Shown here: positions 1-64,000 of the stretch, one piece after another
Position numbering within the stretch: position 1 is the stretch's first letter
How the letters are laid out: every line of letters begins with the position of its first letter
The notes under the pieces: model-generated
Databases searched by the model: none
Told to the model about the DNA's origin: nothing
What the model saw: the letters and a program-made list of their open reading frames with translations, nothing else
Origin: Methanothermococcus thermolithotrophicus DSM 2095
GTDB lineage: Archaea; AGJL01; Methanococci; Methanococcales; Methanococcaceae
Reading direction: 5' to 3'
Assembly: GCF_946463545.1 (NCBI RefSeq)
Contig: NZ_OX296583.1
Location: forward strand, 620,001-684,000
Length of the DNA: 64,000 nt
Position numbers and translations under genes: made by a program

Positions 1-2
1 TT

Positions 3-329
3 TACAAAGAACATAGGGAAAAAATAAAAAAAGTAAATAAAAATCTTCCAGAAAACGACACAATTAAAGAACTTTCAAACTTCTTTGATGCATTTGGGGA
101 TCCAACAAGACTTAAAATTTTACTTGCCCTTAAAGAAGAGGAACTTTGCACCTGTGACCTATCGAATATTACCGGACTCTCGGTTTCGGCAATTTCACAT
201 CAGCCCAGGGTTTTGAAGGACAGAAAAATTGTCAATTATAGAAGGGATGGAAAAAATGTATTCTATCGTTTGGAGGATGAACACCTTAAGGAGATCTTAA
301 AAGTTGCACTAGAACATTTAGGTGAGTAA
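3..329 (+). CDS. ArsR/SmtB-family metal-sensing repressor (5' truncated by window)
   Basis: The reading frame is open from base 3 to a TAA at 327-329, so only the N-terminus is missing. The protein has the winged-helix core of ArsR/SmtB repressors: FFDAFGDPTRLKILLAL, then ELCTCDLS, then the recognition helix around SVSAISHQPRVLKDRKIV and the wing RRDGKNVFYRL. The CTC pair in ELCTCDL sits where ArsR/CadC proteins bind thiophilic metals. It stops one base before the ATG of a heavy-metal exporting ATPase, so it very likely shares its transcript and represses it until Cd, Pb or Zn is bound. The metal specificity is inferred from the motif and neighbour. Confidence 0.9.
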   Translation, partial: YKEHREKIKKVNKNLPENDTIKELSNFFDAFGDPTRLKILLALKEEELCTCDLSNITGLSVSAISHQPRVLKDRKIVNYRRDGKNVFYRLEDEHLKEILKVALEHLGE

Positions 330-330
330 A

Positions 331-2403
331 ATGTCAAAAAAACTTAAATTGAAAGGTTTAGATTGTGCAAACTGTGCATATAAGATTGAAAATGCCTTAA
401 AAAAAGAGGGGTTTGAGTCTGCATCAGTTAACTTCGCTACCGGTGAGCTCACCATTGAAGGGGATATAGAAAAAGCCAAAAATATAGTGAAGAAAGTTGA
501 TTCAGGGGTTGAAGTAATAGAAAAAGAAGAACATCACCATGACTGCCATGATCACGGTGAAGATCCAAAGAAAATGCTTTACTTCATAGTTCCATCGTTA
601 ATTCTTTTTGTAATTGGGGTACTACTTAGGTACTACTACAACTACGACAATATTTTTGTATTTGGAATATTTGTCGTAGGCTATATGTTAGTAGGGTGGA
701 AAGTTCTAAGGAACGCTGTTGTAAACTCCATCCACGGAAATGTCTTTGATGAGAACTTTCTTATGACAATAGCCACTTTAGGAGCCTTTGCTATTGGAGA
801 ATATCCTGAAGCCGTAGGTGTTATGCTCTTCTATATGGTGGGTGAGTTCTTCCAGAACTTATCAATAAATCGTTCTAGAAAATCAATTAAAGGGTTGTTA
901 GCATTAAAGGCAGACTACGCAAACTTAAAGATTGGAGATAAGACAATTAAAGTTAAACCTGAGGATGTTAAAGTTGGTGATCTAATCTTAGTAAAACCTG
1001 GAGAACGGGTACCATTGGACGGATTGGTGATTGAAGGTTCATCAACTGTTGACTCTTCAGCACTAACTGGTGAAAGTATACCTAGGGTAGTCAAAGAAGG
1101 AGATGAGCTCCTATCAGGAATATTAAACTTAAATGGTCTTTTAACAGTTAAGGTTACAAAGGAGCTCAAAGAATCGACAATTTCAAGAATCTTTGAACTA
1201 GTTGAGAACGCAAGTGCAAGAAAAGCAAAAACAGAGCGTTTTATTACCAGATTTTCCAGATACTATACTCCAATAGTCGTAGGTTTAGCAGTACTCATAG
1301 CCACAATCCCACCCCTGGTTTTTGGAGAACCTTTATCCAATTGGGTATATAGGGCATTGGTACTATTGGTTATATCCTGTCCATGTGCATTGGTGCTTTC
1401 AATTCCTTTAGGCTACTTCGGAGGAATTGGAAAGTCTGCCAAAGAGGGAATACTCGTCAAAGGTTCAAACTTTCTCGATGCACTAAGCAAAGCTAGAATT
1501 GTGGCATTTGATAAAACAGGGACTTTAACAAAAGGAGTATTTAAAACGGTACAGATAGTCGCAAAGAACAGCTTTAACAAAGATGAAATCTTAAAGTTTA
1601 TGGCATTGGCTGAAGCTCATTCAAGTCATCCAATAGCAAATGCAATAAAAGAGGCTTATGGAAAAGAAATTAATGAAAACGAGATTAAAGAACATGAGGA
1701 AATACCAGGGTATGGAGTTAGAGCCAAAATTAATGGAAAAGAAATAATGGTTGGAAACGATAGGCTTTTGCATAAATTTAACATCAAACATGACACCTGT
1801 CATGTAAAAGGTACGGTTGTCCATGTGGTTGTTGATGGAGAGTATGCAGGTTACGTAATAATATCCGACGAGATAAAAAAAGATGCTTTAGAAACCATAC
1901 AGGAGCTCAGAAAACTTGGAGTTAAAAAGATTGTAATGCTTACCGGTGACAGCAAGGATGTTGCAGAAGAGATAGCAAAAAAAATCGGCTTAGATGAGTT
2001 TTACGCTGAACTGCTACCTGAGGATAAGGTAAATATTATCGAAAAGCTTGGGGCAGAGAAAGAAAATGGTACCGTTGTTTTCGTTGGAGACGGAATAAAC
2101 GATGCCCCAGTTATTGCAAGGTCAGATTTAGGTGTTGCAATGGGAGCTCTGGGAAGTGACGTTGCCATAGAAACAGCAGATATAGTTATAATGGACGATA
2201 AACCTTCGAAGCTACCTTTAGGAATTAAAATATCAAAGAAGGTACAGAATATAGTTATGGAAAACATAATCTTAATTTTAATCGTTAAACTGTCATTTGT
2301 ACTACTCGGAGCTCTTGGACAGGTCACAATGTGGGAGGCCATATTTGCAGATGTTGGAGTTGCACTACTTGCAGTTTTTAACTCGATGAGGATATTAAAA
2401 TAG
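331..2403 (+). CDS. cadA: Heavy-metal (Zn/Cd/Pb) translocating P1B-type ATPase
   Basis: About 690 aa, an integral membrane exporter of soft divalent metals driven by ATP. In order: an N-terminal heavy-metal-associated domain with LDCANC (cysteines near residues 12 and 15), a His-rich linker (EEHHHDCHDHGED), membrane helices, the actuator TGES loop, the metal-binding CPC motif in SCPCAL, the phosphorylated DKTGT, SSHPIA with the nucleotide-binding His-Pro, and GDGIND. CPC plus a GxDCANC domain and His-rich linker points to the ZntA/CadA group rather than copper. An upstream GTG at 322 is in frame, but the ATG at 331 follows the repressor stop directly and is preferred. It forms an operon with the ArsR gene. 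Confidence 0.93.
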   Translation: MSKKLKLKGLDCANCAYKIENALKKEGFESASVNFATGELTIEGDIEKAKNIVKKVDSGVEVIEKEEHHHDCHDHGEDPKKMLYFIVPSLILFVIGVLLRYYYNYDNIFVFGIFVVGYMLVGWKVLRNAVVNSIHGNVFDENFLMTIATLGAFAIGEYPEAVGVMLFYMVGEFFQNLSINRSRKSIKGLLALKADYANLKIGDKTIKVKPEDVKVGDLILVKPGERVPLDGLVIEGSSTVDSSALTGESIPRVVKEGDELLSGILNLNGLLTVKVTKELKESTISRIFELVENASARKAKTERFITRFSRYYTPIVVGLAVLIATIPPLVFGEPLSNWVYRALVLLVISCPCALVLSIPLGYFGGIGKSAKEGILVKGSNFLDALSKARIVAFDKTGTLTKGVFKTVQIVAKNSFNKDEILKFMALAEAHSSHPIANAIKEAYGKEINENEIKEHEEIPGYGVRAKINGKEIMVGNDRLLHKFNIKHDTCHVKGTVVHVVVDGEYAGYVIISDEIKKDALETIQELRKLGVKKIVMLTGDSKDVAEEIAKKIGLDEFYAELLPEDKVNIIEKLGAEKENGTVVFVGDGINDAPVIARSDLGVAMGALGSDVAIETADIVIMDDKPSKLPLGIKISKKVQNIVMENIILILIVKLSFVLLGALGQVTMWEAIFADVGVALLAVFNSMRILK

Positions 2404-2611
2404 GGGAACAATTTAAAGTATTTAGATAACTATTTTTATTCTATTATTCTTATTCACTACTACTGCATAATTATTATTAGAATATATGTGAGTTACTCAG
2501 GTGATTGAACAAATCCCTGCGGGATTTAGTTGAATAATCTATGATTATTCAACTTCCCTGTAGCTTCGCTACAGTGGATATAGCTCACCTTCACTACGTT
2601 CAGGTGATTTT
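2404..2611. repeat. Intergenic chain of small palindromes
   Basis: This gap holds no gene but a series of perfect hairpins: 2511-2527 (7-bp arms AAATCCC), 2529-2553 (11-bp arms GTTGAATAATC around TAT) and 2558-2574 (CTGTAGC arms around TTC, which is GAA on the other strand). A looser pair, CACCT...AGGTG, covers about 2586-2606 and touches the Shine-Dalgarno of the next gene. Similar chains recur at 13.56-13.75 kb and 45.24-45.31 kb. Confidence 0.7.
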
Positions 2612-3214
2612 ATGGAAAATATAACAATTTATTTTGCAACAGGCAACCCCAACAAGATCAAAGAGGCCAATATCATTTTAAAAGACTTAGATGGCATAAA
2701 TATCGAGCAGATAAAATGCCCTTATCCAGAAATTCAAGGAACACTTGAAGAGGTTTCAGAATTCGGAGCTAAATATGTTTATGAGAAAATAAATTATGAA
2801 AATCATAGATTTTCAAATCCAGTGGGAAAACCGATAATAGTTGAAGATAGTGGTTTTTTTGTTGAAGAGCTCAATGGATTCCCAGGTACATATTCAAAAT
2901 ATGTTCAAGAAACCATAGGAAATGAAGGAATTTTAAAACTTCTCGAAGGTAAGGAAAACAGAAATGCCTATTTTAAAACTGTTATTGGATACTGCGATGA
3001 AAATGGAGTTAAATTATTTAAGGGAATTGTAAGGGGAAAAGTCTCAGAGGAAATTAGAAGTAAAGGATTTGGATTCGCCTATGACAGTATATTTATTCCT
3101 GAAGGGGAAGATAGAACTTTTGCAGAAATGACTGCCGAAGAAAAAAGTGAAATATCACATAGAAAAAGAGCTTTTGAGGAATTTAAAAAACATTTAGAGA
3201 ACTTAAAAAAATAA
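2612..3214 (+). CDS. XTP/dITP (non-canonical purine NTP) pyrophosphatase, HAM1 family
   Basis: 200 aa, close in length to the characterised Methanocaldococcus jannaschii protein Mj0226. It hydrolyses dITP, XTP and related deaminated purine nucleotides to monophosphate and pyrophosphate, keeping them out of DNA and RNA. Family signatures are the N-terminal [12 protein letters not shown], the [16 protein letters not shown] metal/base-binding stretch, and C-terminal [24 protein letters not shown]. The ATG follows a GGTGAT Shine-Dalgarno. It reads in the same direction as the CitG-like gene 48 bp downstream; the gap contains an imperfect hairpin. Confidence 0.95.
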
Positions 3215-3262
3215 CATTATGAAAATCAAAGACTTTCAATACCCTAAACGGGAAGTGAGATT

Positions 3263-4147
3263 ATGGATTCATTCGACATTATGAAAGCATCACAAATTGC
3301 TTGCTGTCTTGAAGTGAGCAGTTTTAAACCTGGAAATGTGCACAGAAACAGAGATTATAAAGATATAATGTACCACCACTTTATAGCCTCAGGAATAGGT
3401 TTTGGAAATATTGTTTATGAAGCTTCCAAGGATAGCAAAAATTCAGGATACTACATAAAAAAAGGGGTCATAGAGTCTAAAAAATGGTCTCCAACAAATG
3501 CAAACCTTGGAATAGTAATGTTACATATGCCTATTGCAATGGCATCTGGAAAGCTTGAGAAGTTTAATGAAGATAAATTAAAGAAAGAACTAAAGGAAAT
3601 TGTATCAAATACCACAACAGAAGACGCCATTAATGTGTATGATGCCATTAACATAGCCATGGCTGGTGGATTAAACACTCCAGAAGAAGGTCCTGATGTA
3701 TCGTCAGAAGATGCTAAAAAAGAATTAATTGAAAAGAATTTAACACTCTACGATGTTTTCAAGATATCTTCCGAATGGGACAATATATCAAAGGAATGGA
3801 CCGATAATTTTCAAATATCCTTTAAAGGCTACAATTTATTAAAAGAATACTACGAAGAGTTTGAAAACATAAATTTGTCAATAACAAAGACATTTTTAAA
3901 AATACTCTCCGAATATCCGGATACACTGATTTCTAGGAAAAAAGGAATTGAAAATTCAAAAATGGTCTCAGAAATGGCTAAAGAAGTTCTGGAAAACTTT
4001 AACCAGGAAAAGGTAATCGAGTTCGATAAATTTTTATCCAAAGAGGGAAATAAGTTAAATCCAGGAACCACTGCAGATTTAATAGCATCATCTTTAATGA
4101 TATATCTACTCGATAGAATCGATAAAAATAATACTGTGTTGTGGTAA
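3263..4147 (+). CDS. Triphosphoribosyl-dephospho-CoA synthase (CitG/MdcB)-family protein
   Basis: 294 aa. The start ([24 protein letters not shown]) and the [14 protein letters not shown] and [16 protein letters not shown] segments match the CitG/MdcB family. In bacteria that family makes the prosthetic-group precursor of citrate and malonate lyases from ATP and dephospho-CoA. Methanogens generally lack those lyases, so the in vivo substrate here is unknown. It may act on another nucleotide or cofactor. The start is an ATG after a GTGAG-like Shine-Dalgarno. It converges on the minus-strand pair that ends at 4159. Confidence 0.75.
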
Positions 4148-4158
4148 AATTAAGTTAT

Positions 4159-4626
4159 TTATTTTTTAATTTCTTTCAGTTTGTTTATTATGTTATTTAA
4201 ATTTTCTTTAACTCTTTCTATTTCATCTTTTTCATTTTTATTTACATATTCGGATAACTCTTTTTCTAATTCATTTTTTGCTTTTTGAATTTCATCTATT
4301 GAATACCTATCATTTAAATCTATTAATTTACCAAGATTAATTGAACCTATTAATGAAGTCATAAGGAGCTCATATTTTAAAATATTGGTAATATTAGTAT
4401 CACAATATGCCAACCACAATATATTTATGATTTTTTTATCCACATCATCTGAGATTTTAAAAGTAGTATTTGTTTTTATTCCCGTATCTGTTTTTTCTGT
4501 ATCAGTAATCGGAATATAAAATTTATTTATTAAATCCAATAAATAGCGTTTATTGATTTCCTTTAATTTATCTATGACATAGAAAAAACAATCATATTTA
4601 TTTAAAGTATATGATTCTTTCAACAT
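4159..4626 (-). CDS. Hypothetical helical protein, partner of adjacent membrane protein
   Basis: 155 aa, Lys/Asn/Ile-rich, no recognised family. The C-terminal third (KNELEKELSEYVNKNEKDEIERVKENLNNIINKLKEIKK in pattern) is a charged amphipathic helix, probably coiled coil; no signal peptide or membrane segment is evident. It begins 17 bp after the stop of the 488-aa membrane protein on the same strand, so the two are probably co-transcribed and may interact. Function is unknown. Confidence 0.6.
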   Translation of the reverse strand: MLKESYTLNKYDCFFYVIDKLKEINKRYLLDLINKFYIPITDTEKTDTGIKTNTTFKISDDVDKKIINILWLAYCDTNITNILKYELLMTSLIGSINLGKLIDLNDRYSIDEIQKAKNELEKELSEYVNKNEKDEIERVKENLNNIINKLKEIKK

Positions 4627-4643
4627 AACTTTATAGATATTAT

Positions 4644-6110
4644 TTATTTCATCATTAATTTTATCAATTTCAGGCGGTTGTATGAAGTATTTATCATCTG
4701 AATTTGAAGTTTTAGGTATGGAGTATATGAAGGTTTATCTAAACTTTCAATTTTTTCTTTTAATTCATTGATATTCATTAATATAAACTGATAGCTATTG
4801 TCTCTTATGGCTCTTTTTACTGTTCCATATTCTCCATATGGATTATATATTTTTTTAAGAAATTCTTCTAATAACCATAAATAACAACTATCCTTAGACC
4901 GTTCATATTCGAAAATTATTTTAAATGAAATCGTCTTAAAAACATCGTGGTTTGAGGTGTACAATGATATGGTATATTTTTCAAAAAGTTTTCCTATGGT
5001 TTCGATTATTTTATCTGTAAATATTATTTTAAATCTTTTAATTTCATCATTCTTAGCATTTAATGACATACCGTTTTCATAAATTGTTTCTATTATTTCC
5101 AGTTCCAAATCAATGTCGTTGTTATTATTTATTTTCACTTCTGCAATTTTATATAATGCGTCTATTGATGATTCATAAACCTTATGCCATAATGGGTCTT
5201 TTGACTCTTTTTTATTTAATATACTGGTATATTCATTTATTATACGCCTTATAACAAAAGTATAATCTATAAAATACCCCTGATTCTTTGGATTATTACC
5301 ATACTTTTTAAATAATTTCTCATAATATCCCCCTAATGAAGATATGCACTTTTCCGCAGTATCTAAATCACCGGATTCTAATTGGTTTTTTATTATTTTA
5401 TATACTCTGAATAAAGAATTATATTCCACGGGTTTTTCTATTTTCTTTTTATCCTTAGACTTTCCATTAGTGCCATTATTCCCGTTATTATTAGTTTTAA
5501 TTTCTTTTTTCAATAAATTTTTTAATTTCTCCATATATGTTAGGTTTTTTATTTTTCTAATTATTTTATTTTTCCAATTATCTTTGGAAAGTTCTTCTTT
5601 TGATAATTTTTCTAATACATAGCAGATTGATTCTGAGGGATTAACAATTTCACAAACTTTTTTAATATATGAAAGAAAAGTACATACGCTTAGTAAAATA
5701 CCGAAAATTACAACTAAAACTAAATATACATTAAATACTTTCATAATGGCACTAAGCAATAATATAATAGATAAATATAGAATTACTGCTAAAAATTTTA
5801 AAAATACTTCATCTTCAAGAAATAATTTCATTATTACGGTTCCCCGTTTATCAGAAATATGTTGTATTATCAATGTAGTAATTGAAATAAAGATGCCACT
5901 TACAGTAAAAATAGCTATGGCAACATCTATTAAGCCATCATTTAACTCATTTAATCCATAATCTAAAAGATTATAACGTATTATGTTATTTATTATCCCA
6001 ATAGTATAATTATAATCTACAAAAATATCAAGAATAAATGCACCAATTAAAATCAATAAGCCCCAATATGAAGATTTTATTAAATCCCCCATAAATTTAA
6101 TATTACCCAT
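4644..6110 (-). CDS. Hypothetical membrane protein, DUF2254-like
   Basis: 488 aa. The N-terminal 160 residues contain about four hydrophobic segments (SSYWGLLILIGAFILDIF, DVAIAIFTVSGIFISITTLI, FLAVILYLSIILLLSAIM and VYLVLVVIFGILLSVCTF). The rest is soluble and helical, with an Asn/Gly/Lys-rich linker (KTNNNGNNGTNGKSKDKKK) near residue 210. The layout resembles the DUF2254 predicted membrane proteins, though I cannot confirm homology. The start has a GGGGTG Shine-Dalgarno on the minus strand. Together with the 155-aa gene it forms an isolated two-gene unit between housekeeping genes on the opposite strand. Function is unknown. Confidence 0.65.
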   Translation of the reverse strand: MGNIKFMGDLIKSSYWGLLILIGAFILDIFVDYNYTIGIINNIIRYNLLDYGLNELNDGLIDVAIAIFTVSGIFISITTLIIQHISDKRGTVIMKLFLEDEVFLKFLAVILYLSIILLLSAIMKVFNVYLVLVVIFGILLSVCTFLSYIKKVCEIVNPSESICYVLEKLSKEELSKDNWKNKIIRKIKNLTYMEKLKNLLKKEIKTNNNGNNGTNGKSKDKKKIEKPVEYNSLFRVYKIIKNQLESGDLDTAEKCISSLGGYYEKLFKKYGNNPKNQGYFIDYTFVIRRIINEYTSILNKKESKDPLWHKVYESSIDALYKIAEVKINNNNDIDLELEIIETIYENGMSLNAKNDEIKRFKIIFTDKIIETIGKLFEKYTISLYTSNHDVFKTISFKIIFEYERSKDSCYLWLLEEFLKKIYNPYGEYGTVKRAIRDNSYQFILMNINELKEKIESLDKPSYTPYLKLQIQMINTSYNRLKLIKLMMK

Positions 6111-6314
6111 ATATGCACCCCAATAATCAATAATAAAACAATATTATAAATTGAATTTGTCGTATAAAACATATTGGAAGTATTAAATATCTTTTTATAA
6201 TCTATTTTTATTCATAATTCATATTCAGTAAATTATATATGCAATCCTTTTTTAACTACTTTAAATAAGGTAATGGAAGATTATGTGTTTAAAATTATAT
6301 TCAACGGTGATTAG

Positions 6315-8045
6315 ATGAGCGAAGATAAATACGATAAAATCATAGATTTGGCAAAGAGAAGAGGTTATCTATGGAGCTCCTTTGAGGTATATGGTGGTAT
6401 CGCAGGTTTTGTTGATTATGGTCCTTTAGGCGCAATATTAAAAAATAACGTTATTGAAACCTGGAGAAAGCACTATATTGTTAAAGAAGAGTTTTACGAA
6501 ATAGACAGTCCAACTGTAACACCGTATGAAGTATTAAAGGCTTCAGGACACGTGGATAACTTTACAGATCCGATGATTGAATGTAAAGAGTGTTTGGAAG
6601 CTTTTAGGGCAGACCACATAATAGAAGAAAAAGTAGATATTGATACAGAAGGAAAAACACTACATGAGCTCGATGAGTTAATAAAAGAACACGAGATTAA
6701 ATGTCCAAAATGTGGTGGAGAATTTGACAAGGTTAAAGAGTATAATTTAATGTTTGTTACATCAATAGGTCCTGGTGGAAAGAGAACAGGATACATGAGA
6801 CCTGAAACAGCTCAAGGAATATTCATACAGTTTAGAAGAATATCCCAGTTCTTTAGAAACAAATTACCATTTGGAGTTGCCCAGATTGGTAAGGCATATA
6901 GAAACGAAATTTCACCTAGGCAGGGAGTTATCAGATTGAGGGAATTCACCCAGGCAGAAGGAGAGTACTTTGTTCATCCAAATATAAAGGACTGTGAAAA
7001 ATTCAAGTACGTAGAAAATGAAGTAATCCCACTTTTACCTGCTAAAACCCAGATGGATGAAAACTTAAAACCAGAAGAAAAAGTAGTTCAAATGACACTA
7101 AAAGAAGCTGTTGAAAAGGGAATAATAAGACATGAAACAATAGCATACTTCATAGCAGTAGCTAAGAAGTTTTTATTGGATATTGGTATTGACGAGAAAA
7201 AATTGAGGTTTAGACAGCACCTACCAAATGAAATGGCCCACTATGCCATAGATTGTTGGGATGCTGAAATATATACAGAAAGATTTGGTTGGATTGAGTG
7301 TATAGGAATTGCAGATAGAACCGATTACGATCTAAAGGCACATATGAACCACAGCGGTGTTGATTTAAGAGTATTTGTAGAGTTTGACGAACCAAAAGAA
7401 GTTGAAGTTTATGAAGTTGAATTAAACTACAAAGTTGTTGGTAGGATATTTAAAAAAGATGCAAAATTGATTGAAGAAGCCCTAAAAAACATGGAAAACG
7501 ATGAAATGGAAGAACTTGTAAATTCATTAAATAAAGATGGAAAATATATTTTAAAAGTAGGTGAAAAAGAATTTGAAATTTTAAACGACTATTTAAAAAT
7601 AAACAAAGTTAAAAAGAAAATAAGCGGGGAAAAAGTATTGCCCCACGTTATAGAACCATCCCATGGTATAGACAGGATAACATACTGTTTAATTGAACAT
7701 TCATTTAAGGAAGAGGAAGATAGAACCTACCTAGATTTAAAACCACACGTAGCTCCTATAAAAGTTGGTGTCTTTCCACTGGTAAATAAACAAGGTATGC
7801 CAGAGATTGCAAAAGAGATAAAGGACATGTTAAGAAACAACGGCATTATTGCTGAATATGATGACAGCGGAGCTATAGGAAGAAGGTACATGAGAATGGA
7901 TGAGATAGGTACACCATTCTGTATAACCGTTGATGGCGACACACTGAAGGACAATACAGTAACGCTCAGAGAAAGAAACTCAAGAGAGCAAAAGAGAATT
8001 AAAATTGAAGAAGTTGTTGACTATATTAAATCGTCCTTGCATTAA
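6315..8045 (+). CDS. glyS: Glycyl-tRNA synthetase (class II, archaeal/eukaryal type)
   Basis: 576 aa, full length for the alpha2-type enzyme that charges tRNA-Gly with glycine in the cytoplasm. Visible elements: an N-terminal block (LAKRRGYLWSSFEVYGGIAGFVDYGPLG); a Cys-rich insertion (CKECLEAF ... IKCPKCGGEF) able to bind zinc; TGYMRPETAQGIF; motif 2 (AYRNEISPRQGVIRLREFTQAEGE); motif 3 (SHGIDRITYCLIEHSF); and the C-terminal anticodon-binding domain (APIKVGVFPLV ... IGRRYMRMDEIGTPFCITVD). Start ATG follows GGTGATTAG. It is transcribed alone. Confidence 0.97.
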   Translation: MSEDKYDKIIDLAKRRGYLWSSFEVYGGIAGFVDYGPLGAILKNNVIETWRKHYIVKEEFYEIDSPTVTPYEVLKASGHVDNFTDPMIECKECLEAFRADHIIEEKVDIDTEGKTLHELDELIKEHEIKCPKCGGEFDKVKEYNLMFVTSIGPGGKRTGYMRPETAQGIFIQFRRISQFFRNKLPFGVAQIGKAYRNEISPRQGVIRLREFTQAEGEYFVHPNIKDCEKFKYVENEVIPLLPAKTQMDENLKPEEKVVQMTLKEAVEKGIIRHETIAYFIAVAKKFLLDIGIDEKKLRFRQHLPNEMAHYAIDCWDAEIYTERFGWIECIGIADRTDYDLKAHMNHSGVDLRVFVEFDEPKEVEVYEVELNYKVVGRIFKKDAKLIEEALKNMENDEMEELVNSLNKDGKYILKVGEKEFEILNDYLKINKVKKKISGEKVLPHVIEPSHGIDRITYCLIEHSFKEEEDRTYLDLKPHVAPIKVGVFPLVNKQGMPEIAKEIKDMLRNNGIIAEYDDSGAIGRRYMRMDEIGTPFCITVDGDTLKDNTVTLRERNSREQKRIKIEEVVDYIKSSLH

Positions 8046-8224
8046 AATAGAATTTCATTTTCTTTTCTTTACAATTTTTTGATTTATTATGAATTTTTCT
8101 GATTCGTCGAGACCTTTGTTTTTGTCAGGTTTTAATTTGTTAATAATATACACCCATAAAATATAAATATTGAATATTATTAAGTCTAAATATCATAATA
8201 ACAAATAATATAAATTGTGATAAT

Positions 8225-8851
8225 ATGGTGAATAATGTAAAGGAAGAAGTTAAAACATACTGGGATTTTAGAAGTGATTCCTATGATAATTCTCCCGGTC
8301 ATTCTGGTTTTGTAGATATTTGGAGAACTGTTTTATCTGAAACTTTTAAAGGGAAAATGAAAATCCTTGATGTCGGATGTGGAACAGGTTTTTTATCCTT
8401 GATTTTAGCTGAATTAGGGCATGATGTTATAGGTGTGGATTTATCTGAGGGAATGCTCAGTAAAGCAAAAAAGAAGGCGGAAGAGAATGGATATGATATT
8501 TTATTCAAATTAGGGGATGCCGAAAATCTACCTTTTGAGAATGACTCTTTTGATGCTATTGTGGAGAGGCACATACTATGGACGCTCCCAAATCCAGAAA
8601 AAGCCATTAATGGATGGGCCAAACTTCTAAAAAATGGAGGTAAATTGATATTGATTGAAAGTGAAAAGAAGGAAGGAAATGTTGCCAACCACCACTATAA
8701 CGAAGAAATTGCAAAGGAGCTCCCTTTTTCAAACGGCATAGATTTGGAAAAATTCAAAGAGATAGCAAATGAATGCAATTTAACATTTAAAGTAGAAACT
8801 TTGGACTGCGAGAAGATAAATTTAATGATTGTTTGCGAAAAAACTTGTTAA
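8225..8851 (+). CDS. Class I SAM-dependent methyltransferase (UbiE/COQ5-like fold)
   Basis: 208 aa. Motif I is ILDVGCGTGFLSL (SAM glycine loop), followed by the acidic ribose-binding VIGVDLSEGML, then LGDAENLPFENDSFDAIVERHILW and LLKNGGKLILIE. It is soluble, and the substrate cannot be read from the sequence. It lies 152 bp upstream of the nitrogenase component-1-like genes in the same direction. The gap is AT-rich and probably carries its own promoter, so co-transcription is uncertain. A role in the same pathway, for example methylating a substrate or product of the reductase, is only a positional inference. Confidence 0.85.
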   Translation: MVNNVKEEVKTYWDFRSDSYDNSPGHSGFVDIWRTVLSETFKGKMKILDVGCGTGFLSLILAELGHDVIGVDLSEGMLSKAKKKAEENGYDILFKLGDAENLPFENDSFDAIVERHILWTLPNPEKAINGWAKLLKNGGKLILIESEKKEGNVANHHYNEEIAKELPFSNGIDLEKFKEIANECNLTFKVETLDCEKINLMIVCEKTC

Positions 8852-9003
8852 TTTTTCTTTATTTGATTTTATCGATATATAGTTGAATAATATAAATGTA
8901 TATTTGATAATAAATAATTAGTAATAAATAATAAATATTATGTAATAATTTATGTTAAATTACATTAAAATATTAATAAACTAAAAATTCATTTGGTGAT
9001 TCA

Positions 9004-10212
9004 ATGGAACCTTTGCAGGGTTGTAGGATGATTGGAGCCATTAGGGCATTTAATGGAATACTTGACGGATATTCAATATTACACTCACCACCTGGATGCC
9101 ATTCTGGTGTGATGATGTTGGAAGTTTTGCAAGATAACAGCGATTGGAGAATTGCAGTTTCTGGAATGCATCAAAGGGATTTGGTTTATGGGGCGGAGAA
9201 CAAGTGCTTATTGGCAATAAAAAAGGTATATGAGACCATTAAACCAAATTTTATTGTTGCTATGGATTGCTGTTCATCAGGTATTTTAGGAGAAGATTTA
9301 GAGAGCATTGTTAATTTAGCAAAGGATGAAATTGATAAAGATATAATCTATTTTAGCGGAGCAGGATATCACAGTTTGGCATATTCAGGTTATGATGAAG
9401 CATTAAAATCATTAGTTCAATTTATGGAGCAAAAAGAAACCATTCCAAACTCAATAAATTTGATTGGTATAAAAATCGATGATTTTAAGGCTAAGGAAGA
9501 TATTGAAGAAATAAGGAGGATTTGCTGTAATGCAGGAGTTAATATAAATTCTATTTTAACCTGCGATACTTTTGATGCCATAAAGAATGCTCCAAATGCT
9601 GAATTAAATGTCGTCTTTGGAGATGGAATTAAATTGGCAGAATTAATGAAAAAGAAATTTGACATCCCATATGTTGTTGTTGATTATCCATATGGCTTAA
9701 ATGGGACCTTGGAATTTTTAAACTCGCTAAATGAGCATGTTAATGTTGATTTTGAGTTTGTTGAAGAGGAAAAGAAGAGGATAATCAAAACTGTTGAAAA
9801 GGTTCAGTTCTATTTAAAAGGATTCTACGGCATGAGCTCCGCAGTAGTTGGAGATTATAAGGCATTTGGATTTGCCAAATTTTTGTCTGATGAGATAGGG
9901 TTTGACATTGATACCTTGGGCGTTTCAAAATTTTACAATATCAACAGCAAAATAAAGGAAATTAAGGATATCGTGGAAAATATTGTTATAGACGACAGAA
10001 AGGAGCTGGAAGATAAAATTATGGAAAATAACATTGAGATACTGTTTGGTTCCAGTTATGAAAAGAAAATGGCACAAAATAAAAACATACCATTAATAAG
10101 GTTCTCCTATCCAGTAGTTGATGAAATATCTTTAAGTAATACTCCACTTGCTGGATTTAGGGGAGCTCCTATAATTATTGAAAGAATTATAAATGAAATT
10201 ACAAAGGCATAA
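9004..10212 (+). CDS. Nitrogenase component 1-like subunit (short)
   Basis: 402 aa, oxidoreductase/nitrogenase component 1 superfamily (NifD/K, ChlN/B, BchY/Z relatives). Three N-terminal cysteines sit in the P-cluster-type pattern: C7 in PLQGCRMIGA, C32 in SPPGCHSG and C89/C90 in AMDCCSSGILGED. SGMHQRDLVYGAENK matches the E/D-x-VFGG block. At the position where NifD carries its FeMo-co cysteine (after the AELNVV segment) this protein has FGDGIKLA, so a FeMo-cofactor is not expected. It is 11 bp upstream of the 467-aa subunit and probably forms a heteromeric complex with it, reduced by the NifH-like protein. The CfbD signature of F430 synthesis is not apparent, so I regard it as an uncharacterised branch. 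Confidence 0.85.
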   Translation: MEPLQGCRMIGAIRAFNGILDGYSILHSPPGCHSGVMMLEVLQDNSDWRIAVSGMHQRDLVYGAENKCLLAIKKVYETIKPNFIVAMDCCSSGILGEDLESIVNLAKDEIDKDIIYFSGAGYHSLAYSGYDEALKSLVQFMEQKETIPNSINLIGIKIDDFKAKEDIEEIRRICCNAGVNINSILTCDTFDAIKNAPNAELNVVFGDGIKLAELMKKKFDIPYVVVDYPYGLNGTLEFLNSLNEHVNVDFEFVEEEKKRIIKTVEKVQFYLKGFYGMSSAVVGDYKAFGFAKFLSDEIGFDIDTLGVSKFYNINSKIKEIKDIVENIVIDDRKELEDKIMENNIEILFGSSYEKKMAQNKNIPLIRFSYPVVDEISLSNTPLAGFRGAPIIIERIINEITKA

Positions 10213-10223
10213 TAGGTGGCGAT

Positions 10224-11627
10224 ATGCAGTATAAAGAACAGAAAATAAGAATTTGCTCAAACCTTCCACTGCATAGGCAAAGCGGTGTTCCTGGGAAGGT
10301 TTGTGGAGCTTTAAGGATTGCAAACCAAATAAAAGGATGTGTCCCAATACTCCATTCACCAGTAGGTTGTGCATTCCAAAGGAAGATAAACACATTTGCA
10401 CCTTATGAGATAACCTACAATTTACCTTGCACAAATTTAACAGAGGTTGATACAGTCTATGGCGGTCATGAGAAATTGGTAGAAAAGGTTTTGGAGGTTA
10501 ATAAAAAATATCATCCTGAGCTCATATTAATTATATCAACATGTGCCCCTGATTTAATTGGAGAGGATTACGATATTACATTGGATGAAGTCAGGGATAT
10601 GATTGATGCAAAGATTATATACGACACAGGAAATGCAAAGAGAGCTCCCGTTGGCATGCAAAGTGCATTATATTCATTAGCCACTCAGGTAATGGAGGAA
10701 CAGGATAAAATCAAAAAAAGCCTGAATATTTGCAAACTTTCATACCATAGAACAGATTCAGTTGATGAATTTGTAGATATTTTGGAAGAGATGGGAGCTC
10801 ATGTTAATGGAGTTTATTTCAACAACAACACCGTTGAAGATATAAAAAACATTCCAAGAGCTGAGCTCAATTTGGTAGATTTTCCAGCAGATTGGGTATT
10901 ATATGCCGAGAAGAAATTTGGGACAAAATATCTTGTGCCGCCACGACTAAAAATAGAAGACTCACTAACGACATTAAATGGGTTTGCCAAATATTTGTAT
11001 GCTATTGCAGGAGCTCTGGACTTGGATACTGATGTAATTGAAAAAAGAAAAAAAGAAGCAGATGAAAAACTTGAAAAATATAGGAAAAAATTAAAAGGTA
11101 AAAAAATAGCAAGTGGATTTTCAGTTCATGGAGGGGCAATGCAAACACTGATTGAAGACGTAGGAATGGAATGCCCTGTTTTAATATTAAAAACTAGAAG
11201 AATGAATTTAATGATGAAAGATGATGCTGTTAAACACATATCCAATTCAATGACAAGATTTATTGAAAATCATCAAGGATATGCTCCAGAAGTATTGATA
11301 AATCCAACTACTGAGGAAGAAATAAAGGCTATGAAGGAACATGGTATTGAATTGTGCGTAGGCGGAATGGAAAATAACATGTTTGAATATTTAAGAAACG
11401 GCATAAAATTATTCGATATGAGGCGGATGATGCAAATATCAAAAATGGGCTTCAACAATTCTGTAAATATAGCAAGGGAAACCTATAAAATTGTCTCCAA
11501 AGAACCAAAATCACACTTGTTATTGGGAAATATAGAGTATTCAATGAGAAATCCAAGTTTATCAAACTATTGGGCAGATATTGTTGATATATTCCAAACA
11601 TGCTGGCATTGTGATTGTAAGGACTAA
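10224..11627 (+). CDS. Nitrogenase component 1-like subunit (long, Cys-rich tail)
   Basis: 467 aa, partner of the preceding subunit. P-cluster-type cysteines are C27 (PGKVCGALR), C49 (SPVGCAFQ) and C107 (ISTCAPDLIGED); the NLTEVDTVYGGHEKL block is typical of the superfamily. The region matching the NifD cofactor cysteine reads AELNLVDFPADW, with no Cys. The last eight residues (CWHCDCKD, with C460, C463, C465) form a CxxCxC tail that NifD/K and CfbD do not normally have and that could hold an extra metal site. GGTGGCGAT precedes the ATG. A 49-bp gap separates it from the nifH-like gene. Confidence 0.87.
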   Translation: MQYKEQKIRICSNLPLHRQSGVPGKVCGALRIANQIKGCVPILHSPVGCAFQRKINTFAPYEITYNLPCTNLTEVDTVYGGHEKLVEKVLEVNKKYHPELILIISTCAPDLIGEDYDITLDEVRDMIDAKIIYDTGNAKRAPVGMQSALYSLATQVMEEQDKIKKSLNICKLSYHRTDSVDEFVDILEEMGAHVNGVYFNNNTVEDIKNIPRAELNLVDFPADWVLYAEKKFGTKYLVPPRLKIEDSLTTLNGFAKYLYAIAGALDLDTDVIEKRKKEADEKLEKYRKKLKGKKIASGFSVHGGAMQTLIEDVGMECPVLILKTRRMNLMMKDDAVKHISNSMTRFIENHQGYAPEVLINPTTEEEIKAMKEHGIELCVGGMENNMFEYLRNGIKLFDMRRMMQISKMGFNNSVNIARETYKIVSKEPKSHLLLGNIEYSMRNPSLSNYWADIVDIFQTCWHCDCKD

Positions 11628-11676
11628 TCATAATGAGATTAATATAATTATATAAAATAAGAATTAAGGTGATAAT

Positions 11677-12549
11677 GTGAAACAAATAGCATTTTATGGA
11701 AAAGGAGGAATTGGTAAATCTACAACAGTATGCAATATAGCGGCGGCACTTGCAGATGAGGGAAAAAAGGTAATGGTAATCGGGTGCGACCCAAAACACG
11801 ACTGCACTTCAAATTTAAGGGGTGGGGAAGAGATTCCTACAATATTGGACACGCTGAGGGAAAAAGGAATGGAAAAACTCAGTTTAGAAGATGCAATAGA
11901 GGGGAGAAAGATTGAAATGGATGAAATCATCCATAAAGGGTATAACGGCATATACTGCATTGAGGCAGGAGGACCAAAACCAGGATACGGATGTGCTGGA
12001 AGGGGTGTCATTGTAGCAATAGATTTGTTAAAGAAAATGGATATATATGAAGAATTAGGCGTGGATATAGTTCTTTATGATGTTCTTGGAGATGTTGTTT
12101 GTGGAGGATTTGCCATGCCTTTAAGAATGGGATTGGCTAAGCAAATTTATGTTGTAACTTCCTCCGACTACATGGCAATGTATGCGGCAAATAATATATG
12201 CAGAGGCATGAAGGAATTTGCTAAAAAAGGAGGAAGTAGGCTGGGAGGATTAATTTACAATGTCAGGGGTTCATTAGATGCTTATGATTTAGTTGAAGAA
12301 ATGGCCAATAAAATAGGAACTGAGATTACAGGTAAGATTCCAAATTCTATGCTGATTGCTGAGGGTGAGATTGAAGGAAAAACTGTAATTGAATATGCTC
12401 CTGACAGTGAAATTTCATCTATTTATAGAGAGCTCGCCAGGAAGATTTATGAAAATGATACAGGAGTAATTCCAAATCCTCTGGAAAATGAGGAAATAAT
12501 GCAAATTGGGCAGGCCGTTAAGGAAAGGATTAAAAAAATGAGGAACTAA
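11677..12549 (+). CDS. NifH-like ATP-dependent iron-sulfur reductase (dinitrogenase reductase family)
   Basis: 290 aa. The N-terminal P-loop is YGKGGIGKSTT. The two [4Fe-4S] ligands that bridge the homodimer are C106 (PGYGCAGRG) and C142 (GDVVCGGFAMP). It hydrolyses ATP to pass single electrons to a component-1 partner. The start is a GTG after AAGGTGAT; the ATG two bases earlier runs into a stop. It resembles the M. jannaschii NifH homologue MJ0879, which as I recall is the reductase (NflH/CfbC) tied to F430 synthesis and is also followed by a gate-domain protein gene. It may therefore serve CfbD (not in this window), the two subunits upstream, or both. Confidence 0.92.
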   Translation: MKQIAFYGKGGIGKSTTVCNIAAALADEGKKVMVIGCDPKHDCTSNLRGGEEIPTILDTLREKGMEKLSLEDAIEGRKIEMDEIIHKGYNGIYCIEAGGPKPGYGCAGRGVIVAIDLLKKMDIYEELGVDIVLYDVLGDVVCGGFAMPLRMGLAKQIYVVTSSDYMAMYAANNICRGMKEFAKKGGSRLGGLIYNVRGSLDAYDLVEEMANKIGTEITGKIPNSMLIAEGEIEGKTVIEYAPDSEISSIYRELARKIYENDTGVIPNPLENEEIMQIGQAVKERIKKMRN

Positions 12550-12625
12550 TTGTAATGTTAATTTTATTCGCAAATTAATCTTATATTGTTATTTATATTT
12601 ACTAAAAGGCATAAGGGCGATACCA

Positions 12626-13552
12626 TTGGATATATTATCTTATTTAACTCAAATAATCGTTTTATCATCAGTTGGGATTATTATTGCAGGAATCATTGAA
12701 GAAACAAATCTATTGTCCATAATTAAGAAAATAACAAAACCATTATGTTTAATCTCAAATTTACCTGAGGAGTGTGTAGTGGCGTTATTGGGGAATTTTA
12801 TAAATCCAACAGTTGGAAAATCGATGCTTGCTAAATTCTACAAAGATAATAAAATAAACAGTAAAGAGACAATAATTACTACAATAATAAGTCCATTGCC
12901 AATAATTTTAGGAGAGAGTATATTTAGGGTGCAGCTACCCCTTGCAATTGTTCTCCTTGGATATAAATTAGGTACAATATATGTGCTTTTTAATATGTTT
13001 TCTGGATTTTTAATGGCTTCAATTGGAATTATATATTCAAATATCTTTTTTGAAAGGAAACCAATAAACATCAATACCAACAACAATGAAAAAATTATAT
13101 TCAATAGGGAAGTTATTACGAAAGGTGTTATGAAATCTGTAGAGCTCCTAAAAAAAGTAATTCCTATGATTGTAATATTTACATTACTAATATATTGCCT
13201 AATGACTTTTGGTTTAACGGATATTGTAAAAGAGATATTTACACCAATATTTGGCATACTAAATTTACCGGGAGAAGCAGTAATGGTTTTAGTTGCAAAT
13301 TTTGCCCATTTCTCCGCAGGATATGCTACTGTGGATATATTAATAAAAAATGGAGTGTTAAATGAAAAACAGGCATTATTAACACTGTTAATTGGAAATA
13401 TAATTGGGGTGACTATGATATATTTAAAACACTCCATAGGGACCTATGTTGCATTATTTGGTAAATTCGGTCTAAAATTAGCCATGATTAATTATACTAT
13501 ATCGATTATTATAAAAATTATATTAATAACCCTTGTAATGTTGATACTTTAA
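12626..13552 (+). CDS. Gate-domain (nucleoside-recognition/SpmA-SpmB-like) membrane protein
   Basis: 308 aa, very hydrophobic, about eight membrane segments in two homologous halves: one around LGNFINPTVGKSMLAKF with SPLPIILGESIFRVQ, the other around VANFAHFSAGYATVDILI with LLIGNIIGVTMIYLKHSIG. This two-gate layout is that of the nucleoside recognition/gate family, which includes parts of FeoB and the SpmA/SpmB proteins. Substrate unknown; a metal ion or small organic solute is plausible. The start is TTG (12626) after GGCGAT. It follows nifH by 76 bp on the same strand, a linkage I recall from M. jannaschii as well, so a role in supplying or exporting something for the reductase is likely but unproven. 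Confidence 0.75.
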   Translation: MDILSYLTQIIVLSSVGIIIAGIIEETNLLSIIKKITKPLCLISNLPEECVVALLGNFINPTVGKSMLAKFYKDNKINSKETIITTIISPLPIILGESIFRVQLPLAIVLLGYKLGTIYVLFNMFSGFLMASIGIIYSNIFFERKPININTNNNEKIIFNREVITKGVMKSVELLKKVIPMIVIFTLLIYCLMTFGLTDIVKEIFTPIFGILNLPGEAVMVLVANFAHFSAGYATVDILIKNGVLNEKQALLTLLIGNIIGVTMIYLKHSIGTYVALFGKFGLKLAMINYTISIIIKIILITLVMLIL

Positions 13553-13559
13553 ATTAAAA

Positions 13560-13750
13560 AAGAACTAGTAAAAAACCTAACGGTTTCGATTACGAAGTGA
13601 GCGAATAATAAAATCGGAGCTCACGAAGTGAGCGTTATGAAAATCATAGATTTTCAAAACCCTTAACGGGAAGAGCTATAAAATCACGAAGTGATTTTAT
13701 TCAATGCGAAGCATTTTATCTAATTTACTACTCAAATTCCTTCGGAATTT
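13560..13750. repeat. Palindrome-rich intergenic block before the CRISPR array
   Basis: No gene. A run of short hairpins with GAA or ATA loops: GCTCACGAAGTGAGC (about 13619-13633), TGAAAATCATAGATTTTCA (about 13637-13655), a hairpin with ATAAAATCAC/GTGATTTTAT arms around GAA (about 13678-13700) and AATGCGAAGCATT (about 13704-13716, containing GCGAAGC). The ACGAAGTGAGCG unit appears twice. One or more of these may end transcription from the gate-domain gene. Confidence 0.6.
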
Positions 13751-13751
13751 G

Positions 13752-14169
13752 ATGGTCTGATTTTAACTCCTTTTGTGTCCCTGTCCTGTTGCAAGATACA
13801 GGATTTCCATCCCACTATGGTCTTATTTTAACGGTTTATGACGAAGAAAAGCTTGACATGTCAAGTTAATTTCCATCCCACTATGGTCTTATTTTAACAT
13901 CTACATTCAAAACCTTGTAGGAATCTTCTTTACTGATTTCCATCCCACTATGGTCTTATTTTAACTTGCCAATTTCCCAGACGCATATATTGCACTTTGG
14001 TCATTTCCATCCCACTATGGTCTTATTTTAACCTAGATATGATATTTTATTGTCTTGTGCTCGGACTTTATTTCCATCCCACTATGGTCTTATTTTAACA
14101 ATTCAACATCAATCACTTTTATATTCCCCTGCCTGAGCAATTTCCATCCCACTATGGTCTTATTTTAAC
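13752..14169 (-). CRISPR. Short CRISPR array (6 perfect 30-nt repeats plus one degenerate terminal repeat, 6 spacers)
   Basis: Perfect repeats lie at 13803-13832, 13869-13898, 13936-13965, 14003-14032, 14070-14099 and 14140-14169. On the minus strand the repeat begins GTTAAAATAAGACC and ends GGGATGGAAAT, the usual 5' handle side of type I-B crRNAs. A seventh, decayed repeat ends at 13767 and keeps only the first 16 bases with two changes. Its position marks the old trailer end, so the array is transcribed leftwards from a leader at 14170 upward. Spacers are 35, 36, 37, 37, 37 and 40 nt. By eye none matches the provirus in this window. The cas6 of the adjacent operon should process the transcript. 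Confidence 0.97.
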
Positions 14170-14553
14170 AGTTAAGAATTTTCCTTATTTCCCTATAAAG
14201 AAGGTTGTTTCTCCCCTTATTTAAAACTTTTTATCTCGAACCTATGATTTGGAGCTCCATATATAAAGACGTGCGACTTGATAGTTGGTTTTATTTTTTA
14301 AAATAAAGAACATGCAGTTGCATAAACAAAAAAATAAACATAAATTATAAGGAAAATATGATAAAACTAACTATGATACCTAAACTAAGCTGAATCGTAA
14401 TAAATTCTAACATCTAAATATGTAAAATAATCATAAAACATGGTCGGTTCGAGACCGCCTATTTATCCTTAAAATCAGAATTAAAAAACATATAAACTAT
14501 AAAATAAAAAAATAAAAATAATTACCAAGGATAGCATTAAAAAATAAAAAAAT
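14170..14553 (-). promoter_or_regulatory. CRISPR leader between array and cas6
   Basis: 384 bp of AT-rich sequence without a credible ORF. The decayed repeat at the other end of the array and the minus-strand orientation of the repeat place the leader here. It includes TATA-like stretches (for example CCATATATAAAG near 14257-14268) and a small GC island GGTCGGTTCGAGACC near 14441-14455 with a 4-bp stem. It also has to hold the end of the cas operon transcript, which runs in the same direction. Confidence 0.65.
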
Positions 14554-15264
14554 TTAGGCAACTCTAACCATTCCAAAACCCATTGAGTTTTTCTCTCCAA
14601 AACCACATTCATAACCGAATTTTATTAAATCATAATCTCCATCGACCTTAAAAACCATTTCAGAACATCTGCAAAAGGTATTTTTGATTTTCATTCTTTT
14701 TGAATTATATTTCAAAACTTCAAAGTTAAAATCTAAATCACATTCTTTGCTGTAAAATGATTCATATTTTTTCTTTAAATTGTTTTTGAAGTTCTCATAA
14801 AATTTTGAATTGTTTGGCAATAAATCATATATCTTTTTTGCCCCATCTTTTTCAATTATGGTTTTTAGATAAATTGGCGAAACTGTCTTTAAAGTATCAA
14901 AGCTTTCAGGGATTTTTTCAATTGCTAAATTGTTTGGTATTAATTCAATGCCATTAATATTCATAATCTCACAATCAAGTATTCCACTTACAAAATTTTG
15001 TAAAAACTCATCATTTGGCGAAGAAACATGTAAAAATACACGTCCATCCAATGAAACAATACCTCTTTCTTTTATTATCCTTCTTTTGGGGATATTCAGC
15101 AGAGAAAATGTGAAAAACTTATATTTAGTATATTCATGTAGTTTTTTAGCATATCTTTCGTCTGCTTTATTTAATACATTGTATATGGCAGAAGCAAGCG
15201 TGTATTGATGATTAAATGGAATTATCGTATTTTTCTCAGTTCTAAATTCTAATTTTGCCCTCAT
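14554..15264 (-). CDS. cas6: CRISPR pre-crRNA endoribonuclease Cas6
   Basis: 236 aa. The C-terminus ends in the glycine-rich loop GYECGFGEKNSMGFGMVRVA, the hallmark G-loop of Cas6/RAMP proteins. The N-terminus (MRAKLEFRTEKNTIIPFNHQYTLASAIYNVL) fits the Cas6 ferredoxin-like fold, with a conserved-type His near residue 19-20 that could be catalytic. It cuts the repeat transcript to make crRNAs. The start overlaps the end of cas2 by four bases with a GGGGAGGATG Shine-Dalgarno, so it is translationally coupled. Last gene of the cas operon and the one nearest the array. Confidence 0.93.
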   Translation of the reverse strand: MRAKLEFRTEKNTIIPFNHQYTLASAIYNVLNKADERYAKKLHEYTKYKFFTFSLLNIPKRRIIKERGIVSLDGRVFLHVSSPNDEFLQNFVSGILDCEIMNINGIELIPNNLAIEKIPESFDTLKTVSPIYLKTIIEKDGAKKIYDLLPNNSKFYENFKNNLKKKYESFYSKECDLDFNFEVLKYNSKRMKIKNTFCRCSEMVFKVDGDYDLIKFGYECGFGEKNSMGFGMVRVA

Positions 15265-15524
15265 AAAACATCCTCCCCTAAGTTTTTCTCAATACCTAGT
15301 ACATTTCTATCTATGAACTTTCTATCCTTAAGCTTAAAAATAATTACACTATCCAATTTACTATCGATAATACTTTTAATCCCCTCTCTAACTCTTAAAA
15401 ATTCTGAATCAGTTAACTCCCCCTCAAAAACACTATTCTGCACCCAATTTAACCATTTTCTTAAAAACTTTTTTACTTTGTTTACTCGTTCAACTCCCAC
15501 ATCATAAACTATTATCACATACAT
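15261..15524 (-). CDS. cas2: CRISPR adaptation protein Cas2
   Basis: 87 aa from the preferred ATG at 15524 (MYVIIVYDVGVERVNKVKKFL), preceded by GGGGGTAACACA; an in-frame upstream start at 15551 adds nine unlikely residues. The YVIIVYDV strand with its Asp, the WLNWVQNSVFEGELTDSEF core and VIIFKL are typical of Cas2, a dimeric ferredoxin-fold protein that bridges two Cas1 dimers during spacer integration. It lies between cas1 and cas6; the 121-bp gap to cas1 has no gene. Confidence 0.95.
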   Translation of the reverse strand: MYVIIVYDVGVERVNKVKKFLRKWLNWVQNSVFEGELTDSEFLRVREGIKSIIDSKLDSVIIFKLKDRKFIDRNVLGIEKNLGEDVL

Positions 15525-15645
15525 TGTGTTACCCCCATCAATTACCACCAAATAACAAACGGTTCATAAGTATCCATTTCCAAAATATGCTTTTGAAGTT
15601 TATAACATTCCAACCTTATCAGCCTTTGATAGGAAACTTTTCTGT

Positions 15646-16506
15646 TTAATTTCTATGTTTTATTGTTTTTTCTAGTCGCTTTTTGTAATGAGTTAAAAAT
15701 ATCTTCCTTCCCTCATCATTCAATAAACAAGAATTTAAATCTTTTTCAAAGTGCCTTTCATCGAGTACGTTTTTATTTACCAAATAGAAAACTAACCTAT
15801 CCACTAAAAGTGGTTTAAAAATGTCTGCAATATCTAATGCTAGGGAAAATCGTCTTTCAAATGGCTCATGCAGATAAGAAACCGATGGATTTAAATGAGT
15901 GTTGAATATCTCGGAAATAACTCCCGAATACAGAAGAGAGTTTCCAAAACTAATAAGTGCATTTATTTCGTTGTGTGGTGGTCTTCTGCTTCTTTTTTCA
16001 AACTCAAAATTATTAAATATTTTATCGAAGCTCCCATAATATTCGTTTCTCATCATTGCTTCAACAGACATTACCTCAGTTATTGTCTTTGAATCTTCCA
16101 ATTTTTCCAATACTTCTTCAACCGGAAAATCGATTTTGTATCTACTTAGATTTTTATATATGTTCCTTACACTACCTTCGACAAACTTCTTTGCCAGATA
16201 AAGCCTTTTCTCATTATCTAAATAATATTCTGATTGTTTAACTACAACTTTTCCAGAATAATTTTCCCCCTTTGGATAAAAAGTTCCTACGTAATTACCA
16301 TATTTTCCAAAGTAATGAATCGGAACATTGTATTTAGAGAGCAACTCAATAACTTTTGAAGTAAAGGACAAACCACCATAGCTATAAATTGAATGTATTT
16401 TTTCCACAGGGATTGGTGTCTTTTTTCCATCTTTGTTGATGAAATAGATGGTATTCTCTCGCCTTATGAGTTTTCCGTCTGAACTTATGTATTTGTTGGT
16501 TTTCAT
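15646..16506 (-). CDS. cas1: CRISPR integrase Cas1
   Basis: 286 aa from the ATG at 16506, directly after GGAGGTAGGGGGG; a longer start at 16521 would place the Shine-Dalgarno inside the gene. Conserved parts: [50 protein letters not shown], and the active-site region [23 protein letters not shown] with the metal-binding Glu, followed by [31 protein letters not shown] (His and Asp ligands). It catalyses spacer integration with Cas2. The 16-bp stretch ATTTGTTGGTTTTCAT at its 5' end occurs again about 80 bp upstream. Confidence 0.96.
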
Positions 16507-16592
16507 CCCCCCTACCTCCAATATTAGGCTATCTTTTGTATCAAAACTTTTTTAAAGTTTTGTTCTTATCATTTGTTGGTTTTCATAGCCCC

Positions 16593-17159
16593 TCATGAAA
16601 AACAGAATTCATAATATGCACATTTTTTGCAGTAACTTTTTCGCTCGGGTTTTATTGGCTTATTGCCTTTTGCGATATTCTCAATATCTTCAATTATTTT
16701 TATTAATTCGGTCTCATTCTGTTCAGTTAGTGTTATTCTTTTTATTTTCTTCTTTGATGGATAGTTTAAAACACCTACTGCAGTTATTCCCATATTTTTT
16801 AAATAGTAGATATAATATAAGAGTTGATAAATATCGGCCTTTTCCATTCTATCGGATTTTTTGACTTCATGAATTTCCAAAATTCCATTCTTCTTGTTCT
16901 TTACAAAATCTATAGCTATACTGCCTATTATAAGTTCCCTATTTTCTTTTTTGTAGGTATTTTTATGGATGAAGTTTCCAATACTTACAATATCGCTGTC
17001 TTTCTCCAGTCTAACATTTTTTGAAAAGAGATAGAGCTTTGTTTTACATATAAAATAATAATTTATTTGAGCCCCCCTGATTTTTAGTTCCCTGAACGAA
17101 GTAAAGGGATTTACAAATCTATGATTTGTGGGAACCTTAAATGTGTTGATTAGGTCCAT
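16593..17159 (-). CDS. cas4: CRISPR-associated exonuclease Cas4
   Basis: About 188 aa from the preferred ATG at 17159 (MDLINTFKVPTNHRF), which has AGTGGT just upstream and follows the cas3 stop by a few bases; a start at 17180 is possible. PD-(D/E)XK nuclease with IAIDF and ILEIHEVKKSDRM (Asp, Glu, Lys) and four Fe-S cysteines: one near the N-terminus (YYFICKTKLY) and three in the C-terminal YCKKCAYYEFCF. It trims and selects prespacers for Cas1-Cas2. Confidence 0.92.
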   Translation of the reverse strand: MDLINTFKVPTNHRFVNPFTSFRELKIRGAQINYYFICKTKLYLFSKNVRLEKDSDIVSIGNFIHKNTYKKENRELIIGSIAIDFVKNKKNGILEIHEVKKSDRMEKADIYQLLYYIYYLKNMGITAVGVLNYPSKKKIKRITLTEQNETELIKIIEDIENIAKGNKPIKPERKSYCKKCAYYEFCFS

Positions 17160-17166
17160 AATACCA

Positions 17167-19593
17167 CTAGAGAATATCATTATCTACTATGTTGTTATTT
17201 TTTAGATTTCCTAAAAATTCATCATCATCGATAAATTCTTCATCCATCTCAATATCATCATTGAATCCAAATTCATATGTGTATTCATGCAAACAAATAA
17301 CATACAATTTATCTTTTTTATAAACAATATCAAAATGTATCAATTCGCCATTTTCCGCCTCATTTTTGTACTTATAATAAGGATATTTTACAATATTCTC
17401 TACGTTTAAATTATTTTCCTCATTGTTATAAACACTATTTGGAATAACATCAATCTTTAAAGATTTGCTTTCCCTTACTTTGAAGAATTTACCCTCATCT
17501 TCGCTATACCGTATATCTCTATGCGAGTATCCAAATAATGTACTAATATTAAAAAATCTTTTTAAATTACTACCACTTAAATTGTAATGTTTGTAGAGCT
17601 CATCGCACATTTTCTTAATATCGCCGTAGGATATTGCATTGTTATCGTATTTTTTTAAAATACCTTCGGCATTTTTCATTAATTCTTTATCGTATGGCAC
17701 ATTTTTCTCTGGAACGTATATATTCAATATTCCATCAGGAGTTCTCCCCTTTCTATTCAATCTCCCACCCCTCTGCCCAATAGCGTCAATTGGTGCAACT
17801 TCACTATACATTAGATCCGCAGAAATATCTAAAGAAATCTCAATTACTTGCGTAGCAACTAAAATAAATGGTTTTTTATTTTTATTCCCATATTTTTCTT
17901 TAATTTCTTTTTCTTTTCTGTTTCTATCGTTATGTGTGAATTGAGAGTGATATAATATCACATTTGGATTTATACCATAATCTTCCAACTTATCCATTAA
18001 TATTTTGTAAAATTTTTTTGATTTTGAAACTGTATTTAATATTATAAACTGAGTTTTTCCATTAATATAATTATTTATAATACTATCAAAAACTTTTTCA
18101 TCAAATATTTCATATTCATTAAGAAACATCCTAAATGGCCTATAATCTAAACCTTCAACATCAACAATTGTATCATAATTCACCTTTTCATTTAAAAAGT
18201 TTGGAATTGTCCCAGACATTAGAAGATGAGGGATGTCCATTTCTTTCAATATATCAAATAACCCGTATAAATGAGATAATGTTGTTTTTTCATAATAATG
18301 AACTTCGTCAAAAATTATCACAGCATTTTGGATATTCCCCAAAGCAAAATCGGATTTTTTATAGCCATGGATAAATGAATAAATTAAATGATCAATTGTG
18401 GTAATCGTAATAGGTTTATGGAATATTTCCCCCTTAAAATTCTCATCACCAACTTTTTTTATTAATTTGGCCCCATAATCTTCATATTCATCATCTAAGT
18501 CCATATTGTCAAAGTCATCGAACTTTTTATTGTTCTCGTCGTTTTTTAATTTAATAAAACTCATTCCATGATATATTCCAACATTTTCTTTACCAAACTC
18601 TTTTTTTAGTCTATCAAACATAAAATTACTCGTTGTTTGGGTGGGCAGTGCAAATATTATTTTATTTTTATTGTATTTCTTCATTATCTCAAAAGCCCAC
18701 AAAAGAGAAGCCTCAGTTTTTCCCCTTCCACATGGTGCAAACAGTATTTGAAATTTTTTAGCTTTGTGTTTTATTTCATTTTGGTATTTGTAGAGCTCGA
18801 AATTAGGAATATATTCTTTTTTTAATTTGGGAATATAATGTTCTGGGTTTGTTAATACATCATTAAATAAATCGTATTTTAAATTATTCTCCAAGATATA
18901 CCTTTCAAAATTGTAGCTGGAATATATGTCCGCAGTTTTTAGTATTGAAAGCATAAAACAATATATACTTTTTATTTTTACAATGTCTTCTTTTCGATTA
19001 TTTAATAAATTAATTTCGCTGTATTCGGACTTTAAACCATCATTAAGAGCATTCCATATTTTTTTAGGTTTTGCCTTTTTATCAATATCAATAGTATTAA
19101 ACCCATCAAACTCAAAATATTCATTAAAATTAAGACAATTATACACATTGTAGGAATTAGTTAAAAATTTGTTTATATTGTCAATCAAATATTCGGTTTT
19201 TTTGATAATCTGATAATCATTATACAACCCACCATATAGCTGAGAATGATGCCCCAATATAGTTAATTTTACAAAATCATTCACATTCACTTTGTCCAAT
19301 ATGCCCATTGCATAAAAAGAATGTGGAAATTTATTTGATCGTTTGTTGTTTTTAATATTTCTTTGAAAATCTTTTGTTAATTTTCCAATATCATGTAAAT
19401 AAACCATTAAAAATAAATTTCTGTAGAGTTCAGATTTATCCATATCCCATCTATCGCAAAATTCCTCAACTTCAAATTTATTTGTTTCAATATATTGTTT
19501 AAGTATTTTTATGGCATCAATTGTATGGCCATTTAATGTTTGAAAGTATTTGTCCCCTTCCTTTAAACATAACTTTCCGATACTAGTATCCAA
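17167..19593 (-). CDS. cas3: CRISPR helicase-nuclease Cas3 (HD + DExH)
   Basis: 808 aa. An N-terminal HD nuclease domain (VYLHDIGKLTKDFQRN, then FPHSFYAMGIL and ILGHHSQLYGG) is fused to a superfamily 2 helicase: Walker A APCGRGKTEASLLWAF, motif II IIFDEVHYYE, motif III LLMSGTIPNF, and motifs V/VI VATQVIEISLDISADLMYSE and IGQRGGRLNRKGRTP. It degrades DNA after Cascade recognition. The start is TTG (19593) after GGGGTGGGATAA; it begins 15 bp after the cas5 stop. Confidence 0.95.
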   Translation of the reverse strand: MDTSIGKLCLKEGDKYFQTLNGHTIDAIKILKQYIETNKFEVEEFCDRWDMDKSELYRNLFLMVYLHDIGKLTKDFQRNIKNNKRSNKFPHSFYAMGILDKVNVNDFVKLTILGHHSQLYGGLYNDYQIIKKTEYLIDNINKFLTNSYNVYNCLNFNEYFEFDGFNTIDIDKKAKPKKIWNALNDGLKSEYSEINLLNNRKEDIVKIKSIYCFMLSILKTADIYSSYNFERYILENNLKYDLFNDVLTNPEHYIPKLKKEYIPNFELYKYQNEIKHKAKKFQILFAPCGRGKTEASLLWAFEIMKKYNKNKIIFALPTQTTSNFMFDRLKKEFGKENVGIYHGMSFIKLKNDENNKKFDDFDNMDLDDEYEDYGAKLIKKVGDENFKGEIFHKPITITTIDHLIYSFIHGYKKSDFALGNIQNAVIIFDEVHYYEKTTLSHLYGLFDILKEMDIPHLLMSGTIPNFLNEKVNYDTIVDVEGLDYRPFRMFLNEYEIFDEKVFDSIINNYINGKTQFIILNTVSKSKKFYKILMDKLEDYGINPNVILYHSQFTHNDRNRKEKEIKEKYGNKNKKPFILVATQVIEISLDISADLMYSEVAPIDAIGQRGGRLNRKGRTPDGILNIYVPEKNVPYDKELMKNAEGILKKYDNNAISYGDIKKMCDELYKHYNLSGSNLKRFFNISTLFGYSHRDIRYSEDEGKFFKVRESKSLKIDVIPNSVYNNEENNLNVENIVKYPYYKYKNEAENGELIHFDIVYKKDKLYVICLHEYTYEFGFNDDIEMDEEFIDDDEFLGNLKNNNIVDNDIL

Positions 19594-19608
19594 TTATCCC
19601 ACCCCATA

Positions 19609-20343
19609 TTAATATGCTAAAATACATTTATTTCCAATTTTAAAACATTGAAGTTTGTCGTTTAATTTAATATTACTCAGCGGTATTGAAACAGTTTTAA
19701 ATATGCTATCCCATTTTTTTCCAGATTTATCCTTTTTTATTAATTTATAAGGTATTCTCTCAACAGTGCAGTTTTCATATAGCCCCTCAACCACGCAGTT
19801 TAATTCGGATGATTCAGATATCTCCACTTCAACAATTTCGGAAACCTCCAAATCGCAGAGTTCATCTGAGCTCCCAAGGTACAGTGGTCGTTGTGGATTT
19901 AAAAGTGCGTTATTTATACACTCAATTTTTTCTTTTTCTCCAATTATGTAAATCTCGTAGGAGGGATTTACAAGAAATTCTTTAAACATTGGTGATGAAC
20001 TGTAATTTTTGAAATAACTCTTTCCATCTCCTTTTAATTTTAAGATCTTTGCCAATTCCTTAGATTTATTCTTAAAATCTATCGGAATAATGCCTATTTT
20101 TATACCCCAATCTTGAACGGTTAAATCATCCCTTTCCAGACCTAGTGCATTTGATATTAATCCCCGGATTACAGTAAATGAAGGTATTGAATATGTTAAA
20201 ATTAAACTATTTGAAAGTGGTTTTCTAAATGTGTTGAAATATAACCCTTCAATTTTAAATTTAAATCCATACAATGCGTTTTTGGTATTTTTAGAAGTAT
20301 CGTGATTAACAGCAGTCCTGTTTAAATATTCATCCAATGTCAT
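19609..20343 (-). CDS. cas5: CRISPR Cascade subunit Cas5 (type I-B)
   Basis: 244 aa. The N-terminal half has the Cas5 RAMP start ([47 protein letters not shown] in pattern), typical of the Cas5t/Cas5h branch; the rest contains [17 protein letters not shown] and [15 protein letters not shown], common in Cas5 proteins. It caps the 5' handle of the crRNA in Cascade. It sits between cas7 and cas3 with a 41-bp gap to cas7. Confidence 0.9.
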
Positions 20344-20384
20344 ACCATCACCAAAAAATAAAATAAAGAAATAAAATAATATAT

Positions 20385-21284
20385 TTACAATGAATCCATA
20401 ACTTTCTTCAAAGCCTTGTTTGGCGTTAAAACTTCAATTTCTAAACCATTCAACATATCCTTAACTTCATCTTCATTAGTTACAACCCCCGAAATCATTC
20501 CGAAATATATATCTCCATATCCCCCAACATCTTCCAATATTTCCTTTAACCTGTCGATATTTAGGGTTCTACTCTCATCAATCTCCAAAGCTTTCTGCAA
20601 TCTGTGGGAATATCTATCCTGAACTGATGCAACCAATATATCCGGCGTAAAATCCGTTAATAATCGTGCCTGCTTTGAATAATCTGATAAATACCTAATT
20701 GCATCCAATATTAGTTTTATTCTTTCTTTTCTTTCATTATTGTCTACCTTATATTCAATAGAAAGTTTTCTTTCCTCATCATTTATTACTTCCTCCCCTC
20801 CAATTCTTTCAATGTCGATTGAGATACCACATTTATATATATTCGTTCCAATTTCGATATTTACAATATCCCCGCCCGTTTTTTCACCAATTTCTTTATA
20901 TTTTGACCTTGTTAGGAAATCTACTGTTGAATTGTCTTCAAAAGATAATAATCCGATAGCAGGAGATACTTTTAGTGGTGAAACTCTTACAGATGAACCA
21001 CTACCTTTTTTCGGCAGCATAAAACCGAATAAATCACAACCAATACAATTTTCAATATCTCCGCAAGTTTCTCCCCTATCATCTGGAACACATATATATT
21101 TATCTGTTGCTCTCCTAATCGCATCCCTGAAATAATGCCTCATAGCTTGACCAGATACATAAGGATATTCTACGCCGTCTTTTTTGTATTTTTTAACATC
21201 TATATAGTTACTTTCCCCCTCTCCAGAATTTAAATTTGTTAAATCAACTTCTGACAACCATGCAACATTTATCCCTTTTTTCAT
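20385..21284 (-). CDS. cas7: CRISPR Cascade backbone Cas7 (Cst2/DevR family)
   Basis: 299 aa from the ATG at 21284 (an in-frame TTG precedes it). The protein has the DevR/Cst2 pattern: [40 protein letters not shown], a Cys cluster ([15 protein letters not shown]) and [17 protein letters not shown]. Cas7 copies polymerise along the spacer part of the crRNA. This family points to the I-B (Tneap) lineage, together with the zinc-finger Cas8 upstream. Confidence 0.92.
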
Positions 21285-21299
21285 CAATATCGCCCCAAA

Positions 21300-22781
21300 T
21301 TATTCAGTATTTTCGTTATTATTTTCACGTTTATGTTGTTTAATTGAAATATACATACAGGAATATATTTCCAATAAATCCCTCAGCTCTTTCCAATTTT
21401 CTTCATATTCTTTTACTAATGATATTAAATTTCCCAACACCATGGGATTAATGTACTTAGTATCCTCATCACTCAAAGAAATCATTTTTCTACTTATTTC
21501 CCTCATCACTCCCCAAAACTCCTCAGATGTTCTCACTTTATCCAGCTTGTAAAGTAGATTTAAATTGTTATGCCTACATACCTCTGCAATTACATGCCCT
21601 GATTTTTTAATGGTTTCTAAATGTTCTTTTGGAATACCCAATTTAGTCCACCTCCAATTGATAATAATTTTTTCTAAAATCTCTCTCGCATCGTTAAATA
21701 ACACAATATCGTAGCTGTTTTTTGGAATAAAACATTTAGCAAATTTTCTAAAATTGTTAGTTAGAAATGCTTCTGATATTTTCTCCCGGAGTGCATTAGA
21801 TTTATCAAAATCAGGCTTCTTTTTTTCGTTATCTCTAACATATATCTTATTCAAAAAATCCCCATACAATAAATCCCCATCTAATTCCCCAATTATCGTT
21901 CTCATTACTTCAAATATTTCTCCCAACATTTCGAACTTATCTACTTTGATATTTTTTACAGTACCACTCGGAATGTTTATAATATACCATTCAACATTAG
22001 GATTTTCATTTAATTTGGCGTTATCAATTAAATATTCGTAAAATTTTAACAATACAGAATACCTACCATAGATATCTCTATTTCCTCCAATATTGCAGTA
22101 TCTATCGCTATTTTTAAGAATCCCTGCACCCCTGTATCTCTCTTTAAATTTACTTAACTTAACTAAATCATTAATGTATGGGATGAACATGTAGGCTTTA
22201 TCACCCATATATTTGTATAAATAATCGTCAGTCCATTCCAATATCCCAGTTAAATAGCATTTTGGACATATCTCTTTATAGTTTTCAGCATTTCCCCTTA
22301 TTCCCCCTAAACTTTTTATTTTTGTAGTCATGGGATAGGATGCCTGTTTCATATTTTGATATTCTTTTGAAAATTCACCGCCACAGCACAAACAAACTTT
22401 ACCGGATTTTGAATTTTTTGGTTTAGTAGTTATCAATTTAAATATTTTAGTAAGTTCATCTTTTGGATTTAAGTATATTTTTTCTTTTAATGTATTTACT
22501 CCATTTTTATCCTTTGAACCATATTGAATAAGGATATAGTCCTTTTTCACCCTTTTTTTAATGCCTTTTTTATCTTTCACCTCAATTAATAGTTTTTCAT
22601 TTTTCAATTGCTCAATTTCGCTAGCAAAGTCTTTTATAAAATTATCAATATCATCCAACTGGACTGTTATTTTATCCGGTTTTATTTCTGGATAATAACC
22701 CATATTTCTAAAAATATGATATAAGTTTTCTATCCCATTATCTATCCAAAAATCATCACATTTTTTGAATTCTAACTCCAT
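21300..22781 (-). CDS. cas8: CRISPR Cascade large subunit Cas8 (Cst1/Cas8b-like, zinc finger)
   Basis: 493 aa. It has a central zinc-binding pair CLCCGGEF ... CPKCYLTGILEW (four Cys) and the motif YNDLVKLSKFKERYRGAG in pattern, consistent with the Cst1-type large subunits of I-B systems. First gene of the minus-strand cas operon, 13-15 bp ahead of cas7. The large subunit recognises the PAM and recruits Cas3. Assignment to the exact Cas8 subfamily rests on length, zinc finger and gene order, since large subunits diverge quickly. Confidence 0.85.
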   Translation of the reverse strand: MELEFKKCDDFWIDNGIENLYHIFRNMGYYPEIKPDKITVQLDDIDNFIKDFASEIEQLKNEKLLIEVKDKKGIKKRVKKDYILIQYGSKDKNGVNTLKEKIYLNPKDELTKIFKLITTKPKNSKSGKVCLCCGGEFSKEYQNMKQASYPMTTKIKSLGGIRGNAENYKEICPKCYLTGILEWTDDYLYKYMGDKAYMFIPYINDLVKLSKFKERYRGAGILKNSDRYCNIGGNRDIYGRYSVLLKFYEYLIDNAKLNENPNVEWYIINIPSGTVKNIKVDKFEMLGEIFEVMRTIIGELDGDLLYGDFLNKIYVRDNEKKKPDFDKSNALREKISEAFLTNNFRKFAKCFIPKNSYDIVLFNDAREILEKIIINWRWTKLGIPKEHLETIKKSGHVIAEVCRHNNLNLLYKLDKVRTSEEFWGVMREISRKMISLSDEDTKYINPMVLGNLISLVKEYEENWKELRDLLEIYSCMYISIKQHKRENNNENTE

Positions 22782-22964
22782 ATGACCCCCCGATTATTTT
22801 ATTTCAATAGGTTACCCCGTCATCATGTTGGTATATAATATATCATTCATTATTAAAAGTGAATTAACCAATATTTAAATTTAACTATTAACCAATTTAG
22901 TTAAGTTTTATATAATATGAGGTTAAATATAGGCTCCCGATAAATATTTACGAAAGGAGAAAAC
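22782..22964. promoter_or_regulatory. Divergent promoter region between cas8 and csa3 with direct repeats
   Basis: A TATA-like GTATATAATATA at 22831-22842 can serve the leftward cas operon, and TTTATATAATAT at 22909-22920 the rightward csa3 gene. Between them the decamer ATTAACCAAT occurs twice, at 22865-22874 and 22889-22898, 24 bp apart. The spacing of slightly over two helical turns and the position upstream of both TATA boxes suggest an operator, possibly for Csa3. Confidence 0.55.
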
Positions 22965-23570
22965 ATGACCACGCACATAATAAACATGGGTTTTCATACG
23001 GAACACGTGTATAAACCAATTGCAGAATTTGGAGCAAAAAAAGTAGTTTTAATTTACTCAAAGGATGATGAAGAATATACATCAGAAGAAGATTTTAAAA
23101 AAATAGATGTGGCACTGAATAAAGCAAAAGAACTATGCAACATGCTCGGGATTGATTGTGAAGAAGTAGAAGTAAAAGGCATGGAATTCGAAAAGAATGT
23201 TGAAATTTTTAGAGAGCTCATGCAGAATGAAAACAATAGAATAATTGTAAATATAACCGGCGGAAGAAAAATAACCTCTTTTGCACTACTCTACGCTTCC
23301 CTTTATGAATTTCAAAAAATAGATAAAATAGTATATGTTCACAACAAAAGAATAGTTGAGTTTCCAAAAATAGCACATCCCTACAACTTAACCAAATTTG
23401 AAAGAAAGATACTATCTTCATTAAATGAAGGAGAAAAAACAATAACCGATTTGGCAAAAGAATTCAATGTTTCCCTTCCTGCAATAGTTAAATATATAAA
23501 CTCTTTAGAGCAAAAGAAACTTGTAAAAACCCATAAAATTGGAAGAAAAAGAATAGTAAATATAATTTAA
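22965..23570 (+). CDS. csa3: CARF-domain transcriptional regulator Csa3
   Basis: 201 aa. The N-terminal CARF domain starts MTTHIINMGFHTEHVYKPIAEFGAKKVVLIYS in pattern and includes the ligand-pocket-type INITGGRK-like segment IVNITGGRKI. The C-terminus is a winged helix (LTKFERKILSSL, TITDLAKEFNVSLPAIVKYINSLEQKKLV). Csa3 regulators bind cyclic oligoadenylate or related signals in other archaea and control cas genes. It is divergent from the cas operon, with a GAAAGGAG Shine-Dalgarno, and is the obvious regulator of it. Confidence 0.9.
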   Translation: MTTHIINMGFHTEHVYKPIAEFGAKKVVLIYSKDDEEYTSEEDFKKIDVALNKAKELCNMLGIDCEEVEVKGMEFEKNVEIFRELMQNENNRIIVNITGGRKITSFALLYASLYEFQKIDKIVYVHNKRIVEFPKIAHPYNLTKFERKILSSLNEGEKTITDLAKEFNVSLPAIVKYINSLEQKKLVKTHKIGRKRIVNII

Positions 23571-23631
23571 CTAAAATTAATTTTTAATAAAATAAAACAG
23601 AAAAAAAACAGAAACCAAACTACTTAAATAA

Positions 23632-23677
23632 AAAAGGGCCGGGACCGGGAATCGAACCCGGGTCAGGGGATCCACAG
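23632..23677. repeat. attL (46-bp copy of the tRNA-His 3' part)
   Basis: Identical to 38605-38650. It includes the acceptor and T arms and half of the anticodon arm of tRNA-His on the minus strand, then diverges right after CCACAG. It is a fragment left by integration, not a functional tRNA. Confidence 0.95.
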
Positions 23678-23711
23678 CAGAGACTGAAATAATGCAGTTT
23701 TTGGTGATATT

Positions 23712-23879
23712 ATGAATGCAAAAATGAAGGATATTAAAATAAAGCAAAATACGAGGGACAAACTCAAAATATTATGTACAACGAAAGGTTATAGGTCATA
23801 CGATGAATTAATTAACGAAATGTTGAGTTTCTACTGTGAAAAAAAGAATATAAAAATATCAATAACAATTGGGGAATAA
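23712..23879 (+). CDS. Small ribbon-helix-helix-like protein
   Basis: 55 aa. The pattern IKIKQNTRDKLKILC, then GYRSYDELINEMLSFYCEKKN resembles a ribbon-helix-helix (CopG/Arc) DNA-binding domain: a short basic beta strand, a helix, and a second helix after a SYDEL turn. GGTGATATT precedes the ATG. It is the first gene inside attL. Small RHH regulators are common in archaeal viruses. Confidence 0.65.
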   Translation: MNAKMKDIKIKQNTRDKLKILCTTKGYRSYDELINEMLSFYCEKKNIKISITIGE

Positions 23880-23918
23880 ATATAAATCATAAACAACAAT
23901 ATAATATTGGGTGAAAAT

Positions 23919-24152
23919 ATGAAATACGGAAAAACCACAAAAAAATACACAGAGAGAATTAAAAAACAACCCAGAGTAAGAAAAATAAAAAAATATGTTG
24001 ATTATGATGAGCTCCCAGCATGGATAAGAAGAGCAGAGGATAGGATAAATAAAATGAGTCATGAAGAATTTTGCGATGAGATGGTAAAATTTGGAACAGA
24101 AGCAAAAAAAGCAGGGGGAGTTGTAAATTTAGTGTTTAGGGATATACACTAA
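23919..24152 (+). CDS. Hypothetical provirus protein
   Basis: 77 aa from the ATG at 23919, which follows GGGTGAAAAT; a TTG 12 bases upstream is unlikely. The N-terminus is very basic (KYGKTTKKYTERIKKQPRVRKIKKYV), followed by an amphipathic region (ELPAWIRRAEDRINKMSHEEFCDEMVKFG). No known family recognised. It overlaps by 24 bases the end of the convergent PIN-domain remnant. Confidence 0.5.
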   Translation: MKYGKTTKKYTERIKKQPRVRKIKKYVDYDELPAWIRRAEDRINKMSHEEFCDEMVKFGTEAKKAGGVVNLVFRDIH

Positions 24153-24660
24153 GTTTATGAATTCATCGGGAGATAATATTTCTGGTGGGGATATATTTAG
24201 TTTATTTTTGAATTCTGATATTATCAATCTTTTATTTTTTTCTTTTCTTAAATCAGTTCTGTTAAATGTGATTAAATATTGGCAACCTAATTTCGATGAC
24301 TCATATACTACTTTCATGTCAGACTGTTTTAAGTGGCTCAAAGTTGAAGGCAGTTTTAAACTTTTTGCTCTTTTGTATATCGTGATATTATTAGACCAAT
24401 GAAAACAACCAAACCCACTTTTCAAAAACTCTTTTTTTTACATATTTTGGAGCTTGTATAAATTCATATGCCACCATTAATGGAATAATCCCTTTGATTC
24501 GAGTATTGCTACATATTAATTTTGCAAATGCCTGTGCATTTTCCATATTATTTATTTCTTCGTTTAGTTTTTTAATTGATTTTGCGGATTTTTTCAAAGT
24601 AGTTTCTGTTTCGCCCAAATACCCTAAAACATTTGTATCAACTGCAACTTTAACAACCAT
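24129..24660 (-). pseudogene. PIN-domain nuclease, split by a frameshift
   Basis: The N-terminal half (24391-24660) begins VKVAVDTNVLGYLGET, the first PIN motif with its Asp. The C-terminal half (24129-24425, another frame) continues with SDMKVVYESSKLGCQYLITFNRTDLR, which has the Asp and the LITFNRxDL end of PIN proteins. The two frames overlap around 24391-24425, where one indel would rejoin them into a full-length PIN protein of roughly 150-180 aa. PIN proteins are metal-dependent RNases, often toxins. The gene overlaps the stop of the 146-aa gene upstream, a toxin-antitoxin-like layout. It may be a decayed gene or a sequencing error. Confidence 0.6.
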
Positions 24661-25090
24661 GTTTTCCCTTTAATAATCTTTTCAAAGGTTTTGAAAAATC
24701 AGGTATAAAATCTATTCCAAGTATATCCATCTTCCCCATGTTCCTGCTCCATTCTTCCAAGTCCTTTTCTGGATGTTTCGATTTTTCTAAATCAATAACT
24801 TTTTTACTCTTAATCTTTTCATCCTGTTCCTGTGCCTGTTCGCTTCTTTCTTCATGAAGTTCCCTTGCAACATTTAATAAATGTTGGATGTATTCCTCAT
24901 CGTATTTTTCTTCATTGTATTCTTTATTTTCAATCATGTTCTTTATGTAATTTGCTACTATCTCTTTATTTTCTGGATATGATAATGTAGGGTCAATTAA
25001 CGCTTCCAAATCAATTAAATCCTCATCAATACCGTGTTTTTTTAAAAACCTTTTTAAGTTGTATATTTGCAATCCCTTACTCATTACCAT
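24650..25090 (-). CDS. Hypothetical acidic protein, possible antitoxin partner of PIN gene
   Basis: 146 aa, highly charged, mostly helical (LKRFLKKHGIDEDLIDLEALIDP, NVARELHEERSEQAQEQDEKIKSKK). No family recognised. Two start ATGs, MVMSKG, lie behind GGTGAGG. Its end overlaps the start of the PIN gene by 11 bases, so they are translated together. An antitoxin role is only a positional guess. Confidence 0.5.
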   Translation of the reverse strand: MVMSKGLQIYNLKRFLKKHGIDEDLIDLEALIDPTLSYPENKEIVANYIKNMIENKEYNEEKYDEEYIQHLLNVARELHEERSEQAQEQDEKIKSKKVIDLEKSKHPEKDLEEWSRNMGKMDILGIDFIPDFSKPLKRLLKGKHGC

Positions 25091-25185
25091 TTCCTCACCT
25101 CATCTATCAATCTGTTTGTGGAGTATGTCAGTGCAACAGTAAATGCAAGAACTACAATACCCCAAAAAATTACCTTGTCAAGCAT
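25084..25185 (-). CDS. 33-aa single-helix membrane protein
   Basis: Reads MLDKVIFWGIVVLAFTVALTY then a polar end (STNRLIDEVRKW). One membrane helix. GGGGGTGG lies four bases before the ATG. It overlaps the end of the 159-aa gene by 16 bases and the start of the 146-aa gene by a few, so it is tightly packed in the structural operon. Tiny membrane proteins of this kind are found in virions with an internal membrane. Confidence 0.55.
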   Translation of the reverse strand: MLDKVIFWGIVVLAFTVALTYSTNRLIDEVRKW

Positions 25186-25649
25186 TTAACCACCCCCACA
25201 GGAATGTTAAAGTATTTGCATAGTTCCATAACTTTATCATATTCCAAGATGTCCCCGACTATTTTTCCATCTTCTTGGTGTATTATAAACCTGAAATTTT
25301 CATCATCGAATGTTAAATAATTTTTTTTGAAAACTTCTTCATTGACCTTTACAGAAGTAAGTATCCTCTTAACTTCCACTATTTTCATATTTCTAAAAAC
25401 TTCAATAACCTTGTGATTAAATACAAATAAAGAATATATGAAATTCTTTTTACCCTCAACCGTTTCCAAAGATAAATATACTTTCCAGGCATAATTACAT
25501 ATTGCATCTACGTTTTTTGGTGGTTTTGTGTTCCATTCCCTAACATCCTCATTTATAAAATTCCGTAAATGGTAGTAAAAATATTTCTGCTCTTTGAATC
25601 TCTCCAAATAATAGTTGCATAGCTCGATGTATGTATAATATTTTTTCAT
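25170..25649 (-). CDS. Hypothetical provirus protein
   Basis: 159 aa, soluble, no signal. Tyr- and Phe-rich N-terminus (KKYYTYIELCNYYLERFKEQKYFYYHLRNFI), followed by a mixed alpha/beta region. No family recognised. It begins 4 bases after the stop of the 670-aa candidate spike gene, so it may be a late gene, such as an assembly or host-interaction factor. Confidence 0.5.
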   Translation of the reverse strand: MKKYYTYIELCNYYLERFKEQKYFYYHLRNFINEDVREWNTKPPKNVDAICNYAWKVYLSLETVEGKKNFIYSLFVFNHKVIEVFRNMKIVEVKRILTSVKVNEEVFKKNYLTFDDENFRFIIHQEDGKIVGDILEYDKVMELCKYFNIPVGVVKCLTR

Positions 25650-25653
25650 ACAC

Positions 25654-27666
25654 TCACCCTAATTTTATTTTTAAGATATTATACAATTGCATTTGGATGT
25701 AGGAAGGATAAGGAGAGCAAACATAAAATGTTGATGTGTTGTTGTTTTTAATAACTTCCGATAACAAAGGATAATCATTTTCCCAGTTTTTTAACATGAT
25801 TAGATTTGTAAATGGTCTATTGAATAACATACCCACATCGAATTCCAAAGGTCTTAAAAACACATCACCATTAGGTAGTATCATCATCTGTCTTAATTCA
25901 TATTTTGGGTCTTGGAAGTTGTTGGCACTTGTTAGATGGTATTTTTTGAACAACCAACCATCATAGGATGCTGTGGAATATCCGCAGTCCCTCACCATGA
26001 ATGCAATTTCCTCTAATTCTTCCCCAATTATTGAATTATATGAATATTCTGACAGTTCATTATACCAATCTTCCCAACTTTTTTCAGAAGGATTTATCCC
26101 CAACCAATCGGCAACTGAACCTGCTAAATCTAAACAGTTTTTAGTCCAATCATGCCAAAATCCATCAAGATTTGTTGGATCTATATAATTGCTTGCAAAT
26201 CCTATATAACTACTCCATCCTGTTCCGTGTGTTTTTTTCCAGTTATTCCAGTCATCTATAAGTTGGTCTATTGGAAACGTTGCTCCAACAAGTAATGCAC
26301 CCACAAAAGCCAGTCCTCCTGACAGCCCAACACCAGCCAAAACCGCACCCGCAACCTCTTCAACAGCATAAGATAATCCAATATATAACAATATTTCAGG
26401 ATTATCCTTAACATACTCGTATGCGTCGCCAATTTTTTCCTTACCCAACTGTATTAATCCTCCAACTCCATAGGATAAAACTGCATCCATTATGTTGCTT
26501 GCGTATTCCATACCTCTTGCAACATTCAATGTTTTTGGATCATCCAATAAATGATTATTCCAATCTGTTCCATAATCGTTCATTAATTTCATCCATTCTA
26601 AAGCCATATCTTTTAAAAAATGTATATATTGAGCATCATATATTCCCCATTCTTCCAATAAATTCCTCTTTTTTGAACCGAAAAATCCGATATAACTATT
26701 TTTTACACTTCCAAAGTTAGGCTGTATGTCTGTCCCCCAATATGTTTTTCCATTCATTGTATATGCAGAAGGAAAAACCATAATACGATTGGGAACAGAA
26801 CATAATGTAGAACCTCGCCATAATCCATATCCTAATGTTTCGATTGTTAGATTGAAATATAAATATCCCGTGTAAATTTTGATATCTGGAAAGTCACTTG
26901 GAATGCTAAATGGATAATCTATAATGTCCAATAAATTAGGAATTTCAATGTCTCCCGTGGAATCTGAATCTGAAAATATTTCATTACCTACAAATGTTGT
27001 CGTGTATGTGTTGGCTGTATGTCCGTGAGCTCCTCCTCCGAACAGTTTATAATATGGAATTATTTTGAAGTCATCCACATTTCCATTTGGATAAATGTAA
27101 AAAGAAGCAGTTGGTTTTATAATGTATTCCAAAACATTATTATCTGGAGTAATAATGTTTTCTTTAACTTCATTGGATGGGATTATGTCGTATATTAAAG
27201 TATTTTTTAAATTTGGTTTTATCAAGTATTCCTTAACTTTACTGGATGGGTTTATGCTATAACCTATGGCATTTTTTAAAATAGGATTGATTAAATACTC
27301 ACTAACAATATTTGGTTTTATCAAGTATTCCTTAACTTTACTGGATGGGTTTATGTTGTATTGATGTGATGCAGTGGTGAATATTTGATTTATAGGATTG
27401 CCAGAACCTGAAAGTTCCAATTCTAAAACATTATTATCTGGAGTAATAATGTTTTCTTTAACTTCGTTAGATGGATTTATGGTATAGTTTATAGCGTCCT
27501 TTAAAATAGGATTGATTAAATACTCACTAACAATATTTGGTTTTATCAAGTATTCCTTAACTTCACTGGATGGGTTTATATCATATATTTGAGCCTCTTT
27601 TAAAATAGGATTGAGTATTGTTTCCTTTACATCCCCCGTTGGTTTGATAAAATAATCATACCTCAT
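25654..27666 (-). CDS. 670-aa repeat protein, candidate spike/fibre of the provirus
   Basis: The first 190 or so residues are tandem units of about 11-12 residues with the pattern Y-x-I-x-P-x-x-x-V-K-E, for example YDINPSSEVKE, YLIKPNIVSE, YTINPSNEVKE. Regular hydrophobic-x-P units of this size suggest a beta-structured shaft, as in viral fibres. A globular middle follows (GGGAHGHTANTYTTTFVGN, then NLTIETLGYGLWRGSTLCS), then a glycine-rich hydrophobic stretch (VEEVAGAVLAGVGLSGGLAF) able to enter membranes, and a Trp-rich C-terminal part. It is the longest gene of the structural block. Near-identical DNA stretches within the repeats (about 27270-27355 and 27508-27580) could recombine. Confidence 0.55.
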   Translation of the reverse strand: MRYDYFIKPTGDVKETILNPILKEAQIYDINPSSEVKEYLIKPNIVSEYLINPILKDAINYTINPSNEVKENIITPDNNVLELELSGSGNPINQIFTTASHQYNINPSSKVKEYLIKPNIVSEYLINPILKNAIGYSINPSSKVKEYLIKPNLKNTLIYDIIPSNEVKENIITPDNNVLEYIIKPTASFYIYPNGNVDDFKIIPYYKLFGGGAHGHTANTYTTTFVGNEIFSDSDSTGDIEIPNLLDIIDYPFSIPSDFPDIKIYTGYLYFNLTIETLGYGLWRGSTLCSVPNRIMVFPSAYTMNGKTYWGTDIQPNFGSVKNSYIGFFGSKKRNLLEEWGIYDAQYIHFLKDMALEWMKLMNDYGTDWNNHLLDDPKTLNVARGMEYASNIMDAVLSYGVGGLIQLGKEKIGDAYEYVKDNPEILLYIGLSYAVEEVAGAVLAGVGLSGGLAFVGALLVGATFPIDQLIDDWNNWKKTHGTGWSSYIGFASNYIDPTNLDGFWHDWTKNCLDLAGSVADWLGINPSEKSWEDWYNELSEYSYNSIIGEELEEIAFMVRDCGYSTASYDGWLFKKYHLTSANNFQDPKYELRQMMILPNGDVFLRPLEFDVGMLFNRPFTNLIMLKNWENDYPLLSEVIKNNNTSTFYVCSPYPSYIQMQLYNILKIKLG

Positions 27667-27673
27667 ATTACCA

Positions 27674-27979
27674 CTATTGGACGTCTTCTTTTACCCAATA
27701 AACTCTAATTGTATCACTGTATTCTTTTGTGACGTTTATTCTTATTTTTCCTGTGTTGTTTAAATTTTCTAATCTATCACACCTACAAGTCCTATCTGAT
27801 ATATCCGTCCATCTTCCGTTATATACACATTGAACCCTTACTCCGTTTTGGAAATCATCACCACTTATATCTGCACCTATTGAATAGATGTTTTTGTTTT
27901 CCCATAAATCCTCAGGAACTGATATTACTATTTCTCCAGCCTGTCCCTTTGTGTTAATTGTTCCAATTGTTTCAGCCAT
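27674..27979 (-). CDS. Small beta-rich protein, candidate minor structural protein
   Basis: 101 aa from MAETIGTINTKG, the ATG at 27979 that follows GAGAGGTGATACAA; a GTG 9 bases earlier is less likely. Predominantly beta-type sequence (EIVISVPEDLW, VRVQCVYNGRWTDIS, IRINVTKEYSDTIRVYWV). No family recognised. It overlaps the end of the 114-aa gene by eight bases and lies 7 bases before the spike candidate; the two small beta proteins could form vertex or accessory capsid parts. Confidence 0.5.
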   Translation of the reverse strand: MAETIGTINTKGQAGEIVISVPEDLWENKNIYSIGADISGDDFQNGVRVQCVYNGRWTDISDRTCRCDRLENLNNTGKIRINVTKEYSDTIRVYWVKEDVQ

Positions 27980-28316
27980 TTGTATCACCTCTCAATATCT
28001 CATATATTATTGTGCAGTAAATAGGAGCCTCAATTGTTCCGCTTGTTTCAATTATTATTTTTTGGTTGAAAACTGGACTTTTTAATCCCATAGCACCAGA
28101 TACACCTTTGAATACATACATATTTATAAAATCAAAATCATCAGGTCTTACACTTACCACAGCAGGGCTTTCAGATTGGAAACCAGAGAATAAAACACCC
28201 AATATCTTAAATGAATTGTTAATATTGTGTTCTATTTTGCCCGTTGTTGTGGTTATAATCCTAGTTAAGTTATTTACATTGCTTGCATCAGTTATTACTG
28301 CGTTTATAGACCCCAT
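27972..28316 (-). CDS. Small beta-rich protein, candidate minor structural protein
   Basis: 114 aa, beta-rich with Ser/Thr/Asn-rich surface pattern (INAVITDASNVNNLTRIITTTTGKI, FKILGVLFSGF, AVVSVRPDDFDFINMYVF). No cysteine motif or signal peptide. It follows the 40-aa membrane gene with overlap. Size, composition and place suggest a single jelly-roll or similar capsid accessory protein; this is inference. Confidence 0.45.
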   Translation of the reverse strand: MGSINAVITDASNVNNLTRIITTTTGKIEHNINNSFKILGVLFSGFQSESPAVVSVRPDDFDFINMYVFKGVSGAMGLKSPVFNQKIIIETSGTIEAPIYCTIIYEILRGDTNG

Positions 28317-28410
28317 AACATAACACCAGTAGAATGATTATAATGATGACGAAATAAATTTTATACTGCTGTTTTTCTATTATTAATCGTTCAGTTGTAG
28401 TTTCTTCCAT
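28288..28410 (-). CDS. 40-aa single-helix membrane protein
   Basis: Starts MEETTTERLIIEKQQYKI and continues with the membrane helix YFVIIIIILLVLCYGVY and a basic end KRSNN. An ATG at 28431 would add seven residues. It overlaps the start of the 114-aa gene. It is too hydrophobic and well placed to be chance, but no homologue is recognised. Confidence 0.5.
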   Translation of the reverse strand: MEETTTERLIIEKQQYKIYFVIIIIILLVLCYGVYKRSNN

Positions 28411-28432
28411 ATTTCCAGTTAGAATATACATA

Positions 28433-29257
28433 TTATCCCTTTTTCCTTTTCTTGTGTATCACCACACCAACCACTAAAAATAAAACCAACACTACACCGA
28501 TGAGAGTGTATTTTGTAGTTTTTGGAATGTATGGCTGTCCTGTATTAGGGTTTATAAGTTCCCCTGTCTCTGGGTCTGGAACATAGTAATTTCCATTCTC
28601 ATCAACATATCCGCCGTCATCGGTTGGTTGAAGTGTTCCATTTTCTATGTCCCCGCTTGGGTCTAATGCACTATCAGGGAGATAGTCAGAAACTGCACCG
28701 CCTAGTGCATCGCCAGCACTATCTAAATATCCACTTCCATATCCTGCATCACTATATCCGCCATATCCCATGTCGCCATATCCTCCACCATATCCCATAT
28801 CTCCATAACCATAATCCTCTCCGTATCCTGTATCTTCATAAGCACCGTCCCCAGAATCCCCCATCCATTTACTCATCATATACAATTCTGCACCAGTTGC
28901 TGCTATACCCAATCCACCAACTATTGCGTTTAGTTTGTCCCATTTTGAAACTTTTGGTTCATTTACTCCTTTTCCAGTTCTTAACTTTGGAGTTCTTAAT
29001 TTTGGTATTCTCATATGAGGGACTTCTGGCATTCTAATTTTTGGAGCTCTGATTTTAGGTATTCTTGGTGCTTTAATATGTGGTATGTGCGGCATTCTTG
29101 GAGGTGTTATATGTGGTCTGAGTGGTCTCATTATCTGAGCTCTTGCACTGTGTGGAACTCTTCTTGGACGTGGTGGTGTCATTCTTCTTGGTGGTCGTGG
29201 TCTTATATGCGGTCTGGGCTTAACCATCCTTCTTGCTACTCTACCTATTGGAAGCAT
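28433..29257 (-). CDS. Arg/Pro-rich and Gly/Tyr-rich membrane protein of the provirus
   Basis: 274 aa in distinct blocks. Residues 1-90 are an Arg/Pro/His-rich tract (repeated R-P-x-I-R-P, R-I-P-K, then PKLRTPKLRTG), suited to binding DNA. A hydrophobic segment (AIVGGLGIAATGAELYMM) follows, then a Gly/Tyr/Asp-rich repeat (GYGDMGYGGGYGDMGYGG) around 145-180, an acidic linker, and a C-terminal membrane helix (YTLIGVVLVLFLVVGVVIHKKRKKG). It may tether the genome to an internal membrane. The long His/Tyr-rich ORF on the other strand is a shadow of these repeats. Confidence 0.6.
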   Translation of the reverse strand: MLPIGRVARRMVKPRPHIRPRPPRRMTPPRPRRVPHSARAQIMRPLRPHITPPRMPHIPHIKAPRIPKIRAPKIRMPEVPHMRIPKLRTPKLRTGKGVNEPKVSKWDKLNAIVGGLGIAATGAELYMMSKWMGDSGDGAYEDTGYGEDYGYGDMGYGGGYGDMGYGGYSDAGYGSGYLDSAGDALGGAVSDYLPDSALDPSGDIENGTLQPTDDGGYVDENGNYYVPDPETGELINPNTGQPYIPKTTKYTLIGVVLVLFLVVGVVIHKKRKKG

Positions 29258-29261
29258 GCTA

Positions 29262-29489
29262 TCATCTCTTTACTGCGTATATAATTGCACCAACCAGAAT
29301 TAAAATTAAAATTAAACTGGATAATGATTTTGGTTTTTTAGGTTGGAACGCATCTTCAATATCTCTTTTTGTATTTGCTCCAACCCATCCAATACCCAAT
29401 CCACCAATACCCGTAACTGCTGTTGCAGCTTGTGGATTCTTAACTGCAAAGTTTCTTGAAGCTGTAAGTATCCGCTTAGGTGCTATCAT
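29262..29489 (-). CDS. 75-aa membrane protein of the provirus
   Basis: Basic N-terminus (MIAPKRILTASRNFAVKNP), a glycine-rich mid part (GIGGLGIGWVGA) and a C-terminal membrane helix (SLSSLILILILVGAIIYAVKR). AGTGATAAT precedes the ATG. It lies between the candidate capsid gene and the 274-aa gene with gaps of 8 and 4 bases, so it is probably a virion membrane protein. Confidence 0.55.
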   Translation of the reverse strand: MIAPKRILTASRNFAVKNPQAATAVTGIGGLGIGWVGANTKRDIEDAFQPKKPKSLSSLILILILVGAIIYAVKR

Positions 29490-29497
29490 ATTATCAC

Positions 29498-30352
29498 TTA
29501 AACTACTCGTTCAGTTAAAATTCTAAATTTTGTGTCTTTATCCCCATTTACTGTTAAATTCAAATTATGATTTGCCGGTAGGTTTTCGATTATTGCTATT
29601 TGCTGTGGTGTTGCTTTGGCTGGGTCTCTATCATTTCTTAAAAATGTTATGTCAGTTAATGTTTCCATGTCGTTTCTTTCAACAACTGTTTGGAGTGCTT
29701 GGAGTTCCAACTCATTGATGTTTCCTTCCTGAACATATATTATAATTCTATCATACCATCCATTCGCAGAGGATATTGTAAATGTCTGTTCTGTTGCTGT
29801 GATGGTTTCTCCTCTTCCTGTGAATATTCTTTTATTTATTGATGCGTTCAATTGTGCTTTGAGTTGTTCCTCCGATATTTGACCTCCATATTTTGCTTTT
29901 ACATATTGAACATAACTTGTTGTATCAAGTCCAATATACCCAAGTGTTGCCTTAATTTGTTTTTCTAATTTGTTTGTAATTTCAATCTGGCAATCTGGGA
30001 GTAAGTAGGGGAATATTGCAGTATTCAAAGTATCATCATTATAATCATAAGTCAATAATGATTTTACTTTTTTATTTTTCAAATCAACTATATTTCTACC
30101 GTTTTGTAAGAATGAAAGCACATTAATATCAAGTAAAGTTCCTAAAAAGAAGCTTTTATCCTTTGTTCCTGCGTATATTCCAATGTCTATTTGATTAAGA
30201 GTGTCTGCTGTTAATTCTACCTCATCATCAAAATCTACATTAAAATAAAATGCGTTGTAAATATAGCTCTCTTTTAGATATGACTGTATTTTATCCTTCG
30301 CATCTATTGTTTTAACTGTTGAACCGATTATCTTTTCTATAACCCCTATCAT
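29498..30352 (-). CDS. Candidate major capsid protein (double jelly-roll type suspected)
   Basis: 284 aa, soluble, rich in beta-type sequence in two stretches (AFYFNVDFDDEVELTAD, IGIYAGTKDKSFFLGTLLDINVL; and ETITATEQTFTISSANGWYDRIIIYV, NHNLNLTVNGDKDTKFRIL). Size and position suit a capsid protein: it is the largest soluble protein in the structural block after the spike candidate, placed among small membrane proteins and across from the packaging ATPase. GGTGATATT precedes the ATG. I cannot recognise the fold from sequence; the double jelly-roll idea rests on gene content and comparison with MVV and STIV. Confidence 0.5.
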   Translation of the reverse strand: MIGVIEKIIGSTVKTIDAKDKIQSYLKESYIYNAFYFNVDFDDEVELTADTLNQIDIGIYAGTKDKSFFLGTLLDINVLSFLQNGRNIVDLKNKKVKSLLTYDYNDDTLNTAIFPYLLPDCQIEITNKLEKQIKATLGYIGLDTTSYVQYVKAKYGGQISEEQLKAQLNASINKRIFTGRGETITATEQTFTISSANGWYDRIIIYVQEGNINELELQALQTVVERNDMETLTDITFLRNDRDPAKATPQQIAIIENLPANHNLNLTVNGDKDTKFRILTERVV

Positions 30353-30362
30353 AATATCACCA

Positions 30363-30485
30363 TTACATTAAATCCTGGTCTCCTGGAAGTATTGCCTTAA
30401 CTGCTGAGCTCAATGCTACAATAACTATCCAAAAAATTATTGCCGAAACAACTGCTTTTTTTACATCTACACCCATAATAGTCAT
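30363..30485 (-). CDS. 40-aa single-helix membrane protein
   Basis: Reads MTIMGVDVKKAVVSAIIFW and continues as a membrane helix (IVIVALSSAVKAI) to LPGDQDLM. GGGTGATATT precedes the ATG at 30485; an internal ATG at 30476 is possible. It ends just before the capsid candidate. Small membrane proteins flank the capsid gene on both sides. Confidence 0.5.
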   Translation of the reverse strand: MTIMGVDVKKAVVSAIIFWIVIVALSSAVKAILPGDQDLM

Positions 30486-30579
30486 AATATCACCCAAAAA
30501 AGAAAATGAGAATTATTTATTTCTTAAAAGCATTTCAATTACTCCTTCTAAATAAGCTACTCTTTCCCTCAATTCCTGA

Positions 30580-30798
30580 TTACTTTGTTTGACTTTTGTC
30601 TATTTCTCTTTCTATCCTTTTGATTTCTTTTGTTTGTTCTTTGTCTAATAATTCAGTTCTTATATCGTTCTTAATTTGCTTTCCATGCATGTAGCTGTTG
30701 AATTTTGTGTATGCAATTACTCCTACAATGCTACCTGCTGCAATGAACATGAAAAGCAATGTTCCTATATCTATTCCTACTGATACTGGGTCTGCCAT
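30580..30798 (-). CDS. 72-aa membrane protein with coiled-coil end, first gene of structural operon
   Basis: An N-terminal membrane helix (IDIGTLLFMFIAAGSIVGVIAY) is followed by a charged helical tail (RTELLDKEQTKEIKRIEREIDKSQTK). GAGGTG precedes the ATG. Past the stop, another frame continues the same heptad-like pattern (SNQELRERVAYLEGVIEML to a stop near 30515), as if one base had been gained or lost near 30590. The gene may therefore originally have been about 95 aa. Confidence 0.55.
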   Translation of the reverse strand: MADPVSVGIDIGTLLFMFIAAGSIVGVIAYTKFNSYMHGKQIKNDIRTELLDKEQTKEIKRIEREIDKSQTK

Positions 30799-31015
30799 AT
30801 TTACACCTCAAATTTTTAGTTAAGCTTATTAATTATAGACAATAAACAATTGTTTTTTTCCTTTTTTATGCCTTAATTTTTTATTAATTTTATATATTTT
30901 CTGGAATTTACTAAATTAGTAATTTTAATAGTTTTCTGCAACTTCTGAAAATAACAGAGCATAAAAAAAGGATTTTACATAAAAATTAGTGTAAATTCTA
31001 AAAAATGTGGTGGTT
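30799..31015. promoter_or_regulatory. Divergent promoter region of the provirus
   Basis: About 215 bp, very AT-rich, no gene. It separates the leftward structural operon from the rightward ATPase block, so it must hold both promoters. A TATA-like TTTATATATTTT lies at about 30889-30900, and the palindrome CAATTG at about 30848. Confidence 0.45.
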
Positions 31016-31600
31016 ATGATTGAAATCAAAAAAGAGGTTGTTGAAAACCATGAGTCAAAACCAGACATTGACATCAACAGCATCACAGAATCAATAATTG
31101 AAGAAGATTTAAAGAACTTTGAAATTATTGAAAATGATTTTAATGATGTAGATGACGAAACCGAAATAAAAACCGATGAAATATCAGAAGAAACCGCAAA
31201 AATAAAGGATTTATTAGAAAGCATAATATTGGTCATGCTATTTGTCATGGCTATGAGACATAAAAACATAGAAAATAAACAAAAAGTAGTCATGGATTTT
31301 GTGAAGGAACGAAAGGACGCCATAAACCGTATTTGTGTATGTATGGAAAAAACAATTGCAAGGAATGCAGAATTATATAAGAAAGTCCAGAAGGCGAATG
31401 ACATAAGTTTTTTAATACAATTAGTTATTTTGTCTTTGGAATTTGAGGGCGTTTTAAATGAAATGGAAAAGAAGGCGGCTGGTATAGAATCAAGTAAAAA
31501 AGAAGGTAAGGAAAATAAAAAACAGGAATCAAAACAAGAGCAAATTACAACAAATACTTTAAAACCTACTGAAACTGGAATATATGCGGAGGCTTGGTAG
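31016..31600 (+). CDS. Hypothetical acidic protein with one hydrophobic segment
   Basis: About 194 aa from the ATG at 31016 (MIEIKKEVVENHESKPD), close behind GGTGGT; a GTG at 31007 is also in frame. It has a very acidic N-terminus, a short hydrophobic segment (ESIILVMLFVMAMRH), a helical middle and a Lys/Glu/Gln-rich tail (KKEGKENKKQESKQEQ). No family recognised. It leads the short operon that ends with the packaging ATPase and membrane genes. Confidence 0.5.
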   Translation: MIEIKKEVVENHESKPDIDINSITESIIEEDLKNFEIIENDFNDVDDETEIKTDEISEETAKIKDLLESIILVMLFVMAMRHKNIENKQKVVMDFVKERKDAINRICVCMEKTIARNAELYKKVQKANDISFLIQLVILSLEFEGVLNEMEKKAAGIESSKKEGKENKKQESKQEQITTNTLKPTETGIYAEAW

Positions 31601-31601
31601 T

Positions 31602-31844
31602 ATGAATATTAAAATAATCGATATACCTACAAAAAAAACATTAAAAGAAATCAATATCGACACAAAAAAAGAAATCGAAGCAAATGAAGATTTAATAAAA
31701 GTGGCTAAAATGGCACTTGGATTTACAAATGCAAAAATATTTGACTTCCTTTTAGATGCTGTTGAAAAATCAGAACAAATAACGGTTGTAGCGTATGTGT
31801 ATGAAGATAAATTCAAAGAAGTTTTGGATAAAATAGAAGAGTGA
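31602..31844 (+). CDS. Hypothetical small provirus protein
   Basis: 80 aa from the ATG at 31602 (MNIKIIDIPTKKTLKEINID), with GGAGG inside the end of the previous gene. Mixed alpha/beta, acidic C-terminus (VVAYVYEDKFKEVLDKIEE). No family recognised. Five bases separate it from the packaging ATPase, so the two are surely co-transcribed. Confidence 0.5.
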   Translation: MNIKIIDIPTKKTLKEINIDTKKEIEANEDLIKVAKMALGFTNAKIFDFLLDAVEKSEQITVVAYVYEDKFKEVLDKIEE

Positions 31845-31848
31845 GGAT

Positions 31849-32448
31849 ATGACAGGAGCAAATATAAAACATGTCATAATCAATGGAGCATCTGGAACAG
31901 GTAAATCAGAATATTTTAAAAGGAATATTTTAAAACCTGCCGTGCAGGAAAAAATAAAAGTTGTAATAATAGACCCAGAAGATGAATACGATGGTATAGC
32001 CAAAACTTCCACCAAAAATATATTGAATGATTTAAGAACTAAACCTGTTGTAAGGTATGTTCCTAACCTAAGGCAGGAGGATTACCTGGAACAGTTGGAT
32101 AAATTGTATCAAAAAATATTTGATAATGTAAAGGGTTGTATTATTGCAATAGATGAGGCAAGATTTTGCGGAGGAGCCCAGTATAAATTATCAAGTGGTT
32201 TGTTAGAGCTCATCACAAGGGGGAGGAAAAGGAACTTAAAGTTGGTTGTAATCACTCAGAGGATAGCACTTTTAGATAAAACAATAACGGGGAACTGTCA
32301 AATAAAAGTGCTATTCAAGTGTGCAGAGGATGTAGATTGGGATAGATATAGAAAAATAAATAAAGAGTTAACTGAAAAATTAAAACATTCAAAAAATGAC
32401 CATGGCTACATATATATAAATGGATTAAATGCCAAATTGGTGGAATAA
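31849..32448 (+). CDS. Genome-packaging-type ATPase (FtsK/HerA superfamily, A32/P9-like)
   Basis: 199 aa. Walker A is GASGTGKS at residues 13-20. An Asp/Glu-rich strand follows (VVIIDPEDEYDG), then Walker B CIIAIDEARF near residue 100, and a conserved-type LLELITRGRKRNLKLVVITQRIALLDKTI with the sensor Gln and Arg. This short single-domain form is typical of packaging ATPases of membrane-containing icosahedral viruses (PRD1 P9, STIV B204). Terminases of tailed viruses are larger and carry a nuclease domain. It overlaps the next membrane gene by one base. Strongest single marker of virus type here. Confidence 0.8.
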   Translation: MTGANIKHVIINGASGTGKSEYFKRNILKPAVQEKIKVVIIDPEDEYDGIAKTSTKNILNDLRTKPVVRYVPNLRQEDYLEQLDKLYQKIFDNVKGCIIAIDEARFCGGAQYKLSSGLLELITRGRKRNLKLVVITQRIALLDKTITGNCQIKVLFKCAEDVDWDRYRKINKELTEKLKHSKNDHGYIYINGLNAKLVE

Positions 32449-32924
32449 TGGATACAACTGCACTTCTCGTATTTGCCATTATGGGGTTTATAATAATTAC
32501 GGCAATAAATGCCATTGGGTTTAAAATAAGCTGTAGATTTTTTAATAGGGACGTATCGTATCTTGAAGCCATTGGATTATTAATCATGGCAACAATTAAT
32601 TCAGTTATCTATACATTAATTATTTCCATTCCTGCATTTTTTGCTATTATATACTTTTCACCGGAATACACAACATTATTTAAAACCATACCTTCTATTT
32701 TTGGATTGATAGGATATATCAAAACTATAAAAAAACACATTGAAGTTAGCTGGATTAATGCTATATTAATCCACATTTTAGGGGGTATAATTAATGCATT
32801 AATTATTGTAGGAATTGTTGTAATTCTATATATCATAAGTTGGTGGTTTGGTGGAATGGAACATATAGCAGGGAACATTGTGTCCAGCCAAATACCTTCC
32901 AATATTGGAACTATAGATAGGTGA
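32448..32924 (+). CDS. Hypothetical four-helix membrane protein
   Basis: 158 aa with about four hydrophobic segments (LLVFAIMGFIIITAINAI, GLLIMATINSVIYTLIISIPAFFAI, INAILIHILGGIINALIIVGIVVILYII and the connecting region SIFGLIGYIKTI). Starts on the last base of the ATPase stop codon, so it is coupled to it. It may be a virion membrane protein or pore; no family recognised. Confidence 0.55.
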   Translation: MDTTALLVFAIMGFIIITAINAIGFKISCRFFNRDVSYLEAIGLLIMATINSVIYTLIISIPAFFAIIYFSPEYTTLFKTIPSIFGLIGYIKTIKKHIEVSWINAILIHILGGIINALIIVGIVVILYIISWWFGGMEHIAGNIVSSQIPSNIGTIDR

Positions 32925-32929
32925 AGTGT

Positions 32930-33274
32930 ATGGAAGATGAAAAAAAGAAAATATTTTTATATATGTTCGTAGTTGGAATCATGGATTTGGTATTTTTCAC
33001 AATATCAGGGCAGTTTTGGTATATGATTTTTATAGTAATCTCTATGGTTATAGGATACTTTGCATTGTATCCTAATGAATTTTTTCTTATTCTTAACGAT
33101 GCAAAGAAGCATGCACAAAATTACTTACGAAATTATAAAACTAAGCATGCTGTTGAAGATAATCATATCATTGAAAATCAAAGAGACATTCCAGAAGGAT
33201 GCGAAGAAAAAAGAGATTTTAAAAAAGTTGATGAAAATAACAATAAAAGAAATAACATTCCATTTGTTAATTAA
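32930..33274 (+). CDS. Hypothetical two-helix membrane protein
   Basis: 114 aa from the ATG at 32930, five bases after GGTGA; a GTG at 32921 is in frame but overlaps that site. Two membrane helices (FLYMFVVGIMDLVFFTI and FWYMIFIVISMVIGYFALY), then a long charged tail with many Asn, Glu and Lys (KHAVEDNHIIENQRDIPEG). No family recognised. Last gene of the rightward ATPase operon. Confidence 0.5.
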   Translation: MEDEKKKIFLYMFVVGIMDLVFFTISGQFWYMIFIVISMVIGYFALYPNEFFLILNDAKKHAQNYLRNYKTKHAVEDNHIIENQRDIPEGCEEKRDFKKVDENNNKRNNIPFVN

Positions 33275-33386
33275 GTATGTGGTTGTTCCTCCAATAGTAG
33301 TTGTTGTTTTGAAATATATATTTGATATTATTTTTTAGATAAAAAATAAGCTGCCATACCCAATAGTAAAACAATACCAACTAATG

Positions 33387-33602
33387 CTAAAAATTCATTC
33401 CTCTCTTCCTTCTAATTAACTCATTGAAATTTTTATCACAATTCTTGTATCTTTCTTCAAAGCTTCCCTTCATTTCTGCAATAGTTTTTTGATTCTCATG
33501 GGCTGTCAAATATTTGTATTTTATAATTGTTATTCCAATTCCAAGAATCATTCCAAAAAATACTTTTAAAATATCCCATATTAAATTGCTGTCAATTATC
33601 AA
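33387..33602 (-). CDS. Small membrane protein
   Basis: About 71 aa from a TTG at 33602 that follows AGGTGGTATAT (a GTG at 33611 would overlap that site). One membrane helix (LIWDILKVFFGMILGIGITIIKY), then a charged helical tail. Beyond its stop another frame reads a second hydrophobic stretch (LALVGIVLLLGMAAYFLSKK) with no start codon of its own. This suggests a frameshift that removed a C-terminal membrane helix, or chance. Confidence 0.45.
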   Translation of the reverse strand: MIIDSNLIWDILKVFFGMILGIGITIIKYKYLTAHENQKTIAEMKGSFEERYKNCDKNFNELIRRKRGMNF

Positions 33603-33639
33603 ATATACCACCTATCATATTAATATATTTATTATTCAA

Positions 33640-34010
33640 GTTTTCCTTATTAGAAAAACCGCCCGTTCACGTGAACGGGTGTCTGTTCATTCACATAATA
33701 CAACGGATTTTATAAGAGATTTTGCTTTATACTCAATGATAATAACCCATTCACATATTCACATAATTTTTTCAAGGGGGTAATTTTTAGGTTTGAGTAT
33801 GTAATTTTTTAGGTTTCGGAGGTAAAAATTTACCCCTAAAATTTTTTTGCGTGAATATGTGAATGGGCTTTTATAGGAGTTATTTAAATCTATACTCTTT
33901 TAAAATTGCTTCTTTTTGCGTGAATGGTTTAAGGTCATTCACGTGAATTCATGAACTTCAATTAAAATAAACTTTATTTATGTTTTCTTAAAAGAAACTA
34001 TTATTGCAAT
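33640..34010. other. Candidate provirus replication origin: dense inverted repeats
   Basis: About 370 bp without a gene, next to the regulator/MCM block. It holds an 18-bp perfect palindrome at 33662-33679 (CCCGTTCAC and its complement), and a perfect 17-bp inverted repeat, CCCATTCACATATTCAC at 33746-33762 and its complement at 33851-33867. Between those arms are GGGGTAATTTTT and its near-complement (about 33777-33836) and a twice-repeated GTAATTTTTTAGGTTT-like unit. A 12-bp palindrome ATTCACGTGAAT lies at 33937-33948. The shared core TTCAC/GTGAA recurs in at least seven places. Iterated sites around an AT-rich core beside a helicase gene are typical of origins. Confidence 0.55.
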
Positions 34011-34021
34011 AGGGACAATGA

Positions 34022-34396
34022 TTATTTTTTAAAAGAGATGTTTGAGTTCTGGATGTTGTTGGCTATGATGTTGTTGTCTCCAACACTGCCATTAATGATT
34101 ATTGAATGTTTTTCTTCCAGTTCCTTTTCCAACTGTTCTGCATAGTCATATAGTTTAACTGCTTTTTTTCCAAAATCGGTAAGGGAATAATAAACTTTTG
34201 ATGTTCTTACTTCGGGGTTTTCTACTTCTTTTTTAACTAATCCAGCACTAACTAATTCATCTAATGAATTATTTAGTAATTTATCATAGATTTTTAATTC
34301 TTTTTTTATAGCACTGTAGTAGAGTTTATCATATTTAGACAACAATTCCAAAACTAATCTATTATTCTTTTTTGACATTATTTTTAATAAGTCCAT
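34022..34396 (-). CDS. Winged-helix transcriptional regulator
   Basis: 124 aa. The N-terminal winged helix (NNRLVLELLSKYDKLYYSAIKKEL, LLNNSLDELVSAGLVKKEV, then the wing SKVYYSLTDFGKKAV) resembles PadR/HxlR/ArsR-type archaeal regulators. A coiled-coil helix follows (YDYAEQLEKELEEKHS), then an Asn-rich tail. It lies between the candidate origin and the operator-bearing promoter of the MCM operon, which is divergent. It is the likely repressor acting there. Confidence 0.7.
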   Translation of the reverse strand: MDLLKIMSKKNNRLVLELLSKYDKLYYSAIKKELKIYDKLLNNSLDELVSAGLVKKEVENPEVRTSKVYYSLTDFGKKAVKLYDYAEQLEKELEEKHSIIINGSVGDNNIIANNIQNSNISFKK

Positions 34397-34467
34397 AGTT
34401 TTCCCTTTTTTAGTTTAAAACTACAATATTTCATCACTCCCGTAAATATTATTTCAAACTTTTTTGT

Positions 34468-34541
34468 TATTACTAACCAAAAATAGAAAATTTTATATAT
34501 TCGGTTATCCATATTACTAACCAATAAGTTATTACTAACAA
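34468..34541 (+). promoter_or_regulatory. Promoter with three operator-like direct repeats before the MCM operon
   Basis: TATTACTAACCAA occurs at 34468-34480 and 34512-34524, and TATTACTAACAA at 34530-34541. A TATA-like TTTTATATAT lies at 34491-34500 between the first and second copies, and the ATG of the next gene is at 34555. Repeats flanking the TATA box and reaching the start are the usual layout of a repressor operator. Confidence 0.65.
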
Positions 34542-34554
34542 TTATGGTGGAACT

Positions 34555-34851
34555 ATGGCACAATTTGAACTTATCAAAACTATCAAACCAATAGGAAATA
34601 CTGGACACATAACAATACCTAAAAAATTCATCGGAAAACAGGCCAGAATTATAATAGAAAATGAAAATGCAGAAGAAAAAGAGAAACAAATAATAAACTT
34701 TCTAAAAGAAAGAAAAAAAGCTAAAATATTGACTACTTTCTATATTTCAGGATTTGGCTTATATTCTGACTTCATATTGTTCATTAACGAATTAGAGAAA
34801 AAAGGAGTGGTAAAAAAAGAAGGAGATTATTTAAAATTAATAGAGGGGTAA
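34555..34851 (+). CDS. DUF2080/AbrB-like N-terminal DNA-binding protein
   Basis: 98 aa. ELIKTIKPIGNTGHITIPKKFIGKQARIII matches, in pattern, the swapped-hairpin AbrB-like domain of archaeal DUF2080 proteins; the second half is helix-rich and could be a winged helix (FGLYSDFILFINELEKKGVVKKEGDYLKLIE). GGTGG precedes the ATG. One base separates it from the MCM gene. It probably regulates its own operon through the repeats just upstream, alone or with the divergent winged-helix protein. Confidence 0.6.
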   Translation: MAQFELIKTIKPIGNTGHITIPKKFIGKQARIIIENENAEEKEKQIINFLKERKKAKILTTFYISGFGLYSDFILFINELEKKGVVKKEGDYLKLIEG

Positions 34852-34852
34852 T

Positions 34853-37021
34853 ATGAGTATATCTAACGAAATACTTAAACTTATCGAAAACGGAACCAAC
34901 GAATGGGATGAAGTCTATAAAGAATTAACAAAATACCATACGAAAAATTCTGTATCTATGGCAAAAAATAGACTTATTCAACAAGGAAAAATAAAAGAAG
35001 AAACAATAAATGGTAAGAAAATACTTTCAATACAGGATGAGAAAGAACTAATATCTGATGTAGATGCATACATATTCGAACACAGTAGCGAAATAAAGGA
35101 GTATTTCAAACACACACTTTCACAAAATCATAACAATAGAGTATTCAGCATTAAGGATTTTGTTATAGCCTTCCCACATTTAGCAGAAATAAACGACATA
35201 ATATTGAACCATCCTTTTGAGACAAGGGACAGCTTAACGAACATATACAAAGAAACATACGAAGAAATATTCGCAGAAAAACCAGAATGTGTTTATATAA
35301 ACATCTTAAACCCCTTAAACTCAAAAAAGAAACTTTCAGAAATAGGAGCAAATGACATAGGAAAACTTGTAGAATTTGAATGTTCAATAGTTCAAGCATC
35401 AAAGAACAAATCAAGAACAACGGAAGCGGAATATCTGTGCTTTGAATGTGGAGCTACAAGGAATGTAAAACTTGACTTCTGGGAAGACCCTGAAAAAAAG
35501 AAAGTATCATGTCCAAAATGTTCTAATCAAAGAATGGCAATTGACACGAAGAGTAGGATAACATTCCAAGAATTAATTGTCCAACAATTGGAAGTTTCAC
35601 AAGATGGGAAGCAGCACACTGCATCATTATTCCTTGAAGATTCAGAGCCAATATATTCTGGAAAGTTAAGGGTAGTTGCAGTGCCAATTGAAAAATACAA
35701 AAAAGGAACGTCTGTTGCAGATATACACTTATACGCATTTGGATACGAAGAAATAGACAACATCGATATTAACATCACAGATGATGACATTGAAAACATC
35801 AATAAAATAGCAAAAGACCCAGAAGTTATAGAAAAATTAGCAAACTACATGCTTAGAGAAACAAAGGGAATGGATAAGGTAAAGAAAGCCATCTTCCTAC
35901 AACAAGTTAAGGGGGTGGAAAAAGGAGACAGAAGAAGGAATATAAACATTCTTTTAATTACAGACCCAGGGGTAGGAAAATCTACAATGATGCACCAACT
36001 TAAAAAACTCCCAAATGTAAAGTATGCCACAATGTCAGGAGCATCAGGGGCAGGATTAATGGGTGGTATAAATAAAGAAAAAACAGAATTTGGAGAATCA
36101 TGGGTAGTAAAACCGGGCATCTATGCATTAGCAGATGGGGGAACTGTATGTTTAGATGAATTTACACATAATAAAGAAGTAATGCCATATGTCCATGATG
36201 CAATGGAAAGCCAAATGGTAAAAATTACAAAGATGCAAAACAACCTTGAACTACCTGCAAGATGTGCAACATTGGCGGCATGTAATCCAAAATTGGGAAG
36301 ATATGACCCAAACCTATCAGTCATGGAACAGGTACCAATAAAACCCGAAACACTTTCAAGATTTGATTTAATATTTCCATTAAGGGACATTCCAGACAAG
36401 AAAAACGATAGGGATATTTTAAAATTCATAATAAGAAGTGGAAATGAAAAAATAAAGGGAACTGAAAAAAAGGTAAAGATAAACGGTGTTGAGCTTTCCG
36501 ATGAACTGTTAATAAAGTATCTTTATTATGTTGATGAAAACAAACCAACTATATCAAAGGAAGCAGAGGATTTAATCATTAACTACTACTTAAAAATGAG
36601 GAAATTATCAAAAAATGGAGCAATCACAATTACAACCAGGCAGGCAGAATCACTTATAAGATTATCCGAAGCAGTGGCAAAGGCAAAATTAAAGAATGAA
36701 GTTGATGCGGATGATGCAAGAGAAGCAATAGAACTTATGCAGTTCTGTTTAGAGCAAATATCTTACGACCCAGAATCTGGAAAAATAGATATTGATAAAG
36801 TTTATGGAATACCTAAATCCAAAAGGGAAAAATCAGAACAAATATTAAAAATTATCGAAGATGAGAATAAATGTAAGGACATGGTAAGCGAAGAGATAAT
36901 ATTTGAAAGGGCAGAAAAGGAGTATAAAATACTCGTTGAAGATGTAGAGCGTATTTTAGAAGTATTATCTATTCGGGGGGATATTTACAGCCCGAGATTT
37001 GGGTATTGGCGGATTACTTAA
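34853..37021 (+). CDS. mcm: MCM replicative helicase of the provirus
   Basis: 722 aa. The N-terminal domain carries a four-Cys zinc site (YLCFECGA ... VSCPKCSNQR). The AAA+ core has Walker A TDPGVGKSTMM (about residues 370-378), then GASGAGLMGGINK, Walker B TVCLDEFTH (Asp about 435), sensor-1 LAACNPKLGRYDPNLS and the arginine finger in LSRFDLIFPLRD. A C-terminal winged helix closes the protein. It unwinds DNA at the origin; a provirus copy would let the element start its own replication. Usual archaeal MCMs are near 650-700 aa. It is coupled to the small regulator before it. Confidence 0.95.
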   Translation: MSISNEILKLIENGTNEWDEVYKELTKYHTKNSVSMAKNRLIQQGKIKEETINGKKILSIQDEKELISDVDAYIFEHSSEIKEYFKHTLSQNHNNRVFSIKDFVIAFPHLAEINDIILNHPFETRDSLTNIYKETYEEIFAEKPECVYINILNPLNSKKKLSEIGANDIGKLVEFECSIVQASKNKSRTTEAEYLCFECGATRNVKLDFWEDPEKKKVSCPKCSNQRMAIDTKSRITFQELIVQQLEVSQDGKQHTASLFLEDSEPIYSGKLRVVAVPIEKYKKGTSVADIHLYAFGYEEIDNIDINITDDDIENINKIAKDPEVIEKLANYMLRETKGMDKVKKAIFLQQVKGVEKGDRRRNINILLITDPGVGKSTMMHQLKKLPNVKYATMSGASGAGLMGGINKEKTEFGESWVVKPGIYALADGGTVCLDEFTHNKEVMPYVHDAMESQMVKITKMQNNLELPARCATLAACNPKLGRYDPNLSVMEQVPIKPETLSRFDLIFPLRDIPDKKNDRDILKFIIRSGNEKIKGTEKKVKINGVELSDELLIKYLYYVDENKPTISKEAEDLIINYYLKMRKLSKNGAITITTRQAESLIRLSEAVAKAKLKNEVDADDAREAIELMQFCLEQISYDPESGKIDIDKVYGIPKSKREKSEQILKIIEDENKCKDMVSEEIIFERAEKEYKILVEDVERILEVLSIRGDIYSPRFGYWRIT

Positions 37022-37033
37022 GAGGTGTAAAAA

Positions 37034-37213
37034 ATGGTAAGCATTAGGGTAATGTGGAATTCAGAAGCAGAGAAAAAAGACGCAGAATATGTTGTTAATA
37101 GGATAGTAAAAGTATTCAGCAGTTTAAAAAGATGGAGCTGTTCAAAATCAAGGATATATAATAATAGAAAGAACAGCGGAGGCAGGATTTACATAAATCT
37201 CTGGAAGAGGTGA
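37034..37213 (+). CDS. Small basic hypothetical protein
   Basis: 59 aa starting MVSIRVMWNSEAEKKDAEYV and rich in Arg, Lys and Ser (SLKRWSCSKSRIYNNRKNSGG). GAGGTGT precedes the ATG. It lies between the MCM gene and the 110-aa gene with gaps of 12 and 4 bases, so it is likely real and co-transcribed. It may bind nucleic acid. Confidence 0.5.
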   Translation: MVSIRVMWNSEAEKKDAEYVVNRIVKVFSSLKRWSCSKSRIYNNRKNSGGRIYINLWKR

Positions 37214-37217
37214 AAAT

Positions 37218-37550
37218 ATGGAACTAAATGAACAAATGCTATCAAATATGATAAGAAAAGGTATGGGATGGATATTGGCATTATTGGAAGAAACAGATGA
37301 CAAAGAAATAGCAATGGTAATAACAAAACATGATGGAGAAAAGGCATATTTAAGAATGGAGCTTGAAGACAGGGAGGAACTGTATGATAAAGTATTGGAT
37401 TATTTTAATCATAGAACAGAAGATGTATCTTTTGAAGAACTAAAAGAAAAATTCAAAGTTGAAGATATTTTTTTAGTAGATACATTGGACGAATTAAAAG
37501 AGGATGGAGAAATATACGAACCAAAAGATGGGGTTTATAAGATATTGTGA
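37218..37550 (+). CDS. Hypothetical protein with winged-helix-like C-terminus
   Basis: 110 aa, acidic, mainly helical. The second half (RTEDVSFEELKEKFKVEDIFLVDTLDELKEDGEIYEPKDGVYKI in pattern) looks like the winged-helix ends of archaeal replication proteins such as MCM and GINS partners, with a final beta hairpin. AGAGGTGAAAAT precedes the ATG. It sits between the helicase and integrase, so an accessory role in replication is plausible. Confidence 0.5.
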   Translation: MELNEQMLSNMIRKGMGWILALLEETDDKEIAMVITKHDGEKAYLRMELEDREELYDKVLDYFNHRTEDVSFEELKEKFKVEDIFLVDTLDELKEDGEIYEPKDGVYKIL

Positions 37551-37554
37551 GAAC

Positions 37555-38529
37555 ATGCAAGAGATAGAAGAACTGCTACTAATCAAAGAAGTAGATAAAA
37601 CAAAACCCTGGATAGACAAATTCACAGAAATTAGAAAATTCGCAAATGTTAAGGAAAGCACATTGAGACAGGACATACAACGATTAAGAGTATTCCTAAA
37701 CTACTGCTTTAACACACTGGAAAAGGAACCTGATGAACTACAATTCAATGACTTTATAAAGTTCTTCAAATACTTGGATGAAGAAAGGAGCATCTCCATA
37801 AACACCCAAGACCATTATTACAAGCTCTTATCTGTATTTTACAAAATAATGTTTTTAAAAAACTCATCAGAATATGCAAAGTTTAAAGAATACTGCAAAG
37901 AGTTAGGAAAATTCAAAAGATTCGAAGTGGAACACTTTGACGAACTAACATCAGAGGAAGTAAATGAAATTATAAAACATATACTCCGTTCCAACAGTGC
38001 AACAAAGGTAAGGGATGCACTAATAATAAGATTAACCTACGACACAGGGGCAAGGATAGGAGAAATATTAAACTTAAAATTAAAAGATTGTGATTTCCAA
38101 AAAGGTATTTTTAAATTTAGAGATACAAAAGGCAGAGAGGTAAGATTAACAGTATGTGCCTATGACACTTTGAAGGCATTAAAACATTATATGGATTATT
38201 ACATGAAATCAAAAAAGAGCAACGACTATTTATTCCAAAATAAAAATGGTAGCAAGGTTGGAGACTACTGGATTAGGAAGGTGTTTAAGGGGACTATAAA
38301 CGACCTAATAGGTAAGGGGATTATCCCAAAAAATAAACGAATTACATTGCACTCCCTCAGACATGGGAGGGTAGTAGATTTGCTGAATAAAGGTTATGGG
38401 TTGGATATTGTTGGAGATTATGTTGGACATAAGGATATAAAAACAACAATGGTTTATGCTCACTCCAATAGTAGAAAAAAGAAATTATTAAAAGAAATAC
38501 AAAAGGACTTGGACAGGGGGACTATGTAA
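37555..38529 (+). CDS. Tyrosine recombinase (provirus integrase)
   Basis: 324 aa from the ATG at 37555 (MQEIEELLLIKEV); an upstream in-frame ATG at 37504 would overlap the previous gene. The catalytic residues are all present: Arg in TGARIGEILNL (about 167), HSLRHGR (His 266, Arg 269), His in DYVGHKDIKTT (about 292) and the nucleophile Tyr in TTMVYAHSNS (about 301). An N-terminal SAM-like core-binding domain precedes it. It joins the viral and host att sites in tRNA-His. It lies 75 bp from attR and is intact, so the element could still excise. Confidence 0.95.
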   Translation: MQEIEELLLIKEVDKTKPWIDKFTEIRKFANVKESTLRQDIQRLRVFLNYCFNTLEKEPDELQFNDFIKFFKYLDEERSISINTQDHYYKLLSVFYKIMFLKNSSEYAKFKEYCKELGKFKRFEVEHFDELTSEEVNEIIKHILRSNSATKVRDALIIRLTYDTGARIGEILNLKLKDCDFQKGIFKFRDTKGREVRLTVCAYDTLKALKHYMDYYMKSKKSNDYLFQNKNGSKVGDYWIRKVFKGTINDLIGKGIIPKNKRITLHSLRHGRVVDLLNKGYGLDIVGDYVGHKDIKTTMVYAHSNSRKKKLLKEIQKDLDRGTM

Positions 38530-38604
38530 GGTAAGGGGACTAATTTTTAAGAAAAAAATAAATATAAAATAAGACCAAATAACTCTTAAAATCGTTAAAA
38601 AAGT

Positions 38605-38650
38605 AAAAGGGCCGGGACCGGGAATCGAACCCGGGTCAGGGGATCCACAG
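38605..38650. repeat. attR (46-bp direct repeat inside tRNA-His)
   Basis: Identical to 23632-23677. The common core ends in the anticodon loop of tRNA-His, a frequent crossover site for tyrosine integrases of archaeal elements. The intact tRNA gene is restored on this side. Confidence 0.95.
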
Positions 38651-38682
38651 TCCCCCAGGATAGCCACTACCCCACCCCGGCC
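38610..38682 (-). tRNA. tRNA-His (GTG)
   Basis: Minus strand: acceptor stem GCCGGGG/TCCCGGC, with the extra 5' G (position -1) facing C73, the mark of tRNA-His. Anticodon arm GGGGA-CTGTGGA-TCCCC gives GTG. Its 3' part is the provirus integration site. Confidence 0.95.
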
Positions 38683-38691
38683 ACGCTATAG

Positions 38692-38776
38692 TGCAGGGGC
38701 AGGGATTTGAACCCTGGAACCACTACTGGACAGGATTCTAAGTCCTGCGTCTTTGGCCAGGCTCGACAACCCCTGC
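38692..38776 (-). tRNA. tRNA-Leu (TAG)
   Basis: 85 nt, acceptor stem GCAGGGG/CCCCTGC, discriminator A, anticodon loop CTTAGAA (anticodon TAG), long variable arm as in class II tRNAs, T loop GTTCAAATC. CCA is not encoded. Confidence 0.93.
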
Positions 38777-38789
38777 ACAAAAAATAAAG

Positions 38790-38864
38790 TGCTCCGGCCG
38801 GGATTTGAACCCGAGTCGCGGGCTCGAAAGGCCCGCATGATTGGCCGGACTACACCACCGGAGC
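38790..38864 (-). tRNA. tRNA-Glu (TTC)
   Basis: 75 nt, acceptor stem GCTCCGG/CCGGAGC, discriminator A, anticodon loop CTTTCGA flanked by GCGGGC/GCCCGC. Confidence 0.94.
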
Positions 38865-38885
38865 GCTTTATCAAATCCAAATTTA

Positions 38886-38960
38886 TGGGACCGAAGGGAT
38901 TTGAACCCTTGACCACTCGGTTATGAGCCGAGCGCTCCAACCAGGCTGAGCTACGGTCCC
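38886..38960 (-). tRNA. tRNA-Met or Ile2 (CAT anticodon)
   Basis: 75 nt, acceptor stem GGGACCG/CGGTCCC, discriminator A, anticodon loop CTCATAA. The stem is not that of the archaeal initiator. Elongator Met is most likely; a tRNA-Ile with lysidine/agmatidine-modified CAT cannot be excluded. Confidence 0.9.
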
Positions 38961-38993
38961 TTGTTTTTTTAAATCGGTTAATTGTTAAAAAAA

Positions 38994-39069
38994 TGGCGCC
39001 CCCAGCAGGACTCGAACCTGCGACCTACGGATTAACAGTCCGTCGCTCTACCTACTAAGCTATGGGGGC
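38994..39069 (-). tRNA. tRNA-Asn (GTT)
   Basis: Acceptor stem GCCCCCA/TGGGGGC, discriminator G, anticodon loop CTGTTAA. Unlike its neighbours, the gene appears to encode the terminal CCA (38994-38996). Confidence 0.93.
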
Positions 39070-39185
39070 TCTTCTTATTCACCCAATCAGCACAATAACA
39101 ATTTCACTTCTAGTATATAAACTTTTCGGCGAAAAGTATTTATATAAGAAGATACATGCTTAGTTTGGATTCAGTTGGAAACATT

Positions 39186-39259
39186 GCCGAGGTAGTTCAG
39201 CCTGGGAGAACGCTGGACTGAAGATCCAGTTGTCGGGTGTTCGAATCACCCCCTCGGCA
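39186..39259 (+). tRNA. tRNA-Phe (GAA)
   Basis: 74 nt, acceptor stem GCCGAGG/CCTCGGC, discriminator A, anticodon loop CTGAAGA between CTGGA/TCCAG. A TATA box (TATTTATATAAG, about 39137-39148) lies some 45 bases upstream. It is divergent from the other five tRNA genes. Confidence 0.95.
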
Positions 39260-39395
39260 TATTTATTTTAGGAATATTAATTTATAAATTTGAATACATT
39301 GATTATAATTTATTTTAAATTAGTGTAAATGTACATAATATGAAGTAATAATAAACCACTATTTTTTTCATAAAATAAATTATTAAAGGGAAATT

Positions 39396-40577
39396 ATGAA
39401 GATTATTGGAAAAATGGGAAAAAACACTAAAAAAAACGTTGAAAGTGAAATTAGCTTCAGAATGTCTTTTTTAAAAAGGATAGCTAAAAATGCAAATATT
39501 GCAGAAGGAGAAAGGGCGGTTGAAGACATAATAAGATGTATCTACAGGAACCAGCCCATATCTACAAAAAAAATAGGCCAATACACAAAATTACCGCTTC
39601 CAATCGTGGCAAAGGTCAGATCATTATTGGAAAGACAGAAAATTTTAAAAAGGAATCCGAAAGGAGCAGTTCTCAAAGAAGAGGGAATTGATTTTGTTGA
39701 AAATCAGTTGAAACTTAAATTAAAACATGATTTAAAATGCCCAGTTTGCAACGGAAGAGGGATTGTTCTTGACGATGTCTTTGAAGAGATACTTAAAAAA
39801 CATAAAACCTACTCAAAAATGAGACCTAAGGTAAACACGCTGATAGACCAGTCCTTTGCCACGGCTGAAACTGCAGTCCACAGGGCAGCTTTTATGGCAG
39901 ATAGGGGAGATTTAGAAGGTAATAGAATACTTTTTGTTGGGGACGATGATTTAACTTCAATTCCTACTGCAATGAGTGGCTTATGCGAAGAGGTAGTTGT
40001 AGCAGATATTGATGATAGGCTTTTAGATCTAATAAAAAACATATCCAAAAAAGAAGATTTAAACATAAAAACAATAAAACACGATTTCAAAAATCCTTTA
40101 AGCGATGAACTAACAGAAAAATTTGATACGATATTTACTGATCCACCATATACCTTAAATGGATTGAAACTATTCCTATCAAGGGGTATCGAAGCATTAG
40201 GCAGTGAAGGAGTTGCTTATCTTGCATTTTCACACAAACCAATTAATGAATACTTAGAGCTCCAAAAAACTATCAATGAAATGGGCTTTGTAATATATGA
40301 ATCAATACCTGGATTCAACTTTTATGAAGGTACTGAAATAATCGGAAATACTACATTCTTAGCAAGACTCATTGGAAAAAACCTTAAAAAAGTTGTTGGA
40401 GATACAGAAAAGATCTACACAGGTGAAGTCAAGCCTACTTTAAGATACTACAAGTGTGCAAAATGTGGACAGGTTTATGAAATTGGTGATGAAATTAACA
40501 GAATTGAAGACCTCGTTTGTGAATGTGGAGGAAAAAAATTCACCATGACAAAAAGAAAGAAAGTAACTAAAAAATAA
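39396..40577 (+). CDS. bpsA: Branched-chain polyamine synthase BpsA (DUF43) with extra C-terminal zinc ribbon
   Basis: 393 aa. It adds aminopropyl groups to spermidine to make N4-bis(aminopropyl)spermidine, a branched polyamine that stabilises nucleic acids in thermophiles. An N-terminal winged helix (YRNQPISTKKIGQYTKLPLPIVAKVR) comes first, then CPVCNGRG, then a Rossmann methyltransferase-like core with ILFVGDDDLTSIPTA (acidic GDDD motif) and FTDPPYTLNGLKLFL. The C-terminus has a four-Cys zinc ribbon (YKCAKCGQVY ... LVCECGGKKF), an addition over the roughly 350-aa Thermococcus enzyme as I recall it. Transcribed alone and convergent with rps8e. Confidence 0.88.
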   Translation: MKIIGKMGKNTKKNVESEISFRMSFLKRIAKNANIAEGERAVEDIIRCIYRNQPISTKKIGQYTKLPLPIVAKVRSLLERQKILKRNPKGAVLKEEGIDFVENQLKLKLKHDLKCPVCNGRGIVLDDVFEEILKKHKTYSKMRPKVNTLIDQSFATAETAVHRAAFMADRGDLEGNRILFVGDDDLTSIPTAMSGLCEEVVVADIDDRLLDLIKNISKKEDLNIKTIKHDFKNPLSDELTEKFDTIFTDPPYTLNGLKLFLSRGIEALGSEGVAYLAFSHKPINEYLELQKTINEMGFVIYESIPGFNFYEGTEIIGNTTFLARLIGKNLKKVVGDTEKIYTGEVKPTLRYYKCAKCGQVYEIGDEINRIEDLVCECGGKKFTMTKRKKVTKK

Positions 40578-40633
40578 AAATAAAATAGATGTAAAAAATA
40601 TAATAATTATAAAAAAAATAATTAATTTTTATT

Positions 40634-41020
40634 TTATTCGGTGATTAAAACTGCATTTACTACGCCATCCTGTCCAGGTCTTGATGTAACTTTTGCTTTT
40701 CCTAATTCTGTTTCAATAATTGCTCCTTTTGTAACAATGTTTCTTCTGATGTAGTGTTTGTTTGCTTTGTTGTCCACTACGTCTGTTACAGCAACTTTTT
40801 TACATGTTTTGCTTACTGGATCGAATACGTTTGCGTAGTTTGTTCTTACCAATCTAACTTTTTCATTTCCGCCTCTGCATCTTACAACTTTTATTTTAAC
40901 GTGATCGGCGATATGTGTTTCAGAAGGTTCTCTTCCCATTTCTCTTTTGTGTTTTTTAACAACAAGTTTGTATTTTCCACCGGTTGATTTTCTTCTACTT
41001 TTTCCTTGCCATACTCCCAT
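40634..41020 (-). CDS. rps8e: Small ribosomal subunit protein S8e
   Basis: 128 aa, full length for the archaeal protein. [18 protein letters not shown] is the family signature; the body ([62 protein letters not shown]) is nearly invariant among archaea. It binds 16S rRNA in the 30S subunit. It is monocistronic, with an AT-rich promoter region between it and pyrB. Confidence 0.98.
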
Positions 41021-41244
41021 AATAACACCATCTTTTTATTTATTATGCTTTTGTTTCATTTGTCTTTCTTATATTTTTATCATCCTACTAATATCACATT
41101 AGTGTTTGATAAGTTTGATAATAATTTAACTTAAATATATATTATCCCCATATGTATATAAAATCGAGAGGCCATGCGAGCATTTATTTAATTGAATTTA
41201 TAATATAAAAAATTAACTATGTGGGGGTAGAATATAAAACTTTT

Positions 41245-42159
<915 letters not shown>

Positions 42160-42230
42160 TCAATCACCGTTTTATGTATTTAGGTAAACATATATAAAAT
42201 TATACCCAATATAAAAATGAGGTGAACCTT

Positions 42231-42602
42231 ATGGAATTAATTCAAGTACTTGGAATTCTTTTTGCACTCTTTGCAATTTCAAGGGTTATGATGCAGATTA
42301 GAAGAAATGCCATGAGTGTAGAATCAGGTTTATTTTGGGTCTTTATCTGGATATCTGTTATGTTAGTGGTCGTTTTCCCAGATTTCTTAGGTTATTTAGC
42401 GAATTTAGTTGGAGTAGGTAGGGGAGTTGATGTTTTAATTTATCTTGGGATTGTGGCGTTGTTTTATTTGATTTATAGATCATATACTAAAATCGAAAAT
42501 CTTGAAAGAGAAATTACTAAAATAGTTAGAGAGATAGCAATAATAGAGAGGTATGAAAAAAAGGATGTGAAGAAAAATAATAAAGGTGATGGTATTGAAT
42601 AA
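42231..42602 (+). CDS. DUF2304-family small membrane protein
   Basis: 123 aa from the ATG at 42231 (GAGGTGA upstream; the GTG at 42222 lies in that site). Three membrane helices (LIQVLGILFALFAISRVMM, GLFWVFIWISVMLVVVF, DVLIYLGIVALFYLIYR) then a coiled-coil tail (KIENLEREITKIVREIAIIER). DUF2304 proteins often accompany glycosyltransferases; no such gene is adjacent here. Confidence 0.7.
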   Translation: MELIQVLGILFALFAISRVMMQIRRNAMSVESGLFWVFIWISVMLVVVFPDFLGYLANLVGVGRGVDVLIYLGIVALFYLIYRSYTKIENLEREITKIVREIAIIERYEKKDVKKNNKGDGIE

Positions 42603-42807
42603 CGCAACAAACAACATTGATAAAGAAGGCATATTAATGGAAGTGGGGCCCTACATTTCCAATATCGAATTCTTAAGAAATATCATAGCTGAGTCTAAAG
42701 ATATGGATGATTTAAAACATAAATTGGAAGAGCTCCTAAAAAAAGAAACAGATATAACAAGAAAGACCGACATAAGAATAATGCTTGAAAAAATATTTTA
42801 TTATTAG
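42595..42807 (+). CDS. Small hypothetical protein
   Basis: About 70 aa. The likely start is TTG at 42595, five bases after AAAGGTGAT; ATG at 42589 lies inside that Shine-Dalgarno. It overlaps the DUF2304 gene by eight bases and is thus co-translated. Helical and acidic (EFLRNIIAESKDMDDLKHKLEELLKKETDITRK). No family recognised. Confidence 0.55.
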   Translation: MNNATNNIDKEGILMEVGPYISNIEFLRNIIAESKDMDDLKHKLEELLKKETDITRKTDIRIMLEKIFYY

Positions 42808-42899
42808 TGTCGAACATAACGGAATTTATACATTAAGATATTGCAAATTAGCTAAAAAGACATCATTTAAGCGAAGCGAAATGGTGTATTGGTTTTGGA

Positions 42900-42922
42900 T
42901 CCAACCTTTTTAAAAGGTTGGA
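42900..42922. terminator. Bidirectional hairpin terminator
   Basis: Perfect 11-bp stem (TCCAACCTTTT/AAAAGGTTGGA around a single T) between two convergent genes. It has T and A runs on both sides, so it can end transcription from either direction. Confidence 0.6.
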
Positions 42923-42928
42923 GATATA

Positions 42929-43693
42929 TTATAATTTAGGCTTTCTATACTCTGTTTCAAAATCTTTATCGTATAGTTTTGAGTATTCATACCAATCAGG
43001 ATCTAAAACGTCTCCAACGATTATTAAAGCTGTTTTTTTAATTCCTGCTTCTTTAACTTTTTCAGCAATATCATTTAGTTTTCCCCTTATTATCTTTTCA
43101 TCTTCCCATGATGCATGGTAAACTACAGCTACAGGTGTTTCTTCAGGGTATCCTCCTTCAACAAGTTCGTTGCATACCTTTTCTATCATTCCCACACCTA
43201 AATATATTGCCATAGTTGCCTGATGCTTTGCTAAATTTTTGATTTTCTCCTTCTCAGGCTTTGGAGTCTTTCCTTCTGGTCTTGTAATAATTACAGTTTG
43301 TGAAACTTTCGGGAGTGTGAGCTCAGATTTTAAAGTAGCTGCTGCAGCAAATAATGAAGTAACCCCCGGAATAATCTCAACATCTATGTCGTATTTTCTT
43401 AATTCATCTATCTGTTCCTTAATAGCTCCGTAAATAGACGGATCGCCAGTATGTACTCTAACTACATTTAAATCATTTTTAATTCCTTCCACCATTACAT
43501 TTACGATTTCATCCAAATCCATTGTAGCGCTGTTGTATATCTTGGCGTTCTTTTTGTTATATTCAAGAACCTCCTTATTAACAAGGGATCCTGCATAAAC
43601 TATAATATCCGCATTTTCTATGGCTTTTTTACCCTTAACTGTAATTAGTTCTTTATCCCCGGGTCCTGCTCCAACTATAATTACCTTTTTCAT
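42929..43693 (-). CDS. cbiF: Cobalt-precorrin-4 C11-methyltransferase
   Basis: 254 aa, SAM-dependent tetrapyrrole methyltransferase of the anaerobic cobamide pathway, needed for the corrinoids of methanogenesis. Signatures: VIIVGAGPGDKELITVKGKKAIENADIIVYAGSLV in pattern, VRVHTGDPSIYGAIKEQIDEL, and VEIIPGVTSLFAAAATLKSELTLPKVSQTVIITR, which is typical of CbiF/CobM. The C-terminus has VYHASWEDEKIIRGKLNDI. Other cbi genes are not in the window. Confidence 0.95.
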   Translation of the reverse strand: MKKVIIVGAGPGDKELITVKGKKAIENADIIVYAGSLVNKEVLEYNKKNAKIYNSATMDLDEIVNVMVEGIKNDLNVVRVHTGDPSIYGAIKEQIDELRKYDIDVEIIPGVTSLFAAAATLKSELTLPKVSQTVIITRPEGKTPKPEKEKIKNLAKHQATMAIYLGVGMIEKVCNELVEGGYPEETPVAVVYHASWEDEKIIRGKLNDIAEKVKEAGIKKTALIIVGDVLDPDWYEYSKLYDKDFETEYRKPKL

Positions 43694-43762
43694 TTTACTA
43701 CCTCTATTCCTTACAATTTAACTACATTTAAGTTTATATTACGTTGGTGTTATATTATTTAT

Positions 43763-44986
43763 CTATTGCATCCCTTTTTTCAATATTTCGGAAATTTCCC
43801 CGTAAATTACATTACTTTTACAGAAGTTAGGGAGATAAATTGCTGCCTTTCCTGAGTTAGTTGCCACATTCTTGTAACCCATATCCTCTATAGGAGCTAC
43901 CACCATGCAGGTATCTGTAACTATCTTTCCGCCAGCATTTTCTATTATTTCGGTGTAACCCATTCTATCAGCTATCGATTTAATATGGATTGATGTACAA
44001 ACCCACAAATCGCTCTTAAACTTTGCATTTTGCTCAGTTATAAAATCTACCACTTCTTTAATTTCATCCAAACTACAGTGTGGGCAACCTATACAAATTA
44101 GGTCCGGAGCTCCTGTAGTACTGTTTAATATTTCATACTCATTCTTAATATCCTCTTCAGTTATTGTTATTCTTTCAAGGTTTTCTTGAACTATTGGCAT
44201 GCCCTTCTTAGCTTCAGGTGTAACATCCTCAACATGATAGAGTGCAACACCACCACTTGCCGCAAGAGCTGCCCCAAGGGCTTTTAATTGATCTGTTTTT
44301 ATATGTTCGGCTTTTTTAAACTTGAAATAAGGAATTCCGTTTTTTACGATTTTACCTACTATTGAACCTAAGAGTCCAAATTCAAATTTAGTTTTACCTT
44401 TAGCATACGTTTCAAATTCAACCTCAACTATGTGTGTTGGACTTCTGTTTTCATCTAAATGATAGCCGTAACACGGTGTCTTACCCACAATTGCTGCTGC
44501 AAGTGCAGAAGGTCCCCCTTCCCTATTGGTCCTAGCTCCAATTACTGAATTTACATAACAAACTGCAGAAGATTCAGCCCAGGCTACATGGGAACCAAAA
44601 ACTGGCACATTTCCGGTTAAATAAGGTGTGCAAGTACAGCTAATCTCAACACCCATTTTTTTAAAGCATTCTATAATTTCAAGCTGTTTTTTTGAAAATT
44701 CTTCTGGAAAACCTAATTCCTTATATCTCACAAGATCCATTCCAGCTGGATTGAGTGTTGTTGGAACTGAAACTTTAACACCTTTTTCTGCCAGGTCTTT
44801 TAAAAATTCTAATCCCTTTTCACCTATGGTTTTATATGAAACTCCTGAAACCTGAGCAGAGGATATTGGTACCAACTTCTCGGCACCGTAAATATCCCCT
44901 AAAGACACAAGGAGATTCATACATGTTTCAAGTGCTTCCCCATATTCTCCATTATACATTTTTTCTTCTTCCTTTGTAAGATACAT
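43763..44986 (-). CDS. Phosphomevalonate dehydratase large subunit (aconitase X family)
   Basis: About 407 aa from the ATG at 44986 ([16 protein letters not shown]), which follows GGTGAAATTT; longer starts up to 45073 are unlikely. Family marks: [68 protein letters not shown] in pattern, and [12 protein letters not shown]. It dehydrates 5-phosphomevalonate to trans-anhydromevalonate phosphate in the archaeal isoprenoid pathway. The small subunit gene is elsewhere. Confidence 0.9.
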
Positions 44987-45073
44987 AAATTTCACCATAT
45001 ATAGTTGTATAGATAAACTAAGCTTTCTATAAATGAGTTGTATTTTGATGAAAATATCAGATAGGTACACCAT

Positions 45074-45426
45074 CTTTATAAGCTACTAAATTATATATAA
45101 CCCACAATTTTAAACCATAAGTTTAAACTTATCATTCAATAATATCTTTTATTATAAAAATAATGACATAATAGAATTATTCCTCAATAGAGAGTTGTTT
45201 CAATGAAATCGAGCCATGTTTTTTAGAAATAAAAAGGTTTGGTGTCGAAGTAAATCCGAAGGATTTACTGACTCACAAAATCTTTTAGATTTTGTCGAGC
45301 GAACTGAAACAATATTTATAAACAGAAACCCAACCTTAGATTATTAACAACCTATAAAGCAGTTGGTTTATTTGAAAAAATGAAGCCAATTGCATGACCT
45401 GATGATTTACGGACAACAGTGGGATA
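45074..45426. repeat. Intergenic region with palindromes
   Basis: 353 bp with no gene. Two perfect hairpins lie side by side: GTAAATCCGAAGGATTTAC (about 45247-45265, GAA loop) and a hairpin with ACAAAATCT/AGATTTTGT arms (about 45276-45297). A GTTTCA/TGAAAC pair lies further out. It must also contain the promoters of the divergent flanking genes. Similar in style to the chains at 2.5 and 13.6 kb. Confidence 0.55.
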
Positions 45427-46302
45427 ATGAACGGAATTACTGTAAAACCTATAAGAACCAAATACATTGATAGAAATGAAGATTTCATTTCAGAAACTAT
45501 TAATTCATTAAAAAGGGAAATGAAAAACGGTTTAACAATTAAAGACGGGGATTTTATAGTTGTAAGTGAAAAATTCATAGCCACAAGTGAAAACAACTTC
45601 GTTGATGAAAAGGATGCAAAACCTGGATTTTTGGCATACTTTTGTTATTACTGGTCAAAGTATCTCTGGGGCTACTTCCTTGGACCAATATTAAAAACAA
45701 GGAAAGACAGAATAAAAAATCTCAGAAAGATGCCAAAAAAAGAGACTTTAAAACACAAACAGGTTGTTATTGATTACGTCGGGTTAAGATATGCGTTGAA
45801 GCCTGCCTCTGAAGGTGGTGTAGATTTAACCAATGTTCCAGGGACTTATGCTGCATTACTTCCTAAAAATCCTGAAAAATCTGCCAAAAAACTATATGAT
45901 GAAATCAAAAAGGAATTTGGGATTGATGTAGTTGTCATGGTTATAGACACAGATGCAACTTATAGATTTTATAAATGGTATGTAACCGCATTACCTATTG
46001 CAATGGATGGAATAATTTCAAAAATTGGAGTTTTAGGTTATGTTATTGGTAAAATTGCAGGTATTTTAAAAATAGGTGGATTATGTGGAGCCACGCCTTT
46101 GGCAGTTGTAGGCAATGAAGTCTATAAAGAATATCCAATTGAAAAACTTCTTTACATAGCAAATTTAGCCGATACATCCCAGGTGCCATATACTAAATCC
46201 ATACACGATATTATGAAAAAATATAATACCTTTGAAATTACAGTGGATGTTTTAAAGGAGCTGGAACACTCTCCAGTAGTTGTAATTCGTTGTGATAGGT
46301 AA
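45427..46302 (+). CDS. Coenzyme F420:glutamate ligase-like (CofE superfamily) protein
   Basis: 291 aa. DGDFIVVSEKFIATSENN near the N-terminus and GVDLTNVPGTYAALLPKNPEKSA and VVMVIDTDATYRFYKWYVTALPIAMDGI in the middle fit the CofE superfamily fold and its metal-binding acidic residues. It is longer than and different from true CofE (about 250 aa), so the reaction is not known; a related amide ligase is possible. It stands alone between divergent and convergent neighbours. Confidence 0.7.
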   Translation: MNGITVKPIRTKYIDRNEDFISETINSLKREMKNGLTIKDGDFIVVSEKFIATSENNFVDEKDAKPGFLAYFCYYWSKYLWGYFLGPILKTRKDRIKNLRKMPKKETLKHKQVVIDYVGLRYALKPASEGGVDLTNVPGTYAALLPKNPEKSAKKLYDEIKKEFGIDVVVMVIDTDATYRFYKWYVTALPIAMDGIISKIGVLGYVIGKIAGILKIGGLCGATPLAVVGNEVYKEYPIEKLLYIANLADTSQVPYTKSIHDIMKKYNTFEITVDVLKELEHSPVVVIRCDR

Positions 46303-46319
46303 TAATGTATTTATATAAA

Positions 46320-48038
46320 TTATACTTTCCTATTCATCAATATGCCCTCAATTAATGATTTTATCATTATCTCGTGGGAAAGTTTGTAAATTTCAAATTC
46401 ATCTTCGTTTTCCCTTTCAATTAACTCTAAGAGCTCTTTTGATAGTGAAACTTCCATACATTTATCCTTTGGTAATATATAAACAACTCTTCCATCCTCT
46501 AATTCTACTTCAGAACATTCTGATTTCATAGCCACTACTACTGAAGGTTTTTCTGAGTCTTTAAGATCTATTCTGATTTTTCGGCCCATAGATGATCCTT
46601 CTTTTTTCCATTCTTTTTTCTTTTCATTAATAAACTTAGTTAATTCATCTACATAAATGTTATTTAAACTATTTTTCCTTTTCCTAATTTCCCTGTAAAG
46701 ATCCTCTAAGAGCTCCTGTGGATAGTATTCAATTACCCTTTTTAAAAACTTTAAATTTGATCCTATATCGTTTAAGGATTCCAAAACCACTTTTAACACT
46801 TCTTTTTCAATAAAACCACTTTTTATCAAAGTTAAAGCAGCTTCTTGGGATAGATTGAAATCATTTAGTTTTTCTTTTATATCCTCCAAATATCTTGATA
46901 CATACTTTTGATCGTACATTCCAACATTTCCAATTATCTTTAATGCATGCCTAACTATCCAATAATCCCCTTCATTTAGCAGATTATATATCATATCAAT
47001 ATTTTTAACAATAATTTCAGGATCCACCATAGACAGGTTGTGAAGAAGATATACTGCAGGCTTTCTAATATCGTCATCTTCGTTTAGCAGGTTGTTGATA
47101 TTCAGCCTTGTTTCAAATTTCTTTGGCTCTAAGAAGCACAACCTGCCCAGAGCAAACAAGGAATAAACTTTAATCATTTTACTTTCTGAACTTTCTAAAT
47201 TAAGGTTTTTTATTAATTTATCCATTGAAGATTTGAAATAATAGGGCTTGTTCTTACTCAGCTTCCAGATGGCATATGCTGCACTTGTTCTGAGCTCCAA
47301 AGAATCGTCGTTTAAGTTACAAATTATTTTATGTGCCCTTTCTTCATCGATATCTATATTTTCAATATTTCCAAGAATTTTAAGTGCATTTATTTTAATG
47401 ATGGGATTTTTATCGTCAAGACAACTAAACATGTCTTCAGAGTATCTCTCCACCAACTTTGGATTTACTTCACTTATATTTTTTAGAACCTCCATCAACA
47501 CAGATTTTATCATTATTCTCTTTGTTATCTTGTCCATCAATTGAAACTTTGATTTACATTCTGGATTTAAGGTAATCTTTGCCAAAGAATACGCTGCTGA
47601 ACATACTACATTTGGGTTGGCATCCTCTAACCTACTTACTATTTTATCAATATATTTTTTCACCATGTCAAAACATACAAGACCTATATTCCCCATTAAA
47701 TCAAGAACATTCTTTCTAATTCTCCAGTCCTGGTCATCAAGTAGTTTTGCCACTTTAGGCATTATCCCTTCTATTATTCTTGGGTTTGAAACTGAAATCA
47801 TGGATAAAGAACATATGGCTGCCAGCTTTAGCTTAAAATCTCCCCCAAGTGGTTTCTCAAACTTTGGAATGAGTTTAATTACCGTCTCTGGATCCTTAAA
47901 TCCCAAACTTCCTACCATCAACATATCTCCAACGGTAGAGAGCTCGACATCTGTATGAATCGGGTTTATATTTTTTGAATCCATTGTATCATCAAAGTTA
48001 TTATCTAGTTTGTTAAAATTAGGAATCCAGGATATCAT
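46320..48038 (-). CDS. HEAT-repeat protein
   Basis: 572 aa. From about residue 30 to 420 it is a chain of HEAT/armadillo units of some 37-40 residues, for example DDQDWRIRKNVLDLMGNIGLV, DANPNVVCSAAYSLAKITL, DKNPIIKINALKILGNIE, DDSLELRTSAAYAIWKLSK. The C-terminal 80 residues form a separate alpha/beta part (RIRIDLKDSEKPSVVVAMKS, EVELEDGRVVYILP). HEAT proteins are protein-protein scaffolds. It is divergent from the archaellum operon with a shared 320-bp regulatory region, so a role in archaellum assembly or control is possible but not shown. Confidence 0.8.
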   Translation of the reverse strand: MISWIPNFNKLDNNFDDTMDSKNINPIHTDVELSTVGDMLMVGSLGFKDPETVIKLIPKFEKPLGGDFKLKLAAICSLSMISVSNPRIIEGIMPKVAKLLDDQDWRIRKNVLDLMGNIGLVCFDMVKKYIDKIVSRLEDANPNVVCSAAYSLAKITLNPECKSKFQLMDKITKRIMIKSVLMEVLKNISEVNPKLVERYSEDMFSCLDDKNPIIKINALKILGNIENIDIDEERAHKIICNLNDDSLELRTSAAYAIWKLSKNKPYYFKSSMDKLIKNLNLESSESKMIKVYSLFALGRLCFLEPKKFETRLNINNLLNEDDDIRKPAVYLLHNLSMVDPEIIVKNIDMIYNLLNEGDYWIVRHALKIIGNVGMYDQKYVSRYLEDIKEKLNDFNLSQEAALTLIKSGFIEKEVLKVVLESLNDIGSNLKFLKRVIEYYPQELLEDLYREIRKRKNSLNNIYVDELTKFINEKKKEWKKEGSSMGRKIRIDLKDSEKPSVVVAMKSECSEVELEDGRVVYILPKDKCMEVSLSKELLELIERENEDEFEIYKLSHEIMIKSLIEGILMNRKV

Positions 48039-48359
48039 AATATCACGATTTTGCTTGTATACGTATGTTGGATTTAAACCAATATATTGATTTTTTGCAG
48101 GTGATTATGTAGGTACCATTTATAGCATCGCCGAAAGTATTGCCAAAATCTACCTACATAAACACATACAAAAAGAAGTACAAAAAAAGTATTTATTTAG
48201 TAAAAAAGACATTACATTTTGGGGATATCCTAGAGATGAAGCCTAAGAGGAGAGGTTAAAATATATTCGACATTTGTCTTTGTAATTGCCCAATAGAAAT
48301 ACATTTCTAAATTTTTACAAACCGCCAAATAGCCTATGAATATACATGGGAGGTACAGT
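48039..48359 (+). promoter_or_regulatory. Regulatory region of the archaellum operon
   Basis: 321 bp with no gene. A perfect 10-bp inverted repeat (TATGTAGGTA at 48106-48115, TACCTACATA at 48151-48160, 35 bases apart) lies upstream. TATA-like tracts follow near 48189-48199 and 48257-48267. A 6-bp stem (CCTATG 48333-48338 / CATGGG 48345-48350) runs into the flaB1 Shine-Dalgarno GGGAGG (48348-48353), so the leader may fold over its own ribosome site. Confidence 0.5.
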
Positions 48360-49349
48360 ATGAAAATAGCACAGTTTATTAAAGACAAGAAGGGTGCCTC
48401 TGGTATTGGTACCTTAATTGTCTTTATTGCCATGGTATTAGTTGCTGCAGTTGCAGCAAGTGTTTTAATTAACACAAGCGGATTCTTACAACAAAAAGCA
48501 TCCAGCACAGGTAAAGAAAGTACAGAACAGGTAGCTAGTGGATTAATGACCAGTGGTGTAACTGGTCACATCTACAAGTACGGCACTACCTACTATGATT
48601 TAGATAAGATGGTAGCTTATATTTTACCAAACGCTGGAAGCGCTCCAATTGACTTGAAGGAAGCCAAATTGTTCCTTACATACGATGGTAAAAGCGTAGT
48701 ATTAAACTACAGTGGTAAATTAGATGCTACAGCTGGAGAAACAGACGTATTCAAATTGACAAATGCATTTGCTATAAACTATTCAAATGTATCACACCCT
48801 GTAACAACTACAGTAATTAAAGACAATACCACTAACGATGGTAGTACATCCGATACAATTGAAATCAGTACAACTAATCCAAAATTAAAAGCAATATTAA
48901 AAGGATTATCAGTTGGAGATAAGGTAACAGTATTATCCAACAATACAATAACTTCAGAAAATATAACCACAGTATACAGTAGATCATACGACGGTACCAC
49001 ATTTACAATTGTTATGAACTTTACAAGTACTAACATAGTAACTGCTGACAAAACATTAGGAACCTCAGACTGGGTAAAACTCAATGGAACTACAGTATGG
49101 GGAGGAGCAGACGACAGCTCATTCTTAGTAGTTGCATTACAAGATGCTGATAAATCAGTTGTTCAGAATGCAGTTATCAACAAAGGGGATTTAGTAGCAA
49201 TCCTTATAAACTCTGAAGCAGCATTCAATGCAGAAATACCTGAAAGAAAAGGTGTTTCAGGTAAATTACAACCAGAGTTTGGAGCTCCTGCAGTTATGGA
49301 GTTCACAACACCTGTTGCATACACTCAAGAAATTATGGAATTGCAGTAA
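48360..49349 (+). CDS. flaB1: Archaellin (flagellin) FlaB1
   Basis: 329 aa from the ATG at 48360 after GGGAGGT. The class III signal peptide [12 protein letters not shown] is cut by FlaK before [20 protein letters not shown], the helix that packs in the filament core. The variable outer domain carries several N-x-S/T sites for N-glycans and one copy of an 80-residue module ([18 protein letters not shown] to [12 protein letters not shown]). The C-terminus ends [11 protein letters not shown]. Its first 245 bp and its last 250 bp are almost identical to flaB2. First gene of the archaellum operon and probably a major filament subunit. Confidence 0.96.
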   Translation: MKIAQFIKDKKGASGIGTLIVFIAMVLVAAVAASVLINTSGFLQQKASSTGKESTEQVASGLMTSGVTGHIYKYGTTYYDLDKMVAYILPNAGSAPIDLKEAKLFLTYDGKSVVLNYSGKLDATAGETDVFKLTNAFAINYSNVSHPVTTTVIKDNTTNDGSTSDTIEISTTNPKLKAILKGLSVGDKVTVLSNNTITSENITTVYSRSYDGTTFTIVMNFTSTNIVTADKTLGTSDWVKLNGTTVWGGADDSSFLVVALQDADKSVVQNAVINKGDLVAILINSEAAFNAEIPERKGVSGKLQPEFGAPAVMEFTTPVAYTQEIMELQ

Positions 49350-49379
49350 TGCCTCCATTAAAAAAAGGAGGGTAGGTTA

Positions 49380-50690
49380 ATGAAAATAGCACAGTTTATT
49401 AAAGACAAGAAGGGTGCCTCTGGTATTGGTACCTTAATTGTCTTTATTGCCATGGTATTAGTTGCTGCAGTTGCAGCAAGTGTTTTAATTAACACAAGCG
49501 GATTCTTACAACAAAAAGCATCCAGCACAGGTAAAGAAAGTACAGAACAGGTAGCTAGTGGATTAATGACCAGTGGTGTAACTGGTCACATCTACAAGTA
49601 CGGCACTACCTACTATGATTTAGATAAAATGGCAGTATATATTTTACCAAACGCTGGAAGCGCTCCAATCGACTTGAAGGAAGCTAAATTGTTCCTTACA
49701 TACGATGGTAAAAGCGTAGTATTAAACTACAGCGATAAATTAGATGCTACAGCTGGAGAAACTAATGTATTCAGCTTGACAAATGCATTTAATATAAACT
49801 ATTCAAATGTATCGCACCCTGTAACAACTACAGATCTTATAAATGATGCACCATCTGCATTTGATATAAACTATACAGCTGCTGGTTACCCAACAACAGA
49901 GACAATACTTATAAACGGTACCACAGACAGGATCAACATAACATCAAACAATGCTGCTTTAGTAGAGATATTCAAAGGTCTAAGGGTAGGAGACACAGTG
50001 ACTGTAGATACCAATGCCACTAATTGGACATCAGCGACAGCCGCTAATGCCCTCGTAGAAAATGTGATAGACCTAGGTACTGGAGATTACAAAGTTGTAT
50101 TAAACTTCTCAACTAATGTGATAGATGATACATCCACTACAACAACATTAGGATCTAGCGATTGGGTAAAACTCAATGGATCAGTATATGTGGATAAAAT
50201 CAAAATTGCCACAACTAATTCAAAATTAAAAGCAGTATTAAAAGGATTATCAGTTGGAGATAAGGTAACAGTATTATCCAACAAGACGATAACTTCAGAA
50301 AATATAACTACCATAGACAGCACATTATACGATGGTACTACATTTACAATTACCATGAACTTCACAAATTATAGTATAATATCTGCAAGTGAGACATTAG
50401 GAACCTCAGACTGGGTAAAACTCAATGGAACTACAGTATGGGGAGGAGCAGACGACAGCTCATTCTTAGTAGTTGCATTACAAGATGCTGATAAATCAGT
50501 TGTTCAGAATGCAGTTATCAACAAAGGGGATTTAGTAGCAATCCTTATAAACTCTGAAGCAGCACTCGGTAAAGAAATACCTGAAAGAAAAGGTGTTTCA
50601 GGTAAATTACAACCAGAGTTTGGAGCTCCTGCAGTTATGGAGTTCACAACACCTGTTGCATACACTCAAGAAATTATGGAATTACAATAA
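49380..50690 (+). CDS. flaB2: Archaellin FlaB2 with duplicated outer module
   Basis: 436 aa, about 107 longer than FlaB1. The signal peptide, core helix and C-terminus match FlaB1. The extra length is a second, diverged copy of the 80-residue module: [17 protein letters not shown] ... [12 protein letters not shown] (about 49927-50189), followed by [18 protein letters not shown] ... [12 protein letters not shown] (about 50198-50440). The second copy is nearly identical to FlaB1. Its Shine-Dalgarno lies in a CCTCC/GGAGG stem (49352-49371). Confidence 0.95.
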
Positions 50691-50736
50691 ACTAAGCTAT
50701 AATAAATATCCTCATTGAAAATGGGAGGTAACAATT

Positions 50737-51387
50737 ATGAAAATATTCGAATTCTTAAAGAACAAAAAAGGTGCCTCTGGTATTGGTACCTTAATTGTCT
50801 TTATTGCCATGGTATTAGTTGCTGCAGTTGCAGCAAGTGTTTTAATTAACACAAGCGGATTCTTACAACAAAAAGCATCCAGCACAGGTAAAGAAAGTAC
50901 AGAACAGGTAGCTAGTGGATTACAAACACTACAAGTCTTAGGTATGCACAACAATGCAAACATAAACTACACCGCAATCTACATATCTCCAAATGCTGGA
51001 AGTGCTCCAATCGATTTAGAACAGGCAGTAGTTATGATGTCCGATGGTGCTACCAAATTAGTAGCAAAATACAACGACACCAGTAATGATTACGATAGCT
51101 TAACAAGCGGTGGATCAGTATTTGAATCAGATGTATGGAACAGCGTAAAAAACACAGAATTTGGAATCATAGTAATTCAAGATGCAGATGGATCATGTAA
51201 GAATACTACACCAGTTATAAACAAAGGAGATATCGTAGCTATAGCATTGAACACAACCGGATTAAGTATGGACCCAAGATCTGAAATAACCGGAACAATA
51301 ACCCCAGAATTCGGAGCTCCAGCGATAATATCATTCACAACACCTGCAACATACTTAGATGATTCAAGAATCATACAGCTTCAATAA
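50737..51387 (+). CDS. flaB3: Archaellin FlaB3
   Basis: 216 aa, the usual length. Signal peptide MKIFEFLKNKKG, then the same core helix as FlaB1/B2, identical to them at DNA level over about 170 bp (to the GLMT/GLQT junction). The outer domain lacks the 80-residue module. C-terminus TYLDDSRIIQLQ. GGGAGGT precedes the ATG; CCTC/GAGG (50710-50728) can fold over it. Confidence 0.96.
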   Translation: MKIFEFLKNKKGASGIGTLIVFIAMVLVAAVAASVLINTSGFLQQKASSTGKESTEQVASGLQTLQVLGMHNNANINYTAIYISPNAGSAPIDLEQAVVMMSDGATKLVAKYNDTSNDYDSLTSGGSVFESDVWNSVKNTEFGIIVIQDADGSCKNTTPVINKGDIVAIALNTTGLSMDPRSEITGTITPEFGAPAIISFTTPATYLDDSRIIQLQ

Positions 51388-51453
51388 ATACCCCGATATT
51401 CTTTAAAAGCCCTTAATTTCTTATTTTTTTTATTGAGATAAGGAGGAGCATAT

Positions 51454-52107
51454 ATGTTAAAAAAATTCTTTAAAAATAGGAGGGGTGCTGTAGGTATCGG
51501 TACGCTGATTATATTCATTGCACTCGTATTGGTTGCAGCAGTAGCTGCTTCCGTAATTATAAACACAGCAGGAAAGTTGCAGCATAAGGCATCTATTGTA
51601 GGTCAGCAAAGTACTCAGCAGGTTGCAAGCGGAATACAAGTTATTAAAGTTATAGGCTATGGTTCCGGAAACATAACTAAAATGGCAATACTGGTATCTC
51701 CAAACATAGGAGATGAAGTTGATCTATCATCCACGATCGTTTCTCTATCAAATGGCGATAGGAAGGTATCTTTAGTGTACTCAGGATACATCGAGCATGT
51801 TGAAGATAGTGGCTCTAAAGATATATTTAACATAACTGGCGCATGGCCTCTTGCTGATAATTATCCAGATCCAGAATTTGGGTTAATAGTATTACAAGAC
51901 GCCGATGGTTCAACAAATAGCACCGCGCATCCTACAGTAAACTATGGAGACAAGGTTATCATAGCAATCGACCTCACCAATAGCCTCGGACCGATAGCTG
52001 AAAGACAAAAAGTATTTGGAGAAGTAATTCCCGAATATGGGGCTTCAGGAATAATTGACTTTAGGGCACCGTCAGCCTTCGTTGATGCTGTAACTGTTCT
52101 TCAATAA
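51454..52107 (+). CDS. Archaellin FlaB4 (divergent)
   Basis: 217 aa. Signal peptide MLKKFFKNRRG cut before [24 protein letters not shown]. The codon use and core sequence differ from the first three, so it has escaped their homogenisation. Ends AFVDAVTVLQ. A divergent last archaellin next to flaC corresponds in M. voltae to the FlaB3 hook-like subunit, so a basal/hook role is a reasonable inference. AAGGAGGA precedes the ATG. Confidence 0.93.
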   Translation: MLKKFFKNRRGAVGIGTLIIFIALVLVAAVAASVIINTAGKLQHKASIVGQQSTQQVASGIQVIKVIGYGSGNITKMAILVSPNIGDEVDLSSTIVSLSNGDRKVSLVYSGYIEHVEDSGSKDIFNITGAWPLADNYPDPEFGLIVLQDADGSTNSTAHPTVNYGDKVIIAIDLTNSLGPIAERQKVFGEVIPEYGASGIIDFRAPSAFVDAVTVLQ

Positions 52108-52120
52108 TTAGGTGAAAAAA

Positions 52121-52671
52121 ATGCCAAACATCTCTGAAATAATTGAAGAAATAAAAAAAAAATAGCATTTAGTAAAGGGAAAAAAAAGGAGGAACTTGAA
52201 GTTGAGGAAGAATTTAGAATAGATGAGGAAATAATCGAAGATACTGGTGAAGATCTAGCAGCAGCAAATGAAGAACTTCTCGCCAAAATAAGTGAACTTG
52301 AATCAAGATTTCCAAAAATAGAAATGATGGTCACCAATATCAGAAAAGAAAACGAAAGTCTCAGAAACGACATAAATAAAATAAACGAAAATTTCCAGGA
52401 CATAATGGCACTCTACGAAGTAGTTTCAAACCAGATAAATCCATTTATAGGAATTTCAAAAGTTACAGCAACCAGCATGGAAAAAATTGAAAGACTAGAG
52501 TATGAAGCGGATCACCTCAGAAAAAAGGTAAAGGAATTACAGAACGATATCGTGATACTTGCAAATATATACCTAGAGCAGCACGACATAGATTTGGACG
52601 AAATTATTAATGAAGTGCTTGCAGATGAAGAAATCTCCAAAGCAATATCCGGAGAGGATATAGATGGTTAA
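52121..52671 (+). CDS. flaC: FlaC archaellum cytoplasmic-ring protein, frameshifted at a run of ten A
   Basis: The ATG at 52121 (after GGTGAAAAAA) opens MPNISEIIEEIKKK and hits TAG at 52163, right after A10 (52153-52162). In the -1 frame the sequence reads on: IAFSKGKKKEELEVEEEF, then a coiled coil (NEELLAKISELESRFPKIEMM, RLEYEADHLRKKVKELQND) to the stop at 52671. Joined, the protein is about 183 aa, the usual length of FlaC, which with FlaD/E forms the cytoplasmic collar of the archaellum motor. An eleventh A, or -1 slippage, would restore it. The downstream frame has no start with a Shine-Dalgarno before 52324. Confidence 0.85.
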
Positions 52672-53689
52672 TAAGGTAGATATGGAATATTCTTCCGACC
52701 TAATGGAAGAATATTTGACTGAGGATGAATTGGAAGAATATATGGACAATTTAAGAACAAAAGTCCCATCATTTATTATTGAATTATTAAAAAATAATTT
52801 AAAAAATAGAAGATTAACAAGGGAACAGTTAGATAAAATTGTAAATCGTGTTACAGATCTTTATTTTGGCAAGAAATCCGAAGATAAAACAAAAGAGCTC
52901 ACTGCCAAAATTAATGATCTAAGTAGTAAACTAGATGCATTGATGAAGGTTGCTGCAATATCTTCCGCAACGAAAGTTTCCGAAGATATTAAAAAAGAAT
53001 TAGGAGATTTGGAAGAAGAATCTTCTGAAGAAGAAATTAAAACAGAAAATCCAGAAGAAGTAGAAAAAACAGAAGAAAAGGTAGAAGGGCTAATCGAAGA
53101 AAAAGAAGAAATAAAACCGCCAGAACCAGAATCGACTCCTGAAGCTGTAGAAGAGGAAAAAGAACCAGTGGTAGAAGAAAAACCCGTGAAAAAGGAAAAA
53201 GAAGAGAAAGAAGAAATTAAGGAAAAAGAACTCCAAAAAGCTAAGGAAGAAAATATTAAAGAAGTTCATACAGGCGAGGAGGTAATCATTATGCCATCTG
53301 ACTTAACTCCAGTAACCGAAGAAAAATATAGACTTGAAGAATTACCTGAAGATACGGTATCTACAATGCTGGCCTTCAAATGGCTTGAATTCTTAACAAG
53401 TAGAGTTGGATCAAGCAACCTGATCGATACTTTGGACTACTACTACAACTTAAAATGGATATCAAGCAAGGTAGTAAGTAAGTTGATAAAAATATCTAAA
53501 AACTTGAAGTATTTCCATGAAGATTTAAACTGGAAGCCCACAAACAAAATGACTCCTGAAGACCATGTGGTCTCACTCCTATATATTGAAAAATTAGGTG
53601 GAAGACCAGTACCTATGGATGAGTTAGAAAGCGTTGAAAGAGAAATAACTAGAATAAAAAAATGGTCTGAAGAATTACAAAACTTATAA
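52664..53689 (+). CDS. flaD: FlaD archaellum cytoplasmic-ring protein
   Basis: 341 aa from the ATG at 52664 after GGAGAGG, overlapping flaC by eight bases. The N-terminal helical part is followed by a long Glu/Lys/Pro-rich linker (about residues 105-200) and a C-terminal FlaD/E domain (LPEDTVSTMLAFKWLEFLTSRVGSSNLIDTLDYYYNLKWIS in pattern). That domain is duplicated in FlaE. It links the motor to chemotaxis proteins through the ring with FlaC and FlaE. Confidence 0.93.
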   Translation: MVNKVDMEYSSDLMEEYLTEDELEEYMDNLRTKVPSFIIELLKNNLKNRRLTREQLDKIVNRVTDLYFGKKSEDKTKELTAKINDLSSKLDALMKVAAISSATKVSEDIKKELGDLEEESSEEEIKTENPEEVEKTEEKVEGLIEEKEEIKPPEPESTPEAVEEEKEPVVEEKPVKKEKEEKEEIKEKELQKAKEENIKEVHTGEEVIIMPSDLTPVTEEKYRLEELPEDTVSTMLAFKWLEFLTSRVGSSNLIDTLDYYYNLKWISSKVVSKLIKISKNLKYFHEDLNWKPTNKMTPEDHVVSLLYIEKLGGRPVPMDELESVEREITRIKKWSEELQNL

Positions 53690-53720
53690 CCACAATATAG
53701 ATCGTCAAGGAGGGAATGGT

Positions 53721-54128
53721 ATGAATACTGAAGTACTATCATCAATATTACTCGAATCACACAAACCCGCCAAGTTAGATGATATTCCAGAAGATCCGAT
53801 ATCCATAATATTCGCATTCAAATGGCTTGAATACTTATACGAAAGAGTGGGATCCTCAAACATGGTTGATGTATTAGATTTCTACTATAATTTAGGCTGG
53901 ATATCTGACAAAGCAATATCAAAATTATTAAAGTTCTCAAAAGGTATCTATGTAGAAGACGATGAAATTGAATCTGAATCAGGTAGGTTAACAATTACCG
54001 ACCATCTAGTTTCATTACTGTTCATCGAAAGATTGAATGGAAAGAAGATTTCAGGCGAAATGCTTGATAGAATAGAATGGGAGATAAGAAGAATAAAAAA
54101 GGGGGCAGAACAGTACTATGGGATTTAG
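53721..54128 (+). CDS. flaE: FlaE archaellum cytoplasmic-ring protein
   Basis: 135 aa, essentially only the FlaD/E domain (IPEDPISIIFAFKWLEYLYERVGSSNMVDVLDFYYNLGWIS in pattern), clearly homologous to the end of FlaD. AAGGAGG precedes the ATG. The stop codon overlaps the flaF start. Confidence 0.93.
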   Translation: MNTEVLSSILLESHKPAKLDDIPEDPISIIFAFKWLEYLYERVGSSNMVDVLDFYYNLGWISDKAISKLLKFSKGIYVEDDEIESESGRLTITDHLVSLLFIERLNGKKISGEMLDRIEWEIRRIKKGAEQYYGI

Positions 54129-54525
54129 TTCCGCAGCAGGCGTAATATTATTACTAACCACAATACTAGCCTGTTCAATATATCTGTACAGCTCGGTAGA
54201 TATAAGTTCCGTTAAAGTAAATGAGGCCTACTACAAACACACTACATACTTGGAAAATAAATTAAATGAAAAATTAAATATTATTGAAGTAGTAAATTCA
54301 ACAGATACTATAAATATCACCCTGAAAAACGAAGGTTCAGTAACTCTTGAACCTCAAAAATGGGATGTACTATACAACGGCACACCTAAGAAATTTGGGG
54401 TAGTTTCCAACAAGATATATATAACTCCATTGGATAACGTAACATTAACCATTAACGCAACCGCTCCTGCAAGGATCTGTGTAGTATCAGAATACGGCAA
54501 CCAATACTTCTATAATTTGAATTAA
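54118..54525 (+). CDS. flaF: FlaF archaellum stator protein
   Basis: 135 aa. N-terminal membrane helix (AAGVILLLTTILACSIYLYSSV) and a beta-sandwich ectodomain (INITLKNEGSVTLEPQKWDVLYNGTPKKFG in pattern). In archaea FlaF/FlaG anchor the motor to the S-layer in the pseudoperiplasm. It overlaps flaE by 11 bases. Confidence 0.92.
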   Translation: MGFSSAAGVILLLTTILACSIYLYSSVDISSVKVNEAYYKHTTYLENKLNEKLNIIEVVNSTDTINITLKNEGSVTLEPQKWDVLYNGTPKKFGVVSNKIYITPLDNVTLTINATAPARICVVSEYGNQYFYNLN

Positions 54526-54585
54526 TTAACCATATTTAATACTCTTTGATTTTTAGTAGGTGCTCAGTTATACCTGGGTGATTAA

Positions 54586-55038
54586 ATGGCATCTAATGTA
54601 TTTTCAGAAATAATCATATTTGTTAGTGTTTTAATAATCACTGCCGCAGTTTCAGGGAATCTTGTAACCATAACTCATAAACTGTCATTAGGAATAAACA
54701 ACAAAGGAGAAATCCTATCATCAAAATTATCCCAGGATTTTGAAATCATCAACGATCCAGCAAATGTTCCAAGAAATTCAACTACTGGAATAACTACCCT
54801 TTATGTAAAAAACACGGGGAAGACGCAGATTCCATTTAATGGTAATGTATTTACAGTTATTATTGATGGGGATATTAAGAACATAGACTCTACAGCTGAT
54901 TTAAACGACTTAAATGGCGTTTTAGATCCTTCAGAAGTGGGTAAAATTGATGTTAGCTACAATAACACAGGATATCATAAAATAAAGGTAATTTCTGAAC
55001 AGGGCGTTACAAGAACATTAATGGCAGAAATTCAGTAA
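54586..55038 (+). CDS. flaG: FlaG archaellum stator protein
   Basis: 150 aa. N-terminal membrane helix (IIIFVSVLIITAAVSGNLV), then a beta-rich ectodomain (TTGITTLYVKNTGKTQIPF, IDVSYNNTGYHKIKVIS). Partner of FlaF; together they form the S-layer-linked stator filament. GGTGATTAA precedes the ATG; 60 bp separate it from flaF. Confidence 0.92.
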   Translation: MASNVFSEIIIFVSVLIITAAVSGNLVTITHKLSLGINNKGEILSSKLSQDFEIINDPANVPRNSTTGITTLYVKNTGKTQIPFNGNVFTVIIDGDIKNIDSTADLNDLNGVLDPSEVGKIDVSYNNTGYHKIKVISEQGVTRTLMAEIQ

Positions 55039-55059
55039 ATTTTCACTATTGGTGATTTT

Positions 55060-55752
55060 ATGAAACTTGCAAGAATTAACCTCAGTAGGGATGATATTCA
55101 TAAAAGGCTGGGGGGTGGTATTCCATACGGGAGCATAATTCTTGTTGAAGGGGAGGAATCCACTGGAAAATCAATAATCGCTCAGAGACTTGCTTATGGT
55201 TTTTTACAGAACGCCCATTCAGTCACATATACCTCAACTCAATTAACAACTTTAGAATTTGTAAAACAGATGATGTCCTTAAACTACAATATAAACAAAA
55301 AATTGTTAAGTGGTACTTTACTCTATATCCCAGTATATCCTTTGATATCAGACAATACTCAGAAAGACGATTTCATAAAGAAAATTATGGAAACTAGGGC
55401 ATTTTATGAAAAAGATATAGTTATATTTGATTCCTTGTCATCACTCATCGTGAATGATGCAAGCGATATAAAAGTAAACGATTTAATGGCTTTTTTTAAA
55501 AGAATAGCATCTATGAACAAAGTCATAATTTACACAATTAACCCAAAAGAACTGCCAGAATCTATTTTAACTTTACTTAGGTCTTCTGCAACAATGGTAC
55601 TTAAAACTGAAATTTACACATTCGGTGGTAATATTAAAAATTTAGTCAAAATTGAAAAATACAATTTAGCACAAGGACCATTCCAGAAATTGATGGTATT
55701 CAGAGTGGAACCAAAACTAGGCATTGCGGTAGAGATATCCTCGGTAGCATAA
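55060..55752 (+). CDS. flaH: FlaH archaellum motor ATP-binding protein
   Basis: 230 aa, RecA/KaiC-like fold. Walker A GEESTGKS at residues 31-38, Walker B-type strand IVIFDSLSSLIV. It binds ATP, sits in the cytoplasmic ring under FlaI/FlaJ and is needed for assembly. GGTGATTTT precedes the ATG; ten bases separate it from flaI. Confidence 0.95.
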   Translation: MKLARINLSRDDIHKRLGGGIPYGSIILVEGEESTGKSIIAQRLAYGFLQNAHSVTYTSTQLTTLEFVKQMMSLNYNINKKLLSGTLLYIPVYPLISDNTQKDDFIKKIMETRAFYEKDIVIFDSLSSLIVNDASDIKVNDLMAFFKRIASMNKVIIYTINPKELPESILTLLRSSATMVLKTEIYTFGGNIKNLVKIEKYNLAQGPFQKLMVFRVEPKLGIAVEISSVA

Positions 55753-55762
55753 AGGTGGTAAG

Positions 55763-57403
55763 ATGGCGGACGAATTCAGTAACAGCATGAATCGGAATCC
55801 TCATTTACGTAGGTATGTTGAACAATTCAAAAAAACACACTTAAAGGTTCCCGAATTTATGGTAAGCCTATCTAGGGAGTTGAAGGAGATTAAATATCCG
55901 AACATACTCTACCCTATAGGGGATCCCATATTTATTCACATATATGGTAGCCCTACAACGAAAACAAAATATATAGTAATAGAACCTAGGCTAGAAACCT
56001 CCGAAGAAAGGAGAAAATACCAACTAATACTGGATAAAATATTGGAATATGCTCCTTATGGAGATTCACCTGAAAACGATGAAGAATTTGTGAAAGTTCT
56101 TACCAACCTATATGATACAGTAACCAATGTAGTAGGATCTGAGAAGAAAAGTAAAAATAAATTCCTCTCCAAGTTTCTAAACTCTGGAAAGATAAATCTC
56201 ACGAAGGCGGAACGGGATAAATATCTCTACATATTAAAAAGAGACCTAATTGGATTAGGAGCTCTTGAACCTATTAGAAGGGATCCATATATTGAGGATA
56301 TCCACGTAATTGGATCACACGGATGTCAGTTAGTCCATAAAATCTTTGACATGTTACCTACAAACATAACCTGGGAAGATGATATTGAACTTGCCAACTA
56401 CTTAAAAAACATTTGTGAAAGAATAGGTAGGCCAGTATCTGACGCAACCCCTATTGTAGATGGTTCCCTTCCAGATGGTTCAAGGATTAACATCATATAT
56501 TCTCAAGATGTTTCATTAAAAGGCCCTTCATTTACAATTAGGAAATTTACAGATGTTCCAATTAGTATTACCCAGATTATCAGCTGGGGTACGATGTCTG
56601 CCCAGACTGCCGCCTATTTATGGCTTTGTTTAGAATATGGAATGAGTATATTTGTATGTGGTGAAACTGCTTCAGGTAAGACCACCACACTAAACGCCAT
56701 CCTACCGTTTATCAAACCTAAATCAAAAGTATTTTCATGTGAGGATACTGCAGAAGTTAAACCCCCACAACCGGTATGGCAGCAGTTACTTACTAGGGAA
56801 AGAGGCCCTGAAGAAAGCAGGGTTACATTATTCGATTTATTAAGGGCTGCCCTAAGATCCAGACCTAACTATATTATTGTTGGGGAGATAAGGAGTGTTG
56901 AAGGGGCTGTTGCATTCCAAGCTATGCAGACAGGTCACCCTGTATTATCCACATTCCACGCTGCAAATGTTAAAAAAATGATTCAAAGACTTAGTGGTGA
57001 GCCAATCAATATTCCTTTAACATTTATGGATAACTTGAATGTTGCAATTTTCCAGTTGGCAGTTTATACAAAGGGCAAATTCCTAAGAAGAGTTGTAGGA
57101 ATTGAAGAAATTGAAGGATATTATAAGGAAGTAGATGGGGTTATAACCAGAGGTGTTTTTGAGTGGGACCCTCAATTGGACAAACATAACTTTACTGGAT
57201 TGAACAACAGTTACATTCTTGAAGATAAAATTGCAAAAGTTGCAGGTTACGAGGATCCAAGGGAAATCTACGATGAACTAAACTTAAGGGTAAGAATACT
57301 TGAAGAAATGATAGCAAGAGAGATATTTGGATACTACGAAGTACTTGATGTAATTTGGAAATTCTATGAAAAGGGATTAGAAGGGCTTCCATTCCCTATC
57401 TAA
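55763..57403 (+). CDS. flaI: FlaI archaellum motor ATPase (secretion ATPase family)
   Basis: 546 aa. Family of type II/IV secretion ATPases: Walker A FVCGETASGKTTTLNAI (about residues 300-310), Asp box VFSCEDTAEVKPP, Walker B with NYIIVGEIRSVEGAVAFQAMQTGHPVLSTFHA (including the His box). It powers both filament assembly and rotation. AAAGGTGGT precedes the ATG. Confidence 0.97.
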   Translation: MADEFSNSMNRNPHLRRYVEQFKKTHLKVPEFMVSLSRELKEIKYPNILYPIGDPIFIHIYGSPTTKTKYIVIEPRLETSEERRKYQLILDKILEYAPYGDSPENDEEFVKVLTNLYDTVTNVVGSEKKSKNKFLSKFLNSGKINLTKAERDKYLYILKRDLIGLGALEPIRRDPYIEDIHVIGSHGCQLVHKIFDMLPTNITWEDDIELANYLKNICERIGRPVSDATPIVDGSLPDGSRINIIYSQDVSLKGPSFTIRKFTDVPISITQIISWGTMSAQTAAYLWLCLEYGMSIFVCGETASGKTTTLNAILPFIKPKSKVFSCEDTAEVKPPQPVWQQLLTRERGPEESRVTLFDLLRAALRSRPNYIIVGEIRSVEGAVAFQAMQTGHPVLSTFHAANVKKMIQRLSGEPINIPLTFMDNLNVAIFQLAVYTKGKFLRRVVGIEEIEGYYKEVDGVITRGVFEWDPQLDKHNFTGLNNSYILEDKIAKVAGYEDPREIYDELNLRVRILEEMIAREIFGYYEVLDVIWKFYEKGLEGLPFPI

Positions 57404-57413
57404 GGTGATTTTA

Positions 57414-59093
57414 GTGCTTTTTGACATTTTACCTCGTGTAGGATTAAAGCCTAGGGACTACATCCTAAAGTTTGTCATACCCTCACTAATTATTTCAGTT
57501 ATTTTGACAGTTTTGGGGGTAAAATACTTTACAGGGTATGTAAGGCTAATATTTCTACTATTGCCACTATTAATTGTAGGGAGTGCTATAGGTTACCCCT
57601 ACATAGAGCTCGATACTCAGAAGAACCAAATAAATGAAAAATTGCACATATTTATAACTAAGTTTGGTGTGCTCTCAATTACTGATCTGGATAGAAAAGA
57701 ACTTATGAAGTTGCTTTCAGAAGAAAAAGAAGAATTAGGGCAACTGGCCGAGGAATCTAAAAAGATTTATGTTTTAATAAAGAGATGGAACCAGTCACTT
57801 GCTGAAGCTTGTAGGTTTCTAGCAACTAGGACACCAAGTAACGAATTTGCAGATTTTTTAGATAGAATGGCATATTCATTGGATAGCGGTGAAGAATTAA
57901 AGGACTTCCTCTCAGACGAACAGGATATTGTTATGGAGGACTATGCAGCATTCTACAAGAGGGCATTATACTCATTGGATATGTTTAAAGAAATGTATGT
58001 CAGTGCAATTACTTCTGTTGCATTCTTTGTAACATTTGCAGTCATAGTCCCATTCCTAATGCCATACGACTTTACAACAACTGTAACCTTTGCACTACTG
58101 GGTTTCATATTGATAGAGGTATTGATGGTATACGGTATTAAAAGTAAACTACCATACGATAGATTATGGCACACTGGAGAAAAACCCACAGCTGTAGATC
58201 TAAAACTTAAAAAATGGCTAATAATATCTATAATTCTAACTGTAGTACTAACCACGACATTGGTTTGGGGAAAATACATTGCAGAAATACCGAAGATGGT
58301 TAAAATACCTTATCAAATACTTTTCGCAACTGGAGTTACTCCTCTTCTAATTGGGGGATATATGGCCCAGAGGGAAGAAAATTTAGTTATAAGAAAAGAA
58401 TATAACTTCCCAGATTTTTTAAGGTCCCTTGGTAATTCAGTTAGTGCAAAAGGAGGAGGTATGACTGAATCCTTAAAATACTTATCATCACACGACTTTG
58501 GACCATTGACCAAAGATTTAGAGAGACTCTACAAGAGAATTTCAATAAGAATAGATAACAACAAGGCATGGAGATACTTTGGTTTTGATACATGTAGTTA
58601 TTTAATCCAATTATTCTCGGAAATGTTCGAAAGATGTACATTTTTAGGTGGTGACCCTGGAAAAGCATCAGAGATCATTGGAACTAACTTCCGTAAAATA
58701 ATAAACTTAAGAAAATCAAAATACCAAAGTGTTGCACAGTTTTCAGGTATAATATATGGTTTGGGAGGGGGAATGGCACTCTCTTTATACGCTTCATACG
58801 GAGTCGCCCAGATGGTATCTAACCTCTATACAACCTTAGATATTCCTGAGGCAATGATAAGCGTCATAAACATCATGTCTCCAGGAGATTTATCAATGGT
58901 ATCATATCTAATGTATGCAGTATTAGTTTTTTACTCCATGGTTTCTGGATACTTGATAAAATTGATGGATGGAGGGCATCTTCAGTGCTCCCTTATGCAT
59001 TTTGTTATAATGCTCTGGATAGCGTCCATTGTAAGTTATGTAACTGGATTGTTAGTACAAAGTATTTTAGGAGTTGGAATTCCACTATATTAA
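57414..59093 (+). CDS. flaJ: FlaJ archaellum membrane platform protein
   Basis: About 559 aa from the GTG at 57414 (MLFDILPRVGLKPRDYI), four bases after AAGGTGATTTTA; the GTG at 57405 lies inside that site. Two blocks of membrane helices (FVIPSLIISVILTVLGV..., VAFFVTFAVIVPFLMPY..., then LPYDRLWH..., and the C-terminal LSMVSYLMYAVLVFYSMVSGYLI) flank two GspF/T2SF-type cytoplasmic domains. It is the membrane platform driven by FlaI. Last gene of the operon. Confidence 0.95.
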   Translation: MLFDILPRVGLKPRDYILKFVIPSLIISVILTVLGVKYFTGYVRLIFLLLPLLIVGSAIGYPYIELDTQKNQINEKLHIFITKFGVLSITDLDRKELMKLLSEEKEELGQLAEESKKIYVLIKRWNQSLAEACRFLATRTPSNEFADFLDRMAYSLDSGEELKDFLSDEQDIVMEDYAAFYKRALYSLDMFKEMYVSAITSVAFFVTFAVIVPFLMPYDFTTTVTFALLGFILIEVLMVYGIKSKLPYDRLWHTGEKPTAVDLKLKKWLIISIILTVVLTTTLVWGKYIAEIPKMVKIPYQILFATGVTPLLIGGYMAQREENLVIRKEYNFPDFLRSLGNSVSAKGGGMTESLKYLSSHDFGPLTKDLERLYKRISIRIDNNKAWRYFGFDTCSYLIQLFSEMFERCTFLGGDPGKASEIIGTNFRKIINLRKSKYQSVAQFSGIIYGLGGGMALSLYASYGVAQMVSNLYTTLDIPEAMISVINIMSPGDLSMVSYLMYAVLVFYSMVSGYLIKLMDGGHLQCSLMHFVIMLWIASIVSYVTGLLVQSILGVGIPLY

Positions 59094-59149
59094 TACTGCA
59101 TTATTTGAAAAAATTGAAGAAATTAAAAAATGAAACCCAATAAAAGATT

Positions 59150-60016
59150 TCATGTCTTTAAAATAGCCCCTATTATAAAGCATACCAATACAAGATTCAT
59201 TATTAATTTTATTCTTTTTGAAGCATTTCCAAACATGTCGGCAGGATTATCTTTATTATTTTTTATCGAATAACCACCAATTAGATTAACTATAGTACTT
59301 ATAAACAAAATATCGCATAAAACTATTAAAATGAGATATATAATCCCAAACATACCCATGATATATGGCAGAGGACTTAAAAGAACTGCCATCATTAAAA
59401 AAAAGGCAGCAAAATAAAGCGATTTTTTACCATATTTTATAGGCAAGGAAATAACATTCTCTTTAATATCTCCGTCCATATCTTCAAAATCTTTTATTAT
59501 TTCTCTTGCCCAGGTGGCAAACATTGCACAAAGGAACAGTATAATTGTTATACCAATATTTCCTACGGCGGCACCTCCAAAAACAAAAACAGATCCTGTT
59601 AAATAAGCCACCATTAAATTTCCAACAATTTTATTACGTTTATAGCGTTTTGCATAGTAATAAAGAACCAGAGAGTTAACTATCGCAATTATAAAACAGT
59701 TGAAATTAAACAAAGATAGTAAAAGTCCAGTAAATACTAAAAAATACGAAAAAAACCAAGCATTTTTTAATGAAATTTTTCCAGAGGGTAAAGGTCTGGA
59801 AGGTTTGTTTATTTTATCTATATCTATGTCGTATATATCATTCAAGGCATTCCCGAACCCACAAATTAAAAATACCACCAATGAAGCCATTAATATACTA
59901 CCCATAAAACCAGTTTCAAATCCAGAGGCTATCAATCCACCAATAAATGCCCCAAATGATGCAGTTATACAGTTTTTTACTCTAATCAATTCTAAGTAAT
60001 ATTTTAAATTATCCAT
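59150..60016 (-). CDS. Digeranylgeranylglyceryl phosphate synthase (UbiA family)
   Basis: 288 aa, about eight membrane helices. Starts YLELIRVKNCITASFGAFIGG, the archaeal DGGGP synthase signature. The prenyl-diphosphate/Mg2+ motifs are NALNDIYDIDIDKINKPSRPLPSG and EIIKDFEDMDGDIKENVISLP in pattern. It attaches the second geranylgeranyl chain to sn-glycerol 1-phosphate lipids, a step in all archaeal ether lipids. Convergent with flaJ. Confidence 0.93.
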   Translation of the reverse strand: MDNLKYYLELIRVKNCITASFGAFIGGLIASGFETGFMGSILMASLVVFLICGFGNALNDIYDIDIDKINKPSRPLPSGKISLKNAWFFSYFLVFTGLLLSLFNFNCFIIAIVNSLVLYYYAKRYKRNKIVGNLMVAYLTGSVFVFGGAAVGNIGITIILFLCAMFATWAREIIKDFEDMDGDIKENVISLPIKYGKKSLYFAAFFLMMAVLLSPLPYIMGMFGIIYLILIVLCDILFISTIVNLIGGYSIKNNKDNPADMFGNASKRIKLIMNLVLVCFIIGAILKT

Positions 60017-60281
60017 ACTTACACCTTGTAATTATATTCATAATAATACTTCAAAACATTATTTAAAATATGGTAGATTTATTACAACATACACTTAAAT
60101 AACACCACTATAACACCGCACTTACGAACGACTATAGCTGGTGCCACGAATTTATTCAAATTAACTTAGAATATTTTTAAATTCAAAATATAGAAATAAA
60201 TGAACGTCCCATTTAAACCTTATGTAGTTATTAACTTCATATTGTTAAGCAGCTCGGTATAAAACACTTAAAAGGGATATA

Positions 60282-61118
60282 ATGTTAAAATTTGGTACAG
60301 CAGGAATACCCATCAATGCAAAAAATACCTTGGATGCATTTAACTATCTTAAAAAAATAGATTTAGGTGCCATGGAGATTGAATTCGTTAGAGGAGTCAA
60401 TATTAAAAAAGAAAAAGCTGAAGAATTGAAAAGCAAAACTCTTGGGCTTTCATTAAGTGTTCATGCACCATACTACATAAATTTAAATGCAGAAAATCCT
60501 GAAAAAATCGAAAGTAGTATTAAACGAATTGTTGATTCTGCAAAAATTATGGGAATCTTTAGTAAAAACAACCCTGAGAGTAAGAACGTAGTATTCCATC
60601 CAGGTTACTATCTTAAAAAAAATAGAGATGAAGTTTACAGAACCATTAGGGACAATATCAAAAAAATAGATGAATATTTAAAAACAAACAAAATAAACGT
60701 AGTACTAAGACCTGAAACCACGGGGAAAATAACCCAATTCGGTAGTATTGACGAGTTAATATCCCTTTCAAAGGAGCTCGAAATACTACCTTGTGTAGAT
60801 TTTGCCCATATTTATGCAAGGAGTCTGGGAAAAATAAATAACTATGATTCATTTTACAATATAATGGTTAAAATAGAAAATGAACTTGGAAAAAAAGCTA
60901 TAAAAGACGTGCACATCCATATTTCTGGAATAGAATTCGGAAAAGGTGGAGAGAAAAAACATCTTCCGATAAATGAATCATATTTTAATTATAGGGATGT
61001 TCTAAAAGTTCTAGTGGATTTTGAGGCTGAAGGCATTGTAGTATGTGAAAGCCCAAAGCTGGAATACGATGCTTTAATTTTAAAAAGAACCTATGAAGAT
61101 TACATTCAAAAATTATAA
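60282..61118 (+). CDS. Endonuclease IV-like TIM-barrel protein (AP endonuclease 2 family)
   Basis: 278 aa. Metal ligand pattern of Nfo/xylose-isomerase-type barrels: [21 protein letters not shown] (His), VVFHPGYYL (His), VLRPETTGK (Glu), [12 protein letters not shown] (Asp, His), [12 protein letters not shown] (His) and IVVCESP (Glu). It probably cuts DNA at abasic sites with three Zn ions, though archaeal members are little tested. AAGGGATATA precedes the ATG. It converges, with a few bases of overlap, on the UPF0179 gene. Confidence 0.88.
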
Positions 61119-61544
61119 CGGGCTTATAACAACTTTTTTCACAGAAATCCCTTTAGGGCATTTTATTTTTTCATTTAATACCGATACCACTTTATACTTT
61201 TCACATATTCCTTCAGGATGGCATAGTAGATAGTTTTCACACAACACATTATCGCATTGAATATCACTGTGGGAGAGTGTAACACCTTCAAGGGCTTTTT
61301 TCGACTCGATAATTATTACAAATTCTGCAGGTACAACCTCAACGACTTTAACGCCGTTTTCATGAATATCACATGGATGATTTGCAGACCTCACACTCAC
61401 TATTTTGTATCTTTTCCCCTCTTCCAAATTGTTATGACATATTCTCTTAAACCTACATGACTCGCACTCCTCAAGTAATCCAACGTAAATAAATTCATTA
61501 CCTGTTTTTGCGAGCTCACTCCCAATTAGTGTTATCTTCTTCAT
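61113..61544 (-). CDS. UPF0179 family protein
   Basis: 143 aa. [22 protein letters not shown], then [26 protein letters not shown], a His/Cys site ([15 protein letters not shown]), and a second Cys set ([21 protein letters not shown]). These nine or so cysteines suggest zinc or Fe-S binding. Conserved in methanogens and related archaea, function unknown. Confidence 0.9.
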
Positions 61545-61665
61545 AATTTCACCAGTAATAATGATAATAATAAAAAATATTTAATCGATATTATATTATA
61601 TAAACAACTATTAAAAACTTATAATCAAATAGGTTACTTATTATTATCTATATGGTGTTGAAAAC

Positions 61666-63522
61666 ATGTGTGGAATAATTGGATACATTGGAAACGGGAA
61701 GGCTTCTGAAATTCTATTAAAAGGACTAACAAGATTGGAATACCGAGGATACGATAGTTGTGGTATCGGCATAATTGAGGATAATAACAATAATAACATA
61801 ATCGTAAAAAAGGATATAGGTAAAGTTGGGGAGGTATCTAAAAAAGAGAATTTCTTAGATGTTAATGGAAATGTAGGAATAGGGCACTCTCGATGGAGCA
61901 CACACGGGGGTATCACAAAGGAAAATGCTCATCCACATACGGATTGTAAAAATGAAATCTGCGTAGTTCATAACGGCATAATCTCCAATTACAAGGAATT
62001 AAGGGATTTTTTAATAAAAAATGGCCATAAATTTAAATCACACACTGATACAGAAGTAGTCCCGCATTTAATCGAGGAAGAATTAAAGAGATATATAGAC
62101 AAAACTCTATCCGAGGAAGATTACATAAATGCAGTTAAAAATGCAGTTAAAAAATTGGATGGTACCTATGCACTTTTGATATTGAATAAAAAGTTTCCAA
62201 ACGTGTTAATTGGTATTAGAAATGAAAGCCCACTTATTATGGGGATAGGGGATGAAAGCAATAATAAAGAATGCTTTTTAGGGAGCGACATATCTGCGTT
62301 TTTAGAATATACAAAGAATATTATTCCTTTGGAGGATGGAGATATTGTAATTTTAAAGAAAGATAATTCTAAAAGTAATAATAACAATAACGTAACTTAC
62401 AAGATATATAACAACGAGAAAGACGTTAGCAAAGATAGAAACGTAATGAAAATAGAATGGGATATAGAAAGTGCAGAAAAAGGTGGATATGATCACTTTA
62501 TGTTGAAGGAAATAATGGAAGAACCTGTGATTATTAAAAATTCTTCAAAGATATGCAGGGAAGAGATTAAGGAGCTGGCAAAAGCTGTAAAAGATTATGA
62601 AAGAATTTACATCGTTGCTATGGGGACTTCACTTCATGCAGCTATGGTTGCAGAATACTGGTTTTCTAAGTTAAATAAATTGGTAATTCCATGTGATTCA
62701 TCAGAATTTTTAATTAAAGGTATAGTTGATGAAAAAACGTTAGTTATTGGTATCACCCAGAGCGGGGAAACCTATGACACCATAAAAACAATAAAATACG
62801 CAAAGAAAAAAGGTGCAAAAACTGCCACAATAGTGAATGTCTTAGGTAGTACTGCAACGAGGGAAGCAGACATCACAATTATGATGGGCTCAGGTATTGA
62901 AATATCAGTATGTGCAACAAAAACCTACATGTCCCAGTTAATGATTTTGTACAGGCTGTTTATTGAATACGGTGAAGTTATCGGCAGAAACATGGATAGA
63001 TATAAAAAAGAACTTGAAAATATCCCAAGTTACATAGAAGAGGTCTTAGAAGAAAGGGAAAATATCAAACAGGTTGCAAAAAACCTAAATGTTAAAAATT
63101 ATATTTTCATTTCAAAGGGTATAAACCTACCTAACGCATTGGAAGGAGCTCTGAAATTTAAAGAAATAACATACCTACATGCCGAAGGGATGAGCAGCGG
63201 GTTTTTAAAGCATGGGACAATATCCCTAATAGATGAAAATATGGATACTGTGGCTCTGATTCCACCTTCAAATTCGGAGCTCTTTAAATCTGTAATCTCA
63301 AATATTGAAGAAATTAAGGCAAGGAATGGAAAAGTAGTAGGGATTAGCCCAGTAGGTATGGAAAATACCGATTATTTAATAAAAGTTCCAGATGTTTTGG
63401 AAGAGGTAAGTCCTTTTGTATATGCCCCTGCCTGTCAGTTGTTGGCATACTACAAAGCAGTTGAACTTGGAAGGGATGTGGATAAGCCAAGGGGATTGGC
63501 AAAGAGCGTAACTGTTGAATAA
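61666..63522 (+). CDS. glmS: Glutamine--fructose-6-phosphate aminotransferase (isomerizing)
   Basis: 618 aa. N-terminal glutaminase domain starts MCGIIGYIGNGKAS with the Cys2 nucleophile, then GLTRLEYRGYDSCGIGI, HSRWSTHGG and CVVHNGIISNYKELRDFL. An Asn-rich insertion (SKSNNNNNV) lies near residue 240. Two SIS domains follow (AMGTSLHAAMVAEYWF, GITQSGETYDTIKTI, ISKGINLPNALEGALKFKEITYLHAEGMSSGFLKHG in pattern) and the end is CQLLAYYKAVELGRDVDKPRGLAKSVTVE in pattern. It makes glucosamine-6-phosphate for amino sugars, including archaellin and S-layer glycans. Confidence 0.97.
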   Translation: MCGIIGYIGNGKASEILLKGLTRLEYRGYDSCGIGIIEDNNNNNIIVKKDIGKVGEVSKKENFLDVNGNVGIGHSRWSTHGGITKENAHPHTDCKNEICVVHNGIISNYKELRDFLIKNGHKFKSHTDTEVVPHLIEEELKRYIDKTLSEEDYINAVKNAVKKLDGTYALLILNKKFPNVLIGIRNESPLIMGIGDESNNKECFLGSDISAFLEYTKNIIPLEDGDIVILKKDNSKSNNNNNVTYKIYNNEKDVSKDRNVMKIEWDIESAEKGGYDHFMLKEIMEEPVIIKNSSKICREEIKELAKAVKDYERIYIVAMGTSLHAAMVAEYWFSKLNKLVIPCDSSEFLIKGIVDEKTLVIGITQSGETYDTIKTIKYAKKKGAKTATIVNVLGSTATREADITIMMGSGIEISVCATKTYMSQLMILYRLFIEYGEVIGRNMDRYKKELENIPSYIEEVLEERENIKQVAKNLNVKNYIFISKGINLPNALEGALKFKEITYLHAEGMSSGFLKHGTISLIDENMDTVALIPPSNSELFKSVISNIEEIKARNGKVVGISPVGMENTDYLIKVPDVLEEVSPFVYAPACQLLAYYKAVELGRDVDKPRGLAKSVTVE

Positions 63523-63531
63523 TATAAGTTA

Positions 63532-64000
63532 TTAATTTTCATCCTCTCTTCTATCCAACACTTCTATTAATTCCTCCATCTTTGGAGGTAGTTCGTCCCA
63601 TCTCCAAAATCCTCTTAAAATATCTTCTTCGTCATAATACTTTTTTAGATAGTTTACCCATTTATTGAAGAGATCGGGGTGGAGCTCCTTGACCCTTAAA
63701 AATTCACTGTTTAAAGCTGCAGGGCATAGGTAACATCCTATTCTTTCAAATCCTTCTTCATAGAATGGATTGTACATCATGTTTCTTGAATATATGTAGC
63801 TCCATACATCAACGGCATTCCAGTCAAGTATTGGGAATACATTTGTTTGGAAATCTATATATCCATTTTTTCTTTCATAATCTAATTTTGACCTTGTAAA
63901 GCTCTCATACTTCCTTGAACCATCAATTGTTAGGATATTTTTATCCCCGTATTCATTCCTTAAAAATTCTTTTAAAGGGATAAGTTTACATGTGCTGTTA
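63532..64000 (-). CDS. PAPS reductase/adenylyl-sulfate-like (CysH family) protein, 5' part off the window
   Basis: The minus-strand frame is open from the window edge to the stop at 63532 (about 155 residues visible), so the ATG at 63780 is internal. It contains LTIDGSRKYESFTRSK, FPILDWNAVDVWSYIYS and NPFYEEGFERIGCYLCPAA, the C-terminal signatures of the PP-loop PAPS-reductase family, with a Cys pair. In methanogens several such proteins occur with N-terminal zinc or Fe-S domains. The substrate (sulfate activation or a tRNA/cofactor thiolation) cannot be settled from this part. Confidence 0.85.
   Translation of the reverse strand, partial: NSTCKLIPLKEFLRNEYGDKNILTIDGSRKYESFTRSKLDYERKNGYIDFQTNVFPILDWNAVDVWSYIYSRNMMYNPFYEEGFERIGCYLCPAALNSEFLRVKELHPDLFNKWVNYLKKYYDEEDILRGFWRWDELPPKMEELIEVLDRREDEN

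Follow-up and report, generated by a model that had tools for sequence, protein, structure and literature searches.

We identified a five-gene cluster in the complete 1.71 Mb genome of the Methanococcales archaeon Methanothermococcus thermolithotrophicus DSM 2095 which, judged by sequence, encodes a previously unassigned nitrogenase-like branch consisting of two component-1 subunits (D1 and D2) and a CfbC-type Fe protein (H), with D1 and D2 set apart from all assigned clades tested (BchYZ and IsrDK having no rows in the trees). Together these proteins probably constitute an ATP-driven enzyme, similar to DPOR, that reduces an F430- or corrin-type metal tetrapyrrole, a reading to which we assign a probability of roughly 60 %. 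To our knowledge few reactions have been assigned to nitrogenase-like reductases, their substrates being protochlorophyllide, chlorophyllide, Ni-sirohydrochlorin diamide, thioethers and isethionate. No published description of the D1/D2 clade was found in the open-access literature.

The cluster occupies positions 8225-13552 of the window, the 64,000-nucleotide stretch of DNA analysed here, and all five ORFs were confirmed on the + strand at the positions of the initial annotation. They encode a class-I SAM methyltransferase (UbiE-like; 8225..8851; Pfam Methyltransf_11, E 1e-26), the 402 aa beta/K-type component-1 subunit D1 (9004..10212; Oxidored_nitro, E 5e-76), the 467 aa alpha/D-type subunit D2 (10224..11627; Oxidored_nitro, E 2e-52), the 290 aa NifH-like Fe protein H, a 4Fe-4S ATPase with a GTG start (11677..12549; Fer4_NifH, E 2e-104), and a Gate-domain (PF07670) membrane protein with a TTG start (12626..13552; Gate, E 1e-17). 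As noted initially, NifE/N/B are not encoded nearby: nifHDKEN lies at 1655-1663 kb, with nifDKEN 1 Mb distant from the cluster, and no NifB/NifX-like ORF was found in the window at E<1e-3. The CfbD of the genome is encoded at 510 kb and scores 487 bits against the CfbD model.

In trees that took in Nif, Vnf, Mar-like, DPOR and other NFL reductases, D1 and D2 each formed a separate clade of their own with mirrored topologies (support 100/100 and 100/99). Both fell outside the NifDK/VnfDK clades, the NifDE and NifKN clades that hold NifEN, the BchN/BchB clades, and a Mar-like clade (L020/L021) named from its gene content. The CfbD branch was too long for firm tree placement and CfbD was excluded by profile score, D1 and D2 reaching 47 and 46 bits with model TIGR03282 (cut-off 268). 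The top NCBIfam match of D1 was BchB, at 158 bits against a cut-off of 490, and its predicted fold was nearest ChlB/BchB and NifK, the model fitting ChlB at a TM of 0.88. With the BchZ model D1 scored 44 bits (cut-off 529) and BchY was listed for neither subunit, profile results which stand beside trees built without BchYZ.

Both Fe-S cysteines attributed to H (C106 and C142) are present, as are the P-cluster-type residues described for D1 (C7, C32 and C89/C90) and D2 (C27, C49 and C107). The D2 residue C27 is nevertheless not a family feature, being kept in only 4 of 31 relatives, whereas C49 (31/31), C69 (28/31) and C107 (27/31) are conserved. The third D1 ligand is C89 in 19 and C90 in 13 of 33 relatives, so that a standard P-cluster cannot safely be assumed. 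A C-terminal TCW[HY]C motif of D2 is restricted to the Methanococci. The cysteine at the FeMo-co position is missing from both subunits, as reported, and is likewise absent from all 33 D1 and 31 D2 relatives (64 sequences).

H matched NCBIfam PRK13230 with 536 bits and fell in a clade in which family H and CfbC sequences are intermixed (support 96/89), with at least six label switches forced for family H. NifH, MarH and the H proteins of other NFLs lie outside this clade, in which the window H is nested among Methanococcales CfbC. One member of the clade lies between cfbB and cfbA in ANME-1-THS, both scoring above curated cut-offs, and in the draft genome G034, whose stand-alone cfbC is disrupted, the only intact CfbC-type gene seen is the H gene of the cluster. 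H scored 344 bits with NF033200 (cut-off 402), and the presumed CfbC proteins of other Methanococcales are likewise below it at 341-368 bits. By its sequence affinities H is CfbC-type, the Fe protein kind of the F430 pathway. It also passes the NifH model (422 bits, cut-off 394), and surveys of nifH would therefore count genes of this type.

Family members were carried by 4 of 36 Methanococci genomes, 9 of 58 genomes of the ANME-1 class with up to 7 D1 copies in one genome, 4 of 150 Methanosarcinia genomes and 4 of 349 genomes of a Bathyarchaeota-containing phylum, a patchy presence which indicates a non-essential product. Artificial decoy rows were used in a motif-forced query that returned 80 NifH-type loci; these, mostly other NFLs, served as references and controls. 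A contig scan using D2 alone gave no match and tblastn against plasmids found nothing beyond distant Nif, Bch and Mar-like matches. A Clostridiales NFL beside OppD/OppF (L086), which seemed distantly related in a rapid tree, was set aside as unsupported in the careful tree.

The linkage noted in the window is conserved among relatives, with a class-I methyltransferase on 18 of 31 family contigs and none of 76 control loci, and a Gate gene on 10 of 31 and 3 of 76 respectively. Tetrapyrrole genes occur near 7/31 family contigs and 7/76 control loci (p 0.065), a modest linkage on its own because the controls are themselves NFL/CfbC loci, and FecCD was not enriched in family loci over these controls. 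Genes adjoining family members encode CobN (1778 bits, cut-off 1468), BchH (885 bits, cut-off 829), CbiF (390 bits, cut-off 260), CbiL (188 bits, cut-off 163), CbiH (274 bits, cut-off 246), CbiET and CbiG. CobN-type proteins are common among methanogens. The window Gate protein is 78 % identical to that encoded beside cfbC in Methanocaldococcus; Gate genes flank cfbC there and in G034, and the surroundings of cfbC at three further loci (L143, L146 and L138) share ABC-2, FecCD, Gate or CobN-like genes with the family islands. Relatives carry additional ABC transporters, nickel-type in three Methanococci, and since corrin genes (Cbi, CobN) as well as nickel-type genes lie beside relatives, the ring could be of either type.

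The segment 8366..13561, to which no strand is assigned, shares 96.5 % DNA identity with G023, a genome of another genus, compared with 81 % between their nifH genes, and on this sequence evidence it was recently transferred between genera. Residues 1 to ~47 of the methyltransferase are unlike all orthologues while the remainder is near-identical to them, marking the window protein as a chimera generated by a transfer breakpoint near base 8366. The nickel-type transporter was left behind in the transfer. Nickel transport as a core function was considered and dropped, there being no family-5 binding protein anywhere in the window genome. The near-CfbC Fe protein, the recent transfer with its chimeric methyltransferase and the ABC transporters of relatives had been overlooked in the initial annotation.

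In the favoured model D1 and D2 would form a complex with an Fe-S cluster at their interface, by way of which H, hydrolysing ATP, would feed electrons to the substrate; we infer both the complex and the cluster type. The substrate would sit in the cavity used by nitrogenase for FeMo-co, the Fe8S9C cofactor presumably being absent as in DPOR and CfbCD. We infer an F430- or corrin-type metal tetrapyrrole as the most likely substrate, in which one or more ring double bonds would be reduced, the exact bond being a guess. The methyltransferase may act on this molecule too, while the molecule or its metal may be moved by the Gate protein, together with the ABC transporters in relatives. The initial annotation is supported in proposing an ATP-driven reductase, with linkage conserved and both subunits outside those assigned clades that were tested; the placements it named as refuting did not occur for NifEN, NifDK, BchNB and the Mar-like clade, nor, by profile score, for CfbD. 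Its suggestion of a tetrapyrrole is supported as well, by the CfbC-type H and the tetrapyrrole genes near some relatives. Its other suggestion, a methylated sulfur compound, is disfavoured by the missing cofactor cysteine and the lack of a NifB-type gene in the window. One specific and rather unlikely version is that D1/D2/H and the methyltransferases make or repair a modified F430, such as 17(2)-methylthio-F430 in ANME-1, or re-reduce oxidised F430, with CfbC shared with the main pathway. The enzymes installing F430 modifications were unknown as of a 2022 review (section 8; PMC9081873). A two-subunit branch with an F430-type Fe protein, amplified in the ANME-1 class of methane-oxidising archaea, offers candidate genes for such modification, and because M. 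thermolithotrophicus can be cultured, the genes are open to testing by expression or deletion.

The transport genes raise the fairly unlikely alternative that the substrate is a nickel-binding or other non-tetrapyrrole small molecule, for example a metallophore, carried by export and import systems and tailored by the methyltransferase. Nickel-type ABC genes (an Opp2B permease at cut-off and a NikA-like binding protein) lie upstream of the cluster in G023, G034 and G035, a family-5 binding protein adjoins one ANME-1 member, and FecCD and ABC-2 pairs occur within family islands. However, H is of the CfbC type, cfbC itself is accompanied by the same transport genes, and the source organism retains the reductase without a nickel-type binding protein. 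It is decidedly unlikely that the proteins are instead an ATP-driven stand-in for a corrin-ring step of cobamide synthesis, such as cobalt-precorrin-6A reductase (CbiJ). Although H-D1-D2 is divergent to cbiH-cbiG-cbiF-cbiET at L248, with cbiL as a partner at L247 and cbiF directly downstream of Gate in G035, up to seven D1 paralogues in one ANME-1-class genome are unfit for a single housekeeping step, and the family is confined to four of the 36 Methanococci though cobamides are generally required by methanogens.

A scaffold role like that of NifEN in maturing a metallocluster is suggested by D2, whose top profile match is NifE (103 bits) and whose structure model, of moderate quality (pLDDT 81), ranks NifEN first at a TM of 0.60. 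With D2 far under the NifE cut-off of 505 bits and outside the NifDE and NifKN clades, and with a CfbC-type Fe protein as partner, we regard this as very unlikely. Cleavage of a sulfur compound, as by methylthio-alkane or isethionate reductase, would fit the shared superfamily and the presence of a methyltransferase, but is highly improbable for subunits that lie outside the Mar-like clade and have no linked sulfur genes, in addition to the missing cysteine and the lack of a NifB-type gene in the window.

Among known systems, the Mo, V and Fe nitrogenases (NifDK, VnfDK and AnfDK) differ from D1/D2 in possessing the FeMo-co ligand cysteine and in their separate NifDK/VnfDK clades. MarHDK shares the H, D, K gene set, and ABC transporters accompany related bacterial loci as well, but in MarD a cysteine anchors the Fe8S9C cofactor (PMC12552129); D1/D2 lack this residue, have no NifB-type partner gene in the window and fall in a different clade from the Mar-like proteins. 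IsrHDK has the same gene set with a radical SAM partner and groups near MarD (PMC11423573); none of the five cluster genes encodes a radical SAM protein, a distinction that concerns gene content, the tree containing no Isr sequence. The H-D fusion NFLs and the elusimicrobial and spirochaete (group VI-like) NFLs are similarly uncharacterised, with no assigned substrate, but form separate clades in careful trees; two of these loci (L094/L099) are taken as group VI-like from host lineage. DPOR (BchLNB/ChlLNB) resembles the new branch in having D and K subunits that carry no large cofactor, with D1 nearest BchB by profile and ChlB/BchB by fold, yet D1 is far below the BchB cut-off, the clades are separate and fully supported, and the Fe protein is CfbC-type rather than BchL. 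CfbCD employs a single CfbD as a homodimer, of which this genome has its own, in place of two distinct subunits, but shares with D1/D2/H the CfbC-type Fe protein, the absent FeMo-co cysteine and, near cfbC, the same Gate, FecCD, ABC-2 and CobN-like neighbours.

The window covers positions 620001-684000 of a complete Methanococcales genome of 1,706,496 bases, and the five genes of the cluster run on the + strand in the order methyltransferase, D1 (the beta/K-type component-1 subunit, 402 aa), D2 (its alpha/D-type partner, 467 aa), H (the NifH-like Fe protein) and Gate (a Gate-domain membrane protein, PF07670). Order and strand, checked in the window sequence, match the initial annotation, and the successive ORFs are separated by 152, 11, 49 and 76 bases. 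By our own reading the ORF 5′ of the cluster appears glycyl-tRNA-synthetase-like. Starting ~250 bases 3′ of the Gate gene, a 30-base CRISPR repeat occurs six times without mismatch (13803-14169), and beyond it lie cas-like ORFs encoded on the minus strand.

We utilized careful trees (LG+C20, 58-59 rows, BchYZ, Isr and Nfa not among them) to place both subunits. The D1 relatives (100/100 or 100/99) and D2 relatives (100/99) were each monophyletic, with largely mirror-image topologies, and Nif, Vnf, a Mar-like clade, BchNB, H-D fusion, Methanomicrobiales and elusimicrobial/spirochaete nitrogenase-like (NFL) proteins fell outside; the separate clade envisaged earlier was thus recovered relative to Nif, Mar-like and BchNB sequences. 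Support for the deep branching among the main clades was only 38-53, and the assignment of D1 to the beta (K) side and D2 to the alpha (D) side, found in a quick tree and the first careful tree, depends on a weakly supported deep split. Both subunits scored far under the cut-offs of the NCBIfam equivalog models for NifD, NifK, NifE, NifN, BchB, BchN, BchZ and CfbD (the component-1 partner of CfbC in the F430 pathway). AlphaFold models built with 31-32 family sequences reached pLDDT 90 for D1 and 81 for D2; the predicted D1 fold agrees as well with ChlB/BchB (TM up to 0.88 by query) as with NifK-type subunits, and that of D2 resembles NifEN, MarD and NifD only loosely (0.52-0.60).

The searches also returned other NFL arrangements. 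H-D fusions of ~700-800 aa adjoining a ~430 aa K (L030, L032, L039, L041, L042, L058, L065 and other loci) are widespread in clostridia and methanogens. Four Methanomicrobiales loci (L028, L029, L036, L052) carry a triple of H, a short D (~350 aa) and a 370-aa component-1-like protein, forming their own clades. In a Myxococcota MAG (L069:2627-5884) one 1085-aa protein fuses a tandem pair of NifH-type domains to a component-1 domain, and another component-1 ORF comes after it; in a Clostridiales MAG (L086:1210-6531) a divergent NFL pair and H directly precede OppD- and OppF-like ATPases.

In NifD the cysteine of the NIVHC motif is a FeMo-co ligand. The site reads NLVDF in D2 and NVVFG in D1, and in the alignment no cysteine occupies it in any of 31 D2 or 33 D1 relatives, so its absence, noted previously for the window proteins, extends to the family. 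The P-cluster cysteine pattern ascribed to both subunits held in part: D1 C32 (32/33) and D2 C49 (31/31) and C107 (27/31) are widely kept, but D2 C27 occurs in only 4/31 relatives. D1 C7 (25/33), C89 (19) or C90 (13) and D2 C69 (28/31) are also shared. This partial conservation suggests that an interface Fe-S cluster is likely, and that a textbook six-cysteine P-cluster is, as judged from the alignment, not a family trait. A TCW[HY]C motif at the D2 C-terminus is limited to the four Methanococci.

H matched NCBIfam PRK13230 with 536 bits and classifies by sequence as CfbC-type, the Fe protein of the F430 pathway. When 53 H proteins were placed in one tree, family H and CfbC formed one clade (96/89) that left out NifH, MarH, other NFL H and one H of a family island (L200_18914); family H required seven label changes, of which supported branches force at least six. 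The name CfbC is secure in ANME-1-THS, where cfbB (578 bits, cut-off 560) and cfbA (138, cut-off 120) flank the gene, and is inferred in Methanococcales, where it is the only remaining non-nif NifH-type gene. Apart from H, the window genome encodes a CfbC of its own at 901 kb, which shares 78 % identity with H, and a CfbD at 510 kb; the identity between cluster H and CfbC is 94 % in G035, another cluster-bearing Methanococci genome. In a third, G034, the stand-alone cfbC (L138:4098-4915), with a Gate gene beside it, is interrupted, possibly through draft-assembly error, and cluster H, the sole intact CfbC-type gene seen in this draft, may serve F430 synthesis.

D2 orthologues were found in 4/36 Methanococci genomes, the other three being 99, 94 and 84-85 % identical to the window D2. 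Wider searches, in which the final profile was applied to archaea only, placed the family in 4/150 Methanosarcinia genomes, branching outside Methanosarcina and Methanococcoides, in 4/349 genomes (370-430 bits) of the phylum that includes a Bathyarchaeota genome and that we take to be Thermoproteota, and in 9/58 genomes of the ANME-1-THS class, with up to 7 D1 matches per genome. In an McrA tree, six of these nine group with the named ANME-1 genome and a seventh adjoins an Archaeoglobi MAG; no mcrA was seen in the other two. Positions 8366-13561 match G023, a Methanococci genome of another genus, at 96.5 % against 81 % for nifH of the same two genomes, marking the block by sequence identity as a recent transfer. 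On the left the block begins within the methyltransferase gene; the first ~47 residues of the encoded protein differ from those of every orthologue, so the window methyltransferase may be altered in function.

Comparing 31 family contigs with 76 control loci (other NFL/CfbC loci), we found class-I methyltransferases at 18/31 versus 0/76 (p 2e-12), Gate at 10/31 versus 3/76 (p 2e-4) and Peripla_BP_2 at 12/31 versus 6/76 (p 3e-4), p-values that overstate independence because the contigs from ANME-1 share ancestry and family loci supplied the methyltransferase queries. All three Gate-bearing controls are cfbC loci. Nik/Opp permeases occurred at 4/31 versus 1/76, and FecCD was not enriched in this comparison. 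CobN, BchH, CbiF, CbiL and one cbiH-cbiG-cbiF-cbiET run lie close to family members, tetrapyrrole enzymes showing a modest excess by contig (7/31 versus 7/76, p 0.065). A nickel-type ABC transporter (Opp2B, NikC/Opp2C and a NikA-like binding protein) precedes the cluster in G023, G034 and G035; a nickel-type (family-5) binding protein is absent from the whole window genome. The G023 binding-protein gene (L013:14023-15498), a 491-aa ORF with a radical-SAM-like N-terminus and a NikA-like C-terminal part, looks like a rearranged or decaying transporter gene. Islands in ANME-1-class genomes (L198, L199, L200, L201, L251, L252) pack at least two D2-D1-H sets, several methyltransferases, FecCD and Gate genes into 12-40 kb, and Peripla_BP_2 proteins of dockerin-like type are numerous there.

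A 2022 review (PMC9081873) gives the enzymes that modify F430 as unknown, and group IV NifH subclusters B, C and E appear in a cold-seep study as having unknown functions; the D1/D2/H family may be one of these. The CfbC-type H, the absent cofactor ligand, the accessory genes that also accompany cfbC and the chelatase and corrin-methylase neighbours together favour a metal tetrapyrrole as the substrate, to which we assign a probability of roughly 0.6. The nickel-type genes speak for an F430-like compound, the Cbi/CobN genes for a corrin-like one. By analogy with DPOR and CfbCD, whose mechanism is established, ATP-driven electron transfers from H would reduce a substrate bound at the D1/D2 site that houses a cofactor in other enzymes.
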